From NCBI GenBank assembly GCA_018609125.1, contig JABAYF010000022.1, positions 22,248 through 86,247 on the forward strand: 64,000 bases of DNA. Reading direction: 5' to 3'. Both the position numbers and the translations under genes were made by a program. The stretch's first letter is position 1. Each line of letters opens with the position of its first letter. The notes below the pieces were generated by a model. That model saw nothing but the letters and a program-made list of their open reading frames with translations, was not told the DNA's origin and made no database searches. This document shows, piece by piece, positions 1 to 64,000 of the stretch. The DNA is from Candidatus Nanopelagicales bacterium (GTDB lineage: Bacteria > Actinomycetota > Actinomycetes > S36-B12).

Positions 1-2
1 CC

Positions 3-314
3 ACCGCAAAGAAGGCGGTCCCTGCGACCAAGGCGGGTTACACCCTGCCTGGCTTCGCCCTCCCCGGCCTTGGGGTGAGTTTTCCCGAGGTCACCCTCCC
101 TGCGGTTGATCTACCGACATTTGAGCTGCCCAAGTTCGATCTGCCCAAGTTCGATCTGCCTAAGTTTGATCTCAGTGCCCTAGACACCACCGCGGTAGCC
201 AAGTTGCGCGATCGTGCGCACGACGCGGTTCACCAGGCACGTAGCACCGCTGATGGCGCGCGCAATGCCGCCGAACACACCGTCGTGCTCGTCCGTGAAG
301 CCGTAGGCATTTAA
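3..314 (+). CDS. C-terminal part of an LPxFD pentapeptide-repeat protein
   Basis: The reading frame is open from the first bases of the window, so the true start lies upstream and only about 103 residues are visible. The visible part starts with a Lys/Ala-rich stretch (TAKKAVPATKAG). It continues with Leu-Pro pentapeptides (LPAVD, LPTFE, then three LPKFD) and ends in an Ala/Arg-rich, probably helical segment. No catalytic motif is seen. Alternating Lys/Ala tails and helices are found in heparin-binding or nucleoid-associated actinobacterial proteins, but that link is only a guess. A GTG at 75 could give a 79-residue product, but the open upstream frame argues against it. A hairpin at 356-387 probably ends the transcript. 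Confidence 0.6.
   Translation, partial: TAKKAVPATKAGYTLPGFALPGLGVSFPEVTLPAVDLPTFELPKFDLPKFDLPKFDLSALDTTAVAKLRDRAHDAVHQARSTADGARNAAEHTVVLVREAVGI
126..170 (+). repeat. Three 15-bp tandem repeats encoding LPKFD
   Basis: Three consecutive 15-bp units (126-140, 141-155, 156-170) each encode Leu-Pro-Lys-Phe-Asp. The first two are identical and the third differs at two synonymous positions. Two more diverged units (LPAVD, LPTFE) lie just upstream in the same register, so the array is about five units long. Confidence 0.9.
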
Positions 315-355
315 CGTCAAACAAACCGTGGGTTCTATCCGAGCACACGGTCACC

Positions 356-387
356 AGCGCCCCATGGTCCACAGGCCGTGGGGCGCT
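356..387 (+). terminator. Hairpin terminator after the LPKFD protein
   Basis: A 12-bp stem with one G:T wobble (356-367 with 376-387) encloses an 8-nt loop. It is followed by only two further T residues, so the U-tract is weak. It lies between the LPKFD gene and the next promoter. Confidence 0.6.
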
Positions 388-416
388 TTAGGTAGTGACC
401 CCGTACTGTGGGAGGC

Positions 417-707
417 ATGTTTGATGCGGTGCAAAATTTGGTGATTCTCGCCCTCTGGGTGCTCTTCGGTGGGGTCAAGATCTGGGCCTTCGTCGATTGC
501 CTACGCCGTCCCACCCAGGCGTTCACCGCTGTGGGTCGTCTCACCAAACCTGTCTGGTTGCTCATCACCGGAGCCGCTGCCCTCACCGGTCTGCTGCCTG
601 GGCTCACCATCGGCCTGCTCGGTATTGCTGGATTGGTGGGCGCCATGGTCTATTTGTTCGGAATTCGCCCCCGCATTATCGAAATCACCGGTGGCGGCTA
701 CCGCTAG
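417..707 (+). CDS. DUF2516 family small membrane protein
   Basis: A 96-residue protein with two hydrophobic segments (about residues 5-25 and 45-80) around a short basic loop, as in the actinobacterial DUF2516 family. Its function is not known. The ATG at 417 is preceded by a TACTGT -10 box at 404-409 with a 7-nt spacer, so a leaderless mRNA is likely. An in-frame GTG at 408 lies inside that promoter and is less likely. The gene converges on gpm with 23 bp between the stop codons. Confidence 0.75.
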   Translation: MFDAVQNLVILALWVLFGGVKIWAFVDCLRRPTQAFTAVGRLTKPVWLLITGAAALTGLLPGLTIGLLGIAGLVGAMVYLFGIRPRIIEITGGGYR

Positions 708-730
708 GCAGCAACGCCAATTGTCGGCGC

Positions 731-1489
731 CTAACGCCCCTGCGCGGCCACCGCAGCCGCTGCGCTTGCCGCCGCAGCCGGGTCAAGGTACTCGCCACCG
801 GCGATAACGGGCCTGAGGTTGTCGTCAAGGTGGTACACGAGCGGAATACCCGTCGGGATATTGAGTCCCGCGATGTCTTCATCGCTGATTCCATCCAGGT
901 GTTTCACCAGGGCGCGTAATGAGTTGCCGTGTGCCACAACCAGCACGGTCTTCCCGGCCCTTAACTGCTCACCCACGATGACGTCATCCCAGTACGGCAG
1001 GATGCGCTTGACCACATCGGCAAGACACTCTGTGTTCGGCCGCACCTCCGGTGGCAACATGGCATACCGGGGGTCATCGGTTTGGGCAAACTCACTGGCC
1101 GGATCAATGGGTGGCGGTGGCGTGTCGTAGGAGCGCCGCCACATCATGAACTTTTCTTCACCGTATTGGCGAAGAGTTTCTTTTTTGTTTTTCCCCTGGA
1201 GCGCACCGTAGTGCCGCTCATTAAGTCGCCAGTTGCGCTGCACCGGAAGCCAACTCAGGTCGGCAGCATCCAGGGCCAAATTCGCCGTGGTAATGGCTCG
1301 TTTCAGTAGCGAGGTGAGTACCACATCGGGAATGACACCGGCAGCACGCAGCAGTTCACCACCGCGCTTGGCCTCAGCTCGACCCCTGTCGGTTAATCCG
1401 ACGTCCACCCAGCCGGTGAACAGATTGAGCGCATTCCACTCGCTCTCACCGTGACGTAGCAGGATCAGCGTGTAGGGCGCGTTCGTCAT
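731..1489 (-). CDS. gpmA: 2,3-bisphosphoglycerate-dependent phosphoglycerate mutase
   Basis: Interconverts 3- and 2-phosphoglycerate in glycolysis and gluconeogenesis. The histidine-phosphatase motif [10 protein letters not shown] lies near residue 10 (phospho-accepting His). It is followed by the family block [12 protein letters not shown], the substrate loop [11 protein letters not shown] and the second catalytic His in [11 protein letters not shown]. Length (252 residues) is normal, with an Ala-rich C-terminal tail. The start is the ATG of MTNAPYTL, 7 nt after the ybjN stop. Order phoU-mshA-ybjN-gpm beside senX3-regX3 matches the mycobacterial mshA-gpm1-senX3 neighbourhood. Confidence 0.95.
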
Positions 1490-1496
1490 GGCAGCA

Positions 1497-1997
1497 TCAT
1501 GCCTGTTCGCCGATGAGATGGCGAAATGCTTCAAGATTCGTGGTGGGCTCACCGTTGCTCACTCGCCAGTGCCATTCGCGCCTGATAGAGGAGGCAAAGC
1601 CAAGCTCGAGCAAAGTGTTGAATGACCCATCGGAATACTCCAGGACACATCCCATGATGCGGTCGAGTTCATCCGCGCTCACTCCACCTAGTGGTACCCG
1701 TCCGGTGAGGTAGATGTCGCCGAGATGATCGATAGCGAACGCCACGGCGTAGGTGCGTCGGTTACGTTCCAGTATCCAGCGGTAGACGCCCACCAGATTT
1801 TCCTCCGGATGTCTCGCCACGAATGCATTGATACTGAGCGCGTGATCGCCCACCACGAGCGAGACCGTGGTGAGCAGTTTGTGTTCTCCCGGCAGGGTAA
1901 CGACGAAGGTCCCCTCGGTGGAGATCTCGTGTGGCAGTTGCGTTTCGGCCAGGTAGGCGGTAATCGAGGCTATTGCCGCCTCAGTGGCCGGATTCAT
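1497..1997 (-). CDS. YbjN domain-containing protein
   Basis: A 166-residue YbjN-type protein of the kind that sits between mshA and gpm1 in mycobacteria (Rv0487). The fold resembles type III secretion chaperones, with alternating strands and helices. The exact role is unknown. Recognisable features are a substrate-groove-like segment with [12 protein letters not shown] and a central [11 protein letters not shown] strand pair. Its ATG overlaps the mshA stop (ATGA), so the two are probably translationally coupled. Confidence 0.8.
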
Positions 1998-3280
1998 GAC
2001 GATGATGCTGCCTTACTCCAGGCCTGCGGGCGCCTCAACGCGGTGTCGTAGGAACCCAGCAGACCGGCGGCTGTGGTTGACCAGCTGAACTTCTCCGCGT
2101 GGGTACGTGCATGTGCCGCCAAGTTCGCCAGACGGTCGGGTGTGGCCAAGAGGTCAGAAATCACTCGAGCCCAGGTTCGGGGATCGTGGTCGGATACGAG
2201 CACGCCGCTGCGACCGTCGGCAACTGCGGTGCGCAACCCGCCCACGTCAGCGGCAACAACCGGCGTCCCACATGCTTGGGATTCCACCGCAACCAGCCCG
2301 AAGGACTCCGAATAGGACGGCACCACCGTTAAGTCTGCTGCCCGATACCACGCTGCGAGTCGTTCGCGAGGTGCTGGCGGCTCGAAGCGCACGCGATCGG
2401 CGATGCCGAGGTCCGCTGCAAGTTCTTGCAGGGCGGTGGGGTGTTCTAGACCGGAGCCGGACGGCCCACCGTTAATTGCTACGACGAGCGACAGGCCGGG
2501 GTCCTCGGCCAACATGTGCGCGGCGGCTCGCACGAGAACATCGGGGGCCTTCAGTGGTTGTAGGCGACCGACGAAGAGCAGACAACGCTCGTGGCCAGCC
2601 AGACCCACCTCACGACGCGCTGCGGCGCGGTCACCGGGCGAGAAGACGTCGAGGTCAACCCCGGGGTGAACAACGTCGATAGCTTCCGGGGCCGCGCTAT
2701 AGAGCAGGCTGAGATCGGCTGCTTCGTCCAAGGTGTTAGCGATGAGTCGAGTTGAGGCAGCCACCACCTGCTCCTCACCAATCACGCGCACGTGGGGTTC
2801 GGGACGATCACCTTCGGCGAGTCCGGCATTCTTTACCTTTGCCATCGTGTGCATGGAGTGCACCAGGGGCACGTTCCAGCGCTGAGAAGCGAGCCAGCCC
2901 ACATGCCCAGAGAGCCAGTAGTGGCTGTGTACCAGGTCAAACCAGCCCTCGGGTAGTCGCGATTCGAAGCCGAGAAGTTCAGCACTCAGTGCACACAATT
3001 GAGCGGGTAGATCTTCTTTGCGTAGGCCTTCAAAAGGTCCGGCACGCAGGTGACGAACAGATACGCCCGGTTCGATTTCTACCGTGGGGGGGAGGTCAGA
3101 GGAGTCAGCGCGAGTGAAAATCTCCACTTCCACGCCGGCGGCAGCGAGGCGACGGGCGGATTCGATCACGTACACGTTCATGCCGCCGGCGTCGCCAGTC
3201 CCGGGTTGGGCGAGTGGAGACGTATGTACCGACAGCACAGCAACGCGGCGGGGTGTACCGCGTACGCGCCGAATAGCCAT
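1994..3280 (-). CDS. mshA: D-inositol-3-phosphate glycosyltransferase (mycothiol synthesis)
   Basis: Transfers GlcNAc from UDP-GlcNAc to 1-L-myo-inositol-1-phosphate, the first committed step of mycothiol, the low-molecular-weight thiol of actinobacteria. A GT4 glycosyltransferase of 428 residues. It has the N-terminal glycine loop [13 protein letters not shown], the VHSHYWLSG segment, a [13 protein letters not shown] nucleotide-binding block and the C-terminal [19 protein letters not shown] motif with the two conserved Glu. The ATG at 3280 follows a GGAGAGGT ribosome site. Presence of mshA means the cell should make mycothiol, which is relevant to ArsC further along. Confidence 0.95.
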
Positions 3281-3368
3281 CGGGTGAACCTCTCCGTTGA
3301 TGAACGACCCTTATTCTTACGCACCGGGTCGAATCTGGCACACGGGCACGTCGGGATCGCTTCAGCGG

Positions 3369-4034
3369 TCACCGCTCAGCGAGGCTCACTTCCACGTAGG
3401 GCTCTCCGGTGACGATAGTCACGACTCGTCGGGTCACGGAGACGGCATGGTCTGCGAATCGTTCGTAATAGCGCGATAGCAGGGTCACATCAATGGCTGA
3501 CTCGATGCCATGTTTCCACGAGGGAGACAGGACGACGGTGAACAGTTCTCGATGCAGGCGATCCATCTCCTCGTCATGGCGGGCGATGTCAGCGGCCAAG
3601 CCGACGTCCTTACTCGCAATGACCGCTCCAGTTTTGGATACGATTGCCTCAGCGATGCCACCCATTTCGGCAAACACCGAGCGAACTTCGGTAGGGATAG
3701 CCACGCTGGGGTAGCGCATGCGAGCCTGCTTGGCCACATGCTCGGCTAAGTCGCCCATGCGTTCCAGGGAAGCAGAGATGCGCAGGGCGCCGATCACAAT
3801 GCGCAGATCGGTAGCCACCGGGGCCTGCAGTGCAATCACATCGGAGCACTTCTGTTCGACATCTGCACTCACCTGGTCCACATCCGCATCAGCGGCAATC
3901 ACAGACTCGGCCAGGCGTAGGTCGGCGTCCATGAGTGACTGTGTCGCGAGGTTCATGGCTGAACCGACCAGGCGAGTGAGGCGGACGAGATCGTCGCTGA
4001 TGGTGTCGAGCTGCTCGTAGTAGTCCTGGCGCAT
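3369..4034 (-). CDS. phoU: Phosphate signalling/transport regulator PhoU
   Basis: A 221-residue PhoU with two repeated three-helix bundles. Each bundle carries the metal-binding E/DxxxD pattern (for example LAESVIAADADVDQ and DEEMDRLHRELF). PhoU normally restrains the phosphate sensor kinase when phosphate is ample. The start chosen is MRQDYYEQLDTISDDL, which matches the family N-terminus and follows a GGAAGGGAT ribosome site; a longer frame to 4073 is unlikely. It is divergent from senX3 with 158 bp between start codons, a sensible arrangement for a shared phosphate switch. Confidence 0.9.
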   Translation of the reverse strand: MRQDYYEQLDTISDDLVRLTRLVGSAMNLATQSLMDADLRLAESVIAADADVDQVSADVEQKCSDVIALQAPVATDLRIVIGALRISASLERMGDLAEHVAKQARMRYPSVAIPTEVRSVFAEMGGIAEAIVSKTGAVIASKDVGLAADIARHDEEMDRLHRELFTVVLSPSWKHGIESAIDVTLLSRYYERFADHAVSVTRRVVTIVTGEPYVEVSLAER

Positions 4035-4180
4035 TGGTATCCCTTCCACTTCCACATCGTGAGGGAGCATCATGAATGAAAGATGACCGGATGGTTAACT
4101 GCGCACTATTCCGTATGAATGTTGGAATAACCCGTTCATCGCTCCCCCTAAGGGTGTCACGGCGCCCGGCGGCATCACAC

Positions 4181-4192
4181 TACCCTTTCCCC
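4181..4192 (+). promoter_or_regulatory. Leaderless -10 element of senX3
   Basis: TACCCT at 4181-4186 lies 6 nt before the ATG at 4193, the spacing expected if transcription starts at the start codon. No good -35 is visible 17 bp upstream, which would fit activator-dependent transcription. Confidence 0.6.
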
Positions 4193-5332
4193 ATGGCCAG
4201 TCGTTTGCGTCGTTTTGGGCGAGAGTTGCCCGAGGAGGTAGCGGGTGGAGTGAGCGCGCCCGCTGTTCCGGATGCGCTGATCAATGCGCTCTCCGCGATG
4301 CCAGGCGCTGCTCTTCTTGCTGGGGTCCACGGGCAGGTGCTGCACGCAACTCCTCGCGCTCGAGCTTTAGGACTTATTCGTGGCGAATATCTTGTCGCTG
4401 GTGCTACCCGTGACCTCGTCGAGGAGGTCGCTGCTGACCAACGGCCGCGTGAAAGACACCTTCGTGTGCGACGACCACCGCGAGGGCGTGGACTACTCGA
4501 CCTCCATGTTCAGGTCACTCCAATAGCGCCAGACATGATGTTGATCGTGATGACAGATCTTTCCGATGAGCGCAGGGTTGATGCGGTGCGACGTGATTTC
4601 GTGGCCAATGTCAGTCACGAACTTAAGACCCCGGTGGGTGCGCTCTCGCTACTTTCCGAAGCGGTGGTGAGTGCTGCTGACGATGCTGAAGCGGTGCGGC
4701 GCTTCGCTGAACGTATCCAGCTCGAATCAGTGCGATTGGGCAATCTCATCAACGACATCATTGATTTATCGCGGCTGGAAAGCGGCGACATAATCGAGCG
4801 AACGGTGGAGTGTGATGTGAGTGCGGTTATTCGTGAGGCATCGGAAGAATTCGCCACTATTGCTCAGGCCCGTGACATAGAAATAGTGCAGAGCACTATC
4901 CCTGATGCGCTCGTGCTAGGCGAAAGATCGCAGTTGCTGATGGCCGTGCGCAACCTCATGGCTAACGCACTTTCTTACTCCGCTTCGGGCACTCGCATTT
5001 CCGTAACGGTGCGACAAGTCGAAGATTTGATTGAGATTGACGTCAAGGATCAAGGAATCGGGATTCCCGCCCACGATCTCGATCGTATTTTTGAACGTTT
5101 TTATCGCGTGGATCCGGCACGTTCACGAAACACCGGCGGTACCGGTCTGGGTCTAGCCATCGTTAAGCACGTGTGTCGGATACATGGCGGTGAATGCCTG
5201 GTGTGGTCTGAACTAGGGATCGGATCAACCTTCACATTGCGCTTCCCGCAGGCGGGCGCTATCAGCGAATTTTGGCTCGATGAAGTATCAGTGATGCGCG
5301 ACGTAAGTGAGCGGAGAGTCGAGCCATCGTGA
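4193..5332 (+). CDS. senX3: Phosphate-responsive sensor histidine kinase SenX3 (no membrane segment)
   Basis: Partner kinase of RegX3. A PAS-like N-terminal region (about residues 25-120) leads into the HisKA block with FVANVSHELKTPVGAL (phospho-accepting His). The ATPase domain has N-box NLMANALSYS, G1 DQGIGI, the F-box FERFYRVD and G2 TGLGLAIVKH. Mycobacterial SenX3 has two N-terminal membrane helices; here neither the 379 residues nor the upstream frame to 4076 contains a hydrophobic span, so this kinase appears cytosolic. The ATG at 4193 is set by the -10 at 4181. The stop overlaps regX3 by 4 nt. Confidence 0.9.
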   Translation: MASRLRRFGRELPEEVAGGVSAPAVPDALINALSAMPGAALLAGVHGQVLHATPRARALGLIRGEYLVAGATRDLVEEVAADQRPRERHLRVRRPPRGRGLLDLHVQVTPIAPDMMLIVMTDLSDERRVDAVRRDFVANVSHELKTPVGALSLLSEAVVSAADDAEAVRRFAERIQLESVRLGNLINDIIDLSRLESGDIIERTVECDVSAVIREASEEFATIAQARDIEIVQSTIPDALVLGERSQLLMAVRNLMANALSYSASGTRISVTVRQVEDLIEIDVKDQGIGIPAHDLDRIFERFYRVDPARSRNTGGTGLGLAIVKHVCRIHGGECLVWSELGIGSTFTLRFPQAGAISEFWLDEVSVMRDVSERRVEPS

Positions 5333-6009
5333 CGCGAATACTGGTGATTGAAGATGAGGAATCGTTTTCGGAGGCATTGTCATTTATGTTGCGCCGCGAG
5401 GGATATGAGGTTGGCGTTGCGCCTGATGGCGCTGCCGGAATCGCAGAGTTTGATCGGCACGGTGCCGACCTGGTTTTGCTTGATCTGATGCTGCCTGGGG
5501 TCCCAGGAACCGAGGTGTGTCGCACCCTGCGCCAGCGTTCAACGGTACCGATCATCATGGTGACGGCCAAGGACAGCGAAGTGGACAAGGTGGTCGGGCT
5601 AGAACTTGGCGCCGACGACTACGTCACGAAGCCGTTTTCATCGCGCGAATTGGTGGCACGCATCCGAGCAGTACTACGTCGGCGAGCCGAACCAGAAGAG
5701 CTCGTGTCGACCGTGGTGGAAGCAGGACCGGTTCGTCTAGATACTGACCGCCATGTGGTGACCGTTCAGGGTGCGGTGGTGCCGATGCCGCTGAAGGAAT
5801 TTGATCTACTGGAATTTCTCATCCGAAACGCTGGCCGAGTGCTCACGCGTGGGCAGATCATCGAGCGAGTGTGGGGAGCCGATTATGTGGGCGACACAAA
5901 AACTCTGGACGTACATATCAAGCGGCTGCGCACCAAAATCGAAGGCGACCCAGCTCACCCGACGCTGATCACCACGGTGCGTGGCCTGGGCTACAAGTTT
6001 CAGACGTAA
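5329..6009 (+). CDS. regX3: OmpR-type response regulator RegX3
   Basis: Phosphate-starvation response regulator of 226 residues. The receiver domain has acidic pocket EDEE near residue 9, phospho-accepting Asp in LVLLDLMLPG, Thr in MVTAKDSE and Lys in VTKPFSSRE. A winged-helix DNA-binding domain follows (LKEFDLLEFLIRNAGRV, then the DVHIKRLRTKIE recognition region). The GTG start overlaps the senX3 stop (GTGA), which indicates translational coupling. Expected targets are pho genes; none apart from the adjacent phoU/senX3 are seen here. Confidence 0.95.
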   Translation: MTRILVIEDEESFSEALSFMLRREGYEVGVAPDGAAGIAEFDRHGADLVLLDLMLPGVPGTEVCRTLRQRSTVPIIMVTAKDSEVDKVVGLELGADDYVTKPFSSRELVARIRAVLRRRAEPEELVSTVVEAGPVRLDTDRHVVTVQGAVVPMPLKEFDLLEFLIRNAGRVLTRGQIIERVWGADYVGDTKTLDVHIKRLRTKIEGDPAHPTLITTVRGLGYKFQT

Positions 6010-6026
6010 CCGACAAAACGAGTAAA

Positions 6027-6566
6027 TTAAACCGGGCTGGCGGGTTCGACGGTGATCCCGTCGTAAATGCCGGTGGGTGGCACCGTGAGCACCTCGAGTT
6101 CAGCAAGACCGGCGTCATCAAAAAACACCTGGACGGGCACAAATCCGCTCGCCGGGATCTCCACCGTGTACACATTTACCCAGCGGGTAGCCCCTAGGTC
6201 GTCGGTGCCGTAGCCGAAGGGGATCGCAGCTCCGGGTTCGACGACGACCGTGCCGATGGCTGCTGTTCCATCGGTGAAAACAGCCGGCACGCCATTGACC
6301 TGAACACCGGCCACGGCGTCGGCGGCATCGCCGACATTGACAACGGTCATGATGAGGGTCGCGGCCGAGCCATCGTCGCCCCGAACGAGGGTGGCGTTTT
6401 CTACCTTCATGGTGCCCACCTGGGCCTGCACCCCGTTGCCGGTGGATTGGGTGCTCTGCAGGTTTGTGGTCGCACCGAATCCGTTGTAGCAACCGCTCAG
6501 AGCAAAGACCGCGCCGATAACGATCGTGGCGGCGCCGATTCTCGTTCGGAACTGTGTGCGGTTCAC
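6027..6566 (-). CDS. lpqE: LpqE-like lipoprotein
   Basis: An exported lipoprotein of 179 residues. The signal peptide runs to the lipobox LSGC (Cys near residue 26). The rest is a single beta-rich domain with conserved blocks NATLVRGDDGSAATLIMTV and FDDAGLAELEVLTVPP. In mycobacteria lpqE (Rv3584) lies divergent to carD, exactly as here, which supports the name. Its function is unknown; the fold is compatible with a copper-chaperone-like periplasmic protein, but that is inference. The GTG start at 6566 follows AGGAG with a 6-nt spacer. Confidence 0.8.
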   Translation of the reverse strand: MNRTQFRTRIGAATIVIGAVFALSGCYNGFGATTNLQSTQSTGNGVQAQVGTMKVENATLVRGDDGSAATLIMTVVNVGDAADAVAGVQVNGVPAVFTDGTAAIGTVVVEPGAAIPFGYGTDDLGATRWVNVYTVEIPASGFVPVQVFFDDAGLAELEVLTVPPTGIYDGITVEPASPV

Positions 6567-6685
6567 TCATCACTCCTGCGTCTGCGGGTTTTCTTCAGCC
6601 TAGCGGAGGACCATCGGCAAGGAAGGCCCCGAGTCCCGTCGATAGCCCGTGCTAACCTAGGTGTCCTGGAAAGGGGAATTTCTCT

Positions 6686-7168
6686 ATGACTTTTAAGGTT
6701 GGCGACACGGTCGTCTACCCCCACCACGGGGCGGCTCTCATTGAAGATGTCGAGGTGCGGGTGATCAAAGGCGAGGAGCGCGAGTACCTCGTTTTGCGCG
6801 TAGCCCAAGGCGATCTCACCGTTCGGGTCCCAGCCGATAACGTCGATCTGGTGGGGGTCCGCGACGTTGTTAACGCCGAGGGCCTGGACCGGGTTTTTGA
6901 GGTCCTGCGTCAGCCCTACACCGAGGAGCCCACCAACTGGTCGCGACGCTACAAGGCCAATCTAGAAAAACTGGCCTCCGGCGATGTCATCAAGGTGGCC
7001 GAAGTGGTGCGTGATTTGTGGCGTCGCGAACGCGAACGCGGGCTCTCCGCCGGCGAAAAGCGGATGTTGGCCAAGGCACGCCAGATTTTGGTGAGTGAAT
7101 TGGCCCTGGCCGAGAAGACCAACGAGGACAAGGCAGAGGCCATCCTCGACGAGGTCCTCGCTTCCTAG
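6686..7168 (+). CDS. carD: RNA polymerase-binding transcription factor CarD
   Basis: Essential actinobacterial regulator that binds the RNA polymerase beta subunit and stabilises open promoter complexes, especially at rRNA promoters. The N-terminal Tudor-like RNAP-interaction domain ([19 protein letters not shown]) is followed by the helical DNA-binding domain with the conserved [14 protein letters not shown] Trp and a C-terminal leucine-rich part. Length 160 residues is normal. An AAAGGGG ribosome site precedes the ATG, and a TAACCT box at 6653 is a plausible -10. It heads the carD-ispD-ispF-cysS-rlmB run. Confidence 0.97.
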
Positions 7169-7170
7169 AG

Positions 7171-7884
7171 GTGACCAACACCACGCGCACCGCGGTGTGC
7201 GTACCCGCAGCCGGTCGAGGTGAGCGGCTAGGTCCAGGTAGCCCCAAGGCTCTTCGTGACCTAGGTGGTACTCCCATTTTGGTGCACTCGGTGCGCGCCA
7301 TGTCGCGTGCACGAGGGGTTGATCTCGTGGTGGTTGCCGCCCCGGCGGATCAGGTGGATCAGGTGCGCGCTTTGTTGGCGGGCACGGTCGAAGACGCCGC
7401 AGTCACCGTGGTTTCTGGTGGTGACACCCGCCAAGAATCTGTGGCTCGGTCGCTGCTAGCCCTGCCGGCAGATGTTGACATCGTGCTCGTTCACGATGCC
7501 GCTCGACCTCTCGTTCCCGTTGAAGTCATCGAGCGGGTTATTCACGCGGTCCGCGGTGGTCATCGCGCGGTCGTACCAGTTGTGGCCGTGGTGGACACTG
7601 TGAAGCAGGTTGATGCTGAAGGCGTGGTCGTTGCAACCCACGATCGAGTTCAGTTACGGGCGGTTCAAACCCCGCAGGGGTTCGACCGCGAAACACTGCA
7701 GCAGGCCCATGCAACGGCGGAGGTGGACGACGTAAGTGACGATGCAGGCTTGGTGGAACGTCTCGGTATTGACGTGTGGACCGTGCCCGGACACGAAGAA
7801 GGTTTCAAGATCACCCGGCCGCTGGACCTCGTGTTAGCTGAAGCAATACTTTCTCGACGACGGGCTCGCGGTGACATTACCTAA
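7171..7884 (+). CDS. ispD: 2-C-methyl-D-erythritol 4-phosphate cytidylyltransferase
   Basis: Makes CDP-methylerythritol in the non-mevalonate (MEP) isoprenoid pathway. It begins with the nucleotidyltransferase signature [18 protein letters not shown] (catalytic Arg and Lys), contains the [11 protein letters not shown] active-site strand, the [12 protein letters not shown] block and the C-terminal [13 protein letters not shown] motif. It starts with GTG 2 nt after the carD stop and overlaps ispF by 14 nt. The carD-ispD-ispF order is conserved in mycobacteria. Confidence 0.95.
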
Positions 7885-8368
7885 TTTTCGCACTGGTTTC
7901 GGTGTCGATGTGCATCCCTTTTCCACCGACTCTGCGCGCCCTCTGTGGATCGCGGGGTTGTGCTGGGAAGACCAGGGCCCAGGGCTGACCGGGCACTCCG
8001 ATGGTGATGTCGCTGCCCATGCCGGCTGCGATGCGCTCTTATCGGCGGCCGGACTCGGCGATCTCGGCGCGATTTTCGGCACCGACCAACCACAGTGGGC
8101 CGGCGCATCGGGGCAGGTGCTCCTGACCGAGGTGGCCGCCCGCGTGCGCGCAGCCGGCTTCGACATCGCCAATGTGGCGATCACGGTGATCGGCAACCGA
8201 CCCAGGATCGGACCCCGCCGCGGTGCAGCCGAAGCGCTCCTATCCGAAGCGGTCGGTGCCCCGGTCAGCGTTGCGGCAACCACCACCGATGGACTCGGCC
8301 TCACCGGCCGTGGCGAAGGCCTAGCAGCAATGGCGAGCGCATTGGTGAGCGCGGCAACCAGTCTCTAG
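7871..8368 (+). CDS. ispF: 2-C-methyl-D-erythritol 2,4-cyclodiphosphate synthase
   Basis: Cyclises CDP-ME 2-phosphate to MEcPP in the MEP pathway. The zinc-binding motif GFGVDVHPF lies at residues 9-17 and the conserved [17 protein letters not shown] follows; [17 protein letters not shown] closes the active site. Length 165 residues is normal. The GTG start lies inside the end of ispD (14-nt overlap), so the two enzymes are probably made together. Confidence 0.95.
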
Positions 8369-8391
8369 ATCCACGTCACTACGCTCTAGGG

Positions 8392-9786
8392 GTGTCCCTG
8401 CGTCTGTACAACACCGCCACTCGCGAGGTGGATACCTTCGCGCCCCTTGAGCCAGGTCACGTATCGATGTATCTGTGTGGTGCCACGGTGCAGGCGCCCC
8501 CACACGTGGGTCATGTGCGATCCACCCTGGTATTCGATGTACTCACCCGGTGGTTAACCGCCTCCGGATTTCAGGTCACTCTCATTCGGAATGTCACCGA
8601 TATCGACGACAAGATTTTGGCTCGCGGCCTTGAATTGAACGAACCATGGTGGTCGGTGGCGATGCGCAATGAGCGGGCATTCACCCTCGCCTATGACGTG
8701 CTCGGCTGTATCCCACCCACATATGAGCCGCGCGCAACCGGGCACATCCCGGAAATGATTACCCTGATCCAGCGCCTGATCGACCAGGGCCACGCCTATG
8801 TCGCCCAGGGTGATGTCTACTTCGACGTTTCCACCTTCGCCGACTACGGGGCACTCAGCGGCCAGCGCGGCGAGGACACCCAGGCCGGCATTGATGTGGC
8901 TGCTGCGGTGAAGTCCGATGCGCGTGACTTTGCGCTGTGGAAGTCAGCCAAACCAGGGGAGCCCGCTTGGGATACTCCGTGGGGACCGGGTCGGCCGGGA
9001 TGGCACATCGAGTGTTCAGCCATGGCCACGCGCTACCTGGGTCCGGTGTTTGACATCCACGGTGGCGGAATGGATCTTCTGTTCCCGCACCACGAGAACG
9101 AGCTTGCTCAATCCCAAGCGGCCGGCGACGCCTTCGCCCGCTGGTGGCTGCACAACGCGTGGGTGACCACAAGTGGTGAAAAGATGAGCAAATCCCTCGG
9201 CAACTCCCTGCTGGTCCACGAGGTAGTCCAACGCAGCCGCCCGGTGGAACTGCGCTACTACCTGGTGAGTGCTCACTACCGATCGCTGCTGGAGTTTTCT
9301 GATGAGGCCCTGGGCGAAGCGGGTGCAGCGTATCGCCGAATCGAAGGGTTCCTGGCACGCGTTGTTGATCGGGTGGGCGCGGTGAGTGTGGGCGAAATCC
9401 CAGCCGGGTTTGCCGCGGCGATGAACGACGATTTGGCTGTGCCGCAAGCACTTGCCCTGGTTCACGACACGGTACGCGCAGGAAATTCCGATCTGGAGTC
9501 TGGCAGCGTGGAGGCAGCTATGGCGCAGGCGCAAGCAGTGCGTGCCATGATGTCGATTCTTGGATGTGATCCTCTCGAATGGGCTGTGGCGAGTGACACT
9601 GACTCTGGCGCCCTACGCACGGTGATTGACCATTTGGTGAATGCTGCTGTGGTCGAACGTGCAGCGGCGAGAGCTGCCCGCGACTACGCCGCGGCCGATG
9701 CCATTCGAGACCGCCTTGCCGATAGCGGCATTTCCTTGATCGACACCCCTGATGGCGTGCGCTGGTCGCTCGCGGAAAGCGAGTAG
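8392..9786 (+). CDS. cysS: Cysteinyl-tRNA synthetase
   Basis: Charges tRNA-Cys; 464 residues. It has the zinc ligand in YLCGATVQ, the HIGH-type motif PPHVGHVRS, the second zinc block [29 protein letters not shown] and the KMSKSLGN class I signature. A TACGCT -10 at 8380-8385 sits 6 nt before the GTG at 8392, so this GTG is preferred over the much longer upstream frame and a leaderless transcript is likely. It is followed by rlmB after 3 nt. A homologous mshC ligase would be longer-range possible, but the C-terminal anticodon-binding region present here identifies CysS. Confidence 0.93.
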
Positions 9787-9789
9787 ACG

Positions 9790-10767
9790 ATGGCTGGTAA
9801 TTCTCAGCGACGCGGCGCGATGCGCAAGGACGGAACCAAGAAGGGCATGAAGGTGGGTTCGGGGGGCCAGCGCCGCAAGGCCCTGCAGGGCAAAGGCCCA
9901 ACGCCCAAAGCCTCTGAGCGCACATCGCATCCGGCAGAGCGCAAAGCGCGTGCCGCGGACAAGCGCAACCAGCCGTCAACTCGACGCAGCGGTTCATCAA
10001 GCAGCGGCCACCGGCGTAAAGACACCCGCGAAGTTCTCATGGGCCGTAACCCCATTGTTGAGGCGCTTCGCGCTGAGATCCCGGCCTCCGCGCTCTATGT
10101 TCAGCAGTTCGTGGACACAGACGACCGCATCCGCGAAGCCATCACGTTGGCCGCGGATCGCCGCTTGCCGCTGCTTGAGGTGCCGCGACCTGAGTTGGAT
10201 CGGATGACCGATGGCGGTGTGCACCAGGGGTTAGTTCTGACCGTCCCGCCCTATGAGTACGCCGATCCAGAGCAGTTGCTCACCAATAGTTTTGGTAGCC
10301 CGCATGCTCCGCTGCTGGTGGCGCTAGATGGCGTTACTGACCCTCGCAATCTGGGCGCTGTAGTGCGTTCTGCAGCGGCCTTTGGCGCTCATGGGGTCAT
10401 CGTCCCGGAGCGACGCTCAGCTGGGGTGACCGGAGCCGTGTGGAAGACCAGTGCGGGAGCGCTCACTCGAGTGTCGGTTGCCCGCGCTACCAATCTGACC
10501 CGTGCAGTGACTGCGATTAAGAAGTCCGGTTGCATGGTGGTGGGCCTTGCCGCAGACGCGGACACGAGTTTGGCCGATCTTGATCCGGAATTAGCTCGCG
10601 GCCCACTCATGGTGGTGATCGGGAGCGAGGGCGATGGAATGAGTCGTCTGGTGCGCGAAGCCTGCGACGTTGTGGTTTCGATTCCGATGGCCAGAGGTCA
10701 GGAGTCGCTCAATGCGTCTGTGGCCGCGGGGATTTTGCTTTACGCGGTGGCAGAACTTCGATCCTGA
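9790..10767 (+). CDS. rlmB: 23S rRNA 2'-O-ribose methyltransferase (RlmB/SpoU family)
   Basis: SPOUT-class rRNA methyltransferase. A basic, Lys/Arg/Gly-rich leader of about 85 residues, common in actinobacterial members, precedes the substrate-binding domain (EVLMGRNPIVEALRA). The SPOUT catalytic domain has motif 1 LDGVTDPRNLGAVVRSAAAFG, motif 2 VVIGSEGDGMSRL and motif 3 IPMARGQESLNASVAAGI. The last 28 bp overlap the end of the convergent antiporter gene, so antisense interference between the transcripts is possible. Confidence 0.93.
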   Translation: MAGNSQRRGAMRKDGTKKGMKVGSGGQRRKALQGKGPTPKASERTSHPAERKARAADKRNQPSTRRSGSSSSGHRRKDTREVLMGRNPIVEALRAEIPASALYVQQFVDTDDRIREAITLAADRRLPLLEVPRPELDRMTDGGVHQGLVLTVPPYEYADPEQLLTNSFGSPHAPLLVALDGVTDPRNLGAVVRSAAAFGAHGVIVPERRSAGVTGAVWKTSAGALTRVSVARATNLTRAVTAIKKSGCMVVGLAADADTSLADLDPELARGPLMVVIGSEGDGMSRLVREACDVVVSIPMARGQESLNASVAAGILLYAVAELRS

Positions 10768-11939
10768 CGGTCCTTGTCTCTGGGCTTAAGAAAGCCAGCA
10801 ATGAGCGGGAAGACCATCACCGAAAGCACGCCTGCCGCAACGAGTTCGGCAGCGTCATTGCTTGACATCAAACCAGAACTCACCTGGATTGATGTGACAG
10901 CCACGATGATAGGCAGTGCCGTGGAAACGTACAGGGTTAGGCGCGTGCGCTCGCGGACGTTGGGTACGTCCTTGCGGTACAGCACGAACGTGGGCAGGCC
11001 GCGCACGACAAGGAATAGTACGAAGACGATGAGCATCGGAAATGGGTTGCTCAGAATGGATGCAATGTCGAGACCAACTCCGGAAAGAATGAAGAAAATC
11101 GGAATGAATAGGCCAAAGGCGAGTCCTTCCAATTTTCCCTGCAGCACACCCTCTTCGGCCTGGGGAAGGTAGCGGCGCAGGATAACCCCACCGATGAAGG
11201 CGCCCATGACGATGTCAAGGCCGAATCCTTCGGCGAGGGCGAGCAGCGTAATCAGCAATAAAAGAGTGACGCGCACCGCGGTTTGCGAAGAAGTTCTGAT
11301 GCTGCCCAGGAGATATTCGCGCATCCACTTATTGGTGAGGAGTCGAGGAATGCGGGAGAGCAGGAGCGCGACAATTCCGAAAGCCGCTAGGGAGAGCACC
11401 GCGGCGAATGCATTGCGGGTGCTGAGGAAAACTGACAGGGCCACGACCGGCCCGAATTCACCCCAGGCACCGGCACCCATGAACATCCGGCCGAAGGGTG
11501 TGTCGAGATCACCCGAGTCACGCAGTACCGGTAGCAGTGTGCCTAAGGCGGTGCTGGTGAGCACAATGGCGAACCCCACGGCGTCGTCCACCGCACCCAT
11601 GGCCATCAGGCCGTAGGCCACCGCGACTGCCAAAACTAAAGTGGTGGTCCATGCGGTCGCAGACAGTTTGCCCACGCGCCCCCGAAGTACCCGCTGATCA
11701 AGCTCAAGCCCGGCGAGGAAGAACAAAAAGCCAAGCCCCAGATCACCTATCAGCGTGATTGCGGCATCCACGGTGACGAGATCCAGTACCTGTGGGCCAA
11801 CCACAATCCCGGCGAGGATGAGGAGCACCACCTCGGCGACGGGTAGGCGAAATAGACTAATGATGATGGGCACAACCACCGCGATAAGAATCATCACCAT
11901 CAGTGAATTGAGCTCTGCTCCAAGACTTGAGATCTCCAC
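10740..11939 (-). CDS. CPA2-family cation:proton antiporter
   Basis: A 399-residue polytopic membrane protein of the Kef/NhaP-like CPA2 group with about 12 predicted helices. Typical features are PIIISLFRLPVAEVVLLILAG at the N-terminus, the LDLVTVDAAITLIGDLGLGFLFFLAGLELD region and the paired acidic/Gly motif GLDIVMGAFIGGVILRR expected at the ion-binding core. It probably exchanges Na+ or K+ for H+. There is no TrkA-N (KTN) domain. The GTG at 11939 follows TAGTCT (11946-11951, complement) with a 6-nt spacer, so a leaderless mRNA is expected. Confidence 0.85.
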   Translation of the reverse strand: MEISSLGAELNSLMVMILIAVVVPIIISLFRLPVAEVVLLILAGIVVGPQVLDLVTVDAAITLIGDLGLGFLFFLAGLELDQRVLRGRVGKLSATAWTTTLVLAVAVAYGLMAMGAVDDAVGFAIVLTSTALGTLLPVLRDSGDLDTPFGRMFMGAGAWGEFGPVVALSVFLSTRNAFAAVLSLAAFGIVALLLSRIPRLLTNKWMREYLLGSIRTSSQTAVRVTLLLLITLLALAEGFGLDIVMGAFIGGVILRRYLPQAEEGVLQGKLEGLAFGLFIPIFFILSGVGLDIASILSNPFPMLIVFVLFLVVRGLPTFVLYRKDVPNVRERTRLTLYVSTALPIIVAVTSIQVSSGLMSSNDAAELVAAGVLSVMVFPLIAGFLKPRDKDRQDRSSATA

Positions 11940-12065
11940 GAGGGAAGACTAGTGGTCGCATTCAGTCTCGCGTTCCGGACGGTAGCGCCTCAGTGTGGCA
12001 GTCCGAAGGGCAGCTGATCATCGCTCGTGGCGAGGGGCTGCTCAGGGGTGGCTAGGGTATTCATT

Positions 12066-13589
12066 ATGACTTCACGGCGCCGTTACGCCGTGCTCATCGT
12101 GGTGTCTCTAGCGCTGGCGTTGATTTCGCTGGACAACACGATCGTCAACGTTGCGCTACCGCAACTGCAGGAGGAGTTGGCTGCCACCACCAGTGAGTTG
12201 CAGTGGGTCGTCGATGCTTATTCGGTCATGTTTGCCGGCACGCTATTGCTCGCTGGCGCGCTCGGTGACCGTTTCGGGAGGCGGCGTGCGCTGATGATCG
12301 GGCTGGTCGTCTTTGGCGCTGCGTCCGCTGCTGGCGGGATGGCATCTTCTGTGGAGGTGTTGATCGCCTGCAGAGCCGTCATGGGCATTGGTGGTGCGTT
12401 CATCATGCCGGCGACACTTTCGATTCTGGCGCAAGCATTTACCAATCGCGATGAACGGGCCAAAGCCATTGGTATTTGGGCGGCGGTGGCTGGTGCGGCG
12501 GTAGGTCTGGGTCCGATCGTCGGCGGGGCTCTGCTCGAGCGGTTTAGTTGGTCCTCGGTGTTTTGGGTTAACCCGCCCCTGGTTGTCCTTGCGTTGATCG
12601 CGACCTGGTTTATCGTCCCGGAATCTAAAGATCCGGCAAGACCGCGACTTGACCTCGTGGGCGCTGCGCTGTCAACCGTGGGGTTGGTGGCCCTGGTGAT
12701 GACGGTTGTGGAGGTTCCCGATCAAGGCATAACGGCGGTCACCGTGAGCTTGGCCGCAACAGCCGTGGTGGCGCTCACCTGCTTCGTGCTGTGGGAACGA
12801 CATGTGGCGCATCCGCTATTGCCGATGAATCTGTTTGGTCAGAGCCTTTTTCGGGTTGCCATCGTGAGTGTGGGGTTGGTGTATTTCGCGCTCATGGGGG
12901 TGATGTTCTTTTTGCCGCAGTATCTACAGTTGGTTCAAGGATTTTCCCCGCTCCAGTCGGGCTTTGGTGTGCTACCCGGGGCACTGGGCTTGTTCAGTGC
13001 GTCGCTGGTGAGTCCGGCTTTGGCTGCTCGCTGGGGTGCTCGCACCATCGTGGTTTCGGGGCTGCTGCTGGTGTCGGTGGGCCTGGTGTCGGCCACGGGA
13101 TTGACCACGTCATCCGCTTACGCCCACGTTGGTCTCAGTCTGGGTCTCATGGGTCTGGGGCTTGGGCTGGTATTACCCCAGGCCACAAACGGAATCTTGT
13201 CCTCGGTGCCCCAGCAAAAATCCGGCCTTGGTTCGGCGGTCAATGACGGTATGGGTGAACTCGGTGGCTCATTCGGGGTGGCCATACTTGGCTCAATCGT
13301 TGCCGTGTTCTACCGAAACGCGATTGACGCCGACCTTGCCGCAGCCGGTGACGCCATCGCCGGGGTTCCCACGAGCACGATCGACGCGGTTCGTGAATCG
13401 CTCGCCTCAGCTGCGCTCATCATGCGTCAACTGCCCGATTCTGATGCGGAGATGTTGCGAAGCGCCACCGGTTCGGCGTTCGTGTCTGGCATGGGATGGG
13501 CATTTGCGTTGGGTGCTGCGATCGCATGTGCTGGTGCGGTCTATGCCTGGCTTTCTTTTCCGCGACAGATGGTGGCGGTGGCCGAATGA
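12066..13589 (+). CDS. DHA2-type MFS drug exporter
   Basis: A 507-residue, about 14-helix transporter of the DHA2 (EmrB/QacA) group. It has the motif LDNTIVNVALP at the end of helix 1, motif A GALGDRFGRRRALM in the first cytosolic loop and motif C-like GAAVGLGPIVGGALLE in helix 5. It probably expels hydrophobic cations or other toxicants with protons. The ATG at 12066 lies 7 nt after TAGGGT (12053-12058), so it is preferred over the upstream in-frame start. Its stop overlaps the following DUF2510 frame. Confidence 0.88.
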   Translation: MTSRRRYAVLIVVSLALALISLDNTIVNVALPQLQEELAATTSELQWVVDAYSVMFAGTLLLAGALGDRFGRRRALMIGLVVFGAASAAGGMASSVEVLIACRAVMGIGGAFIMPATLSILAQAFTNRDERAKAIGIWAAVAGAAVGLGPIVGGALLERFSWSSVFWVNPPLVVLALIATWFIVPESKDPARPRLDLVGAALSTVGLVALVMTVVEVPDQGITAVTVSLAATAVVALTCFVLWERHVAHPLLPMNLFGQSLFRVAIVSVGLVYFALMGVMFFLPQYLQLVQGFSPLQSGFGVLPGALGLFSASLVSPALAARWGARTIVVSGLLLVSVGLVSATGLTTSSAYAHVGLSLGLMGLGLGLVLPQATNGILSSVPQQKSGLGSAVNDGMGELGGSFGVAILGSIVAVFYRNAIDADLAAAGDAIAGVPTSTIDAVRESLASAALIMRQLPDSDAEMLRSATGSAFVSGMGWAFALGAAIACAGAVYAWLSFPRQMVAVAE

Positions 13590-13825
13590 GAGATGATGTA
13601 GGCATGACACCAGGCGGCTGGTATGCCGACCCATGGCTACCCACACGCTGGCGCTACTTCGATGGCGCGACGTGGACGGGCTGGGTTCACCCACCTGAGG
13701 TTCACCCACCTGAGGTTCACCCCCCGTCCCCCGAGGGTGTGGACGCCCAATGGTGGTGGGCGGGTGGCTCGCTGGTGGCGGTATTTATGGTTTCCCTCGC
13801 CCTGGCTTGGCTGGTCAATCGCTAG
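13586..13825 (+). CDS. Small DUF2510 membrane protein
   Basis: About 79 residues. A DUF2510 domain (PGGWYADPWLPTRWRYFDG, TWTGWVHPP) is followed by a VHPPE repeat and one C-terminal membrane helix (WWWAGGSLVAVFMVSLALAWLV). DUF2510 is a short Trp-rich domain found near the N-terminus of actinobacterial membrane proteins; its role is unknown. An ATG at 13586 overlaps the upstream stop as ATGA; a second ATG at 13604 directly before the domain is an equally possible start. Coupling to the MFS gene suggests a small accessory partner, which is inference. Confidence 0.7.
   Translation: MRDDVGMTPGGWYADPWLPTRWRYFDGATWTGWVHPPEVHPPEVHPPSPEGVDAQWWWAGGSLVAVFMVSLALAWLVNR
13684..13713 (+). repeat. 15-bp tandem repeat encoding VHPPE
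   Basis: Two identical 15-bp units (13684-13698 and 13699-13713) and a partial third encode VHPPE repeats in the linker of the DUF2510 protein. The exact identity suggests recent slippage. Confidence 0.9.
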
Positions 13826-13923
13826 TCCTCACCACCGAATGGCAACAACGGGGAACCAAAGCCCGCTGCGGCCCGTCTGCAAACCAATAGCCACTCACCT
13901 ATAGCCGACGTACAGGGCAGGCA

Positions 13924-14514
13924 ATGCTTAAGCAGACTGTGAAGCGACCGATCGTGTGGATTCCGGCCACGGTGGCGGTGTTGGCCGTGGCGAGCATCGG
14001 TCTCTATCTGTTTCAGCCATGGAAACTCTTCGTTGACCAGACCGTCAATGAAGCCCTACCCGTGGTGACTGCTCCGGCGGTACCCACCAGCCCAGCGCCA
14101 ACGGGAACCGATCCAGCCGCACCGACGACTGAGCCGACCGTGGAACCTGTGCCTACCGAGCCGGTGATTCTTGCCGAGGGTACGTTTATTTCCCATGAGC
14201 ACTCCACCGCCGGGGTGGCCAAGATCGTGGAACTGCCTGATGGTCAGCGGATCTTGCGCATCGAAGACCTCGATACAGACAACGGCCCGGACCTGAAAGT
14301 GTGGCTCACTGACGCCCCGGTAGCCGAGGGTGAATGGTACGTATTTGATGATGGCCGCTATGAGGATCTTGGTGGGCTCAAAGGAAATAAGGGCAACGCT
14401 AACTACCCGATTCCGGCCGATGTGGATATCTTGGGTCTGACCAGTGTCAGTATTTGGTGTGACCGGTTCTCGGTGTCCTTCGGCGCGGCTGAACTATTTC
14501 TGGTGGCCGCCTAG
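13924..14514 (+). CDS. DM13-domain membrane-anchored protein
   Basis: A 196-residue protein with one N-terminal membrane helix (about residues 10-30), a Pro/Thr-rich extracytoplasmic linker (about 40-80) and a DM13 domain. Key DM13 blocks are GTFISHEHSTAGVAKIVE, LDTDNGPDLKVWLTD, GGLKGNKGNANYPIP and SVSIWCDRFSVSFGAAEL, including the single conserved Cys. DM13 domains are proposed to act in extracytoplasmic redox chemistry on a bound cofactor, but this is not demonstrated for bacterial forms. A separate 98-bp region precedes it with no clear consensus promoter. Confidence 0.85.
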   Translation: MLKQTVKRPIVWIPATVAVLAVASIGLYLFQPWKLFVDQTVNEALPVVTAPAVPTSPAPTGTDPAAPTTEPTVEPVPTEPVILAEGTFISHEHSTAGVAKIVELPDGQRILRIEDLDTDNGPDLKVWLTDAPVAEGEWYVFDDGRYEDLGGLKGNKGNANYPIPADVDILGLTSVSIWCDRFSVSFGAAELFLVAA

Positions 14515-14539
14515 GTCCGCTGCGCAGGACTGGCAATCT

Positions 14540-14615
14540 TGGAGCCGCCTGTCAGAGTCGAACTGACGACATTCGCTTTACAAGAGCGACACTCTACCAA
14601 CTGAGTTAAGGCGGC
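14540..14615 (-). tRNA. tRNA-Thr (TGT)
   Basis: A 76-nt complement-strand tRNA. The acceptor stem pairs GCCGCCT with AGGCGGC, followed by discriminator T and an encoded CCA. The anticodon arm is TCGCT-CTTGTAA-AGCGA, giving anticodon TGT (reads ACA). The T arm contains GTTCGAC. Confidence 0.97.
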
Positions 14616-14687
14616 GAACCCGCTAAAGGTTACCCGGCTGCTTCTGCGGACACCACAGGTGTGCTCCACGACTAGGCTGGGTGGTTA

Positions 14688-16145
14688 ATGGCGGCAGACC
14701 AAGAAATGCAACACATCGGCGCTGAAGCGGCATCTTTCATCGTCGTAGCAAACAGGCTGCCCATTGATGCCGTTGTAGAAGACGACGGGCAGGTGGACTG
14801 GACCGAGGCGCCCGGGGGTTTGGTTTCAGCTTTAGCGCCGGTGCTGCACGGTCGCGAGGCGGTGTGGATCGGTTGGTCGGGTGTGGCTGCAGATACCCAC
14901 TCTGATCCGGTGGTTCCGCCGGCCAAGATGGGTTCTTATCACCTCGTGGATGTGCCGCTGTCTACCGACATGGTGCAGTTGTATTACGAAGGATTCTCAA
15001 ACAGCACTTTGTGGCCGCTCTACCACGATCGAATTGTCGCGCCGGAATATCACCGCGACACCTGGAACTCCTACGTTGATGTCAATTTGCAGTTCGCTGA
15101 AAAGGCGGCAGAGGTTGCCGCACCCGGGGCGATCGTGTGGGTTCACGACTATCAACTGCAACTGGTTCCCTCCATGCTGCGCGCCCTTCGTCCAGACCTG
15201 CGCATCGGTTTCTACCTACACATTCCGTTCCCGCCGGCGGAGTTGTTCTTGCAGTTGCCGTGGCGCCAGCGCATCGTTGAGGGCCTGCTCGGCGCCGATC
15301 TCGTGGGCTTCCAAACACCTTTTGGTGCCAGCAATTTTTGCGAAGTGACCTCGCTGCTGCTGGGGCACGATTTTGATTTCGATGCCAATGACGGTGGCTG
15401 GATCGACGTGGCTTCGCCTCGCCGAGTTCAGGTAGATGCTTTTCCTATTTCGATTGATGTCGCGTCTCTGAGCGAACTCGCCGCTACACCGCGGGTGCAG
15501 GCGCGGGCCAAGCAGATTCGCCATGAACTGGGCGACCCGCAACACTTCTTGCTCGGCGTTGACCGTATGGATTACACCAAAGGTATTCATGTGCGCCTGC
15601 GTGCTTTCGTTGAACTTCTTGAGGACCGCATGCTCGATCCGGCCACCACGGTGATGCTGCAGATCGCCACGCCGAGCCGTGAGCAGGTGGAGGAGTACCA
15701 GAAGTTGCGCGAGGAGATTGAGTTGCTCGTGGGTCGTGCGGCGGGCGCTTTCGGTGAGATTGGCGAAGTGCCGCTGCGCTATATGTACTCGGGGTTGCCG
15801 CACGAGGAGCTTGCTGCGTTTTACGTCGCAGCCGATGTGATGCTGGTGACGCCATTTCGCGATGGAATGAATTTGGTAGCCAAGGAATATGTTGCCTGTC
15901 AGGTGGACGACAACGGCAGTTTGGTGTTGAGCGAATTTGCCGGTGCCGCCCTTGAGCTGCCCCAGGCGTGGCTGGTCAACCCGCATTCGCTGGAGTCGGT
16001 GAAAGAGACGATTATGACCGCTATTGGCACTACGCCAGATGATCGCCGTCGCCGCATGGCCGCTATGCGGGCCTACCTGAGTGAACATGATGTGGCTCGC
16101 TGGGCGAGGGAGTTTCTCGAAGCACTCGAAGATACTCGGCCGTAG
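14688..16145 (+). CDS. otsA: Trehalose-6-phosphate synthase
   Basis: GT20 glycosyltransferase that joins UDP- or GDP-glucose to glucose-6-phosphate, giving trehalose-6-phosphate for osmoprotection and envelope lipids. Motifs: VANRLPIDAV and APGGLVSAL at the N-terminus, VWVHDYQLQLVP, GVDRMDYTKGI (Arg/Lys at the donor site) and PFRDGMNLVAKEYVA. Length 485 residues is normal. No otsB phosphatase is adjacent. TAGGCT lies 9 nt before the ATG, slightly long for a leaderless start. The TAG stop doubles as part of the next gene's -10 box. Confidence 0.95.
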   Translation: MAADQEMQHIGAEAASFIVVANRLPIDAVVEDDGQVDWTEAPGGLVSALAPVLHGREAVWIGWSGVAADTHSDPVVPPAKMGSYHLVDVPLSTDMVQLYYEGFSNSTLWPLYHDRIVAPEYHRDTWNSYVDVNLQFAEKAAEVAAPGAIVWVHDYQLQLVPSMLRALRPDLRIGFYLHIPFPPAELFLQLPWRQRIVEGLLGADLVGFQTPFGASNFCEVTSLLLGHDFDFDANDGGWIDVASPRRVQVDAFPISIDVASLSELAATPRVQARAKQIRHELGDPQHFLLGVDRMDYTKGIHVRLRAFVELLEDRMLDPATTVMLQIATPSREQVEEYQKLREEIELLVGRAAGAFGEIGEVPLRYMYSGLPHEELAAFYVAADVMLVTPFRDGMNLVAKEYVACQVDDNGSLVLSEFAGAALELPQAWLVNPHSLESVKETIMTAIGTTPDDRRRRMAAMRAYLSEHDVARWAREFLEALEDTRP

Positions 16146-16156
16146 GCTGATTACTT
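16143..16156 (+). promoter_or_regulatory. -10 element overlapping the otsA stop codon
   Basis: TAGGCT at 16143-16148 begins with the TAG stop of otsA and lies 8 nt upstream of the GTG at 16157 of the CPBP gene. It would give a nearly leaderless transcript. Confidence 0.5.
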
Positions 16157-16909
16157 GTGTGGCAGTGGGTGGCCCCGGAGCAGGTGGGCGGATTGCCGTG
16201 GTGGCCGGTGGCCTTGGTCATCGCCATCCTGGTGCTGTTTAACCTGCTTTTTCAGCGAGTAGCCCCTACCAACCAGCACCTGCTGTGGTCGATTGGTGGA
16301 ACCTTTGGGCTATTGGCTATCGGGCTGCTCGACGGTAACTCCTGGACCGACATGGGGCTGGGCTGGAGTTATCTGTTCTGGGGCTTCATGTGGGCGCTGG
16401 CCAGCATCGCTTTGGTAACCGTGGGTTACGTCGTCACGGCAGCATTTCGTCGCGGCCGTGATGCCTTGCACGATGAACGAGTAAGTTCGCTGTCTGGTCC
16501 ACGCCTGATGTTCAATGCGTTGGTTGAGGTGCCTTTCGGGACGGTGCTGTTCGAAGAAATCGCTTTTCGGGCGGTGCTTTTCGCCATGTTGGCCCGCAGA
16601 TTCGGGGTGGTGCCGGCCATCATTATTTCGGCGATCCTGTTCGGGCTCTGGCACATTTTGGCGTCAATCGGGTCCCATGAACAAAGCGCTGCACTGGGCA
16701 GCGTTGTAGGAACGGGCAAACGTGCCGCGATTTTGGCCGTGGTGCTGTCTGTTGTGACCACGACCATTGCCGGTGTGGTCTTTGCGCTGCTGCGCATTGT
16801 GTCGGGCAGCGTCATTGCCCCGATGGGCCTGCACTGGGCAACCAATGGCCTGGGCTACTTTTTTTCTTGGAGCATTATCCGCGCACGCGCGCGACGTGAC
16901 CGGCGCTGA
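16157..16909 (+). CDS. CPBP-family intramembrane metalloprotease
   Basis: A 250-residue membrane protein of the Rce1/CPBP (Abi) group with about 7-8 helices. It carries the three catalytic motifs: EEIAFRAVLF (Glu-Glu and Arg), FGLWHIL (His), and the C-terminal HWATNGLGY (His/Asn). Members cleave membrane-linked substrates or process small peptides; the substrate here is unknown. The GTG start is supported by the -10 at 16143. It lies 11 nt after otsA. Confidence 0.85.
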   Translation: MWQWVAPEQVGGLPWWPVALVIAILVLFNLLFQRVAPTNQHLLWSIGGTFGLLAIGLLDGNSWTDMGLGWSYLFWGFMWALASIALVTVGYVVTAAFRRGRDALHDERVSSLSGPRLMFNALVEVPFGTVLFEEIAFRAVLFAMLARRFGVVPAIIISAILFGLWHILASIGSHEQSAALGSVVGTGKRAAILAVVLSVVTTTIAGVVFALLRIVSGSVIAPMGLHWATNGLGYFFSWSIIRARARRDRR

Positions 16910-16926
16910 GATGTCAGGATAGGGAG

Positions 16927-17859
16927 GTGCGCCAAAAACATGCTGAGAAAATCGTCGTGTCCAAAGTTGACGAAGGCGTAAGCGAAATAGTCACGGTGAT
17001 TCAAACGCGCGGGCAGTTGATGTATGACCGGTGGTCGTCGGTTCCCATCTTTGTGGGCTCAATGATGTGGATCGTCGCCATCACCTTCCAGGTGAATCCA
17101 GACCTCAGCCCGATCTACAACGTTGAAGGCATCGCTTTGCAGGGCATTGTTTTCTTCATCTTCCTTGGTGATTTGCTCGTTCGCTTCACCTTGACCAAGG
17201 AGCGCAAGGGCTTTTTCAAGAAAAATTGGTTTTTGTTTGTCGCGCTGCTTATCCCACCATTGCGCATCATCTTTTTGATTGTTGCGTTGCGCCGATCGGC
17301 TCGAGGGGAAGTAAGTCTGACCGCACAAATCGGCCTCGCAACCGTTTACGCGGTCACGACGGTGGTGTTTCTCGGCGCCCTATTCACCCTCACCGCCGAA
17401 ATCAATGCACCGAAAGCAACCATCACCTCCTATGGCGATGCCGTGTGGTGGGGGTTTGTGACGGTGACCACCGTGGGCTACGGCGATTTCACGCCGGTGA
17501 CCACTACCGGGCGCACCATCGCGGTGGTCATTATGTTCACCGGAGCGGCTGCTGTGGGTGCGCTCACGGCGACTTTGGTTGCGTGGTTCTCTGCTCGTGC
17601 GGCGCGGCGTACCGCTGCTGCCGGCCCCGCTGGAATTAGTGCTGCTGACCAGGTAGACCCGGGGACACCACGGGAGGCCACCATTGAGGCTGTGCACCAT
17701 CGGCTCGGGGTGATAGAGGCCCAACTCAGCGACTTGCTCCAGCGCATCGAGCCTGCATCCGTGGTGGAGAATGCGTTCGCGACTGAGGCGCATGGGGCTC
17801 GTGTGACGGATGAGGTTTCAACGGAGACGGACACACCCGCGAAGTCCGGGGGTGAATGA
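16927..17859 (+). CDS. Voltage-gated-like potassium channel subunit
   Basis: A 310-residue ion channel of the two-to-six-helix K+ channel superfamily. About four helices precede the pore loop with the selectivity filter TVGYGDF (about residue 182) and the inner helix TIAVVIMFTGAAAVGALTATLVAWF. A cytosolic tail of about 80 residues contains a probable coiled coil (EAVHHRLGVIEAQLSDLLQRIE), which fits tetramer assembly. No RCK domain is present. The GTG at 16927 lies 6 nt after CAGGAT, a near-consensus -10; GTG 16957 is an alternative start. The stop overlaps the next gene as ATGA. Confidence 0.88.
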   Translation: MRQKHAEKIVVSKVDEGVSEIVTVIQTRGQLMYDRWSSVPIFVGSMMWIVAITFQVNPDLSPIYNVEGIALQGIVFFIFLGDLLVRFTLTKERKGFFKKNWFLFVALLIPPLRIIFLIVALRRSARGEVSLTAQIGLATVYAVTTVVFLGALFTLTAEINAPKATITSYGDAVWWGFVTVTTVGYGDFTPVTTTGRTIAVVIMFTGAAAVGALTATLVAWFSARAARRTAAAGPAGISAADQVDPGTPREATIEAVHHRLGVIEAQLSDLLQRIEPASVVENAFATEAHGARVTDEVSTETDTPAKSGGE

Positions 17860-18272
17860 CACAGGTGGTATTCGACCCCTACGATTGCGCAGAGCGTTGG
17901 CACGAGGATGTGCCCGGCGCTGTGGCGACACCGCCGCAACCGATCGGCAATGGAGGCGATGACACGATGGAACCGGTGCGGTCACGACTGGATCCGCAGT
18001 CTGCCGCCGAGGCAATGTCTGATCGAGATCGCCGCATCCTGGAATTTGAACGTCAGTGGTGGAAGTACGCCGGTGCCAAAGAGCAGGCCGTTCGCGATCT
18101 GTTCGACATGAGCTCCACCCGCTACTACCAAATTCTTAATGCATTGATTGATACCCCTGAGGCCATGGCCGTCGACCCGATGCTGGTGAAGCGGCTGCAG
18201 CGCATGCGCGCTACCCGTCAGCGCACCCGTTCGGCTCGCCGACTGGGAATCGAACTAGATCCCCGCTCCTAG
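17856..18272 (+). CDS. DUF3263 family helix-turn-helix-like protein
   Basis: A 138-residue actinobacterial protein. The conserved DUF3263 domain begins at MSDRDRRILEFERQWWKYAG and continues with a small helix-turn-helix-like block (AVRDLFDMSSTRYYQILNALID) and a basic tail. It is probably a DNA-binding protein, but target and role are unknown. It starts with ATG overlapping the channel stop; an internal ATG at 17967 would remove an Asp/Pro-rich leader and is also possible. Its end overlaps the convergent gpgS by 4 nt. Confidence 0.75.
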   Translation: MTQVVFDPYDCAERWHEDVPGAVATPPQPIGNGGDDTMEPVRSRLDPQSAAEAMSDRDRRILEFERQWWKYAGAKEQAVRDLFDMSSTRYYQILNALIDTPEAMAVDPMLVKRLQRMRATRQRTRSARRLGIELDPRS

Positions 18273-19258
18273 CCCTGGGCGTTATCGACAGGTGCCCGAT
18301 CCGGCATGGATGCCAGCGGCGGTCGCTCCCACACCATCACCTCGTGGGTTTTCGTGTGCAGTCCGTGTGCGTCGGAATAGAACTGAACCAGCGACGGGGA
18401 TCTGGCTGGGTCCGCTTGCTGCCCTCGCCGAATCCGCGCATCCGGGTCAAGCCGGCGCAGCGCGGTCTGCCATATTTCCGCTGCCATGCGGCCCAGCCGC
18501 TGCTCGTCATGATGGCGATGTACCCGCACCCCCAGATCCACTTGGGCGATCGCTGACACCCCGAGGCTTTCGGCGGTATCCACTAGTAGAGCGAATTCCA
18601 CCCCGTAGCCAACGGGAAAGGGTAGGGACTCCAGCAGGGTGCGACGCGCGGCGTATTCACCAGCCAGAGGTTGGGCCACTCCGGCAAGCATCGGCCAGTG
18701 GGCATTAAGAAGCGGTCGAGCCACCAGCTCGGTGACCCGGCCGCCACCGGCTGGGATCGCCCCGGTTTCGGTCATGAGTGGGCGTTCATAGACCGCTTTC
18801 ACCAGGGCGATCTGGGGGTCAGCCAGCAGTGGCGTGAGTAGGCCGACGACGTAGTCGGGGGTGAAGGAATGCAGATCGGCGTCGATGAACACCACGAGAT
18901 CGCCGGTGGTGGCTGCAAGCGCCCGCCACATCGCTTCGCCCTTGCCCGGGAGTACCGGCACGTCGGGATAGGCCGAACTGCGATCAAGGACGCTGGCGCC
19001 AGCAGCAGTGGCTACCTCCGCGGTGCTATCGATACTGCCCGAGTCCAAGACGACCAGGTGATCGACCAGTGGTGCGGCCGGACTCATCAAGTGTTCGCGA
19101 ATGGCAGCGACGATGGCCCCTACCGTGGCCTGCTCATTCAGCGCCGGCAATATGACCGTGATGTGCGCGCCGTTTTTTCGGCCCACGAGGGTGGCGATGT
19201 TGGGCCACGGGGGAGCGAAGGTGCGCTGGTCGAACCAAGCTGTCGCCTCCGGCTCCAC
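18269..19258 (-). CDS. gpgS: Glucosyl-3-phosphoglycerate synthase
   Basis: GT81 enzyme that makes glucosyl-3-phosphoglycerate, the first step towards glucosylglycerate or methylglucose lipopolysaccharides. It has the GT-A start ITVILPALNEQATVGAIV, the sugar-nucleotide motif DSGSIDSTAEVA, PGKGEAMWRA, the metal-binding DADLHSF and the VGYGVEFALLVDTAE block; the acceptor-site HRHHDEQRLGRMA follows. Length 329 residues is normal. The GTG at 19258 borders the groEL control region. Confidence 0.92.
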   Translation of the reverse strand: MEPEATAWFDQRTFAPPWPNIATLVGRKNGAHITVILPALNEQATVGAIVAAIREHLMSPAAPLVDHLVVLDSGSIDSTAEVATAAGASVLDRSSAYPDVPVLPGKGEAMWRALAATTGDLVVFIDADLHSFTPDYVVGLLTPLLADPQIALVKAVYERPLMTETGAIPAGGGRVTELVARPLLNAHWPMLAGVAQPLAGEYAARRTLLESLPFPVGYGVEFALLVDTAESLGVSAIAQVDLGVRVHRHHDEQRLGRMAAEIWQTALRRLDPDARIRRGQQADPARSPSLVQFYSDAHGLHTKTHEVMVWERPPLASMPDRAPVDNAQG

Positions 19259-19285
19259 ATTGCCCAGTCTGACCTATCCAACCGA

Positions 19286-19312
19286 TTTGCACTCACAAGG
19301 GCAGAGTGCTAA
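19286..19312 (+). promoter_or_regulatory. CIRCE element 1 (HrcA operator)
   Basis: Inverted repeat TTTGCACTC-N9-GAGTGCTAA, one base from the CIRCE consensus TTAGCACTC-N9-GAGTGCTAA. HrcA binds such sites to repress chaperone genes. It contains the groEL -35 and most of the spacer. Confidence 0.93.
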
Positions 19313-19315
19313 TAC
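19287..19315 (+). promoter_or_regulatory. groEL promoter
   Basis: TTGCAC (-35, 19287-19292), a 17-bp spacer and TAATAC (-10, 19310-19315) give a near-consensus sigma-A promoter fully overlapped by CIRCE 1. Transcription would start near 19322, inside CIRCE 2. Confidence 0.75.
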
Positions 19316-19320
19316 TGTGG

Positions 19321-19347
19321 GTAGCACTCGACCACGTTGAGTGCCAA
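19321..19347 (+). promoter_or_regulatory. CIRCE element 2 (HrcA operator)
   Basis: GTAGCACTC-N9-GAGTGCCAA, 8 bp downstream of CIRCE 1 and exactly 35 bp away start to start. It covers the predicted transcription start, so it would also be present in the 5' untranslated RNA. Confidence 0.93.
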
Positions 19348-19435
19348 TCAGCAAGAAGAAATGAGCAAGGATCGGTGAGGTTCACGCCCGATGCGTGGGC
19401 CGTCCGTCGCGGGCACCGATCACCATTTCCAGTAG

Positions 19436-21124
<1,689 letters not shown>

Positions 21125-21140
21125 TTGATTGATTGCTCCA

Positions 21141-21179
21141 CATGTGGGGGCGGTACCCGATGGGTACCGCCCCCACATG
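21141..21179 (+). terminator. Perfect 18-bp stem hairpin after groEL
   Basis: An exact inverted repeat (21141-21158 and 21162-21179) with a 3-nt loop GAT. It is GC-rich and very stable but has no following U-tract. It may act as an intrinsic terminator or as a 3'-end stabiliser of groEL mRNA. Confidence 0.7.
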
Positions 21180-21207
21180 CATGGGAGGCGTGCAAGGATC
21201 ACCTGCC

Positions 21208-21696
21208 ATGGGCACACCACACGCCACGGGCCACTGGATGATCAAGCCAGATGCCCTGGTCAACATGCGCACCGAACGCATCGGACCCACATCGCTGGAA
21301 GTGCGTGCCCCGGTCGCCGGTGGCGAGTTGACGGTGTCGGCCAAGAAGGTGGCGCTGTCGCTGCAACTGTCACTGGCCCGATTGAAGGCGTCTAACTTCC
21401 TCATGCAGGGTGCCGCACGTGCCCTGGTGAAGCGCTACGACGGTGATGTGTTGACTTTTGCGGCCGAGGGCGCCGTGGGGGAGATGCCCTGGAAGGTGAG
21501 TGGTCAGGCGAAGGCAGGCAGCGTTGATGTGCCTATGACCATCGAGGCATCCCCCGATCCGATCGGCGGACCCACCTCGTTGAGGGTGGGCGGCACCGTC
21601 ACCATGAACGATATTGAGATCCCCATTCCAGGCCTGTCCGGCATAAGTTCGGTCACCTTCGATCTCACCGGTCTGCTCGACCTGATTTCACGCTGA
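21208..21696 (+). CDS. YceI-like beta-barrel protein (tentative)
   Basis: A 162-residue protein without signal peptide. The alternating hydrophobic pattern and blocks such as TSLEVRAPVAGGELTVSAKKV and SLRVGGTVTMNDIEIPIPGL with a final SSVTFDLTGLLDL strand resemble YceI-type lipid/isoprenoid-binding barrels. The match is weak and made by eye. The ATG at 21208 follows the groEL hairpin; AAGGAT 8 nt upstream could be a -10 and AGGA a weak ribosome site. A start at 21133 would place the hairpin inside the gene and is rejected. Its end abuts the convergent helicase gene. Confidence 0.55.
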   Translation: MGTPHATGHWMIKPDALVNMRTERIGPTSLEVRAPVAGGELTVSAKKVALSLQLSLARLKASNFLMQGAARALVKRYDGDVLTFAAEGAVGEMPWKVSGQAKAGSVDVPMTIEASPDPIGGPTSLRVGGTVTMNDIEIPIPGLSGISSVTFDLTGLLDLISR

Positions 21697-23370
21697 CTAT
21701 TCGCTCAGATCAGATTCCTGTGCGGTTAAGTCTGCTGCGTCCATAATGCGGTAGGCGTAGCCTTGCTCAGCGAGAAATCTTTGTCGGTGCTGGGCGAAGT
21801 CGGCATCTACTGTGTCGCGGGCGACGATCGCATAGAAATGCGCGGTGCGCTGGTCGCTTTTGGGGCGAAGCAAGCGACCTAGCCGCTGGGCTTCTTCCTG
21901 CCGGGACCCAAATGCCCCACTCACCTGAATGGCTACCGCTGCCTCGGGTAGGTCGACGGAGAAGTTCGCCACCTTGCTCACCACGAGCACGCGAATTTCG
22001 CCGGTCCTAAACGCGGCGAATAACCGCTGACGTTCTTTCACCGAGGTAGCCCCGGTGATCAGCGGCACCTGCAGGTGTTCGGCGATGTCGCCGAGTTGAT
22101 CTAGATACTGACCAATGACCAGTGTTTGATCGTGCGGGTGGGAATTGAGAATCGTTTCGACCACGGCATTCTTCGCCGGTGATGATGACGCGAGGCGGTA
22201 TCGGTCTTCCGGCTCTGCCACGGCATAGACGAGACGTTCAGATTCTGGCAGGGTGACGCGCACTTCAAGACAGTCGGCGGGGGCAATGTAGCCCTGTGCC
22301 TCAATGTCTTTCCAGGGCGCGTCGTATCGCTTAGGGCCGATCAGGCTGAACACATCGCCCTCGCGACCATCCTCTCGCACCAGCGTGGCGGTGAGCCCGA
22401 GGCGGCGACGAGATTGAATATCGGCGGTGAAACGAAAGATAGGTGCCGGTAGCAGGTGGACTTCGTCGTAGATGATCAAGCCCCAGTCGTGGGTGTCGAA
22501 GAGATCAAGGTGGGCGAAGACACCTTTGCGCTTGGTGGTGAGTACCTGATATGTGGCAATGGTGACCGGGCGGATCTCTTTACGTGCACCGGAGTATTCG
22601 CCGATCTCATCCTCGGTCAGGGTGGTGCGCTTGAGTAGTTCATCTCGCCATTGGCGAGCTGAGACGGTGTTGGTGACCAGAATCAAAGTGGTGGCCTTCA
22701 CCCTGGCCATTGCTGCTGCGCCAACGATGGTTTTTCCTGCACCACAGGGCAAAACGATGACGCCGGAGCCGCCGCTAATGAAACCTTCAACGGCATCACG
22801 TTGATAGTCGCGCAGGTGCCAGTCGCTTCCGGCTGTGTCATCGAGAAGGGCGATGTCATGTGCTTCGCCATCGACATAGCCGGCGTAGTCTTGGGCAGGC
22901 CACCCTAGTTTTAGGAGCAGTTGTTTCACGTTTCCGCGTTCGCTCGGGTGGATGATGACGGCGTCGGCGTCTACCCGAGCTCCAACGAGCGGAGCCATTT
23001 TTTTGCTCTTCAACACCTCTTCCAGCACCGGTACGTCGGTGGTGGTGAGGACCAGACCATGAACGGGGTGCTTGATGAGGCTCAGCCGGCCAAAGCGCGA
23101 CATGGTTTCGGCGATATCAACCAAGAGCGCGTGCGGGACAGAGTATTTCGAGAAGTTGAGTAGAACATCAACCACCTGCTCCGCGTCGTGACCAGCAGCG
23201 CGGGCATTCCACAGCGCCAGCGGTGTGACCCGGTAGGTGTGAATGTGTTCGGGTGCTCGTTCCAACTCGGCGAAGGGTGCGATGGCCTTGCGGCACTCAA
23301 GCGCACTGGGATGGTCAACATCGAGCAGCAGCGTCTTATCGCTTTGAACGATCAGGGGACCGTCATTCAT
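21697..23370 (-). CDS. XPB/ERCC3-type DNA repair helicase
   Basis: Superfamily 2 helicase of 557 residues, like mycobacterial Rv0861c. It has the N-terminal damage-recognition-like domain, Walker A in VIVLPCGAGKTIVGAAAMA, the DExH-box YDEVHLLPAP, motif III LGLTATLVREDG, the RED-like loop and the C-terminal motif VI QEEAQRLGRLLRPK. It unwinds or translocates on DNA, probably in repair. The start ATG at 23370 shares one base with the stop of the M20 gene (TGATG), so translation is coupled. Its usual partner (Rv0862c-like) lies 3.2 kb away at 26558. Confidence 0.93.
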   Translation of the reverse strand: MNDGPLIVQSDKTLLLDVDHPSALECRKAIAPFAELERAPEHIHTYRVTPLALWNARAAGHDAEQVVDVLLNFSKYSVPHALLVDIAETMSRFGRLSLIKHPVHGLVLTTTDVPVLEEVLKSKKMAPLVGARVDADAVIIHPSERGNVKQLLLKLGWPAQDYAGYVDGEAHDIALLDDTAGSDWHLRDYQRDAVEGFISGGSGVIVLPCGAGKTIVGAAAMARVKATTLILVTNTVSARQWRDELLKRTTLTEDEIGEYSGARKEIRPVTIATYQVLTTKRKGVFAHLDLFDTHDWGLIIYDEVHLLPAPIFRFTADIQSRRRLGLTATLVREDGREGDVFSLIGPKRYDAPWKDIEAQGYIAPADCLEVRVTLPESERLVYAVAEPEDRYRLASSSPAKNAVVETILNSHPHDQTLVIGQYLDQLGDIAEHLQVPLITGATSVKERQRLFAAFRTGEIRVLVVSKVANFSVDLPEAAVAIQVSGAFGSRQEEAQRLGRLLRPKSDQRTAHFYAIVARDTVDADFAQHRQRFLAEQGYAYRIMDAADLTAQESDLSE

Positions 23371-24515
23371 CAGACTAGGTGTCCTTTTCTCACGACGTCT
23401 TCGGTGAGGGCTGCTACTAGGGCGGCGCGTTCCCGCATGCCCTCGACGCTGGCCCATTCGTGTTCGGCGTGGGCGCCGTCGCCCACCGCGCCAAGTCCAT
23501 CGAGGGTGGGAATCCCGAGAGCGGCAGTGAAGTTTCCGTCACTTCCCCCGCCCACCGCGCGGTGACCAGCGACAGCTACCTGGTGCGTGGCGGCAATGGC
23601 TAGGGCCCGCTCCACAAGTTCAGTGGACGCTGCCATCGCAGGTCGATTGATGCCACCGGCGATCACGCTGAGTTGAGCTTCGGGATTCTCCAGGGCCCAG
23701 CCGCGCACCAGGTCGTCAACGCGTTGCTGCTCGGCGAAGGACCACGCCCTAGCATCGACGCCAATGATGGCTCGGTCAGGCACGGTGTTATCGGTCACGC
23801 CGGCCCGCGCCGTGGTTGGTGTGACGGTTGTGGCCTCATGCGCATCACCCCAACCCGTTGCGGCAGTAATAAAGCGTGCTGCCTCGGTGAGTGCGTTGAT
23901 ACCTTTTTCTGGCTCCAAACCCGCGTGAGCGGCGCGACCGGTGATGAGCACCTGATACCAGGAGGTTCCCTTGCGCGAGGACTTCAACTCCCCCTCCACG
24001 GAAGGTTCGAGGACAAACACGGCGTGGGCGTGGCGAGCCACCGACTCAATCAGATCGCGCGAGGTGCCACTACCGATTTCCTCGTCGCTGGTGAACAGCA
24101 TGCCGACATGTGCTGCATCACCGGGGTCCATAGCGGCTACTGCGGCCAGTCCCTGCACGATGCCGGCCTTCATGTCAAAAACTCCCGGGCCCCGCAGCCG
24201 GTCACCGTCCACCTGCCAGGGAAGTCGTTCGAGGGTGCCCTCTGGCCACACGGTGTCAAAGTGGCCGATCAGTAGGACGCGCGGTTGGGCAGCCCCCCAG
24301 CGCACCGCGGGTCGCCCACGATGGGTGAGCAGTTCCGCCGGGCTTGGCAACCAGGCGTTCATCTGCTCCACGAGCACATGAGCACACCGCGTGCACGCCT
24401 GTACGTCACTGCTTGGCGACTCGGTCAGCACAAGCGCTTGCAGTGAAGAAAGCATGCGATCGGTGAGTTGGGGGTCGCTGAGTACGCGTTCGGCCGGTGA
24501 GGTCACGTCGTCCAT
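23370..24515 (-). CDS. M20-family metallo-amidohydrolase (candidate N-succinyl/N-acyl amino acid hydrolase)
   Basis: A 381-residue di-zinc peptidase/deacylase of the M20 family. Metal and catalytic residues are visible in LLIGHFDTVWPEGT, VFDMKAGI, SDEEIGSGTSRD, FVLEPSVEG and the C-terminal GDGAHAEHEWASV; the dimerisation domain carries GRAAHAGLEPEKGINA. Next to a COG3375 acyltransferase and an enolase-superfamily racemase, the best guess is release of L-amino acids from their N-succinyl forms, as in the Geobacillus three-gene pathway. It is divergent from the acyltransferase (30 bp apart) and coupled to the XPB gene. The ATG at 24515 follows GAGGT with a 6-nt spacer. Confidence 0.85.
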   Translation of the reverse strand: MDDVTSPAERVLSDPQLTDRMLSSLQALVLTESPSSDVQACTRCAHVLVEQMNAWLPSPAELLTHRGRPAVRWGAAQPRVLLIGHFDTVWPEGTLERLPWQVDGDRLRGPGVFDMKAGIVQGLAAVAAMDPGDAAHVGMLFTSDEEIGSGTSRDLIESVARHAHAVFVLEPSVEGELKSSRKGTSWYQVLITGRAAHAGLEPEKGINALTEAARFITAATGWGDAHEATTVTPTTARAGVTDNTVPDRAIIGVDARAWSFAEQQRVDDLVRGWALENPEAQLSVIAGGINRPAMAASTELVERALAIAATHQVAVAGHRAVGGGSDGNFTAALGIPTLDGLGAVGDGAHAEHEWASVEGMRERAALVAALTEDVVRKGHLV

Positions 24516-24545
24516 GGTCGCACCTCGTCGGCTAGCGTGCTGGGC

Positions 24546-25397
24546 GTGGTGTCCGCGATTGAGCAGGCGAAGGTTCGGGCAGGGGCTGCGGCCACGCGCG
24601 CCGGGGTGCAAATTGTTGAGTTAGACAGTGCTCGCGCCCAGGCCGATGCTCGTTGGATCTTTGATCAGGTGTGGCCCACCGTCGACGGCTCAACCCAGGT
24701 GCGCCCCAATCTGCTCCGGGCCATCGTGCACGCCGGGGGTTACTGCGTGGCCGCATTCGACACCGATACTCATGCCCTGCTCGGGGCCACCCTGGCCATT
24801 CTTGGTCAGACCCACGACCCCCGCGGCCTCGGTGCACCCCCCTCTACTGCCGAATACCGACCGGTCACGTTTTTGCACAGCCACATGGCCGGGGTTGTGG
24901 CCACCGCGCGCAATCGACATATCGGTACGGCCATGAAGTTGCATCAGCGATGGTGGGCACTGGCCCGCGATATCCCGGTCGTCACCTGGACCTTTGACCC
25001 GCTCGTACGCCGTAACGCACGTCTAAACCTGTGCAATTTAGGCGTCCTGGTGGCTCGCTATCACGTCAACTTTTACGGCGAGATGCACGACGCGATTAAT
25101 GCCGGCGACCCCACGGATCGGGTGGTGGCTTGGTGGGATCTCGATAGCGAGCGAGCCGAAGCGGCTGCAGCCGGCGCGCTGGGGCCGATCAGTCACGATG
25201 CCGCAGTGGCAGCGGCGGGAACCATAGAACTTGTTGATACTCCCGAAGACATCGTCACCCTGCGCACAGCAGACTCCGCGGCGGCACAGTATTGGCGCCT
25301 ACGCATGCGGGGACAACTCGTCGAGGCGTTCGATCGTGGGCGGATCATTGATGCCATCACCGACCAGGGTTCCTATGTACTGCGGTCACACTCCTAG
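24546..25397 (+). CDS. COG3375 GNAT acyltransferase (candidate D-amino acid N-succinyltransferase)
   Basis: A 283-residue GNAT-superfamily protein. The acyl-CoA loop region is HMAGVVATARNRHIGTAMKLHQRWWA, followed by TWTFDPLVRRNARLNLCNLG and VARYHVNFYGEMHDAINAGDPTDRVVAWWDL, which identify the COG3375 group. In Geobacillus a member of this group succinylates D-amino acids as the first step of their conversion to L-forms. The GTG at 24546 is fixed by TAGCGT (24533-24538) with a 7-nt spacer, a leaderless start. The TAG stop is part of the -10 of the next gene. Confidence 0.8.
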   Translation: MVSAIEQAKVRAGAAATRAGVQIVELDSARAQADARWIFDQVWPTVDGSTQVRPNLLRAIVHAGGYCVAAFDTDTHALLGATLAILGQTHDPRGLGAPPSTAEYRPVTFLHSHMAGVVATARNRHIGTAMKLHQRWWALARDIPVVTWTFDPLVRRNARLNLCNLGVLVARYHVNFYGEMHDAINAGDPTDRVVAWWDLDSERAEAAAAGALGPISHDAAVAAAGTIELVDTPEDIVTLRTADSAAAQYWRLRMRGQLVEAFDRGRIIDAITDQGSYVLRSHS

Positions 25398-25406
25398 GCT
25401 GCATGC
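25395..25406 (+). promoter_or_regulatory. -10 element overlapping the acyltransferase stop codon
   Basis: TAGGCT (25395-25400) starts with the TAG stop of the acyltransferase gene and is followed by 6 nt and the ATG of the racemase gene at 25407. Confidence 0.65.
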
Positions 25407-26555
25407 ATGACCGCTGGGATTGATCAGATCCGACTCCATCGAGTTGATATGCCACTCGTTCGGCCGTTTCGTACGTCTTTTGGCACCCAGGTGACCCGCG
25501 ATATTTTGCTGGTTGAGGTGCGCACCACCGACGGTGTGCGCGGCTGGGGTGAGTGCGTGGCCATGGAGTGGCCGGGGTATTCCTATGAATACGTTGATGG
25601 TTGTGTAGATGTATTGACCGACCACATCATCCCCAAAGTTCTCACCACTGAAGCCCGTGATGACTCCATCGACCCGGTGACCATTGCGCGCAGGTTAGCC
25701 CCTGTGCGCGGATACCCGATGGCGAAAACAGCGCTGGCCACAGCAATTATGGATGCTTGGTTACGTGGGCGAGGCGAGCGCTTGCGTGACTATCTTGGTG
25801 CGGAATATCCCGAGGAGTTGCGCGAGCGCGTGCCGTGTGGTGTCTCGGTAGGTATCCCGATCAACCTCAGCATCAGTGACCTGCTGGACGAGGTCGCCGG
25901 TTATCTTGACGAGGGCTATCAGCGGATCAAACTCAAGATCGAACCGGGCTGGGACGTCGAACCGGTGCGAGCCGTACGAGAAACTTGGCCGCACATTTTG
26001 CTACAGACCGATGCTAATCAGGCTTACTCTCGCAACGATATTCACCTACTGAGAGCAATGGACCCCTTCGAGTTGCTACTGGTGGAGCAGCCATTGCCGG
26101 AGGAGGATCTGCTGGGGCATGCGCTGGTGGCCGAAGCGATCTCAACTCCGGTGTGTCTCGATGAATCCATCACATCCCTCCCTGTCGCTCAGTCGGCTCT
26201 TGCACTGAAGGCAACAAGCATTATCAATATCAAACCCGGCCGCATTGGTGGCTATGTCGAGTCGCGCGATATTCACGATTTTTGTCGTGAGAAGGGCGTT
26301 GCGGTCTGGGCGGGCGGAATGTTGGAAACCGGCATCGGTCGTGCGGCCAACGTGGCTCTGGCTGCGCTTCCTGGTTTCACCCTGCCGGGAGATACCAGTG
26401 CGTCCCGCCGCTACTACGGGGTTGATGTCACCGCACCGTTCGTGTTGGAAGATGGCCACCTGCGGGTACCGGAGGGGCCCGGTATCGGTGTTGCACCAAT
26501 TCCCGAGGTCCTTGCCGAGCTGACAAACTGGAGTTCGTTTATCGGTCCGCGCTGA
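25407..26555 (+). CDS. Enolase-superfamily N-succinylamino acid racemase / o-succinylbenzoate synthase
   Basis: A 382-residue muconate-lactonising-type enzyme of the NSAR/OSBS group. The catalytic KxK lies in RIKLKIEPGWD, metal ligands in LLQTDANQAY (Asp), LLVEQPLPEEDL (Glu) and PVCLDESITS (Asp), and the second base Lys in INIKPGRIGGY. All are intact. Members make o-succinylbenzoate for menaquinone, racemise N-succinylamino acids, or do both. No other men gene is nearby, whereas an M20 hydrolase and COG3375 transferase are, which favours racemisation of N-succinylamino acids. The start is set by the leaderless -10 at 25395. Confidence 0.88.
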   Translation: MTAGIDQIRLHRVDMPLVRPFRTSFGTQVTRDILLVEVRTTDGVRGWGECVAMEWPGYSYEYVDGCVDVLTDHIIPKVLTTEARDDSIDPVTIARRLAPVRGYPMAKTALATAIMDAWLRGRGERLRDYLGAEYPEELRERVPCGVSVGIPINLSISDLLDEVAGYLDEGYQRIKLKIEPGWDVEPVRAVRETWPHILLQTDANQAYSRNDIHLLRAMDPFELLLVEQPLPEEDLLGHALVAEAISTPVCLDESITSLPVAQSALALKATSIINIKPGRIGGYVESRDIHDFCREKGVAVWAGGMLETGIGRAANVALAALPGFTLPGDTSASRRYYGVDVTAPFVLEDGHLRVPEGPGIGVAPIPEVLAELTNWSSFIGPR

Positions 26556-26557
26556 AA

Positions 26558-28852
26558 CTAGGCGGTGTGTTCGGTTTCGCCGAGTTCTCGGGCACCGGAC
26601 ACCCGGGCAATGGCAATGTCGCAGACGCTGCCATCTCGACAGTCGACGCAGGTGATGAGGCCAGCTGCGACGCGCAACGGTGTGACTCGGTGGCTGTGGC
26701 GAACACCAGAATCATCGACGTAACCGATCACCAGATCGTATTCGGCGCCGATAGCAACGCGAACCAGGGCGAGGGATTCTTCTGCCGCTAGATCTGGCGC
26801 CCCGGTGGCAGCCGGTGCGGCACTGCTGCCGGCCAGATCCGGATGCAGCGACTGAACAATGGCGTCAACCACCGCGTCGGTACGGCTGCTGGTGAGAGTG
26901 TGGGAGACGCCTGACCCCACGAAACGAGGGCTTCGTTTGGGCGATTCAACGTTGATCGCGGTTTCGTTTCCGGTTACCTCAGCGATTGCTGCGAGTCCGA
27001 GGCTGTGTAGAAAGCGAAGGACCTCGGTTGGACTTGCCGTTGCCATGACCACCGCGTCAGAGATTGACTCAAGACCGAGGTCTGCGGCCCGCTGATCAGC
27101 CAAAACTCGAGCGAGGTCTGCGGCATCACTAAATCGAATATAGGCCGATGCAGCGCCCACCTGGATGCTCCCGTGTTTACGTTCAACATCGTGAACAAGG
27201 TAAGTCAAGGCCTGCGGCAGAGGTGTGAGCGAACGTTGCTGCAGCACCGCTACGATCTGGTCCGCTGACCAACCATGATGAAAACCGCGTGCCAGCGATG
27301 ATGCGCTAAAGCGGTAAACCGTTGCCCCGCCAGTGCTTTCCACCTCGGCCAGTAGGTTCAGGTCGTGCGCGGCCTCGGCAATGAGGGGGCCGGGAGCCAC
27401 GGCGGTGAAGTCGCCCTGCACGAGAACTTGATCAACCGGAGCCGGGAGGTAGCGGCGCACGGTGTCGTGCAGTGTGGCGTCGGGCGTATCGTCAATTAAG
27501 CATCGGCCCATCTCGCTGAGTGCGCCATGGCCGGTAATGCCAAATTGTTCACATTCGCTGAGGACAGCGTCGATTGCCTCGGTGGTCGATCGGTGCACGA
27601 GTCGGGCTTGACGGTCGCTCAGGCAAAGCGCAATGTGGTCGGCGCTGATGACCGCTCCGGTAGGTGCATCTGCCAGCACGCGCAGAACAGCGGTGCGAAG
27701 GGCCGGGGCTTGCTCGGAGCGCACCTGGTCTGACAGCGGGTTGATTGCATCGCTGCCCGCTTGTGCGCGACTCACTAAGTGCGGTGCGCGCGGCATGTGC
27801 AGCCAGGCCCGAGCGAGATCGGTCCAGGCGGTGGCAAGGTCATCGGTTCGCCAGGAATCGAAGTCTGCGGTGGGCCGCCAAGCTTCGGGGGATTGACCGT
27901 CGCGGCCGAGTAGGCCCGCCGCGTGCAGAACCTCTAGCAGGGTCGCGGCCTGTTTTTCGCTGAGGCCGACAAGGGTGTTCGAAGCGGCGAGATCCTTGTG
28001 GGTGACCCCACTTTTGCGCAAAACAGCGGGTGCATTGCTCGACCAGGACTGGAGCAGATCAACGCTGTAGTTCACGACCGAGTACACCTGAGCAGCCGCG
28101 GCGGCGTTAACGCGTGTTGAGTCAAGGGTGTCGTTGATGGTGGGTTTCACCGAGGGCCATGCTGGCTGGCGAATGACGGCAGGGTAGCCGACCGCAGCGA
28201 TGCGCAGTGCCATGCCCACCTCGCGCGGTAGGACAACCGAACTGTGTCCCTGGGGTACCAGCAGGTGGCGAGCGAGTAGCCACTCAATGGGTGTGGTGGC
28301 GGAATCGATGCTCACGTATCGGTCGGCATTTTTCACCGCCCCGGTTGGGGGCCCCCACAGCAATTGTTCGATTACCTCGAGGGCTTCTGTAGGAGCATCG
28401 GTTAGCAGGGTGGTGACGTCTGCGGGGGTCCAGGTGGCCATGTCGACGAATCGTTCGCTGCCTAGGGGTCCGAGGCCGCCGGGGTAGGGCCCGATCGCAT
28501 CGCGAGCGGCACGGACCAGCCGCATCTTCTCCCCGCCCCAAACCAGAGCGCGTGACGTCAGCGACTGCACCGAGGCGAGGACAGGTTCATGGAACTCGGG
28601 GGCGAAACACTGGGTGACCGCGTCGAGGTTGATCGGCTCGGCAAGTGCGGCCATGGTTTCTAATACCTGCAATGTGAACCGGTCGAGTTCGTCTAGACAT
28701 TGGTGGACCGAGACCGAGTCTCCGGCCCGCTGGGCCAGCGTGGTGATGTCGCGGGGGGCCGGTTGGGTGAGGTCGGGCCGCATCTGCAGGAGGGTGGTGA
28801 GTTCGAGGGCACTGCGCTGACGCAGGTCATCAGCGAGGCTACGCACATCCAT
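26558..28852 (-). CDS. Helicase-associated (XPB N-terminal-like) domain protein
   Basis: A 764-residue actinobacterial protein like Rv0862c, the partner encoded beside XPB in mycobacteria. It has repeated winged-helix-like helical blocks in the first 400 residues and, near 470-640, the Helicase_C_3-type region (VQGDFTAVAPGPLIAEAAHDL, VYRFSASSLARGFHHGWS). No ATPase motifs are present. It probably assists the XPB helicase. The start MDVRSLADDLRQRSALEL is preferred; AAGGGT lies 6 nt upstream. Only 24 bp separate it from the divergent HAD gene. Confidence 0.85.
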   Translation of the reverse strand: MDVRSLADDLRQRSALELTTLLQMRPDLTQPAPRDITTLAQRAGDSVSVHQCLDELDRFTLQVLETMAALAEPINLDAVTQCFAPEFHEPVLASVQSLTSRALVWGGEKMRLVRAARDAIGPYPGGLGPLGSERFVDMATWTPADVTTLLTDAPTEALEVIEQLLWGPPTGAVKNADRYVSIDSATTPIEWLLARHLLVPQGHSSVVLPREVGMALRIAAVGYPAVIRQPAWPSVKPTINDTLDSTRVNAAAAAQVYSVVNYSVDLLQSWSSNAPAVLRKSGVTHKDLAASNTLVGLSEKQAATLLEVLHAAGLLGRDGQSPEAWRPTADFDSWRTDDLATAWTDLARAWLHMPRAPHLVSRAQAGSDAINPLSDQVRSEQAPALRTAVLRVLADAPTGAVISADHIALCLSDRQARLVHRSTTEAIDAVLSECEQFGITGHGALSEMGRCLIDDTPDATLHDTVRRYLPAPVDQVLVQGDFTAVAPGPLIAEAAHDLNLLAEVESTGGATVYRFSASSLARGFHHGWSADQIVAVLQQRSLTPLPQALTYLVHDVERKHGSIQVGAASAYIRFSDAADLARVLADQRAADLGLESISDAVVMATASPTEVLRFLHSLGLAAIAEVTGNETAINVESPKRSPRFVGSGVSHTLTSSRTDAVVDAIVQSLHPDLAGSSAAPAATGAPDLAAEESLALVRVAIGAEYDLVIGYVDDSGVRHSHRVTPLRVAAGLITCVDCRDGSVCDIAIARVSGARELGETEHTA

Positions 28853-28858
28853 GACCGT

Positions 28859-28869
28859 ACCCTTAGGGT
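28859..28869. promoter_or_regulatory. Overlapping back-to-back -10 elements
   Basis: In the 24-bp gap between divergent start codons, the complement AAGGGT (28859-28864) serves the helicase-associated gene and TAGGGT (28864-28869) serves the HAD gene with 7 nt to GTG 28877. The two hexamers share one base, so only one polymerase could bind at a time. Confidence 0.55.
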
Positions 28870-28876
28870 GATGGTC

Positions 28877-29491
28877 GTGATGCGGACGGTAACCGGTTTC
28901 GACCTTGACATGACCCTGGTGGACTCCGTGGACGGCATTGTCGCCTCGGTGCAGCACGTATGTCGGGGCTATGGCGTCGAGGTCGCGGCGGCCGACATTG
29001 CAGAGACGATTGGCCTGCCACTAGACATGGTCTTCCCGCTCTGGCTGCCCGATGAGCCCTACGCTGCGTTGCTCGCCGGTTACCGCGCTCACTACGCGGA
29101 ATTTGGGGTGCCCCAAAGCCGACCGATGCCGGGTGCGCCGGAACTACTCGATTTCGTCCACACACAGTTGGGGCATTCGGTTGTGGTGACGGCTAAGCAC
29201 ACCCCCATCGCTCAACGGGTGCTGGAGGCGGCTGGCCTGCGAGCTGATCTGGTGGTGGGTGATCTTTTCGCTGAGGCTAAGGCTGAGGTGCTCCTTGCTG
29301 AGCAAGCTTCCTACTACGTGGGGGATCACCCCGGCGACATGATCGCCGCACGCCACGCAAACGCGATCGGCATCGGGGTGACGACCGGCCCGTCCGACGC
29401 TGATGCTCTCCGCGCGGCTGGTGCCGATGTTGTGCTCGCTGACCTCACCGCCGTCACTGACTGGCTACGCGCCAACACCGACAGTGCTTAG
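28877..29491 (+). CDS. HAD-superfamily phosphatase
   Basis: A 204-residue haloacid-dehalogenase-type hydrolase. Motif I is GFDLDMTLVDS near the N-terminus (nucleophile Asp and the +2 Asp), motif II is VVVTAKHTP, motif III Lys lies in ADLVVGDLFAEAKAEVL and motif IV is YYVGDHPGDM. The small alpha-helical cap suggests a phosphoglycolate phosphatase-like enzyme; the substrate is unknown. The GTG at 28877 is supported by the leaderless TAGGGT. The end overlaps the convergent small membrane gene by 4 nt. Confidence 0.85.
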   Translation: MMRTVTGFDLDMTLVDSVDGIVASVQHVCRGYGVEVAAADIAETIGLPLDMVFPLWLPDEPYAALLAGYRAHYAEFGVPQSRPMPGAPELLDFVHTQLGHSVVVTAKHTPIAQRVLEAAGLRADLVVGDLFAEAKAEVLLAEQASYYVGDHPGDMIAARHANAIGIGVTTGPSDADALRAAGADVVLADLTAVTDWLRANTDSA

Positions 29492-29712
29492 CGCCGCCGC
29501 CGTGACCGCGCGGAGCGGAGCACTCCGAGCAAGATGATGGCAAGACCCAACCCGGTGATCATGGAGAGAAACCACATCGCCGGGGGTAGATCGAGTGAAT
29601 CAAAGATCAACGGCAACATAGCGATCACAGTGAAACCCAGACCTACCAGCGTCACGATCCCACCGATGCGCATCAAGCCATCACCAGGTGGGGACGGTGT
29701 CGGATTAGTCAC
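29488..29712 (-). CDS. Small two-helix membrane protein
   Basis: A 74-residue protein with a Pro-rich N-terminus, two membrane helices (GGIVTLVGLGFTVIAMLPLI and WFLSMITGLGLAIILLGVL) and an Arg-rich cytosolic end (RSARSRRRR). I do not recognise the family with confidence; it resembles small actinobacterial DUF proteins next to cspB. The GTG at 29712 is preceded by TAGGGT (complement of 29719-29724) at 6 nt, which supports a real leaderless gene. Confidence 0.7.
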   Translation of the reverse strand: MTNPTPSPPGDGLMRIGGIVTLVGLGFTVIAMLPLIFDSLDLPPAMWFLSMITGLGLAIILLGVLRSARSRRRR

Positions 29713-29808
29713 CCCACCACCCTACGGCTAGCCTTAGAAAACTAAATCGGCAGCAGATCTTGCATCGCTGCACCGGCGCCACGAGTAGATAAGACGGGAG
29801 GTAGGGCA

Positions 29809-30192
29809 GTGCCCATTGGAAAAGTACGCTGGTACGACGTCGACAAGGGCTTTGGATTCCTCGTCACCGACGAAGGCGAGGACGTTTTCGTCCATGCATC
29901 GGCATTGCCCGACGGCATCACGTCCCTCAAGCAGGGCGCTCGCGTGGAATTTGGCATCGTCGACGGCAAGCGTGGCAAGCAGGCGCTCACCCTCATCGTG
30001 CATGAGCCTGCCGCCTCCGTGGTGAAGTCCACGCGCAAGCCGGCCGAAGACATGGCTCCCATCGTGGAGGACATCATCAAATTGCTCGATTCATCGGGCA
30101 ATCAGTTACGGCGGGGCCGCTATCCCAGCGACGATCAGTCCAAGAAGGTTGCCGCACTTTTACGCGCGGTGGCGACTGAGTTTGATGTGTGA
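29809..30192 (+). CDS. Cold-shock domain protein with C-terminal extension (CspB-like)
   Basis: A 127-residue RNA-binding protein. The cold-shock domain fills the first 65 residues with RNP1 KGFGFLVTDEG and RNP2 EDVFVHASAL. A helical extension of about 60 residues follows (MAPIVEDIIKLLDSSGNQLRRGRYP), as in mycobacterial Rv0871. It probably acts as an RNA chaperone. A GGGAGG ribosome site precedes the GTG. Its neighbours (DUF2771, DUF3027, MFS, DUF2530, serC, citA) follow the mycobacterial Rv0871-Rv0889c order. Confidence 0.9.
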   Translation: MPIGKVRWYDVDKGFGFLVTDEGEDVFVHASALPDGITSLKQGARVEFGIVDGKRGKQALTLIVHEPAASVVKSTRKPAEDMAPIVEDIIKLLDSSGNQLRRGRYPSDDQSKKVAALLRAVATEFDV

Positions 30193-30243
30193 TCCTCGCC
30201 CTCGACACATTGAGGCTGCTCAACCCTGTTGGAGGTTAACCCG

Positions 30244-30726
30244 ATGACCCTGCGTCCTACCTATCGACGCGTAGCGTTCGCAGCGTTGGCTTCAGCAGCG
30301 GTGTTTGCGCTCACCGCATGCGAAAAACCCGGTCCGGGTGTTTCTGTTTTTTCTGGTACTTCCACCGAGCACAACCAGGCCCTGTGCTGGTCGTTCAGCG
30401 GGGAAACCCTCGAGCCGGACCAGTGTGCTCAAGATGTTGTCGAGGGTGCGCTAGCCGGACGAGGGGTGTCCTCCATACCCATTATCCCCGGTTCCACGGT
30501 GGGCATCAGCGTGGACCCCACGGTCGCTGATGCGGGCTGGGTGCCCGTGATTGGCTCACAGCGCCTGGTGGAAACACCCATCACCTCAACGTATTTTCGG
30601 TTCGCCTTCCCCGACCTTCAGGAGGTCCCGCCCAGTGGTGTGTCCCTCCAGATCGTGGCAGGCAGTGGTGAAATCACCCGCGGCATCTGGGTATTTCGGT
30701 TGATTCCTAATCCGGGTGTGGGGTGA
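30244..30726 (+). CDS. DUF2771-like lipoprotein
   Basis: A 160-residue lipoprotein with signal peptide and lipobox LTAC (Cys near residue 27). The remainder is a beta-rich domain without catalytic motifs. Its place between cspB and DUF3027 matches mycobacterial Rv0875c (DUF2771), which supports the family name more than sequence alone does. The ATG at 30244 has an ideal GGAGG at 8 nt; a TTG at 30229 is rejected. Its stop overlaps the DUF3027 GTG. Confidence 0.7.
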   Translation: MTLRPTYRRVAFAALASAAVFALTACEKPGPGVSVFSGTSTEHNQALCWSFSGETLEPDQCAQDVVEGALAGRGVSSIPIIPGSTVGISVDPTVADAGWVPVIGSQRLVETPITSTYFRFAFPDLQEVPPSGVSLQIVAGSGEITRGIWVFRLIPNPGVG

Positions 30727-31538
30727 GCGCTGTGCCGAGATCAACCACAGCTAAGGCTGCTGCGGGAAAGAACGCCGCGATCAAATTAGATTCGGCTGGG
30801 GCGAAGGCTGTTGATGTGGCCCGGGCGGCTCTTGAGGCGGAAGTTCCCGTCGAAGATATTGGCGATCATCTGCAGGCCGTCGCCGATGCCGAACGTGTCG
30901 TCACCCACTTCTTTCAATGCCTGAACACCGGCTACGCGGGTTGGCGGTGGGCCGTCACGGTGATGCGCGCTCCGCGGGCGAAAAACATCACCGTGTCCGA
31001 CATCGTGCTACTCCCGGGGCCTGATGCGCTGGTGGCCCCACCATGGGTGCCCTGGCAGGAGCGCGTGCAGCCGGGCGACCTTGGCACCGGCATGGTGTGG
31101 ACAACACCGGTCGACGATGAGCGCCTCACCGCTGGGTTTACCGGCAACGACGAACTTGACGGCCTGACCGAACTTGCCCCGCTGCATCCGTCGCAGTGGG
31201 AGATTGGCCTAGGCCGTGAACGGGTGCTGTCACCGGAGGGCTGGCTCGAGGCTGCGCGCCGCTGGCACGAGGGTGACTATGGGCCCTCAGCTCCGATGGC
31301 GCGTGGTTGCGAATTGAACTGTGCCACCTGCGGTTTCCTGGTGGTCCTTGGCGGGCCACTGGGCCAAGCCTTCGGGCTTTGCGCCCAGGCCATGTCGCCG
31401 GCGGATGGTCATGTTGTTGCCCTCGACTACGGCTGCGGAGCTCACTCGCAGGTGACCGAAGAGGTTGTGGTCCACGAAGTGTTGGTGCCGGTCACCGACG
31501 AACTCAATTACGACATTCTTGACCTGGGTCATTCTTAG
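30723..31538 (+). CDS. DUF3027 family protein
   Basis: A 271-residue cytosolic protein (mycobacterial Rv0877-like). The conserved middle carries GYAGWRWAVTVMRAPRAKNITVSD, WVPWQERVQPGDLG and WHEGDYGPSAPMARGC. A C-terminal zinc-ribbon-like set CELNCATC ... FGLCAQAMSP ... LDYGCGAHS could bind a metal. The function is not known. The GTG overlaps the lipoprotein stop as GTGA, so the two are coupled. Confidence 0.82.
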   Translation: MSAVPRSTTAKAAAGKNAAIKLDSAGAKAVDVARAALEAEVPVEDIGDHLQAVADAERVVTHFFQCLNTGYAGWRWAVTVMRAPRAKNITVSDIVLLPGPDALVAPPWVPWQERVQPGDLGTGMVWTTPVDDERLTAGFTGNDELDGLTELAPLHPSQWEIGLGRERVLSPEGWLEAARRWHEGDYGPSAPMARGCELNCATCGFLVVLGGPLGQAFGLCAQAMSPADGHVVALDYGCGAHSQVTEEVVVHEVLVPVTDELNYDILDLGHS

Positions 31539-31539
31539 A

Positions 31540-31800
31540 TCAACGCATCGGGCGTGAGTTATGGCGTCGGTGACGTGCCACCACGATCACAATTCCGCAA
31601 GCACCGAGGCCTGCCCCGGCAACGCTGATGTGCAGTAGTCGTTCATTGCCGTTGGTGACCGCGATCACGATGGCGGCCAGGGCAAAAATAATTGTGCCGA
31701 TGGTGACCGCCCACACTCCGGAGTCATCGCGTGTGCGTAGCGCTGGGTCGAGGCGGATGCGATCAATCGCAGAGGGTGCGGCGTGCTCGCTGCCGGTCAT
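31540..31800 (-). CDS. DUF2530 family membrane protein
   Basis: An 86-residue protein with two membrane helices around a short loop (WAVTIGTIIFALAAIVIAV and ISVAGAGLGACGIVIVVA), ending in a His/Arg-rich tail, as in DUF2530. The ATG of MTGSEHAA is chosen because TAACGT (complement of 31808-31813) lies 7 nt upstream; another ATG two codons earlier lies inside this spacer. Role unknown. Confidence 0.78.
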   Translation of the reverse strand: MTGSEHAAPSAIDRIRLDPALRTRDDSGVWAVTIGTIIFALAAIVIAVTNGNERLLHISVAGAGLGACGIVIVVARHRRHNSRPMR

Positions 31801-31834
31801 GGACATAACGTTACCGCCCCGTAGTGTGTTGTTC

Positions 31835-31920
31835 GTGTCCCACCGTGCTCGTCGATTCATCACCCTGGGTGTGCTTGCCGCTTTGGTCGTCGGCGGGGTT
31901 GTTGCCGCGCTGATTAACCG

Positions 31921-31924
<4 letters not shown>
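31835..31924 (+). CDS. 29-residue leaderless membrane microprotein
   Basis: GTG at 31835 opens a 29-codon frame: a basic start (MSHRARR), then one hydrophobic helix rich in Gly/Val/Ala, then LINR. TAGTGT at 31822-31827 sits exactly 7 nt upstream, so a leaderless mRNA would begin at this GTG. Positive-inside charge bias and the single helix suggest a small inner-membrane protein. It overlaps the convergent MFS gene by 4 nt. No function can be assigned. It is shorter than usual gene-calling limits. Confidence 0.65.
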
Positions 31925-34231
<2,307 letters not shown>

Positions 34232-34250
34232 CTAGGGGGTGGGGCTGCAT

Positions 34251-35411
34251 CTACTCGCGGTGGGCTGCACCGTCGTCGGCCGCTGGCGGCAACGGGCCGT
34301 ACCCGCTGGGGGCCACCATCTCCGCATCCCAACCTGGCACCATTTCGGGCTTGCGGGGGCGGGGGCCGATGTACTTCGCCGACGGGCGAATCAGTCGGCC
34401 GGTGCGCTTTTGTTCCAAAATGTGCGCACTCCACCCTGCCAACCGAGCGCAGGTGAACATTGAGGTGAACATTTCAGCGGGAACCTCGGCAAAGTCGAGC
34501 ACAATTGCTGCCCAAAACTCCACGTTGGTTTCCAGAACACGGTCCGGTCGACGGCTGCGAAGTTCTTCTAGCGCAGCCTGTTCGAGTGCTGCGGCAACCT
34601 CATAGCGTGGCGCACCCAATTCGCGAGCGGTGCGTCGCAGCACGCGTGCGCGCGGGTCTTCGGCGCGGTACACGCGATGGCCGAAACCCATCAGTCGTTG
34701 GCCTGAATCAAGTACGCGACGCACGTAAGCCTGCGCGTCGCCGGTGCGCTCGATTTCAGCAATCATGCCGAGCACTCGAGCGGGCGCACCACCGTGCAGC
34801 GGGCCACTTATTGCGCCGATCGCCCCAGAAATTGCTGCCGCTACATCGGCTCCGGTGGAGGCGATGATGCGGGAGGAGAAGGTGGAGGCATTCATGCCGT
34901 GTTCGGCAGCCGAGACGAAGTAGGCGTCTACGGCCTGGGTATGGCGGGGGTCTGGCTCGCCACGCCAACGCACCATGAACCGCTCCACGATGGTGCGGGC
35001 CCGGTCAATTTCTGCCTGCGGAATCATCGGGACACCGAGGCCGCGGGCACTTTGAGCGACGAAAGACATCGCCATCACTGAGCTGTGGGCGAGGTTGTCT
35101 CGGGCGGTGTCGTCGTCGATGTCCAATAGTGGCTTCAGGCCCCAGGCGGGGGCGAGCATGGCGATGGCCGATTGCACGTCGACGCGCACATCACCGGAGT
35201 GCACGGGAAGGGGATAGGGCTCTGCGGGAGGCAGTCCGGGATTGAACTCGTTGTCTACCAGCAGTCCCCACACGTTGCCGTAGGAGACTTTCCCCACGAG
35301 GTCTTCTATGTCGACACCGCGATAGCGAAGCGCCCCGCCGGCGCGATCAGGTTCAGCGATCTGCGTCTCGAACGCGATGACGCCTTCTAGCCCGGGCACA
35401 AAATCAACCAT
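34251..35411 (-). CDS. citA: Citrate synthase 2
   Basis: Condenses acetyl-CoA and oxaloacetate. A 386-residue protein close to mycobacterial CitA. It has the start FVPGLEGVIAFETQIAEPD and GALRYRGVDIEDLV, the catalytic segments AAEHGMNAST and GPLHGGAPARV (His), GFGHRVYRAEDPRA (His) and VEFWAAIVLDF (Asp nearby). The ATG at 35411 is preferred; TTG at 35423 is a weaker option because GGGGAG directly abuts it. A palindrome at 35428-35453 separates it from divergent pdxH. Confidence 0.94.
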   Translation of the reverse strand: MVDFVPGLEGVIAFETQIAEPDRAGGALRYRGVDIEDLVGKVSYGNVWGLLVDNEFNPGLPPAEPYPLPVHSGDVRVDVQSAIAMLAPAWGLKPLLDIDDDTARDNLAHSSVMAMSFVAQSARGLGVPMIPQAEIDRARTIVERFMVRWRGEPDPRHTQAVDAYFVSAAEHGMNASTFSSRIIASTGADVAAAISGAIGAISGPLHGGAPARVLGMIAEIERTGDAQAYVRRVLDSGQRLMGFGHRVYRAEDPRARVLRRTARELGAPRYEVAAALEQAALEELRSRRPDRVLETNVEFWAAIVLDFAEVPAEMFTSMFTCARLAGWSAHILEQKRTGRLIRPSAKYIGPRPRKPEMVPGWDAEMVAPSGYGPLPPAADDGAAHRE

Positions 35412-35427
35412 GTAGACATTCAACTCC

Positions 35428-35453
35428 CCCAGGTCAGCCTGGGCTGACCTGGG
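35428..35453. promoter_or_regulatory. Perfect palindrome between citA and pdxH
   Basis: Ten-bp arms CCCAGGTCAG and CTGACCTGGG flank CCTGGG. The centre repeats the arm ends, so several nested pairings exist. It lies in the 60-bp divergent gap and could be an operator or transcript hairpin. Confidence 0.6.
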
Positions 35454-35471
35454 TCATGGTGAGATATCGAT

Positions 35472-36176
35472 ATGCCTGAATCCAACGCATCAGAAGCCAC
35501 GCCGGGTGTCCCCGCCGCGGCCATCCGTGACCTGCGTGTTCACTACGACCTGGCCGCGCTTGATATTGCCGACACCGCTGAGACGCCGCTTGCACAGTTT
35601 CGCTCGTGGTTTGCCGATGCGCAAAGCGCTGAACTGATTGAACCCAACGCCATGGTCGTGTCCACCGCAACGACCGATGGGTCGGTGAGTGGGCGCACCG
35701 TGTTGTTGAAGGAGGCCGACGCTCGCGGGTTTGCGTTCTATACCAATCTTGATTCCCTCAAGGGTGAACAGTTGCGCGCAAACCCATACGTAGCAGCGGT
35801 TTTTCCCTGGTATCCGCTGCATCGTCAGGTTGTGGTTTCTGGGCCGGTGGTGCCGGTGCCGCGTGCAGAAGCTGCCGCCTACTTCGCGTCTCGGCCGCGA
35901 GAGTCTCAATTGGGCGCTTGGGCGAGTAAACAGTCGACGGTGATCTCAGATCGAGAGGTTCTGCACGACAGGTTTACCGCTATGGAGCAGCGTTTTTCCG
36001 GCCGCGAGGTGGAATTCCCGCCGTTTTGGGGCGGATTTATCATCCAGGCGCACTCGGTGGAGTTCTGGCAGGGCCGGCCGTCGCGATTGCACGACCGCAT
36101 TGTTTATCTCACCGATGATGCCCAGCGCGGGCTTTCCGAACCAGACGCTTGGCGACGGGAACGACGCTCGCCCTAG
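35472..36176 (+). CDS. pdxH: Pyridoxamine 5'-phosphate oxidase
   Basis: FMN enzyme that oxidises PNP or PMP to PLP. A 234-residue protein with IRDLRVHYDLAAL at the N-terminus, PNAMVVSTATTDGSVSGRTVLLKE (FMN contacts), GFAFYTNLDSLKGEQL, VFPWYPLHRQVVVSG, SRPRESQLGAWASKQS and the C-terminal EFWQGRPSRLHDR motif. All family blocks are present. It starts at ATG 35472, and its end overlaps the convergent RHH gene by 4 nt. PLP supply fits the nearby serC. Confidence 0.95.
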   Translation: MPESNASEATPGVPAAAIRDLRVHYDLAALDIADTAETPLAQFRSWFADAQSAELIEPNAMVVSTATTDGSVSGRTVLLKEADARGFAFYTNLDSLKGEQLRANPYVAAVFPWYPLHRQVVVSGPVVPVPRAEAAAYFASRPRESQLGAWASKQSTVISDREVLHDRFTAMEQRFSGREVEFPPFWGGFIIQAHSVEFWQGRPSRLHDRIVYLTDDAQRGLSEPDAWRRERRSP

Positions 36177-36475
36177 CGGGGTAGGGATCCGCTCAGAATT
36201 GCGGCCACGAGATCGTCGACGCTCACGCCACGTTCTTTGGCCAGCGCCTTGAGTTTTTTGCGCACTGGTTTGGGTATTTGCACGCTGAGGTCGACCAGTT
36301 TGGATTCCTCGGGCTGTATGACGGCATCAGCGGTGGTGGCACCACCGCGCTGCGGACGAAAACTGGTGGAGCGGATGGTCGGTGTCTCCGTTGTTGCCCG
36401 ACCGCTAACCGGGTGGACACCGGCATCGGGTGCCTTGGTGAGCGCGGGCCGCGGTGCCGGTGCCGATTTCGCCAT
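36173..36475 (-). CDS. Ribbon-helix-helix-like partner of ParA
   Basis: A 100-residue protein. The first 60 residues are Pro/Thr/Arg-rich and probably disordered. The C-terminal 40 (LVDLSVQIPKPVRKKLKALAKERGVSVDDLVAAILSG) form a strand-helix-helix pattern typical of ribbon-helix-helix DNA-binding proteins. It follows the ParA gene by 4 nt in the same direction. A disordered basic N-terminus on an RHH domain is common in ParB-like centromere-binding partners that stimulate ParA ATPase; this role is inferred. Confidence 0.7.
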   Translation of the reverse strand: MAKSAPAPRPALTKAPDAGVHPVSGRATTETPTIRSTSFRPQRGGATTADAVIQPEESKLVDLSVQIPKPVRKKLKALAKERGVSVDDLVAAILSGSLPR

Positions 36476-36479
36476 GGGA

Positions 36480-37271
36480 TTAGCCTAAAGCCGACGGCTG
36501 GTGGGGCAACTGCTCGGTCAACATGAGGTCAAGAAGGTCGTCGAAGGCCTCGGTGACATCGCGCGCACCCGGTGAGGGCCAGGCCTGCACGGGTAGGCCA
36601 GCGCCCTGGGCCTGCTGGACCGCGGATCGTTCGGGTATCACCGGTTCCAGGACCAGATCCGGATAGGCCGAGTGCAGTTCCTTCAGCCGAAATTGATGTT
36701 CGGTCAGGTTGGGTCGCATGCGATTGACGACGATGCCTGCGGGGCGCAACCCAAGATTGATGGATTCGCGGGCCACGGCGATGGCGTGCAGGGCCTGGGC
36801 CGCTCCACGTAGCGCGAAGAAGCCGGGTTCGGTGACGACGAGGGCGGAATCGGCTGCGGCAAGGCTATTGCGGGTGAGTTCACCCAGTGCGGGAGGGCAG
36901 TCGAGCAGCACCAGGTCGTAGGCGTTGGTGACCCCGGTGAGACTTAACCGCAAGCGTGCGGGTGCACCCACCCGGTCCACCGCTTCGCGGTGGGCGAGAG
37001 CTTCTTCTGACGGCAGGAGATGCACTCGCGGACCCCAGCCTGATTCGATGACCGCTTCAGCAGCAATCCCGGTACGCCCATCTGCCAACACGTCGTTGAG
37101 GGTGAAGGTGAACGGTGGCGGGTCCATACTCAAGGTGGCATTGGCCTGTGGGTCGCAATCCACCACCAGCACCGACAGATTTCGTGCCCAGGCAGCACCG
37201 GCCAACCCGAGGGTGACGGTGGATTTACCCACGCCCCCCTTGAGCGACAGCACCGCCAGAATCCGAGTCAT
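36480..37271 (-). CDS. ParA-family ATPase (orphan)
   Basis: A 263-residue deviant Walker A ATPase. Motif KGGVGKSTVTLGLA begins near residue 11, motif A' is VLVVDCDPQANATLS and Walker B is LVLLDCPPALGELT. It lacks the long N-terminus of chromosomal ParA and is not next to parB, gidB or rnpA. It is paired with an RHH-like protein and follows the photolyase by 3 nt. Such orphan ParA proteins position chromosome regions or protein cargo; the cargo here is unknown. Confidence 0.88.
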   Translation of the reverse strand: MTRILAVLSLKGGVGKSTVTLGLAGAAWARNLSVLVVDCDPQANATLSMDPPPFTFTLNDVLADGRTGIAAEAVIESGWGPRVHLLPSEEALAHREAVDRVGAPARLRLSLTGVTNAYDLVLLDCPPALGELTRNSLAAADSALVVTEPGFFALRGAAQALHAIAVARESINLGLRPAGIVVNRMRPNLTEHQFRLKELHSAYPDLVLEPVIPERSAVQQAQGAGLPVQAWPSPGARDVTEAFDDLLDLMLTEQLPHQPSALG

Positions 37272-37274
37272 GAG

Positions 37275-38642
37275 TTAGGAGTCTGACACGCTGGCCTTGG
37301 CGCGAGCGAACCGATCAAGGGCATCGCGGCGTTCTTCAGCATGATCCACCATGGGTTGGGGATAGCCGTGGCGATAACCCTCGGCCTGCAACCAGGGTGT
37401 GTGGGCGCTCTTTCCGGGCAGGTGCGCGAGTTCTGGCACGTAGCGACGCACGTAGTCACCATCGGGATCAAATCGTTCGCCCTGGCTGATGGGATTGAAA
37501 ATGCGGTGGTAGGGCGAGGCATCGGTTCCGCAGCCGGCGGTCCATTGCCAGCCGTGGGAATTACTCGCAATATCGCCATCGCGTAGCCACCGCATGAACT
37601 CGTTGGCCCCGCGCTGCCAGGGGAGGTGCAGGTCTTTTACCAGGAAACTCGCGACCACCATGCGCACCCGGTTATGCATCCATCCTTCAGCTCGCAGCTG
37701 TCTCATGCCGGCGTCAACGAATGGAAAACCGGTGCGGCCCAGCGCCCAGGCCTGGAATGCATCCTCAGCCTCGGCACCTGAGTTCCAATCTATGGCGGTG
37801 TCGAATCGCTGATCAAGGCTGACCCGAGAGCTCAACGGATGGCGATCGGTGACGTCGGCGTAAAACTCTCGCCACGCGATTTCTTTGCGGAAGGTTTCAC
37901 TGCCGAGATCATCGCCGAGTTCGGCCAGGATCGTGCGTGGGTGAATTTCTCCCCACTTTAAATGGTGGCCCAGCACGCTGGTGCCGGCAAGGTCAGGGCG
38001 GTTGCGTCGTTCCTCATATTCGGCGAGACCGCTGTGGCGAAACGCATCCCAGCGATCCAAAGCCGCCTGTTCACCGGCCGGCGGCAGGGTGATGCCCATC
38101 AGGTCTGGTGTCTGCGGCCAGGGGTCACCGGCGAGGGGGGCAAACCACTGCGGTGCGGTGGCTGGGTCAGCGGCCGGGGCTCGCCAACCATGATTCACCC
38201 AGGCCCGATAAAACGGTGTGTACACCCGATAAGCGCTGCCATCGGCTTTGGTTACGCGTCCCGGTGCGATCGCGTAGGGCGAACCCGTTGCTACCCAGTT
38301 GATGCCCGCAGCGGCTAAAACCTGGGCCACATTGGTGTCACGTGTCCGGCCGTAGTGTCCATAGTCGGCCGCTACATGCACCGCCTTAGCGTCCGCTGCC
38401 CGGGCCACCTCGGGCACGATCACGGTGGGATCCCCCACGCGAACGATGAGTCCGCCGTCCAAATTGGCGTTGAGCGCTTTCAGGGACTCCAGCAAATAGG
38501 CCTTGCGCACAGCACCGGCGGGTTCCCACACGTGTGGGTCTAGGACGAACAGCGGACATACGGGGCCACTATTCGCGGCCGCAGTGAGCGCGGGGTTGTC
38601 GTGTAGGCGCAGGTCGCGGCGAAACCACAGCACGGTAGGCAT
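37275..38642 (-). CDS. phr: Deoxyribodipyrimidine photo-lyase
   Basis: Light-driven repair enzyme for pyrimidine dimers; 455 residues. It has TVLWFRRDLRLHDNPAL at the start of the alpha/beta antenna domain, and in the FAD domain GRTGFPFVDAGMRQL, MHNRVRMVVASFLVKDL, WLRDGDIASNSHGWQW and DASPYHRIFNP. The ATG at 38642 lies 7 nt after TAGGCT (complement of 38650-38655), a leaderless start. It suggests exposure to sunlight. Confidence 0.95.
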   Translation of the reverse strand: MPTVLWFRRDLRLHDNPALTAAANSGPVCPLFVLDPHVWEPAGAVRKAYLLESLKALNANLDGGLIVRVGDPTVIVPEVARAADAKAVHVAADYGHYGRTRDTNVAQVLAAAGINWVATGSPYAIAPGRVTKADGSAYRVYTPFYRAWVNHGWRAPAADPATAPQWFAPLAGDPWPQTPDLMGITLPPAGEQAALDRWDAFRHSGLAEYEERRNRPDLAGTSVLGHHLKWGEIHPRTILAELGDDLGSETFRKEIAWREFYADVTDRHPLSSRVSLDQRFDTAIDWNSGAEAEDAFQAWALGRTGFPFVDAGMRQLRAEGWMHNRVRMVVASFLVKDLHLPWQRGANEFMRWLRDGDIASNSHGWQWTAGCGTDASPYHRIFNPISQGERFDPDGDYVRRYVPELAHLPGKSAHTPWLQAEGYRHGYPQPMVDHAEERRDALDRFARAKASVSDS

Positions 38643-38684
38643 GTGCGTCAGCCTAGATCGCTGTCGTGCGGTTGAATACACAAC

Positions 38685-39389
38685 ATGAGCGGGGACCTGA
38701 TCGACACGACGGAGATGTATCTGCGCACCGTCTATGAATTGCAGGAAGAAGGTGTTCCGCCGCTGCGCGCCCGCATCGCTGACCGGCTAGGCCACAGTGG
38801 GCCCACCGTGTCGCAAACGGTGGCGCGAATGGAGCGGGATGGTCTGGTGCATGTCGCCGACGACCGGCAGTTGGAACTGACCGATACAGGTCGCGAACAG
38901 GCCATGCGTGTGATGCGCAAGCACCGCCTCGCTGAACGACTCCTCGTCGACATCATTGGGCTGCCGCTAGAACAGGTGCATGCCGAGGCATGTCGGTGGG
39001 AACACGTCATCAGCGACAACGTCGAACGTCGCCTGCTGGAAATCCTGGATCACCCCACCGTGTCTCCCTTTGGCAATCCGATTCCGGGGCTGAGCGAATT
39101 AGAACCGGATTGGGCTGAGGTGGTCGAGGTTGGCGGAGCGGGCGCTACTTTGGCCGCCGTGATGCTGGGCGGGGAAACAATGCTGGGTACGGTGCTGCGC
39201 ATTTACGAACCTGTCCAGGTGGATACCGCATTGATGGTGGCCTTCGATGCTGCGGGAATCAGCCCCGGTGCCAGCGTGTCCATGCGCCGCCTCGGTGGCG
39301 AGATCGTGGTGGAGCGCGATGGCCAACGCGTGACGGTGTCGGCAGCGGCAGCCGAACACATTCTGCTCGCAGACGTGCGCTCGGGCTGA
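38685..39389 (+). CDS. DtxR/IdeR-type metal-dependent repressor
   Basis: Iron- or manganese-sensing regulator of 234 residues. The N-terminal winged helix (RIADRLGHSGPTVSQTVARMERDGLV) is followed by the metal sites: Met in DTTEMYLRTVYEL, His/Glu in RKHRLAERLL, His in EQVHAEACRWEHV together with the Cys-Glu-His set. A C-terminal SH3-like domain (about residues 150-230) is present. All ligands for both metal sites seem intact. It is divergent from phr with 42 bp between start codons. Confidence 0.92.
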   Translation: MSGDLIDTTEMYLRTVYELQEEGVPPLRARIADRLGHSGPTVSQTVARMERDGLVHVADDRQLELTDTGREQAMRVMRKHRLAERLLVDIIGLPLEQVHAEACRWEHVISDNVERRLLEILDHPTVSPFGNPIPGLSELEPDWAEVVEVGGAGATLAAVMLGGETMLGTVLRIYEPVQVDTALMVAFDAAGISPGASVSMRRLGGEIVVERDGQRVTVSAAAAEHILLADVRSG

Positions 39390-39422
39390 CCTGCATCGTT
39401 CGTGCCGCTACCGAGCCAAAAC

Positions 39423-39436
39423 TACCCCCGGGGGTA
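39423..39436. promoter_or_regulatory. Candidate operator for the CsoR/CstR-type repressor
   Basis: A perfect palindrome TACCCCCGGGGGTA upstream of the DUF156 regulator gene. G/C-tract palindromes of this kind are the normal operators of CsoR/CstR-family repressors, so autoregulation is likely. Confidence 0.75.
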
Positions 39437-39457
39437 TGCTGAGTGCTTACCTAGTAA

Positions 39458-39829
<372 letters not shown>

Positions 39830-39835
39830 CCTATT

Positions 39836-40651
39836 GTGAGTGCACCCACGAACACGGCAGCACTTGATTCCCTTCGCCCAGGATGCCTGGCCGACCGCGT
39901 AGCGCTCGTTACCGGGGGTGGATCGGGTATTGGCGCAGCTACCGCTGCACTTTTGGCTTCCCTCGGGGCCACCGTGGCTGTCACCGGCCGACGCGCCGAT
40001 GCACTGCAGGACACGGTGAATGCAATCGAGAAAGCCGGTGGTGCGGCGATGGCTGTGCCCTGCGATGTGCGCGAACCCGAAGCCGTTGACGCGATGCTCG
40101 ACGCGGTACTGGAAGCCTATGGCCGCATCGACATCCTGGTGAACAACGCGGGTGGTCAATTTGTTTCACCGGCAGAATCCATCTCGCACAAAGGTTTTCG
40201 TGCTGTCACTCGCCTCAATCTTGATGCCACCTGGTACATCTCCACCCAGGTCGCATCTCGTTCCATGCTGACCAACAGGTACGGCAAGATCATTAGTGTC
40301 ACCATGACCCCGCGCCGTGGAATTCCGGGTATGTCGCATTCCTCAGCGGCGCGTGCAGGGGTAGAAAGCCTGACTCAAACCTGGGCCATGGAATGGTCGG
40401 GGCGCGGCATTCGCACAACAGCGGTCGCACCGGGCATTGTGCACACGCAAGCGTGGGGGCGCTATGGCCTCGACCCGGAACTCACGGCGAAGGTGGTTCC
40501 GCTTCAGCGCCTGCAGGCCGCAGATGAAGTTGCTGCCGTAATCGCTTTTCTCGCCTCACCAGCCGGTGACTACATCACCGGGCAGGTTATCGTGGCCGAT
40601 GGTGGCCTTGATATTTCTGGGCCGGGCAACATCGTGGCCGATCACAGTTGA
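39836..40651 (+). CDS. SDR oxidoreductase, 2-enoyl-CoA reductase-like
   Basis: A 271-residue short-chain dehydrogenase/reductase. The NADP-binding start is VALVTGGGSGIGAATAALLA, with DILVNNAGGQF. The usual Tyr-xxx-Lys is replaced: the region reads SHSSAARAGVESLTQ, as in peroxisomal trans-2-enoyl-CoA reductases, where HxGAARAGV is typical, followed by RTTAVAPGIVHTQAWGRYG. So it probably reduces enoyl- or dienoyl-CoA rather than alcohols. TAGCCT (39822-39827) lies 8 nt before the GTG, inside the end of the repressor gene. Confidence 0.85.
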   Translation: MSAPTNTAALDSLRPGCLADRVALVTGGGSGIGAATAALLASLGATVAVTGRRADALQDTVNAIEKAGGAAMAVPCDVREPEAVDAMLDAVLEAYGRIDILVNNAGGQFVSPAESISHKGFRAVTRLNLDATWYISTQVASRSMLTNRYGKIISVTMTPRRGIPGMSHSSAARAGVESLTQTWAMEWSGRGIRTTAVAPGIVHTQAWGRYGLDPELTAKVVPLQRLQAADEVAAVIAFLASPAGDYITGQVIVADGGLDISGPGNIVADHS

Positions 40652-40670
40652 CCCACTATCGTGGTGCCCC

Positions 40671-41072
40671 ATGGCCCGCGAACCTGATCTCAATATCCTT
40701 GGCGAACCTCTTCACCCCTGCGGCACCGACCCGGTTACCGGGTTTTATCGCGACGGCTGCTGTTCCACCGGCCCCGAAGACCGTGGCTCCCATACCGTGT
40801 GTGCGGTGGTGACCGCGGAATTCCTTGACCAGCAGCGCCGGGTAGGAAATGACCTCATCACCCCGCGGCCCGAATACGACTTCGTGGGACTCAAACCAGG
40901 TGACCGTTGGTGCGTGTGCGCGGCGCGGTGGCGGCAGGCCTATGAAGATGGTTGTGCCGCTCCCGTAGTGCTCGCCGCAACGCATCGTGGGGCCACCAGG
41001 ATTGTCGACGAAAGCACGCTGCGTGCCTTCGCAGTTGACGTGCCAGGTGATGCGTCAACCCTGCTGTCGTAG
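40671..41072 (+). CDS. DUF2237 family protein
   Basis: A 133-residue soluble protein matching DUF2237. Conserved parts are NILGEPLHPCGTDPVTGFYRDGCC, GSHTVCAVVTAEFL, GNDLITPRPEYDFVGLKPGDRWCVCAARW and APVVLAATH. Six conserved Cys suggest metal or redox chemistry, but no function is established. TATCGT at 40657-40662 lies 8 nt before the ATG at 40671; the longer in-frame start at 40566 lies inside the SDR gene and is rejected. Confidence 0.82.
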   Translation: MAREPDLNILGEPLHPCGTDPVTGFYRDGCCSTGPEDRGSHTVCAVVTAEFLDQQRRVGNDLITPRPEYDFVGLKPGDRWCVCAARWRQAYEDGCAAPVVLAATHRGATRIVDESTLRAFAVDVPGDASTLLS

Positions 41073-41086
41073 TCGGTGGCGCACTA

Positions 41087-42334
41087 CTAAGCGCGCCAGG
41101 TCTCTCCGGAAACTCGCAGCGGCACACCAGATGCACCGTTATCGGCGAGCTTTACCCCGAGAATCTGGTGCAGTTCAATGGTGTTGAGCTCAAAACCCAG
41201 CCGCGAGGCAGCCATATACATCCGCCACACGCGTGCCGCGGGTAGCCCGGCCTCATTTACGCATTCCTCCCAGTGGGTATCGAGGTTGTCGCACCATTTT
41301 GCACAGGTGAGGGCGTAGTGCTCACGCAGGTTCTCGTCGTGGCGAATCTCAAAGCCGGCGTCGTTCATGTGGCTGATGATCAAACCGATGGAGGACAGTT
41401 CGCCATCGGGAAAGACGTAGCGGTTGATGAACGAACGCTTGTAGTGGGAGGGTTCGGAACCGTCTGGCCTGGTGATCATGTGGTTGAGCAGGCGACCCTC
41501 GGGGCGCAATTTATCGAGCAGGAAAGCAAAATATGCGTCGTACTGTCCTCGCCCAATATGTTCGGTGAGGCCGATGGAGGAGACCGCATCGAAACCTGTT
41601 TCGCGCACATTGCGATAGTCGCTGAACCTGATCTGGGCGCTGTTTTCCAGACCGGCATCGGCGATCGCGCGCTGACCCCATTGCGCTTGCTGCTCACTCA
41701 ACGTGACACCAATGGCGGTGACGCCGTAGTTCTTTACCGCGTGCAACACCATGCCGCCCCATCCGCAGCCCACATCAAGCAAGCGCATACCGGATGTGAG
41801 GCCAAGTTTGCGACAGACCAGATCAAACTTTTCTTCCTGCGCCTGCTCAAGAGAGGCATCTGCAACGGGGAAAACCGCGCACGTGTAGGCCATAGATGGA
41901 CCGAGGACGCGGGAATAGAACCGGTTGCTGACGTCGTAGTGATGCTGGATCGCTTCAGCATCGCGGGTTTTGGAGTGTCGCCTGCCGCGCAGCCGTCGCT
42001 CCAGAGCGGGCGGCTCGGGTCGTGCGAGGGCAAAGGGGAGGAACTCCCGGGCCAGTTTGGTGCGTGCCCGCCACGAGACGTGGTCTAGTGGCATTGGGTA
42101 GAGCCGCCGCAGAAACTCATAGGCGCTGCCATGAATTTCCATGTCGCCGCTTACGTAAGCTCGCGCGAGACCGAGTTGGTTGGGAGCCCCCGCGAGGTAC
42201 TGCATTGCCCGCGGTGTCTTGATTTCCATGATGACTTGTGAGCCGATGGTATTGAATTCACTACCGTCGTAGCCGCGGAAACCAACCCCGCGATCAGCGG
42301 GGACGACGGTGGCAAACGCCGTTGCTAGGTCCAT
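41087..42334 (-). CDS. tmsB: SAM-dependent fatty-acyl methyltransferase (10-methylene fatty acid synthesis)
   Basis: A 415-residue cyclopropane-fatty-acid-synthase-like enzyme. It has IQHHYDVSNRFYSRVLGPSMAYTCAVF, the SAM loop LLDVGCGWGGMVLHAV, the active-site GLTEHIGRGQYDAYF and the C-terminal HYALTCAKWCDNLD. Together with the FAD oxidoreductase just upstream, it fits TmsB/BfaB, which adds a methylene group at C10 of oleoyl chains in phospholipids; TmsA then reduces it to tuberculostearate-type 10-methyl chains. The ATG at 42334 follows GGGAGAGG at 7 nt; an ATG at 42352 is less likely. Confidence 0.85.
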   Translation of the reverse strand: MDLATAFATVVPADRGVGFRGYDGSEFNTIGSQVIMEIKTPRAMQYLAGAPNQLGLARAYVSGDMEIHGSAYEFLRRLYPMPLDHVSWRARTKLAREFLPFALARPEPPALERRLRGRRHSKTRDAEAIQHHYDVSNRFYSRVLGPSMAYTCAVFPVADASLEQAQEEKFDLVCRKLGLTSGMRLLDVGCGWGGMVLHAVKNYGVTAIGVTLSEQQAQWGQRAIADAGLENSAQIRFSDYRNVRETGFDAVSSIGLTEHIGRGQYDAYFAFLLDKLRPEGRLLNHMITRPDGSEPSHYKRSFINRYVFPDGELSSIGLIISHMNDAGFEIRHDENLREHYALTCAKWCDNLDTHWEECVNEAGLPAARVWRMYMAASRLGFELNTIELHQILGVKLADNGASGVPLRVSGETWRA

Positions 42335-42385
42335 GTGTGTGCCTCTCCCCATGCCCGGGATGGGTCGCTATTACCGGCGTGAATT

Positions 42386-43804
42386 TTAGCCGCCTCGCAC
42401 GACTTTGTCATAGAGATTAAGAAATTTGGCGCCGGGATCATAGGTTTTTTTCACCCTCGCATACGTTTCGCCGCCGTAGATCGCGTTGAACTCGTCACGT
42501 TCATAGTAGGAGGAGGAATATAAGGACTTACGCCCGTCGAGGTGGGTAACGAACTCCTCAATGCCCCGGTTGACAACGCCAGCGTCGGGGTCGCCACCTG
42601 CGGGCAAGGCAACCGTCGACCAAAAACCCACGTTCACATAGGTGGTGTGTGGGTCGAATTCATACAGTGGCCAACGAGCTGCCGTGTCTCGCTGGCGAAG
42701 CGGGCATACCCAGATGGGTTCAATGCCTACGTCCCGGTGAAAAAACTCTAGGAACTCTGGCAGCGCGGCCAGGGGGACTTCAATGTCTTGCACTACCTGT
42801 TCGCGAGCGGGCCGCCGACGTAGTCGATCGGTACGGCGGGAGAACTGGGTGCGTCGATCCCAGGCGATGATTTTCCAGTAGGCGTCGCTGCGCAGCTTGC
42901 TTTTCGGCCACAGCCGACGAATCCAGGGTCGCTGTGTGCCAAAGGCCCGCGAACACCAGAACCAATCGGTATCCCACCGCCACAGGTAGTCGCCAATGGT
43001 GAGGAGATCTTCGGCTTTGGTCTGGATGGATCGGTAGTACACGTTCATGCCGGTGTAATCACTGGCTGTGAGTTTGCCCGGGTCAGCGGTCATGGTTCCT
43101 AGCGTCAGGTATTGCTCGGTGGGGCTGAACACGGTGCCGTCAAGATAGTCAACCGTTTCGCCGTCCCATGCACCGGTTTCGGTGATGGTAGAAAGTGCGG
43201 TGGTCATGTGCTCAGCAGAAGCAAAGGGTATGTGGCGCAACCGGACATAGGGCTGCACCGGTTCAAGTTCGATCTTCAGTCGCAGTGCGTAGCCGAGGCT
43301 TCCGTAGGAATTGGGAAACGCATAAAACAGGTCACGATGCGGGTCATCGGCCGCGCCGCTCGCGGTGATGATGTTGCCTGCACCGGTGAGAATGTCCATT
43401 TCAAGAACCGACTCGTGTGGCAAGCCACTGCGAAAACTTGCACTTTCAATTCCCAGCCCGCTGACGGCGCCACCGAGGGTGATGGTTTTCAGTTGAGGCA
43501 CGCACAGCGGGGTCAGGCCGTAGGGAAGCGTGGCATCAACGAGGTGTTCATACGTCGTCATGCCCTGCACCTGCGCGGTTCGGTTCACCGGGTCGATGTA
43601 GAGCACGCCATCGAAAGCAGAAACGTCGAGGCCGGTTGACACAGAACTGCGCTGGCGAAACAGATTGGACGTTGATTTTGCCAGGCGAACCGGGGCGTTG
43701 GTGGGCATGGCTGCGAGCTGCCGCTGGAGGTCAGCAACGCGCCGGTCATAGGCCTGCGGCCAGGTGGCCGGCACCCCTATTTGCGGACTGGTGTCCCTGG
43801 TCAT
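42386..43804 (-). CDS. tmsA: FAD-binding oxidoreductase (10-methylene fatty acid reductase)
   Basis: A 472-residue FAD-binding-4 (VAO-type) flavoprotein resembling sterol delta-24 reductase. FAD contacts lie in RLAKSTSNLFRQRSS, LPYGLTPLCVPQLKTITLGGAVSGLGIES and YGSLGYALRLKIEL. In tuberculostearate synthesis TmsA reduces the 10-methylene group made by TmsB. The pair is close (51 bp) and co-oriented. The ATG at 43804 lies 7 nt after TACGGT (complement of 43812-43817), a leaderless start. A third tms gene is not seen. Confidence 0.85.
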   Translation of the reverse strand: MTRDTSPQIGVPATWPQAYDRRVADLQRQLAAMPTNAPVRLAKSTSNLFRQRSSVSTGLDVSAFDGVLYIDPVNRTAQVQGMTTYEHLVDATLPYGLTPLCVPQLKTITLGGAVSGLGIESASFRSGLPHESVLEMDILTGAGNIITASGAADDPHRDLFYAFPNSYGSLGYALRLKIELEPVQPYVRLRHIPFASAEHMTTALSTITETGAWDGETVDYLDGTVFSPTEQYLTLGTMTADPGKLTASDYTGMNVYYRSIQTKAEDLLTIGDYLWRWDTDWFWCSRAFGTQRPWIRRLWPKSKLRSDAYWKIIAWDRRTQFSRRTDRLRRRPAREQVVQDIEVPLAALPEFLEFFHRDVGIEPIWVCPLRQRDTAARWPLYEFDPHTTYVNVGFWSTVALPAGGDPDAGVVNRGIEEFVTHLDGRKSLYSSSYYERDEFNAIYGGETYARVKKTYDPGAKFLNLYDKVVRGG

Positions 43805-43820
43805 GCACCTCACCGTACCT

Positions 43821-44474
43821 ATGCGACAAGATGGAGGAGTGACCCAGGATGTTTTGGCGGTGGGCTCGGCCACGCCACGACGCGACATCCGGCCTGGGTT
43901 CGTGATCGCCTGGGTTGGGGTCGGGTTGGTTTTTGCCCTGTCGGTGATGACGGTGGCGGTGACGACGATCGGGGTGTGGGCCACTCGCACGGTTGAAGCT
44001 GATGCGCTCATGACGAGGGTTCAAGCATCGGAAACGGTGATGAGCCGCGTTCAGGAAGATGTCGCCGCGGTGTTCGCTGAATTGGAAGGTCCGGAGGACT
44101 TAAACCCAGCCACCCGCCAGGATCTGTTTGACCAAATTACTGATATTGCTGCTGCTGGAGAGACCGCGATCGCGGCTGCTGGTAGTGACATCGCCAACCT
44201 GCAGATCTCTTCGTGGAATCCAGCGATTGAACAAGCCCGCATCGCCTACCTTGCTCACAACGCCGCCTGGGTCAATTATATGGCCGCTGCCGCGCAGGAC
44301 CCCGGTGAGATTTTGCTACCCCAGCCGGAGGTCAACGACACCTTCTTCGCCGCTAAGGAACCCCTGTGGCGGGCTGTCCCTCGATTCGACCCACTCGAGC
44401 TGCGGGCTGAGGTACTCCTCTTTTACGCCGATGATGAGGGCGATGCTTCAGGAGGTGGCGGCATTGTCGCTTGA
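43821..44474 (+). CDS. Single-pass membrane protein of unknown function
   Basis: About 217 residues. One membrane helix (FVIAWVGVGLVFALSVMTVAV) near residue 25-50 leads to an Ala/Glu-rich helical extracytoplasmic domain (ADALMTRVQASETVMSRVQ and on) with Trp/Asn-containing loops. Its shape resembles the sensor region of chemoreceptors or four-helix-bundle ligand domains, but no signalling domain follows. The start is uncertain: ATG 43821 or GTG 43839. It is divergent from tmsA (16 bp) and lies 9 bp before the exchanger gene, so a functional link to the latter is possible. Confidence 0.65.
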   Translation: MRQDGGVTQDVLAVGSATPRRDIRPGFVIAWVGVGLVFALSVMTVAVTTIGVWATRTVEADALMTRVQASETVMSRVQEDVAAVFAELEGPEDLNPATRQDLFDQITDIAAAGETAIAAAGSDIANLQISSWNPAIEQARIAYLAHNAAWVNYMAAAAQDPGEILLPQPEVNDTFFAAKEPLWRAVPRFDPLELRAEVLLFYADDEGDASGGGGIVA

Positions 44475-44483
44475 AGCATCCCT

Positions 44484-45323
44484 ATGTTGAGGACGTTGCT
44501 GATCTTCCTCATCGAGGTCAGCCTCATCGTTGTTGTCGCTCGTTTCCTGCTCTATAAGCCGGCCAAGGCAATTGCTGAACGGTTACGCCTGAGCGAAAGG
44601 TCATCCGGCCAGGTGCTGGGTTACCTCACCAGTGCCCCAGAACTGGTCACCGCGATATTTGTTGCGCTCAATGGGTTCATGGCAGCGGTTGCCTATAACA
44701 TCCTGAGCAGCAACGTCATCAACGTGATACTCGCGTTTTCTGCTGCAGCTATCTATGGCAAGTGGCGTGAACTTATTTCACCCCGACTTTGGCGCGAGCA
44801 GTTACTCATTCTTGCCAGCATCGTGATTCCGATCGTGGTGCTGGCCACCGGGCAGGTCGAGGCCGCCTGGACCATCCCGGCGTTCCTCATTGGCTACCTC
44901 GGCTACGTGCTGGTCATCCGGAGAATTTCGGCTGACTCGCCCGTGCCGCATGAAACCGATGAGTATGTGCACGTGGACGTCGACCATCGGCTCAGTACTC
45001 GCTGGTACATCGCACTTAACGCCAGCATCATCGTTGTCGCACTCGCTGGCCTGTACTTCGTCGGTGATGCCTTGGGCTCCACGGTACGTGAACTTGGCAC
45101 GACGTTTGGTGTGCCCGAACTGGTACTTGGCGTGGTCATTGGTGTCGTCACTAGTCTGCCCGAACTCACTACCTTCTTCGCCAGCTACGGCTGGCACAAA
45201 GCGCAGGGCTCCACTCGGGCCACTGAGGAGGTCAGCCACAACCTACTGGCATCCAATGCTTCCAACCTGCTGCTGGTGCAAACCGTGGGAGTGGCGATCT
45301 TTTTGCTCTTCGCTGTCAGTTAA
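44484..45323 (+). CDS. Sodium/calcium exchanger family (CaCA) transporter
   Basis: A 279-residue membrane protein with about 8-10 helices and the two alpha repeats of the Ca2+:cation antiporter family: YLTSAPELVTAIFVAL ... NILSSNVINVIL and VVTSLPELTTFFASY ... NLLASNASNLLLV. The SxPE and N(x)SN motifs form the ion site. It probably exchanges Ca2+ or another cation for Na+ or H+. The protein is a little shorter than typical YrbG (about 325). The end overlaps convergent fdhD by 4 nt. Confidence 0.85.
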   Translation: MLRTLLIFLIEVSLIVVVARFLLYKPAKAIAERLRLSERSSGQVLGYLTSAPELVTAIFVALNGFMAAVAYNILSSNVINVILAFSAAAIYGKWRELISPRLWREQLLILASIVIPIVVLATGQVEAAWTIPAFLIGYLGYVLVIRRISADSPVPHETDEYVHVDVDHRLSTRWYIALNASIIVVALAGLYFVGDALGSTVRELGTTFGVPELVLGVVIGVVTSLPELTTFFASYGWHKAQGSTRATEEVSHNLLASNASNLLLVQTVGVAIFLLFAVS

Positions 45324-46153
45324 GCGTCAGCTATGTGCTCGGGCACACTGTAAATTATGCGCTCGGGCGCACTGTAAATATTGATGCCATCGTCGCGTGC
45401 GAACCCAATGAGGGTGAGTTGGGCGGCCCGGGCAAGATCAACCGACATGGTGGTGGGCGCAGAAACCGCGCTGAGTACGCCAATGCCCGCGCTGATGCAC
45501 TTGTGTGCAATCTCGGCCGCGGCCCGGCCACTCACCTGCAGGGCAAATCCGTTCAGCGGCAGCAGTTCAGCCTGCACCGCCCAGCCGATCACCTTGTCAA
45601 CGGCGTTATGTCGTCCCACGTCTTCGCGCAGGCACATCAATTCACCGGCGGTGTTGAATAGGGCGGCGGCGTGCAGGCCTCCGCTCGCGGCGAAGTGACG
45701 TTGTGCCTCATGCATCTGCTGCCCGAAATCTAAAATCTGCGCCACGGTGAAGCCGCCCGTCGGCGCTAACACTGCATGACCATTCAGGGTAGCTTCGATG
45801 ATGTCGTCACCGCATAATCCACAGGCGCTGCTTGTGGCGTGTAGGCGTGGCCGAACATGAGGTTTCGCGTGCGTCACCACATGTACTGATCGCCGCGGCT
45901 GTTCGGCATCGTCGGGATTGACATCGAAACACTCACGCACTGACTCCACATCGCCAACTTGGTTGATGAGGCGCTCGCTAAGGAGCCAGCCGAGGGTGAG
46001 TTCAATGTCGTGTCCGGGGGTGCGCATCGTCGTCGTGGCGCGGGCCCCGTCAACGAGAACTTCCAGGGGTTCCTCCACGGCGATGGCATCGGGTGCTGTG
46101 TCAACGCTGCCAGAGCGAATGCGCGTGATGCGACGTCGCTGCGTGGCGGCCAT
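45320..46153 (-). CDS. fdhD: Formate dehydrogenase sulfurtransferase FdhD
   Basis: Transfers sulfur to the molybdenum cofactor of formate dehydrogenase-type enzymes. A 277-residue protein with the conserved EEPLEVLVDGARATTTMRTPGHDIELTLGWLL, active Cys pair in SSACGLCGDDI, and LREDVGRHNAVDKVIG. The C-terminus ends in a duplicated octapeptide (IYSAPERI / IYSVPEHI). The ATG at 46153 lies 6 nt after TACTGT (complement of 46160-46165). It is divergent from fdhF, its likely client. Confidence 0.93.
   Translation of the reverse strand: MAATQRRRITRIRSGSVDTAPDAIAVEEPLEVLVDGARATTTMRTPGHDIELTLGWLLSERLINQVGDVESVRECFDVNPDDAEQPRRSVHVVTHAKPHVRPRLHATSSACGLCGDDIIEATLNGHAVLAPTGGFTVAQILDFGQQMHEAQRHFAASGGLHAAALFNTAGELMCLREDVGRHNAVDKVIGWAVQAELLPLNGFALQVSGRAAAEIAHKCISAGIGVLSAVSAPTTMSVDLARAAQLTLIGFARDDGINIYSAPERIIYSVPEHIADA
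45332..45379 (-). repeat. 24-bp tandem duplication at the fdhD 3' end
   Basis: Two adjacent 24-bp units (45332-45355 and 45356-45379) differ at two positions. They encode the doubled octapeptide near the FdhD C-terminus. Confidence 0.9.
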
Positions 46154-46159
46154 GATCAC

Positions 46160-46182
46160 ACAGTAGGCGTAAGGCCTAGCAT
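46160..46182. promoter_or_regulatory. Divergent leaderless promoters of fdhD and fdhF
   Basis: TACTGT on the complement (46160-46165) serves fdhD, and TAGCAT (46177-46182) serves fdhF. Each lies exactly 6 nt from its start codon. The whole divergent gap is 35 bp. Confidence 0.65.
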
Positions 46183-46188
46183 GAGCCA

Positions 46189-48441
46189 ATGGTGCCAGCT
46201 CATGAGGAACGCGCGAAGAAGGCGGCGGCTGGCCCACAGGGTGTGTGGGCGGCAACCAAGCTAGCTCTGCAGCAGATGGGTGGTGCGCGGGCGCTCAAGG
46301 CACTTCATGCGGTGAACCAGCCCGATGGTTTTGACTGCCCAAGTTGCGCCTGGCCCGATCCAGCAAAGCGCCACCATGCAGAGTTTTGCGAAAACGGGGC
46401 CAAGGCGGTGGCATGGGAAGCCACACGCGACACGGTGGGTGCGGAGTTTTTCGCCCAGCATCCCATTTCCAATCTGCAGCAGCAGTCAGGGCACTGGTTG
46501 GAGTCTCAGGGACGGTTGAGTCAACCTGTTTACCGAGCCGCTCACGATACCCATTACCGCCCCATCGAGTGGTCGGCTGCATTTGACATTGTGGCCCAAC
46601 GCATCGCTGCCCTTGATGACCCCAACGAGGCCGTGTTTTATACCAGTGGTCGTGCCAGCAACGAAGCAGCTTTTCTTTATCAGTTGATGGCGCGTAGCTT
46701 GGGTACCAATAATCTGCCCGACTGCTCGAATATGTGTCATGAGTCCAGCGGTGTGGCGCTCACGCAGACCATTGGCGTGGGCAAGGGCACGGTGTCGTTG
46801 GAGGACATCCGCGATCACGCCGATCTCATCGTGATCATGGGTCAAAATCCTGGCACTAACCACCCGCGAATGCTGACAAGTTTAGAAGCGTTGAAAAAAC
46901 GTGGTGGTCGCATCGTGGCGATCAATCCGCTGCCCGAAGCGGGGTTGATGCGGTTTAAGAACCCGCAGCGCCCCAGCGGTGTGGTGGGTGGCGGAACCGC
47001 ACTATCGGATGTGTATCTGCCCGTACGGGTAAACGGTGATCTCGCGTTGCTGCTGGAGGTCAACCGCCGGTTGGTGCAGCGAGGCGCGGTGGATCACAGT
47101 TTCATTGAGGCTTTCACCGATGGTTTCCAGGCTGCTGCCCAACACTGGTCATCGGTGGACCCCGTTGCTGTTTCGGGTCTGACCGGCCTTACTTCAGAGC
47201 AGATTGAGCAGTTTGTAGACGAGGTTGCCGGTGCTGATCGCGTTATCGTGTGCTGGGCCATGGGCCTTACCCAGCATCGCAATTCGGTGGCAACGATCCG
47301 CGAGGTCGTCAATCTTCTTCTTCTCGGTGGCAATATCGGTCGTCCCGGGGCGGGGGCATGTCCGGTGCGCGGGCATAGCAATGTGCAGGGTGACCGAACG
47401 ATGGGCATTTACGAAAAACCCACCGAGGCATTTCTCACCCGTCTCGATGAAGCAATGGGTATCACTTCGTCGCGTGCGCCAGGGCTAGATGTGGTGGACA
47501 CCATCACAGCGATGCAGCGGGGCCGAGTGGGTGTGTTCATGACCCTTGGCGGTAATTTCGCCTCCGCCACACCAGATACCGAGGCGACCGAGATCGCACT
47601 TGGCCAGGTGGGTTTGACGGTGCATGTGTCGACAAAACTCAATCGAAGTCATGCGGTGCCGGGGGTCGAGTCTCTCATTTTGCCCAGCCTTGGCCGCAGC
47701 GATACCGATGTGCAAGCAGGTGCTCGACAGTTCGTCACCGTGGAAGATTCCATGAGTGTGGTGCATCGTTCGCAGGGCAGCCTGCGGCCACCGGGTGAAG
47801 ATGTCTTGAGCGAGCCGGTCATTGTGGCTGAAATCGCCCACCGGCTGCTGGCTGGGAACCCTATCGATTGGCTAGGCGCGGCAGCAGATTACGACCGTAT
47901 CCGCAATCACATCGAGTCAGCGATTGACGGCTTCGACGGTTTCAACGCCCGAGTGCGCGAGCCGAACGGTTTCGTTCTGGCCAACCCGCCACGAGACGTT
48001 CGGGAGTTTCCCACGGCTTCGGGTAGAGCGCGGTTTACGATCAATCAGATGGATGGCGTTGCTGTGCCGGAGGGGTATTTGCTGCTGCAGACCATGCGCT
48101 CACATGATCAGTTCAACACCACGGTCTATGGTCTGGATGATCGCTATCGAGGGGTGCAGGGCACTCGCGATGTGGTGTTCGTTCATCCCGATGATCTCGC
48201 CGCGCAGAATTTGCGCGATGGTCAACGCTTAGACGTGGTGAGTGTGTCCAGCGATGGTGAACGACGCATGCGTGGAGTGGTTGCCGTTGCCTACCCCACG
48301 CCACAAGGTTGTGCTGCAGCATATTTTCCTGAAGCTAACGTGTTGATTCCGCTGCATTCAACGGCGCTAGAGAGTAATACGCCAACGTCTAAGTCGGTAG
48401 TGGTGCGACTTGAAGCCGCACCGGTGGGCCGGTTGAGTTAG
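46189..48441 (+). CDS. fdhF: Molybdopterin oxidoreductase FdhF/YdeP type
   Basis: A 750-residue molybdopterin/bis-MGD enzyme of the FdhF/YdeP group (Rv2900c-like). The N-terminal DCPSCAWPDPAKRHHAEFCENGAKAVAWEA motif binds an Fe-S cluster; the Mo domain has LPDCSNMCHESSGVAL (possible Cys ligand), VIMGQNPGTNHPRM and RPGAGACPVRGHSNVQGDRTMG; a C-terminal MopB/aspartate-decarboxylase-like barrel closes it. The natural reaction of this subgroup is not firmly known; formate oxidation is possible but no other Fdh subunits occur here. FdhD next door would sulfurate its cofactor. Confidence 0.9.
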   Translation: MVPAHEERAKKAAAGPQGVWAATKLALQQMGGARALKALHAVNQPDGFDCPSCAWPDPAKRHHAEFCENGAKAVAWEATRDTVGAEFFAQHPISNLQQQSGHWLESQGRLSQPVYRAAHDTHYRPIEWSAAFDIVAQRIAALDDPNEAVFYTSGRASNEAAFLYQLMARSLGTNNLPDCSNMCHESSGVALTQTIGVGKGTVSLEDIRDHADLIVIMGQNPGTNHPRMLTSLEALKKRGGRIVAINPLPEAGLMRFKNPQRPSGVVGGGTALSDVYLPVRVNGDLALLLEVNRRLVQRGAVDHSFIEAFTDGFQAAAQHWSSVDPVAVSGLTGLTSEQIEQFVDEVAGADRVIVCWAMGLTQHRNSVATIREVVNLLLLGGNIGRPGAGACPVRGHSNVQGDRTMGIYEKPTEAFLTRLDEAMGITSSRAPGLDVVDTITAMQRGRVGVFMTLGGNFASATPDTEATEIALGQVGLTVHVSTKLNRSHAVPGVESLILPSLGRSDTDVQAGARQFVTVEDSMSVVHRSQGSLRPPGEDVLSEPVIVAEIAHRLLAGNPIDWLGAAADYDRIRNHIESAIDGFDGFNARVREPNGFVLANPPRDVREFPTASGRARFTINQMDGVAVPEGYLLLQTMRSHDQFNTTVYGLDDRYRGVQGTRDVVFVHPDDLAAQNLRDGQRLDVVSVSSDGERRMRGVVAVAYPTPQGCAAAYFPEANVLIPLHSTALESNTPTSKSVVVRLEAAPVGRLS

Positions 48442-49631
48442 GTACCTACAACCCCGTAGTACTCTCGCTCGAGAACTTCGCCGTCCTCGATGCTCAGGGT
48501 CATGAATTCCTGCGCCTGGCTGAGCAGTTCAGGGGTCGGGAAAATCCATTCATTGTCGACGAGCTTGGGAGCAATCTCAGCCATCGCTTCCTGAGCTCCC
48601 TGCACCGGGCACACATACTGCACCCATTGCACGAGGCGCGCGGCGATCTCGGGCTGATAGTAGAAATTCATGAGTTTCTCAGCGTTTGCCTTATGCCGAG
48701 CACCGGCAGGAACAAGCATGTTGTCTGCCCAAATCATGCCACCAGATTCAGGCAGCTTGAAATTGAAATCACTACCTAGCGCGAACACGTCGCCGGACCA
48801 ACCAATGGCGGCGATCGCGTCTCCGCTGTCAAGTGCTGCGAGGTAGTCGTTGCCGGCTACTTGCCGAATCGAACCGTCGTCAATTTTTGTTTGCAGTACC
48901 TGCAGGGTCTGGCTGAATTGATCATTGGTGAAGTTGTCCATGTCGTAGCCTTGCCAATTCATCAGCAGGCCCATGGTGTCACGCATTTCACTGAGAATCG
49001 TGATGCGTCCGGCCAGTTCGGGGGAGAAGAACTGTTCGAAACTGGTGATCTCATCGAGCCCGGTGGCCTCTTTGAGGAGTGGAGTATTCCAGCCGAAGCC
49101 GGTGAAGCCAGACTGCCATGGTAGGGAGTATTCGCGATTGGGATCAAAGGGCGGGCTGGCCAAGCCCGGTATCACGTTGACCGCATTGGGGATGAGTTCC
49201 CTGTTGAGTTTCTGGGCGAAACCAAAGGCGATCCACAGCTCGACGCCTTCTTCGGTGAGCACAACAATGTCGCGGCCGATGTCTTGACCCTGCTCCAGGG
49301 GTACTCGCACCTTGGCAAAAAACTCGTTGCTGTCATTGATGTCTTCGGTGTACACCACATCAATGCCAGTTTGGGTGGTGAAGTCTTCCAGCGTGGTCGT
49401 GGGAAAGTTGTTACGAACGATGTCGATATAGCCCGGCCAGTTGGAAAAGTTGATGACCTTCTCGGCGTCGGAGAAGTCTTCATTGGTGGGTTCAGGTGTT
49501 GGCGCGCCCGAGGTGGCTGCGCTGGTGGGCGCAGTGGAGTCTGAGCCGATGCCACACGCAGCGGTGGTGATCGCTGCAGCCCCCACCACGCCGGTGCCTA
49601 GTACTCGTCGTCGTGTCCAGGGAAGGGCCAT
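48438..49631 (-). CDS. PotD-like polyamine-binding lipoprotein (orphan)
   Basis: A 397-residue ABC-transporter solute-binding protein. It has a Tat-type leader (WTRRRVLGTG) with lipobox TAAC (Cys near 26), then the periplasmic fold with INFSNWPGYIDIV and VYTEDINDSNEFFAKV, LPWQSGFTGFGWNT and AAIGWSGDVFA. These match the spermidine/putrescine group. No ATPase or permease genes are beside it, so it must work with a transporter encoded elsewhere, or has been separated from it. The ATG at 49631 follows GGAGAA. The end overlaps fdhF by 4 nt. Confidence 0.88.
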   Translation of the reverse strand: MALPWTRRRVLGTGVVGAAAITTAACGIGSDSTAPTSAATSGAPTPEPTNEDFSDAEKVINFSNWPGYIDIVRNNFPTTTLEDFTTQTGIDVVYTEDINDSNEFFAKVRVPLEQGQDIGRDIVVLTEEGVELWIAFGFAQKLNRELIPNAVNVIPGLASPPFDPNREYSLPWQSGFTGFGWNTPLLKEATGLDEITSFEQFFSPELAGRITILSEMRDTMGLLMNWQGYDMDNFTNDQFSQTLQVLQTKIDDGSIRQVAGNDYLAALDSGDAIAAIGWSGDVFALGSDFNFKLPESGGMIWADNMLVPAGARHKANAEKLMNFYYQPEIAARLVQWVQYVCPVQGAQEAMAEIAPKLVDNEWIFPTPELLSQAQEFMTLSIEDGEVLEREYYGVVGT

Positions 49632-49803
49632 CAGATTCTCCGCTCAATTCGACTTAGGGGCTTGTGGTTGCTTAGGTGCATTGCCATTTCGGTTTGGAGC
49701 AATTCAACGACCGTAACAAGTGAACGTCCACCAAGGAGGTGTTTTGGGGAGCGATTCTTCGGAGTTTTCACCCTGTCGGCCAGCATTCATGGGCGAAATG
49801 GTG

Positions 49804-49876
49804 TGCCCCCGGCAGGATTCGAACCTGCGGCACAAGGTTTAGGAAACCTTTGCTCTATCCCCTGAGCTACGGGGGC
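49804..49876 (-). tRNA. tRNA-Arg (CCT)
   Basis: A 73-nt complement-strand tRNA without encoded CCA. The acceptor stem is GCCCCCG/CGGGGGC with discriminator A. The anticodon arm AAGGT-TTCCTAA-ACCTT gives anticodon CCT (reads AGG). The T arm has GTTCGAATC. Confidence 0.97.
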
Positions 49877-49966
49877 TGGCGCGAGTGCATGTCCCGCGTT
49901 GAAGCCGGGTTGGAGTCTACCGGTGGTGCCTCGGATGAAAGGTGGAGGATTGCCCCTAGCTAACCG

Positions 49967-50311
49967 TCAGGGTGCAGGGGTTCTGAGTGTCCGCTCTGGA
50001 AAGCGAGTTTGATCAGGATGTTGTGGCCCACGAAGAATCTTCTCGCTACTGGTCACCGTGCCGGTGAGAAACCCTCGCCTGAGCGGGCTGTAGGGCACGA
50101 TCCCGATGCCCAACTCGGCCGCCTTGACGCCTAGGCCCTTGTCAATTATTACGTGGACTTCGGTCGCGTTGTTCAGCGCGGCTTCGAGCCTGTCTTCCGA
50201 AAAGGTGCCGCCATTTACGAGGACAACTGAGAATTGATGCTCTTGATTGCTGGATTCAAAGAGCAATGCGTTAGTCGGGTTGAAGATTCCGGATTCTGAC
50301 GCATCTGCCAT
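49967..50311 (-). pseudogene. Aldo/keto reductase fragment in a composite frame
   Basis: A 114-codon frame with a good ribosome site (GGAG, 5 nt). Its second half contains KAAELGIGIVPYSPLRRGFLTG, the conserved strand-and-loop of the aldo/keto reductase barrel. Everything before and after the fragment is missing: no catalytic Tyr, Lys or His segments are seen. The first half (ESSNQEHQFSVVLVNGGTF and on) is unrelated and not recognised. It is most likely a remnant fused to other sequence, although a short product could still be made. Confidence 0.55.
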
Positions 50312-50457
50312 AAGCACTCCGTAAGGAGGGGTGTCCACCGAGCGTATCGACTGGGCGTCTGTGAAGCCTGATGGATGAGCAGAGTCACGATCCAATCTTG
50401 TTCAAAGATGGCCAAAGCGTCCCTCTCAGCGCACCCTGGAGGGACGAAACGCGACTC

Positions 50458-50925
50458 TTAGAAGGCACCCATGGCGAACAGCAGGGCCCAGAGCGAGATC
50501 GGAAGCCCGAAGTCAGACAGCAGCACAATCGAGTTACCAGGCTTGAAGTTCTTGTCTCGCACCATCTCCACGATGTGGTACCCAGCAGCACCGAGGAGGA
50601 AGACGCTCACAATGATGGACACGATGATCCAAGCGTCGGTGTCCATCGAAGCGGCAACAAGTCCGGCGATACCGATCCCGAGACTGACGAATCCGAGTTC
50701 GTACTGGAATCCGTTCGTCTTCCAACCGATGTTTGCAGCGGTCTTCTTGGCGAGCACGGTATGCATGAAACTGCTGGCAATAAACATGCCGCCAACGGGT
50801 ACGAACATCATCCAGCGCATGGCGTTAACTGCGAAGTCTTCGTCTGAGCCGGAAGTGGCCGAGACTCCGAAAATGGCCAGTATCCAAGCGACTAGCAGTG
50901 TTGCTGGCATGAAGAGGACGCCCAT
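50458..50925 (-). CDS. DUF6790-like four-helix membrane protein
   Basis: A 155-residue membrane protein with about four helices. The conserved parts are FMHTVLAKKTAANIGWKTNGFQYELGFVSLGIGIAG and VFLLGAAGYHIVEMVRDKNFKPGNS, ending DFGLPISLWALLF, which I associate with DUF6790. Role unknown. The ATG at 50925 is chosen because TATAGT (complement of 50933-50938) lies 7 nt upstream; an upstream frame to 51084 adds unconvincing sequence. The stretch from tRNA-Arg to here looks slightly less GC-rich than its flanks. Confidence 0.7.
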   Translation of the reverse strand: MGVLFMPATLLVAWILAIFGVSATSGSDEDFAVNAMRWMMFVPVGGMFIASSFMHTVLAKKTAANIGWKTNGFQYELGFVSLGIGIAGLVAASMDTDAWIIVSIIVSVFLLGAAGYHIVEMVRDKNFKPGNSIVLLSDFGLPISLWALLFAMGAF

Positions 50926-51106
50926 AAGCGGCACTATAGCCAGAAGTGAGGTTTGACGTAGATTGGTGCCAGTGAGGACAGTGGCTGAAACTGTGTTGAT
51001 CGCCAAAACTTTCCGAAGAGTGCGAATGGCAATAATTCGTAACAAACATGATCCCCGGTGTCGCGTCGAGCACGCCGAGCACACTCAGAATAGCTAACCT
51101 CTTCTT

Positions 51107-52870
51107 ATGAGTCGACCCATCGAGGACTACGCACTTATTGGCGACACCCACACCGTTGCCCTGGTGACACGAGATGGCGATATTGATTGGTTATGTGTAC
51201 CCCGGTTCGACTCCGGCTCAGTGTTCGCCGCCTTGTTGGGTGATGAGAGCAACGGTCAATGGTCGCTGCGCCCGACGGATTACACGGGTGTGCCACAGCG
51301 GTCCTACCTCGGAGACACGTTGATTCTGACGACCGAGTACACCACGCCAACGGGTCGAGCCAGAGTGATTGACCTCATGCCGCACCGCAAGAACCACCCC
51401 ACGCTCGTTCGACTCGTGGAGTGCATCGAGGGTGAAGTCACCATGCAAACATTCCTGCGCTTGAGATTTGATTACGGCTGGGTGGTGCCCTGGGTGACGG
51501 CTATCGATGGCGGTTTGCATGCCGTCGCAGGGCCGGATGCGCTCGTGCTTCGTACACCCATCGAATTGGATTCACATAATCAACACACTGAGGCCACCTT
51601 CACGGTCAAATCTGGCGAACGCGTTCCCTTCGTACTCGCTTGGCACAGTGCCACGAAGCCGGTGCCACATGCATTCGATGTTGATGACGCAATCGCCACG
51701 GCCGTAACTCGATGGGAGTCCTGGAGCGCCCAGTGCACCTACGACGGGCCCTACCGTGAGCAGGTCATGCGCTCGTTGCTCACCTTGAAAGCACTCACCT
51801 ATGAACCCTCCGGAGGCATCGTGGCTGCACCCACCACGTCACTGCCCGAAGTGATCGGTGGTGAGCGGAATTGGGACTACCGATACACCTGGCTGCGCGA
51901 CGCATCATTCACTCTAGACACGCTGGTGCAGACAGGCTTTCAGGCTGAGGCTCGCTCATGGCGGGCATGGCTGCTGCGCGCCATCGCCGGCGACCCGGCT
52001 CAGCTGCAGATCATGTACGGCCTTGAAGGTGAACGGCGGCTACCCGAGTACACCCTTGAATGGCTTCGCGGGTACGCCGACTCCGCGCCCGTCCGGGTAG
52101 GCAACGGTGCTGCGAGTCAGATGCAACTAGACGTGTACGGCGAAGTATTGGATGCACTGAGCACTTCGCGAATCACACATCTAGAAGGTGATGAATCGAC
52201 CTGGAAGTTGGAGTGCGCGCTTGCAGATTGGATTGCCGAACATTGGACTACCAAAGACAACGGCATCTGGGAAGTGCGCGGTGAACCACAAGACTTCACC
52301 TACTCCAAGGTTATGTCCTGGGTGGCACTGGATCGAGCCGCTACACACGCACAATCCATCGGTGACACCGAGCGAGCACGTCACTGGCGTGAAATTGCTG
52401 ATCAGATACATGCTCAAACATGCGCGGAGGGCTATGACCCGCACGTGGGATCCTTCGTGCAGTCCTTCACGTCATCAGTGCTAGACGCAAGCACCTTGCA
52501 AATCCCGCTCGTGGGATTCTTACCGGCTAATGATCCGCGCGTGGTCAGCATGGTCGACACCATTGAGCGTGAACTCACCCGCGATGGATTTGTGCTGCGC
52601 TATCACACTGACACAACCGGCGATGGACTTAGTGGCGATGAAGGTTCGTTCCTGCTGTGTTCTTTTTGGCTGGTCACCGCGATGGCGATGGGCGGTCGCC
52701 GTGACGATGCGGTAGCCCTGTTTGAGCGTCTACTCAATTTGTGTAACGACGTGGGTCTGCTGGCCGAGGAGTATGACCCACACGAGAAGAGACTTCTCGG
52801 TAACTTCCCGCAAGCGTTCAGCCATGTGGGGCTTGTGCAGGCAGCACTCGCATTATCGATTCACGACTAA
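51107..52870 (+). CDS. GH15 family glycoside hydrolase (trehalase-like)
   Basis: A 587-residue cytosolic enzyme like mycobacterial Rv2402/trehalase. The N-terminal beta domain begins IEDYALIGDTHTVALVTRDGDIDWLCVPRFDS. The (alpha/alpha)6 barrel has GGERNWDYRYTWLRDASFTL, DFTYSKVMSWVALDRA and SGDEGSFLLCSFWL (near the catalytic Glu), with LLAEEYDPHEKRLLGNFPQAFSHVGL at the end. It may hydrolyse trehalose made with OtsA; glucoamylase-like activity is the alternative. The ATG is 6 nt after TAACCT (51095-51100), a leaderless start. Confidence 0.9.
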   Translation: MSRPIEDYALIGDTHTVALVTRDGDIDWLCVPRFDSGSVFAALLGDESNGQWSLRPTDYTGVPQRSYLGDTLILTTEYTTPTGRARVIDLMPHRKNHPTLVRLVECIEGEVTMQTFLRLRFDYGWVVPWVTAIDGGLHAVAGPDALVLRTPIELDSHNQHTEATFTVKSGERVPFVLAWHSATKPVPHAFDVDDAIATAVTRWESWSAQCTYDGPYREQVMRSLLTLKALTYEPSGGIVAAPTTSLPEVIGGERNWDYRYTWLRDASFTLDTLVQTGFQAEARSWRAWLLRAIAGDPAQLQIMYGLEGERRLPEYTLEWLRGYADSAPVRVGNGAASQMQLDVYGEVLDALSTSRITHLEGDESTWKLECALADWIAEHWTTKDNGIWEVRGEPQDFTYSKVMSWVALDRAATHAQSIGDTERARHWREIADQIHAQTCAEGYDPHVGSFVQSFTSSVLDASTLQIPLVGFLPANDPRVVSMVDTIERELTRDGFVLRYHTDTTGDGLSGDEGSFLLCSFWLVTAMAMGGRRDDAVALFERLLNLCNDVGLLAEEYDPHEKRLLGNFPQAFSHVGLVQAALALSIHD

Positions 52871-52965
52871 AGACAACAGGTAGCCCACGGCTAGTGGCTG
52901 GCCGGTTGATCCATCGGAAGTTGAGCTGACACCACCACACCACCGGTGCGTCCCTCGGTCCACGA

Positions 52966-54009
52966 TCAGCTTCCACCAAGGGCTTGGCTCCATGTGGTCA
53001 TCAATGTAGCGCCAAAACCCCTAGCGTCATGACTCTGCGTGAAGCCACGCCCATCATCTCGCACGGTCAGGCGCAGTTGAGCGTCAACAATGCTCACTGC
53101 CACCTCGCAACGTCGTGCGGCACCGTGGCCTGCGGCATTGAGCAGAGCCTGTTCAATAATGCGATAGCAGCCGAGAAGTGTGGCCTGCGGAACGGTCCGA
53201 CCTAACCGGTCAAGAGTGGGATCAACGCTGATTACGGTGTGCATTCCGGGGTCGTATTGGAGGGCGAGTTCCTCCAGTGCCGACTCAAGATCAACTTCGC
53301 TGAGTTGTGGGCTTAGAGCACGTGCAACACGGCGAACATCCACCGCACGAACGGATTCCAACTGGTTGACAACGGACTCTACGGTGGCCTGAGTCCGTTC
53401 GGAATCGTGCAGATCCATCATCTGCAACTCCAAACATGCGGCGATAAGTCGTGCCTGCACGCGATCGTGCAAAGTACCGGCAATCTGTCGTCGCGTGAGT
53501 TCATCGCCGCGCAGCAGGATGTTTTGCTGGGCTCTGGTGAGGTTGAGCGCCTTCTGGGTTTCCTGGACCTGTTCAGACAGTCGCTGGCTTGTTCTGCCGG
53601 CGATTGCGGTGAAGATGAAGACAACGACGGAGATGCGAAGAATCGCCGTGACGATGGTGGGTGCATCAGTTAACACATCCGTCGTCACATCGCCGACCAG
53701 AAATCGCTCAGCAACAGCAACTGTCACCGCGAGCACGTGAAAAGCGATGTAAGCCGCAGGTTTCACACCAAAGCGGCGCTGCCATAGTACGCCGAGGTAC
53801 AGCACGAGGGTGAAGGGGACGGCCATCAGTACGGCGACAAACGTGCCTTCGGTTAACCACTCCAGATCGAAGACGTCACCTTCAGAAATACGTTGGCTAT
53901 TGCGCAAACCGGAAAGGTAAATCGCCATCACCGGGCCCAGTAGCGCTGGTCGGAAAGGCCACGGCCCAATGATGCGCCACCACGGGTCTGGCAGCGCGGG
54001 GACCTTCAT
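52966..54009 (-). CDS. NarL-type sensor histidine kinase with apparent premature TGA
   Basis: A 347-residue membrane kinase of the HisKA_3 class. About four to five N-terminal helices precede a coiled coil (LSEQVQETQKALNLTRAQQ), the phospho-accepting RRQIAGTLHDRVQARLIAACL and the ATPase block LTVRDDGRGFTQ. The frame stops at TGA (52966-52968) right after QALGGS, where this family normally continues with a final strand. In the same frame the sequence goes on as SWTEGRTGGVVVSAQLP up to TAG at 52891, which is exactly that strand. A single TGG to TGA change is the simplest explanation. The start overlaps the regulator stop (ATGA). Confidence 0.85.
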   Translation of the reverse strand: MKVPALPDPWWRIIGPWPFRPALLGPVMAIYLSGLRNSQRISEGDVFDLEWLTEGTFVAVLMAVPFTLVLYLGVLWQRRFGVKPAAYIAFHVLAVTVAVAERFLVGDVTTDVLTDAPTIVTAILRISVVVFIFTAIAGRTSQRLSEQVQETQKALNLTRAQQNILLRGDELTRRQIAGTLHDRVQARLIAACLELQMMDLHDSERTQATVESVVNQLESVRAVDVRRVARALSPQLSEVDLESALEELALQYDPGMHTVISVDPTLDRLGRTVPQATLLGCYRIIEQALLNAAGHGAARRCEVAVSIVDAQLRLTVRDDGRGFTQSHDARGFGATLMTTWSQALGGS

Positions 54010-54683
54010 TCCAGAGACTCATCACGTGCTTGAATGAGGTTGACATATGCCATCACGGCTTGGGTGCGCACGTCCGTGCGCCCTTCGGCGGCTGGCACGA
54101 GAGACCGATATGCCTTGGACAGATCTTTGCGCACTGACTCCGGTGTGAGGCTTATCTGCTGGGCGATTTCTGGAGCGCTCATCCCTAATGAAGCCAATCC
54201 CATGATGGTGCGCTGCCTTGGCGTGAGGTGTGCGAGTGCCGTTTCGCCCACGGCACCAGATGCTACATCCGTTTCGAGCAGCCGATTATGGCTCATTCCA
54301 GCAGCGGTAGAAATGAGCAGATCGCACAGTTCGGTGGGCTTCAGCGTGCCGGTTTTGGCGAGAAATGACCAGCCGATGCGTTCACCATCTGTCAGTTGTC
54401 CACTGATCTTGCGCATTGGGTGCTGGGAGTGAATCACGATGCCGATGTGCGGGTTTCGGTTGCGCAGGGCAACGCCGAGATCCATGCCATCGAGTGTGTC
54501 GCGACCGAGGGCTAAATCGATAAGGGCAACATCGGCGTCCTCCACCAGTGTGGAGGCCAGGGCCACCAGAGGGTCGGTCGTGGTGAGGAGGACCTCCAGG
54601 GCGGGTAGGCGTCCGAGCAGCGTGGACATGACGCCGAGCAGGGCAGGGTCATTCTCCACATAGATGAGTCGGGTAGGGCGCAC
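54006..54683 (-). CDS. NarL/LuxR-type response regulator
   Basis: A 225-residue response regulator paired with the kinase that follows. The receiver has VENDPALLG (acidic pocket) and the phospho-accepting Asp in VALIDLALGRD; the switch Lys lies in FLAKTGTL. The LuxR helix-turn-helix (LTPRQRTIMGLASLGMSAPEIAQQISLTPESVRKDLSKAY) fills the C-terminus. The GTG at 54683 opens directly at the conserved start. Its target genes are unknown. Confidence 0.88.
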   Translation of the reverse strand: MRPTRLIYVENDPALLGVMSTLLGRLPALEVLLTTTDPLVALASTLVEDADVALIDLALGRDTLDGMDLGVALRNRNPHIGIVIHSQHPMRKISGQLTDGERIGWSFLAKTGTLKPTELCDLLISTAAGMSHNRLLETDVASGAVGETALAHLTPRQRTIMGLASLGMSAPEIAQQISLTPESVRKDLSKAYRSLVPAAEGRTDVRTQAVMAYVNLIQARDESLE

Positions 54684-55009
54684 TCGGTGAGCCTGTCACA
54701 CTGGCGGTGGCGCTGGGCGGTTGATCACAGTTGTGAATTCCGACGTAAATGTTGGTGTGAATGTTGCTGCGATGCTGTGCGGTACTCAATGAGGCTAGGG
54801 CGGTTTAAGCCCCACCTACCAGCGAACTTCAGACTGTGCTGTTGGCTGTATCCGGACGATTCCAGTTCATAAGTGCCAGAACGTATTCCAACGGGCCCCA
54901 CGCCGTTTAATCCGGAGCTCTCCAACTGGAAATTGCCCACTCGGTGACTATTTTGGATAACCTGCACACCCTGTGTCACACATGCAATTTCGCGAAAAGG
55001 TGACCGCCA
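54684..55009. other. 326-bp gap without a convincing gene
   Basis: No coding frame with a family signature was found. An 8-bp inverted repeat TTCCAGTT (54860-54867) / AACTGGAA (54924-54931) and two TCCGGA copies 60 bp apart (54851, 54911) suggest a degenerate repeat. Promoter or remnant DNA are both possible. Confidence 0.4.
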
Positions 55010-55444
55010 TTAGCTGCCGGAATCGGTGCCGAGGTGAGCGGTCACTTCGAGGTCGTTCAAGAGAGCGATTACCCGAGATTTGATGTCATTTCGAATAATC
55101 CGAACGGCATCAATTCCCTGACCAGCCGGATCAGCAAGTGTCCAATCTTCATAGCGTTTACCCGGATACCATCGGCATGCATCGCCGCAACCCATCGTGA
55201 TGACCACATCAGAAGCTTCAACCGCGGCGTCTGTCAGCAGTTTCGGGGTTTGCGCCCAAAGATTTATGCCTTCTTCCAGCATTGCTTCGGCGACAGCAGG
55301 GTTTATTGAATCGGCAGGTGCAGATCCGGCCGAGCGTACTTCTACGGCGCCACGGGATAAATGCTCGAGGTAGCCCGCAGCCATCTGCGAGCGACCTGCA
55401 TTGTGAACGCATACGAACAGCACAGTTCGGCGCTGGTCCATCAT
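55010..55444 (-). CDS. arsC: Arsenate reductase, LMW-phosphatase type (probably mycothiol-linked)
   Basis: A 144-residue ArsC of the low-molecular-weight tyrosine phosphatase fold. The P-loop CVHNAGRSQMA carries the nucleophilic Cys; VVITMGCGDACRWYPGKRYEDW (second Cys region) and the catalytic Asp in LADPAGQG follow. It reduces arsenate to arsenite. In actinobacteria such as Corynebacterium the electrons come from mycothiol/mycoredoxin; mshA in this window supports that. The ATG shares one base with the aquaporin stop (TGATG). It is last in the arsI-aqp-arsC operon. Confidence 0.92.
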   Translation of the reverse strand: MMDQRRTVLFVCVHNAGRSQMAAGYLEHLSRGAVEVRSAGSAPADSINPAVAEAMLEEGINLWAQTPKLLTDAAVEASDVVITMGCGDACRWYPGKRYEDWTLADPAGQGIDAVRIIRNDIKSRVIALLNDLEVTAHLGTDSGS

Positions 55445-56157
55445 CACGAACTCCGATCGGTTTCGGCAATGGGATACGGCAAATCGAGGGGTTCGGGTGT
55501 TTTTCTCGGATAGAAAACCTCGGTAATGAGGGCGCCCAGCGCGGCACCAATCACTTGGAAACTGATAAACGCCAACACGGAACCAGGTGCGATACCGGTG
55601 AAGGTATCGGTCATGCTTCGCCCGATGGTGACCGCTGGGTTAGCAAAGGATGTCGAGGCGGTGAAGAAGTAGGCCGCGCCGATCCAGGCAGGAACTAGGG
55701 CGGGACCCAGGGTGCCCTTACCGGTGCGCGTGATGACGCCGATGACGAGCAGCAAACCAGCGGTGGCGACAACTTCGCCCAACCAAATACCCGGGCCGGA
55801 ACGGATATTTGTGGATGGCTGCCATGCCATCAGGCCGAACATAAGGTTGGCCAGGGCAACACCGGCGAGTCCGCCGATGATCTGAACTCCGATGTAGGCA
55901 GCGCCCAATGGGAGCGAAATTTCACGCCGTGCGAGTTCCACTCCGGTGACGCAAGGGTTAAAGTGTGCTCCGGAGATAGGGCCTAAAATCCAGATTAAAA
56001 CGCCGAGTGCTGCGATGGTGGATAGCGCATTGACCAACAAGATGACGGCGAGGTCATCGCTGAGACGCTGACCCATGATGCCGGAGCCGACCACGGCGGC
56101 CACGAGCAACGCGGTGCCGAGAAATTCGGCAAACAGGCGTCGAGTGATAACGATCAT
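55444..56157 (-). CDS. Aquaporin/aquaglyceroporin of the ars operon
   Basis: A 237-residue major-intrinsic-protein channel with six helices and two half-helices. The first NPA box reads AHFNPCV (NPC variant), the second SFANPAV. In Sinorhizobium the aquaglyceroporin AqpS replaces ArsB: arsenite made inside by ArsC leaves down its gradient. The same gene pairing here suggests the same role. The ATG of MIVITRRLFAEFLGT is chosen, as it begins at helix 1. It is 22 bp after arsI and coupled to arsC. Confidence 0.88.
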   Translation of the reverse strand: MIVITRRLFAEFLGTALLVAAVVGSGIMGQRLSDDLAVILLVNALSTIAALGVLIWILGPISGAHFNPCVTGVELARREISLPLGAAYIGVQIIGGLAGVALANLMFGLMAWQPSTNIRSGPGIWLGEVVATAGLLLVIGVITRTGKGTLGPALVPAWIGAAYFFTASTSFANPAVTIGRSMTDTFTGIAPGSVLAFISFQVIGAALGALITEVFYPRKTPEPLDLPYPIAETDRSS

Positions 56158-56179
56158 GAGGGTTATCTGATCTCCAAGT

Positions 56180-56635
56180 TCACAAAACTTGGTCGGAGCA
56201 GCACGCGGTCTGGTCAACGACGCGCAGATTTCCGGCAGGCTCTGGGTTTTCGGGGTCATCGTCGGTTACGACATAGACCTCCCAGGGAGTTCCCGCCGGG
56301 TCATGGACCCAGACTTTGTCTTGCACCGCGTAGCAGCAGTTTGTGTTGGCTTCATCAAAGGTGGCAAGTCCAGAGTCGGACAATCGCTGTGCTGCACTGC
56401 TCACCTCGGCAGTGTCGAAAACCTCGATGCCCAGGTGGTTGAGGGCACCGGCCGGCCCTTCACCGCGGTCTGCACCGGGTACCTCAATGAGGACGAGCTT
56501 TAGGGCGGGTTCGGTGACAGCGAAATTGGCATAGCCGGGGCGCAACTTGTGCGGCGCTACCCCGAAAAGCTGGGTGTAGAAGTCGATAGAGGCATTGAGA
56601 TCAGAAACATTGAGGGCAAGTTGTACGCGAGACAT
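56180..56635 (-). CDS. arsI: ArsI/CadI-type VOC dioxygenase
   Basis: A 151-residue glyoxalase/VOC-fold protein. RVQLALNVSDLNASIDFYTQLFG begins the first beta-alpha-beta-beta-beta unit; NHLGIEVFD (metal His) and TNCCYAVQDKVWVHDPAGTPWEVYVV (vicinal Cys pair and metal Glu) identify the ArsI/CadI group. ArsI cleaves the C-As bond of methylarsenite with Fe(II) and O2. CadI of Mycobacterium is a close relative of unclear activity. A further CC pair lies near the C-terminus. The ATG follows GGAG at 5 nt. Confidence 0.87.
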   Translation of the reverse strand: MSRVQLALNVSDLNASIDFYTQLFGVAPHKLRPGYANFAVTEPALKLVLIEVPGADRGEGPAGALNHLGIEVFDTAEVSSAAQRLSDSGLATFDEANTNCCYAVQDKVWVHDPAGTPWEVYVVTDDDPENPEPAGNLRVVDQTACCSDQVL

Positions 56636-56690
56636 CAGGGCTCCGAAGGCTGAGTGATTTGGGTGGTTCGTACGGTTCATTCATATTTAC

Positions 56691-56700
56691 ATTGATCAAT
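56691..56700. promoter_or_regulatory. Palindrome ATTGATCAAT in the ars divergent region
   Basis: A perfect 10-bp palindrome between arsI and arsR. AT-rich dyads of this kind are typical binding sites of ArsR-family repressors. Confidence 0.5.
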
Positions 56701-56712
56701 AAGGAAGGTAGC

Positions 56713-56739
56713 ATCTATATCGACCGATGTCGAATAGAT
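56713..56739. promoter_or_regulatory. Candidate ArsR operator
   Basis: ATCTATATCGAC-CGAT-GTCGAATAGAT is a near-perfect inverted repeat with one extra base in the left arm. It covers an ATG at 56727, which argues for the downstream start of arsR. Confidence 0.65.
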
Positions 56740-56759
56740 TTGATGAGTCTGACGGGAGA

Positions 56760-57110
56760 ATGATGGCCACCAGGGTCAGTACGGCATTGATGGAGGCAGG
56801 CCCAGCATGTTGTCCCACCGGCCTCACCGAACCCATGGACAGGTCAACCGCAGAGGAATTGGCGCGTTTATTGAAGGCGGTGGCTGATCCGGCCCGACTG
56901 CAACTACTCGCGTTGCTGCGTTCAAGCGAGAACTGCGAGGCATGCGCGTGCGACCTCACCGAGCCGCTGGGCCTTTCTCAACCCACAGTGTCCCACCATC
57001 TGAAGGTGCTGACCGAGGCGGGAATTCTTGGACGAGAGAAGCGCGGGTATTGGACGTGGTACTTCGTCGTTCCGTCCCGGTTGCACGAATTGGCGGCCGT
57101 GCTGGCATGA
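56760..57110 (+). CDS. arsR: ArsR-family arsenite-responsive repressor
   Basis: A 116-residue winged-helix repressor. A CC pair near the N-terminus (AGPACCPTGL) precedes ADPARLQLLALL, the metalloid site ENCEACACDLTEPLGLSQPTVSHHLKVL (CxAC-type Cys cluster plus recognition helix) and the wing REKRGYWTWYFV. It should release the ars operator when As(III) binds its Cys. Start candidates are ATG 56760/56763 (after GGGAGA) and ATG 56727, the latter inside the putative operator. Its stop overlaps a 31-residue frame (ATGA). Confidence 0.88.
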   Translation: MMATRVSTALMEAGPACCPTGLTEPMDRSTAEELARLLKAVADPARLQLLALLRSSENCEACACDLTEPLGLSQPTVSHHLKVLTEAGILGREKRGYWTWYFVVPSRLHELAAVLA

Positions 57111-57202
57111 AGCCCATCTACGGTTCGTGGGTGCTGGTGGTTGCCGCTATTCTGGTGATGATCCCGATCAGTGTGCGACGACCCCGCCGTTCGCCCGACT
57201 AG
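57107..57202 (+). CDS. 31-residue membrane microprotein coupled to arsR
   Basis: ATG at 57107 overlaps the arsR stop as ATGA. The product has a short polar start (MKPIYGS), one membrane helix (WVLVVAAILVMIPISV) and a basic Arg/Pro-rich end (RRPRRSPD). The charge pattern predicts a cytosolic C-terminus. The perfect stop/start overlap and its membrane-like composition argue that it is real, although it is below usual gene-length limits. Any arsenic-related role is inference. Confidence 0.6.
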   Translation: MKPIYGSWVLVVAAILVMIPISVRRPRRSPD

Positions 57203-57231
57203 TGCTGCGCGAATGTGGTTTCACTGCCGCG

Positions 57232-58122
57232 CTAGGGCACGAGCGGCCAGGTTGTGGTGATTGTCAAACCACCGTTTTCGTTGGTTTCGGCACGGGCACT
57301 TCCGCCCACCGCGGTGGTAGTTTCGCGAACGAGCGCAAGCCCCAGTCCGGTGCCACCGGGCTTCGCGTTACTCCCGCGATAGAACCGCTCAAAGACCGAT
57401 GCGAGGTCAGGGTCGGAAACTCCCGGGCCATCGTCGGCGACAACGAGTTGGGCGTAACCACCGTGTTCGGTCACCGAGACTGAAACCTCAGCAGCGGCGT
57501 AGCTGAACGCATTGCCGAGGAGCTCATCAACAACCCTTGCCACCGCACCTTCACCGGCAAGCACCAGCACCTGGAAATCGGGCAAGGCAGCAGCAATTTT
57601 TACACCGGCAGCATCTGCCTGAACCCGACCCACCGCAATGCGCTGGCGTACAACCTCGTGCAGATCTACCCGCACCGGGAACGCTCCAGCATCGGATCGG
57701 GCCAGTGCCAGAATCTGGTCAATGCGGTGCGTGAGCCGGTCAATCTCCACGATTGCCGCGCTCGCCTCGTCCCGTAACTGTGTTGTAGGCGCGAGATCTT
57801 CAATTGCCTCTACTCGCAGACGTACACCGGTGAGCGGAGTACGCAGATGATGCGAGGCATCTTCCGCGACGCGCTGCTGCCGACTGACCATAAGCGTCAA
57901 GCGCGCAGCCGTACGGTTCAAGGCGCGGGCCACCGAACGCACCTCAGCGGGTCCATCGTCCTCGCGGGCCTGCTGGTCTAGGTTGTCCGCCAAGTTGTCA
58001 GCAACCTCAGCCACTCGACGAAGCGGCGTCACCATGGAATAGGCCAAAATCCAGGCGAATAGGGCAGCCAGAATGACAACGGCAGTGACGAATCCGGCGA
58101 GCGCCCAGCGAGAGCTGCCGAA
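57232..58122 (-). pseudogene. 5'-truncated sensor histidine kinase
   Basis: The visible part has the last membrane helix (WALAGFVTAVVILAALFAWILAYSM), a HAMP domain (VTPLRRVAEVADNLADNLDQQ), the H-box AEDASHHLRTPLTG, N-box VDELLGNAFSYA, G1 VADDGPGV and G2 GGTGLGLALV. The first membrane helix and sensor domain are missing, and upstream of about 58122 this frame is only a shadow of the ferric-reductase gene. An internal ATG at 58035 could still give a soluble 267-residue kinase. No response regulator is next to it. The join looks like a deletion. Confidence 0.75.
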
Positions 58123-58586
58123 AGTCCAATCGCCATCCCAAGCCACAGGGCGGCAACGCCCAGGGTCACAGCCACGGGTCGGTAATCGGCAGTGAAGGGA
58201 ACGAAGGAACCTATCCAGCCCACCTTGGCCCAAGGATCTGTTGCCAGCGCCACAATGTGGGTGACCACGAGTGCCAGGGTTAACCCGGTAAGAACAATGT
58301 GCGTGCGCAAAATTTGAGTACGCCAGGGCAGAAGGCGCCCGGAGAGCAATCGGCTGGAGAGCAACAGCCCAGAAACTGTCACGAGGGTGAGGAGTGCGTA
58401 GCTGGTGATTCCTGACGATCTGGCAATGAGCCACAGGGTTGGTTCGGCTCGCTGCACAAGGAGCCAAGCAGCCACGAGCGCGATGCCGGAAATGAACGCG
58501 GCAATGGTTACACCGAAAACGATGCCCAGGGTGTGCCGGGACGTGGCTGCTCTGTGTCTGTTACTTGCCGGGAACACGATTGACAT
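58029..58586 (-). pseudogene. 3'-truncated ferric-reductase-like membrane protein
   Basis: The first 155 or so residues form helices of a ferric-reductase-like (heme) membrane domain: GITSYALLTLVTVSGLLLSSRLL and LRTHIVLTGLTLALVVTHIVALATDPW with the expected His. After WLGMAIGLS the frame runs into kinase sequence read in another frame (SPDSSLPLSFWLPYS) and stops at 58029, so the last helix or helices are lost. It starts at ATG 58586, inside the end of apbE (26-nt overlap). If stable, it could still bind heme with the remaining His. Confidence 0.7.
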
Positions 58587-59538
58587 TCCATTCCACGAGG
58601 TTACGTGCGGCTGCCGAAAACCTGACCCGGCCGTCGGCGGTGACCCAGACCGCTGGAATCTGCTGTTCGTCCATCAGGCGTCGGATGTTGCGGTGTCCGG
58701 CGAGGAACCCCGTCTTAGTGAGTGTCTCGGCCACCGCGTTATCCGGGTGCACCACGGTGACACCGTGCAGGCCAGAGTCAGCCGATGTTCCAGTACGAGG
58801 GTCGATGAGATGGTGAACGACTTGGCCGTCGCGATGCCAACGTCGGCGCTGCACCGACGACGTCGCCACAGACGTATCGGCGATACCGAGCACTGCCACC
58901 GGCTCTTGACCACATGTGGGGTCATCTACCGAGACCAGCCACCTGTCGCCTCGTGGCCCGGGTCCAAACGTCGCCAAATCACCGCCAGCTGAAACCAGCG
59001 CTGACTCCGCGTGGCCGCGCAGCAGTTCCAAAGCTTCGCGAACGGCGTAGCCCTTGCCAATACCACCCAGATCAATGGGAGTTGAACCAACCTTTACCCG
59101 AGCCCCGGCCAGGTCGAATCGAGGCTGCCAGGCACGTCGAGGTACCGGTCGAGGATGAGCCGCAGAAGGTGTGGTGTCGGCCGGCATCCGTGTCCAGGTG
59201 CGGTCATACCCCAGCGCTTGCAGTGCCGGAAGAACGCGAGGGTCAAAGCGACCGTGGGTGCGCTGATAGGCGGAAAAGGCTTCGGCGATCACCGCGCTGC
59301 AGGTGGGTGACACCTCACACCACTTCTTCGCCGCCGCGTTGGCTCGCATGAGATCACTGTCAGGGTTGAAGCGCGTACACGTGCTTTCGACCCGCGCGAA
59401 CAGCGACTCAACCTCGTCCAGGGCTTGACTGGAATCCGATCGCGGGTTGAGGAGTCGGACCGAGACGGTGCTCGCCATCGCCGAAAAAGTCCGCAGGACT
59501 TCGGTTCCTGCCGGATGTAGTGCGGTGGTTCCTTTCAT
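58561..59538 (-). CDS. apbE: FAD:protein FMN transferase ApbE
   Basis: Covalently attaches FMN from FAD to Thr/Ser of extracytoplasmic proteins. A 325-residue protein without an obvious signal peptide. Family blocks seen are MASTVSVRL, CTRFNPDSDLMRAN, the GRFDPRVLPALQALGYDR segment, the FAD/Mg loop DLGGIGKGYAVREAL, SALVSAGGDLATFG and HHLIDPRTGTSADSGLHGVTVVHP with NAVAETLTKTGFLAG. ATG overlaps the stop of the Pro-rich gene (ATGA) and the reductase gene begins inside it. Two neighbours carry acceptor-like motifs. Confidence 0.9.
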   Translation of the reverse strand: MKGTTALHPAGTEVLRTFSAMASTVSVRLLNPRSDSSQALDEVESLFARVESTCTRFNPDSDLMRANAAAKKWCEVSPTCSAVIAEAFSAYQRTHGRFDPRVLPALQALGYDRTWTRMPADTTPSAAHPRPVPRRAWQPRFDLAGARVKVGSTPIDLGGIGKGYAVREALELLRGHAESALVSAGGDLATFGPGPRGDRWLVSVDDPTCGQEPVAVLGIADTSVATSSVQRRRWHRDGQVVHHLIDPRTGTSADSGLHGVTVVHPDNAVAETLTKTGFLAGHRNIRRLMDEQQIPAVWVTADGRVRFSAAARNLVEWNVNRVPGK

Positions 59539-59999
59539 CCGCTGGCCCCGGTTGAGGTATCCGCCGGGGGCGCCGGTGTTGGCTGGGGGGCGGGTTGCGG
59601 GGCGGGCGCGGGAGCCGGGTTTGGTTGGAGAGCAGTGGGAGGATTTGGTTGGGCTTGGTTGGCGGGGCCGGGGTTCGCGGTCGCCGTCGTAGGTGGAGTA
59701 TCGGATTCACTTGATTCGGCGCGAATCCGCAGTTTCTCCAAAATGCGACGGGTGCGCTTTTCCGTGGCATCCACTTCGGCCAGGATGCGCATTACCTCAG
59801 GCGATGATTCATTCTGCACAGTTTCTGTAGACGAGACCGGGGTGGCAGAAGCCACAGTGTTGGCCCGCGGGTCGTTACCCACCACCCATGCGTTGGCACC
59901 GAGTAAAACCGTTGCGGTAACCGGAATGACAAAGAGCGAGGATAGCCAGCCCGTTCGGGTGGGTAGCGATCCGCGTCGGCTGGCTGACTTAGTCGTCAT
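59535..59999 (-). CDS. Membrane-anchored Pro-rich protein ending in an FMN-acceptor-like motif
   Basis: About 154 residues. A basic cytosolic start (TKSASRRGSLPTRTG), one membrane helix (WLSSLFVIPVTATVLLGANAWVV), a helical stretch (EVMRILAEVDATEKRTRRIL) and a long Pro/Ala-rich arm. The last eight residues are DTSTGASG. Known ApbE acceptor sites follow Dxx[S/T]GA[T/S], so Thr150 is a candidate FMN site. No folded FMN-binding domain is present. The start is uncertain because the 5' end overlaps the Asp-codon repeat of the upstream gene (ATG 59999 or 60002). Coupled to apbE by ATGA. Confidence 0.7.
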   Translation of the reverse strand: MTTKSASRRGSLPTRTGWLSSLFVIPVTATVLLGANAWVVGNDPRANTVASATPVSSTETVQNESSPEVMRILAEVDATEKRTRRILEKLRIRAESSESDTPPTTATANPGPANQAQPNPPTALQPNPAPAPAPQPAPQPTPAPPADTSTGASG

Positions 60000-60516
60000 C
60001 ATCGTCGCGGTCGTCGTCATCGTCGTCGTACTCGTCGTCGTCGTACTCGTCATCATCGTCGTACTCGTCGTCGTCATCGTCGCTATATGCACCACCTGAG
60101 CCGCCGGTGCTGGCATCAGCTGTAGGAGCCGGAGCTTCGGGAGTTCCTGCTCTTGCAGGTTCATTCGGTTGGGGCGCAGCAGTTGGTGTGCTTAATGATT
60201 GAACGGGGAGTGTGGTGCTTGAAGTGGTTGGGCCCGCAATGTCAATTGTGGTTTGGTCGCCAGAATTAATGGCAATGCGAAGTGCGCGCGCAGCATCGAG
60301 ATCTGCATTGGCTTGCGCGAGTTGTTCGCGTGCCCAAATTTCCAGTGATCGCTCTGCCTCTGTGGAAGTGGCGGCGGTCGTGGCCGCAACGCGAGTGGGG
60401 ACAACTTCAGGTTCAGCCGAGACCACGCCGGGGATGGCGGCTAAGGCGAGGCTGCCACCGGCAACGGCTGCCACAGACGCGAGACCAGCAAGTGCGGCTC
60501 TGCTTTTGCTTAACAT
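59989..60516 (-). CDS. Exported protein with Asp/Tyr-rich acidic tail
   Basis: A 175-residue secreted protein. The signal peptide ends near VVSA-EP (residue 34/35). A helical part (AERSLEIWAREQLAQANADL) and a Ser/Thr/Pro-rich part follow, then DASTGGSGGA (134-143) and a 32-residue tail of Asp with EY and R insertions. The DxSTGxSG string nearly repeats the end of the next protein. The tail should bind Ca2+ or other cations, or interact with a basic partner. It starts at ATG 60516 after GAAGGAG. The repeat is coded by GAC/GAT triplets and may vary in length. Confidence 0.75.
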   Translation of the reverse strand: MLSKSRAALAGLASVAAVAGGSLALAAIPGVVSAEPEVVPTRVAATTAATSTEAERSLEIWAREQLAQANADLDAARALRIAINSGDQTTIDIAGPTTSSTTLPVQSLSTPTAAPQPNEPARAGTPEAPAPTADASTGGSGGAYSDDDDDEYDDDDEYDDDEYDDDDDDRDDDDD

Positions 60517-60555
60517 TGGGGCTCCTTCAGCTTGAGCTGATGCTCTGTAGTGAAG

Positions 60556-60598
60556 AGTTAATACCTGCGTTGATAGGTGAGAGTTAGCCAGAAGTTAA
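60556..60598 (-). promoter_or_regulatory. Direct repeats upstream of the flavin cluster
   Basis: AGTTAA (60556-60561), AGTTAG (60582-60587) and AGTTAA (60593-60598); the last two are exactly 11 bp apart start to start, the spacing typical of OmpR-type regulator sites. They lie upstream of the acidic-protein gene. Confidence 0.45.
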
Positions 60599-60617
60599 GT
60601 GCAGGTAAAGGAACTGG

Positions 60618-60749
60618 CTAGGCAGCATTCGCAACCTTGAGGACCCCAACGCCGAGAATCCCGTTCACTCCCCACTGTTCACCCTCGAGCCGCACCTGCG
60701 CAGGATCGGCGGCCACTCTGAGGCAGGTGCGGATCGTCACCGGTGCCAT
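60618..60749 (-). CDS. Possible 43-residue small protein
   Basis: An ATG-initiated frame giving 43 residues (TIRTCLRVAADPAQVRLEGE, then a Gly/Val-rich hydrophobic end GILGVGVLKVANAA). There is no clear ribosome site and no recognised family. The composition is protein-like, so it may be a remnant of a larger gene or a genuine small one. It lies between the beta-propeller gene and the flavin cluster. Confidence 0.3.
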   Translation of the reverse strand: MAPVTIRTCLRVAADPAQVRLEGEQWGVNGILGVGVLKVANAA

Positions 60750-60804
60750 TTCACAGGCGCTGAAAGGCTGAGCGGGCCTGGTAACTGATGTGCTCCAGAC
60801 CTTT

Positions 60805-62688
60805 CTAACCCACCGGTGCCCCGGCGCCAACTAAGACCACCATTCCATCGCCACCGGGATTACTCTGGATCGGTATGGCTTTCCAGTTATTTGCTAGCCA
60901 TACGTTTCCAGCGTGATCAATACCCACGCCGGTATTGCGTTGGAGTCCATCAAATCCGTAACCGGTCTTACCCGAGATATTGTCACCGGTAGTGAGACCG
61001 CGCGGGCACGTCTGGGCCTCGGTGCCACAAAAACGACTCACCCGGTCACCCTGAAAATTAGCCACCCACACCTGATCGTCACCATCAATAGCAACGCCCC
61101 AGGGAATCGTTAGGCCGCCCCCAGTGTAGTCGCGAGCATTTCCTGCAGCGTCAATGTGGGTGATGCGCGGACGCACAGTGGGTTGCTCGTCAGTGATCAC
61201 TGGAGCTGACGAGCCACTTGAGTCACCGCAAGGGATCGCGATCACTACCGAATTCGCGACCCACTTAGAGTCGTTACTGTCAATGGCGATCCCGAGCGGG
61301 CGTTTCAGTTGGCCGTCAACAAAGGGCGAACCCGCCAGTGGTGATCCATCCGGGGCGAAAGCCGAGACTCCGTTGCCACGAACGTTTGTGACCCAGGAAT
61401 TTCCCGCCGAATCAATATCGACGTCGAAAGGCTTGGCCAAACCGTTGTCGGTAAGTGCCACGGACCGGGCAGGATCAGCGTCGCGGTAAACCACCAACGA
61501 GTCGTTACCGCAGCTGGCCGTAAAAATATCTCCAGCGTCATTACGGGCCATGCCTTGAGGCCAACTGAGGGGTCCCTCGGTAAAGCCAGTGACGTCAGGG
61601 GAAAGTGGCTCTCCTTGCAAGGTGAACTGCGACAGGCTGTTTGAAGGGGGAGTCTCAGGGCATTCGCTGCCCTTGAATCCGTAGTTCGATACCCACACGT
61701 TGTCATCGCGATCGAAGGTGATGCCAAAGCCGACACCACTGACGCCGCCGCCGCGGTACTCGGTGACCGGTTGTCCAGCTGCGTACGGTTGCAATTTCAA
61801 CACGGCTCGACCTGCGCACACCGCAATCGGGTTGTCGCTGGGCACGTAGTTATTGCCCACCCACAGACTGCCTTCAGCATCGAAAACGAAGTTTCCTGGA
61901 GCATTGAACTGCCGCCCGTTGCCGGTGAACTTCAATGCCAGGATCCAGGAGTTATTGGCTTCAGAAAGCGCCGGGGCATTCGCGTTGGTGCCGGTACTGA
62001 GGCCAAAGATGCGCTTGACGTTACGCGCGGGGTCCTTGGCGAGGTTGGCGAGAGACTGTACGGTCTTGGATCCGTCTGTGAACCGCGCTAGGCGTCGACA
62101 CACCACGGGTGATTCATTGCAGCGCACCAGGATGTTGGCGAGGCTATTGACCGTAGCAAGTGTCTGCGTCTGGTTGCCGTTAGGCGCTGATGCCAGGAAG
62201 GAACTGACCTCGCCCGTGGCCGACTCCACCAGATTGCCCACCATGGACGCGGCGTTGGTGAGACCCGGGTTCGTTCCGCCCACTGCGTCACGGGCTAAAA
62301 ATTGCGCGAGACCATATGCCGATGCCACCGTTGTGAGTTCGTTCAAGTAGACGCGGTCCTGTCCGGGTTCGATGACGGCCATCAGCGTCAAACGCGCCGA
62401 TAAGTTGCCGCCGGACACCTGGACGTACATCACATCTGCCATGTTTCGGTCTGAAACGTCTGCGCGAAAACCACCCTTGGCCGCGGTGGTTGCGGTGTCA
62501 ACCACGGTGGCTGAGCCAGGAGAATTGCCTGCGATCCAGGTGGTCACCGTGGCACCGACCACAGGCTGGCCGCCGATCGTTGCTTTGCCGATGACCGTTG
62601 ATTCTGTAGATGAGGCAACACCGATACCGGTGAGCATGGACACGGCCAGGGCCGCGACCGAACAGGTGGCGATGACAAGGCGCTTCAC
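60805..62688 (-). CDS. Exported NHL/SMP-30-like beta-propeller protein
   Basis: A 627-residue secreted protein. A signal peptide (VKRLVIATCSVAALAVSML) is followed by a carboxypeptidase-regulatory-like beta domain (GKATIGGQPVVGATVTTW), a helical middle part, and from about residue 240 a propeller of repeated Gly/Asn/Trp blades (SLWVGNNYV, NVWVSNYGF, NSWVTNVRG, SKWVANSVV, QVWVANFQG, NVWLANNWK). Paired Cys suggest disulfides. A ligand- or surface-binding role is likely; the exact function is unknown. The GTG at 62688 follows TAGGTT (complement of 62696-62701) by 7 nt, so the longer frame to 63060 is rejected. Confidence 0.8.
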   Translation of the reverse strand: MKRLVIATCSVAALAVSMLTGIGVASSTESTVIGKATIGGQPVVGATVTTWIAGNSPGSATVVDTATTAAKGGFRADVSDRNMADVMYVQVSGGNLSARLTLMAVIEPGQDRVYLNELTTVASAYGLAQFLARDAVGGTNPGLTNAASMVGNLVESATGEVSSFLASAPNGNQTQTLATVNSLANILVRCNESPVVCRRLARFTDGSKTVQSLANLAKDPARNVKRIFGLSTGTNANAPALSEANNSWILALKFTGNGRQFNAPGNFVFDAEGSLWVGNNYVPSDNPIAVCAGRAVLKLQPYAAGQPVTEYRGGGVSGVGFGITFDRDDNVWVSNYGFKGSECPETPPSNSLSQFTLQGEPLSPDVTGFTEGPLSWPQGMARNDAGDIFTASCGNDSLVVYRDADPARSVALTDNGLAKPFDVDIDSAGNSWVTNVRGNGVSAFAPDGSPLAGSPFVDGQLKRPLGIAIDSNDSKWVANSVVIAIPCGDSSGSSAPVITDEQPTVRPRITHIDAAGNARDYTGGGLTIPWGVAIDGDDQVWVANFQGDRVSRFCGTEAQTCPRGLTTGDNISGKTGYGFDGLQRNTGVGIDHAGNVWLANNWKAIPIQSNPGGDGMVVLVGAGAPVG

Positions 62689-62794
62689 GCTGAATAACCT
62701 ATCGCTGCAGGGAGAGGCAAGGGCTGGCAGAGGTGGTGCGTGCTGAGGGAAAACCGCTCGTCCGTTGATCGAGAAGGGGCACCTGGGGCAAATC

Positions 62795-62829
62795 TTGACC
62801 GAATCCAGATTTAGCCATAGTCTGCACGC
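62795..62829 (+). promoter_or_regulatory. furA promoter
   Basis: TTGACC (62795-62800), a 17-bp spacer and TAGTCT (62818-62823), with 6 nt to the ATG at 62830. A textbook -35/-10 pair driving a leaderless furA-katG transcript, as known for mycobacterial furA. Confidence 0.85.
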
Positions 62830-63285
62830 ATGATGGTCGTTGAGGCGCCTGCCGTCGGGTGGGCTGAGACCTTGCGTGAACACGGTCTCAGCGTTACCGC
62901 CCAGCGGCTTGCGGTCATGCGTGCCGTGGCCGAGCATCCACACATCACCGCCGATGAAGTTGCTGATGCTGCGCGAGCACACATCGGCGCGATTTCGAAG
63001 CAGGCGGTGTATGACGCACTCGGCGTGCTCGTAGACGCAGCCCTGGTGCGGCGAATTCAACCGCAGGGCTCACCGGCGCTGTTTGAAGACCGTGTGGGTG
63101 ATAATCACCATCACCTCATCTGCCGAGACTGTGGGCGGGTGAGTGACGTGGACTGCGCCGTGGGCTCGGTGCCGTGTTTGACCGCCAGTGACGACCATGG
63201 CTTCACCATTGATGAAGCCGAGGTTGCCTACTGGGGACGATGCTCCAACTGTCAACGTGACTTTAGCCGCAACCAATCCCGGTAA
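62830..63285 (+). CDS. furA: Fur-family regulator FurA
   Basis: Redox- and iron-responsive repressor of katG. A 151-residue Fur protein with the winged helix ([45 protein letters not shown]) and the metal-binding dimer domain ([22 protein letters not shown], with a second pair in [11 protein letters not shown], a likely zinc site). It lies 16 bp before katG, the classic actinobacterial arrangement. The leaderless promoter sets ATG 62830. Confidence 0.94.
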
Positions 63286-63301
63286 CTAACAGGAGAGATA
63301 A

Positions 63302-64000
<699 letters not shown>

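Follow-up and report, generated by a model that had tools for sequence, protein, structure and literature searches.

Flavinylation by ApbE places FMN on the last residue of a D-x-x-[ST]-G-A-[ST] motif, as reviewed in PMC12052999. The acceptors described so far in the published survey of flavinylation systems and in later work are folded domains, and in that survey no characterised system was present in about half of the genomes that encode flavinylation machinery (PMC8238504, PMC11334425). Among the systems reported there are the MsrQ-like flavinylation clusters, mostly from Actinobacteria, in which the gene for an ApbE adjoins that for an MsrQ-like protein of the bis-heme kind (Meheust et al. 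2021, PMC8238504). According to the same source, a NuoF-like protein is found in 31 of 1797 such clusters, and VIT1 in some.

Here we present a locus in which apbE is preceded by two small genes, designated A1 and A2. In the window, which is the whole stretch of 64,000 nucleotides that was analysed, the gene order is A1-A2-apbE, all on the minus strand, with the start of A2 overlapping the end of A1:

59989..60516, minus strand: A1, an ORF of 175 aa with homologues in nearly all clusters
60097..60117, minus strand: the DASTGGS motif of A1, residues 134-140, where relatives mostly have TGAS
59535..59999, minus strand: A2, an ORF of 154 aa for a membrane-anchored, domain-free, exported protein
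59541..59561, minus strand: the DTSTGAS motif of A2, residues 147-153 (D147-S153), with Ser153 as the predicted FMN acceptor
59535..59538, minus strand: ATGA in the sequence, in which the A2 stop and the apbE start overlap
58561..59538, minus strand: apbE of the Glu type (PF02424), with Ser228, His243, Glu271 and Lys275 placed by alignments

We propose, with a probability of roughly 0.75, that A2, and in most relatives also A1, are linear ApbE substrates in which an FMN tether takes electrons from a reductase. A full-text literature search, covering the main text of papers available without subscription, returned no report of natural domain-free ApbE acceptors.

The original prediction had described apbE as coupled through ATGA (59538-59535) to a membrane-anchored protein ending DTSTGASG, and the gene for that protein as overlapping one for an exported protein that bears DASTGGS before an Asp/Tyr-rich tail; both descriptions are confirmed in the ORFs. 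A2 is composed of a basic N-terminus, one membrane helix and an Ala/Pro-rich C-terminal arm with the ending given above, and A1 of a signal-like N-terminus, a coiled-coil-like middle and an acidic, Asp/Tyr-rich tail of 35 residues, 26 of them Asp or Glu. Two details had to be revised. Because FMN goes on the last residue of the motif, the predicted site is Ser153 and not Thr150, as had been supposed. Also, A1 had been taken as an acceptor on a par with A2; D-x-x-[ST]-G-A-[ST] is matched by A2 (DTSTGAS), whereas A1 of the window has Gly for Ala (DASTGGS), and in some relatives A1 lacks the motif altogether. Among the 184 ORFs of at least 90 aa in the window, D..[ST]GA[ST] occurs in A2 only, 8 residues from its end.

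Elsewhere in the window, the plus strand carries a Fur-family regulator gene and, directly after it, a catalase-peroxidase-like gene (62830-64000). Beside the cluster, at 55010-57110, there are ArsR-type regulator, aquaporin-like channel, glyoxalase-like and arsenate-reductase-like genes, likely an arsenic locus.

The ApbE of the window matches PF02424 at E=3.6e-56 (191 bits, against a cut-off of 25.6) and is encoded by a single-copy gene in its genome, a 97%-complete draft of 31 contigs. FMN_bind (PF04205) had no match in A1, in A2 or anywhere in that genome, in agreement with the prediction of acceptor proteins without a flavin-binding domain. NQR2/RnfD (NqrB/RnfD, PF03116) gave no match above cut-off in the genome of the window and was absent from G000, G002 and G003, and DUF2271 had no match in the genome of the window either; with nothing above cut-off, NQR/RNF and DUF2271 proteins were rejected as the true ApbE substrate in the genus. 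A hidden FMN_bind fold in A2 was rejected as well: Pfam gave no convincing match for A1 and A2 of the window and no meaningful one for the A2 homologues, and the AlphaFold model of A2 contains no folded domain, only a membrane helix (16-40), a second helix (66-97) and coil for the rest (pTM 0.30). A search of a plasmid collection with A2 gave no match. The placement of the motif on a flexible arm, also part of the prediction, fits an arm that is variable among relatives and predicted to be unstructured. In 43 of 49 A2 proteins the N-terminal side of the membrane helix exceeds the opposite side in positive charge, so that by the positive-inside rule the arm is probably outside the membrane.

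Thirteen genomes among the relatives searched encode an ApbE 43-55% identical to that of the window, set off by a clear gap from the other strong full-length matches, which reach at most 36%. In a scan of named genomes, the ApbE group fell in Actinomycetota near Candidatus Nanopelagicales, and additional members came from other Actinomycetota, from Acidimicrobiales and from some MAGs that are labelled Bacillota or Chloroflexi. The two small genes lie upstream of apbE at almost every locus. Defining a full cluster as A1-A2-apbE with genes for a bis-heme MsrQ-like protein, a NuoF-like protein and a ferredoxin, we obtained 31 loci. In 25 of these, the terminal 15 residues of A2 include a strict [ST]GA[ST], and all 31 have a near variant (relaxed motif) at the A2 end. 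Composition-preserving shuffles of the last 60 residues of A2 gave the strict motif a mean count of 0.5 (maximum 4) and the relaxed motif one of 9.3 (maximum 17). The tails are biased in composition, and a chance string in low-complexity Pro/Ala/Ser/Thr sequence might be suspected; such an origin is very improbable, since neither the shuffles nor the neighbours of Asp-type ApbEs (see below) yield the motif, and we reject it as far as computation allows.

In an alignment of 41 A2 tails on the motif, with the final Ser fixed by the choice of anchor, Pro is found at position -6 in 40 tails, Thr/Ser in all 41, Gly in 36 and Ala in 39, and the linker is unalignable, most of the arm showing about 10-20% pairwise identity. 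At position -3, that of the classical Asp, 16 tails have His, 11 Gln, 6 Asp and 4 Asn, the window having Asp. Judged from the tails themselves, this departure in most of them would count against FMN attachment; swapping the motif Asp is reported to have only a minor effect (PMC12052999). Deviant endings include TKAS, TRAS, SKGS and RSSGS. The loci L060, L071 and L078, in which TKAS stands in place of TGAS, have ApbEs that lie close together on the tree, and this group may reflect altered recognition. A1 carries TGAS in most loci and lacks the motif in several, its polar or acidic end being mostly kept. The A1 of locus L039 (genome G057) has three TGAS motifs within a Gly-rich stretch that is followed by a long acidic tail, making it a candidate linear multi-flavin protein.

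For a reverse test, an A2 profile was built without apbE information and run on the relatives searched before. Of its best 18 matches, 17 lie beside apbE, and the remaining one is at a contig end. Some of the apbE genes reached in this manner are distant (about 30% identical), with tails ending SKGS, TRASKG or SHSS. The original prediction was to be abandoned if homologues lacked the motif or had no apbE beside them. The motif is kept at the C-terminus of domain-free exported proteins, and apbE adjoins their genes; on these two points the prediction withstands its own tests.

In alignments, the ApbE of the window keeps Ser228 and His243, and the catalytic Asp is replaced by Glu271, as throughout its subfamily; Glu-type ApbEs retain the conserved motif DLGGIGKG as well as the Ser and the His that acts as general base. 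Sufficient upstream sequence was available for 109 ApbEs, 85 of the Glu type and 24 of the Asp type. A gene with a Ser tail lies just upstream of 65 of the 85 Glu-type ApbEs and of 0 of the 24 Asp-type ApbEs, against 2.4% for other ORFs, counts (Fisher test) that are not independent of kinship because Glu-type ApbEs group together on the tree. An FMN_bind-like motif is nearby in 1 of the 85 and in 8 of the 24, respectively. The Glu label changes 6 times on the ApbE tree, against 22 when shuffled, which shows a clustered trait and not many separate origins. Tails were found in Streptomyces, Amycolatopsis, Chloroflexota, one Acidobacteria MAG and Alicyclobacillus. The A. pomorum tail, DFRSGAS, is a canonical motif at the very end, and the A2-like proteins of Streptomyces and Amycolatopsis (L091, L094, L114, L128) have two (T)RSxGS-type motifs, one of them at the extreme end.

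Although the tails are exported, no signal peptide is evident in the tail-partnered ApbEs, that of the window included; this absence and the catalytic Glu are features that would count against FMN on the tails. An actinobacterial ApbE partnered with FMN_bind (L151 in G009, 3152-3901) has no evident signal peptide either, and its substrate looks exported. The notion that linear acceptors are needed because the ApbE has no signal peptide is weakened by this G009 enzyme.

The change at the catalytic position, together with the several tails without Gly (TKAS, TRAS), could mean that the tail is an unmodified docking or recognition signal for an ApbE/MsrQ-like assembly, the true FMN acceptor being elsewhere. 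We consider this unlikely, as no other known acceptor family was found in the genome of the window, [ST]GA[ST] is not conserved in the MsrQ-like proteins, and the tails conserve the same residues that make up the known flavinylation motif. It is also conceivable that a Glu-type ApbE puts a group other than FMN on the tail, for instance another flavin or part of a nucleotide: not only the catalytic Asp but also a nearby Thr position is changed (Glu, Lys), and the acceptor is Ser, versus the Thr preferred at classical sites. The retention of DLGGIGKG, Ser and the general-base His and the redox proteins encoded by the partner genes make this quite improbable. Returning to FMN-bearing tails, we see an even chance that Glu-type ApbEs are a distinct, multi-phylum group of flavin transferases dedicated to linear Ser tails at the C-terminus of membrane-tethered, domain-free arms, and that these arms are naturally occurring swinging arms for flavin, in some cases multi-site, which shuttle electrons between a NOX/STEAP-like membrane reductase and metal-binding partner proteins of the envelope.

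Downstream of apbE, the relatives encode a small membrane protein in which four His are invariant and form two pairs (HX13H/HX12H). Ferric_reduct (PF01794) is matched by 8 of 26 of these MsrQ-like proteins, and in fold the model comes nearest, at weak E-values, to NOX5, STEAP2, SpNOX and cytochrome b561. A NuoF-like protein (PF01512, PF10589) and then a small ferredoxin follow, and a response regulator and histidine kinase are often nearby. The membrane reductase expected next to the acceptors is present in relatives, as a bis-heme protein with NADH-side partners, and survives in the window only as a truncated ORF. The Streptomyces clusters lie beside a heavy-metal (copper-type) P-type ATPase and a Met-rich protein, and a VIT1 iron transporter, recognised by reading the sequence, neighbours one cluster (L072); these are hints of metals as electron acceptors.

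In the mechanism that we propose, the final Ser of the C-terminal motif would receive FMN from the neighbouring ApbE, and A2 would be anchored by its one membrane helix with the arm outside. The NuoF-like protein and the ferredoxin would feed electrons from NADH to the bis-heme MsrQ-like protein, which would pass them to the FMN on the A2 arm, and this FMN could hand them to A1 or straight to an envelope acceptor. A metal ion, Fe or Cu, may be the end acceptor, as suggested by the acidic tail of A1, which is Met-rich in Streptomyces.

The donor side is damaged in the window:

58093..58586, minus strand: 5' part of the MsrQ-like gene, whose product shares 62% identity with its G003 counterpart as far as the junction
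58093..58112, minus strand: deletion-like junction; its 20 bases can be aligned with two genes of G003, the MsrQ-like gene and the histidine kinase gene
57232..58112, minus strand: 3' part of a histidine kinase gene, the sensor part missing, with a 71% identical orthologue in G003

The MsrQ-like part keeps the first His pair only, and its ORF continues out of frame to 58029. In G036 the histidine kinase gene lies downstream of the NuoF-like, ferredoxin and response regulator genes, and between the junction points lie the remainder of the MsrQ-like gene, these three genes and the kinase sensor part. Half of the heme ligands, NuoF, the ferredoxin and the response regulator are missing at the window junction, and the sole NuoF match in the genome, 26% identical, is presumably that of complex I. 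Either the donor side was lost or the draft was mis-joined; with reductase, NuoF and ferredoxin lost or mis-assembled, the electron chain of the window is probably broken or served by another donor. For this locus only, we lean slightly towards a decaying relic after a deletion, in which A1, A2 and apbE remain without a working donor. The out-of-frame join of two truncated genes, MsrQ-like and kinase, the 20-base similarity at that join, the lack of a dedicated NuoF and the off-consensus A1 motif point that way, against which stand the intact reading frames of A1, A2 and apbE, the canonical A2 motif and, the genome being a 31-contig draft, the possibility of an assembly error at the join. A relic in the window is compatible with tethered FMN in the family.

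If true, a class of domain-free acceptors would account for ApbEs without a visible substrate, widen flavin-based electron transfer in the envelope and offer a natural model of mobile flavin arms. The loci suggest flexible, flavin-tipped tethers as a means by which cells move electrons outward and, as there are cultured carriers (Streptomyces, Alicyclobacillus), this is open to direct testing. A published precedent is FMN_red of Lactococcus, whose C-terminal extension, itself unstructured, was shown by experiment to bear the FMN site (Huang et al. 2024, PMC11334425); that extension adjoins a flavin-binding domain, whereas A1 and A2 have no such domain. A terminal 7-residue motif suffices for ApbE in engineered proteins, the flavin-tag (Tong et al. 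2021, as reviewed in PMC12052999), of which the A2 tail is apparently a natural equivalent. Multi-flavinylated proteins, for which longer-distance flavin electron transfer across the envelope has been proposed, are described as strings of folded FMN-bind domains (PMC8238504, PMC11334425), in contrast to the three linear motifs of the L039 A1. With the MsrQ-like clusters (PMC8238504) our loci share the ApbE and, in the relatives, the bis-heme MsrQ-like protein, which is truncated in the window, but the FMN-binding domain protein typical of those clusters, as they are described, is replaced by two linear tail proteins. We therefore read the system as a variant of MsrQ-like flavinylation in which FMN would be carried on a tether rather than in a folded domain, the flexible tether being perhaps best likened to the swinging arms.
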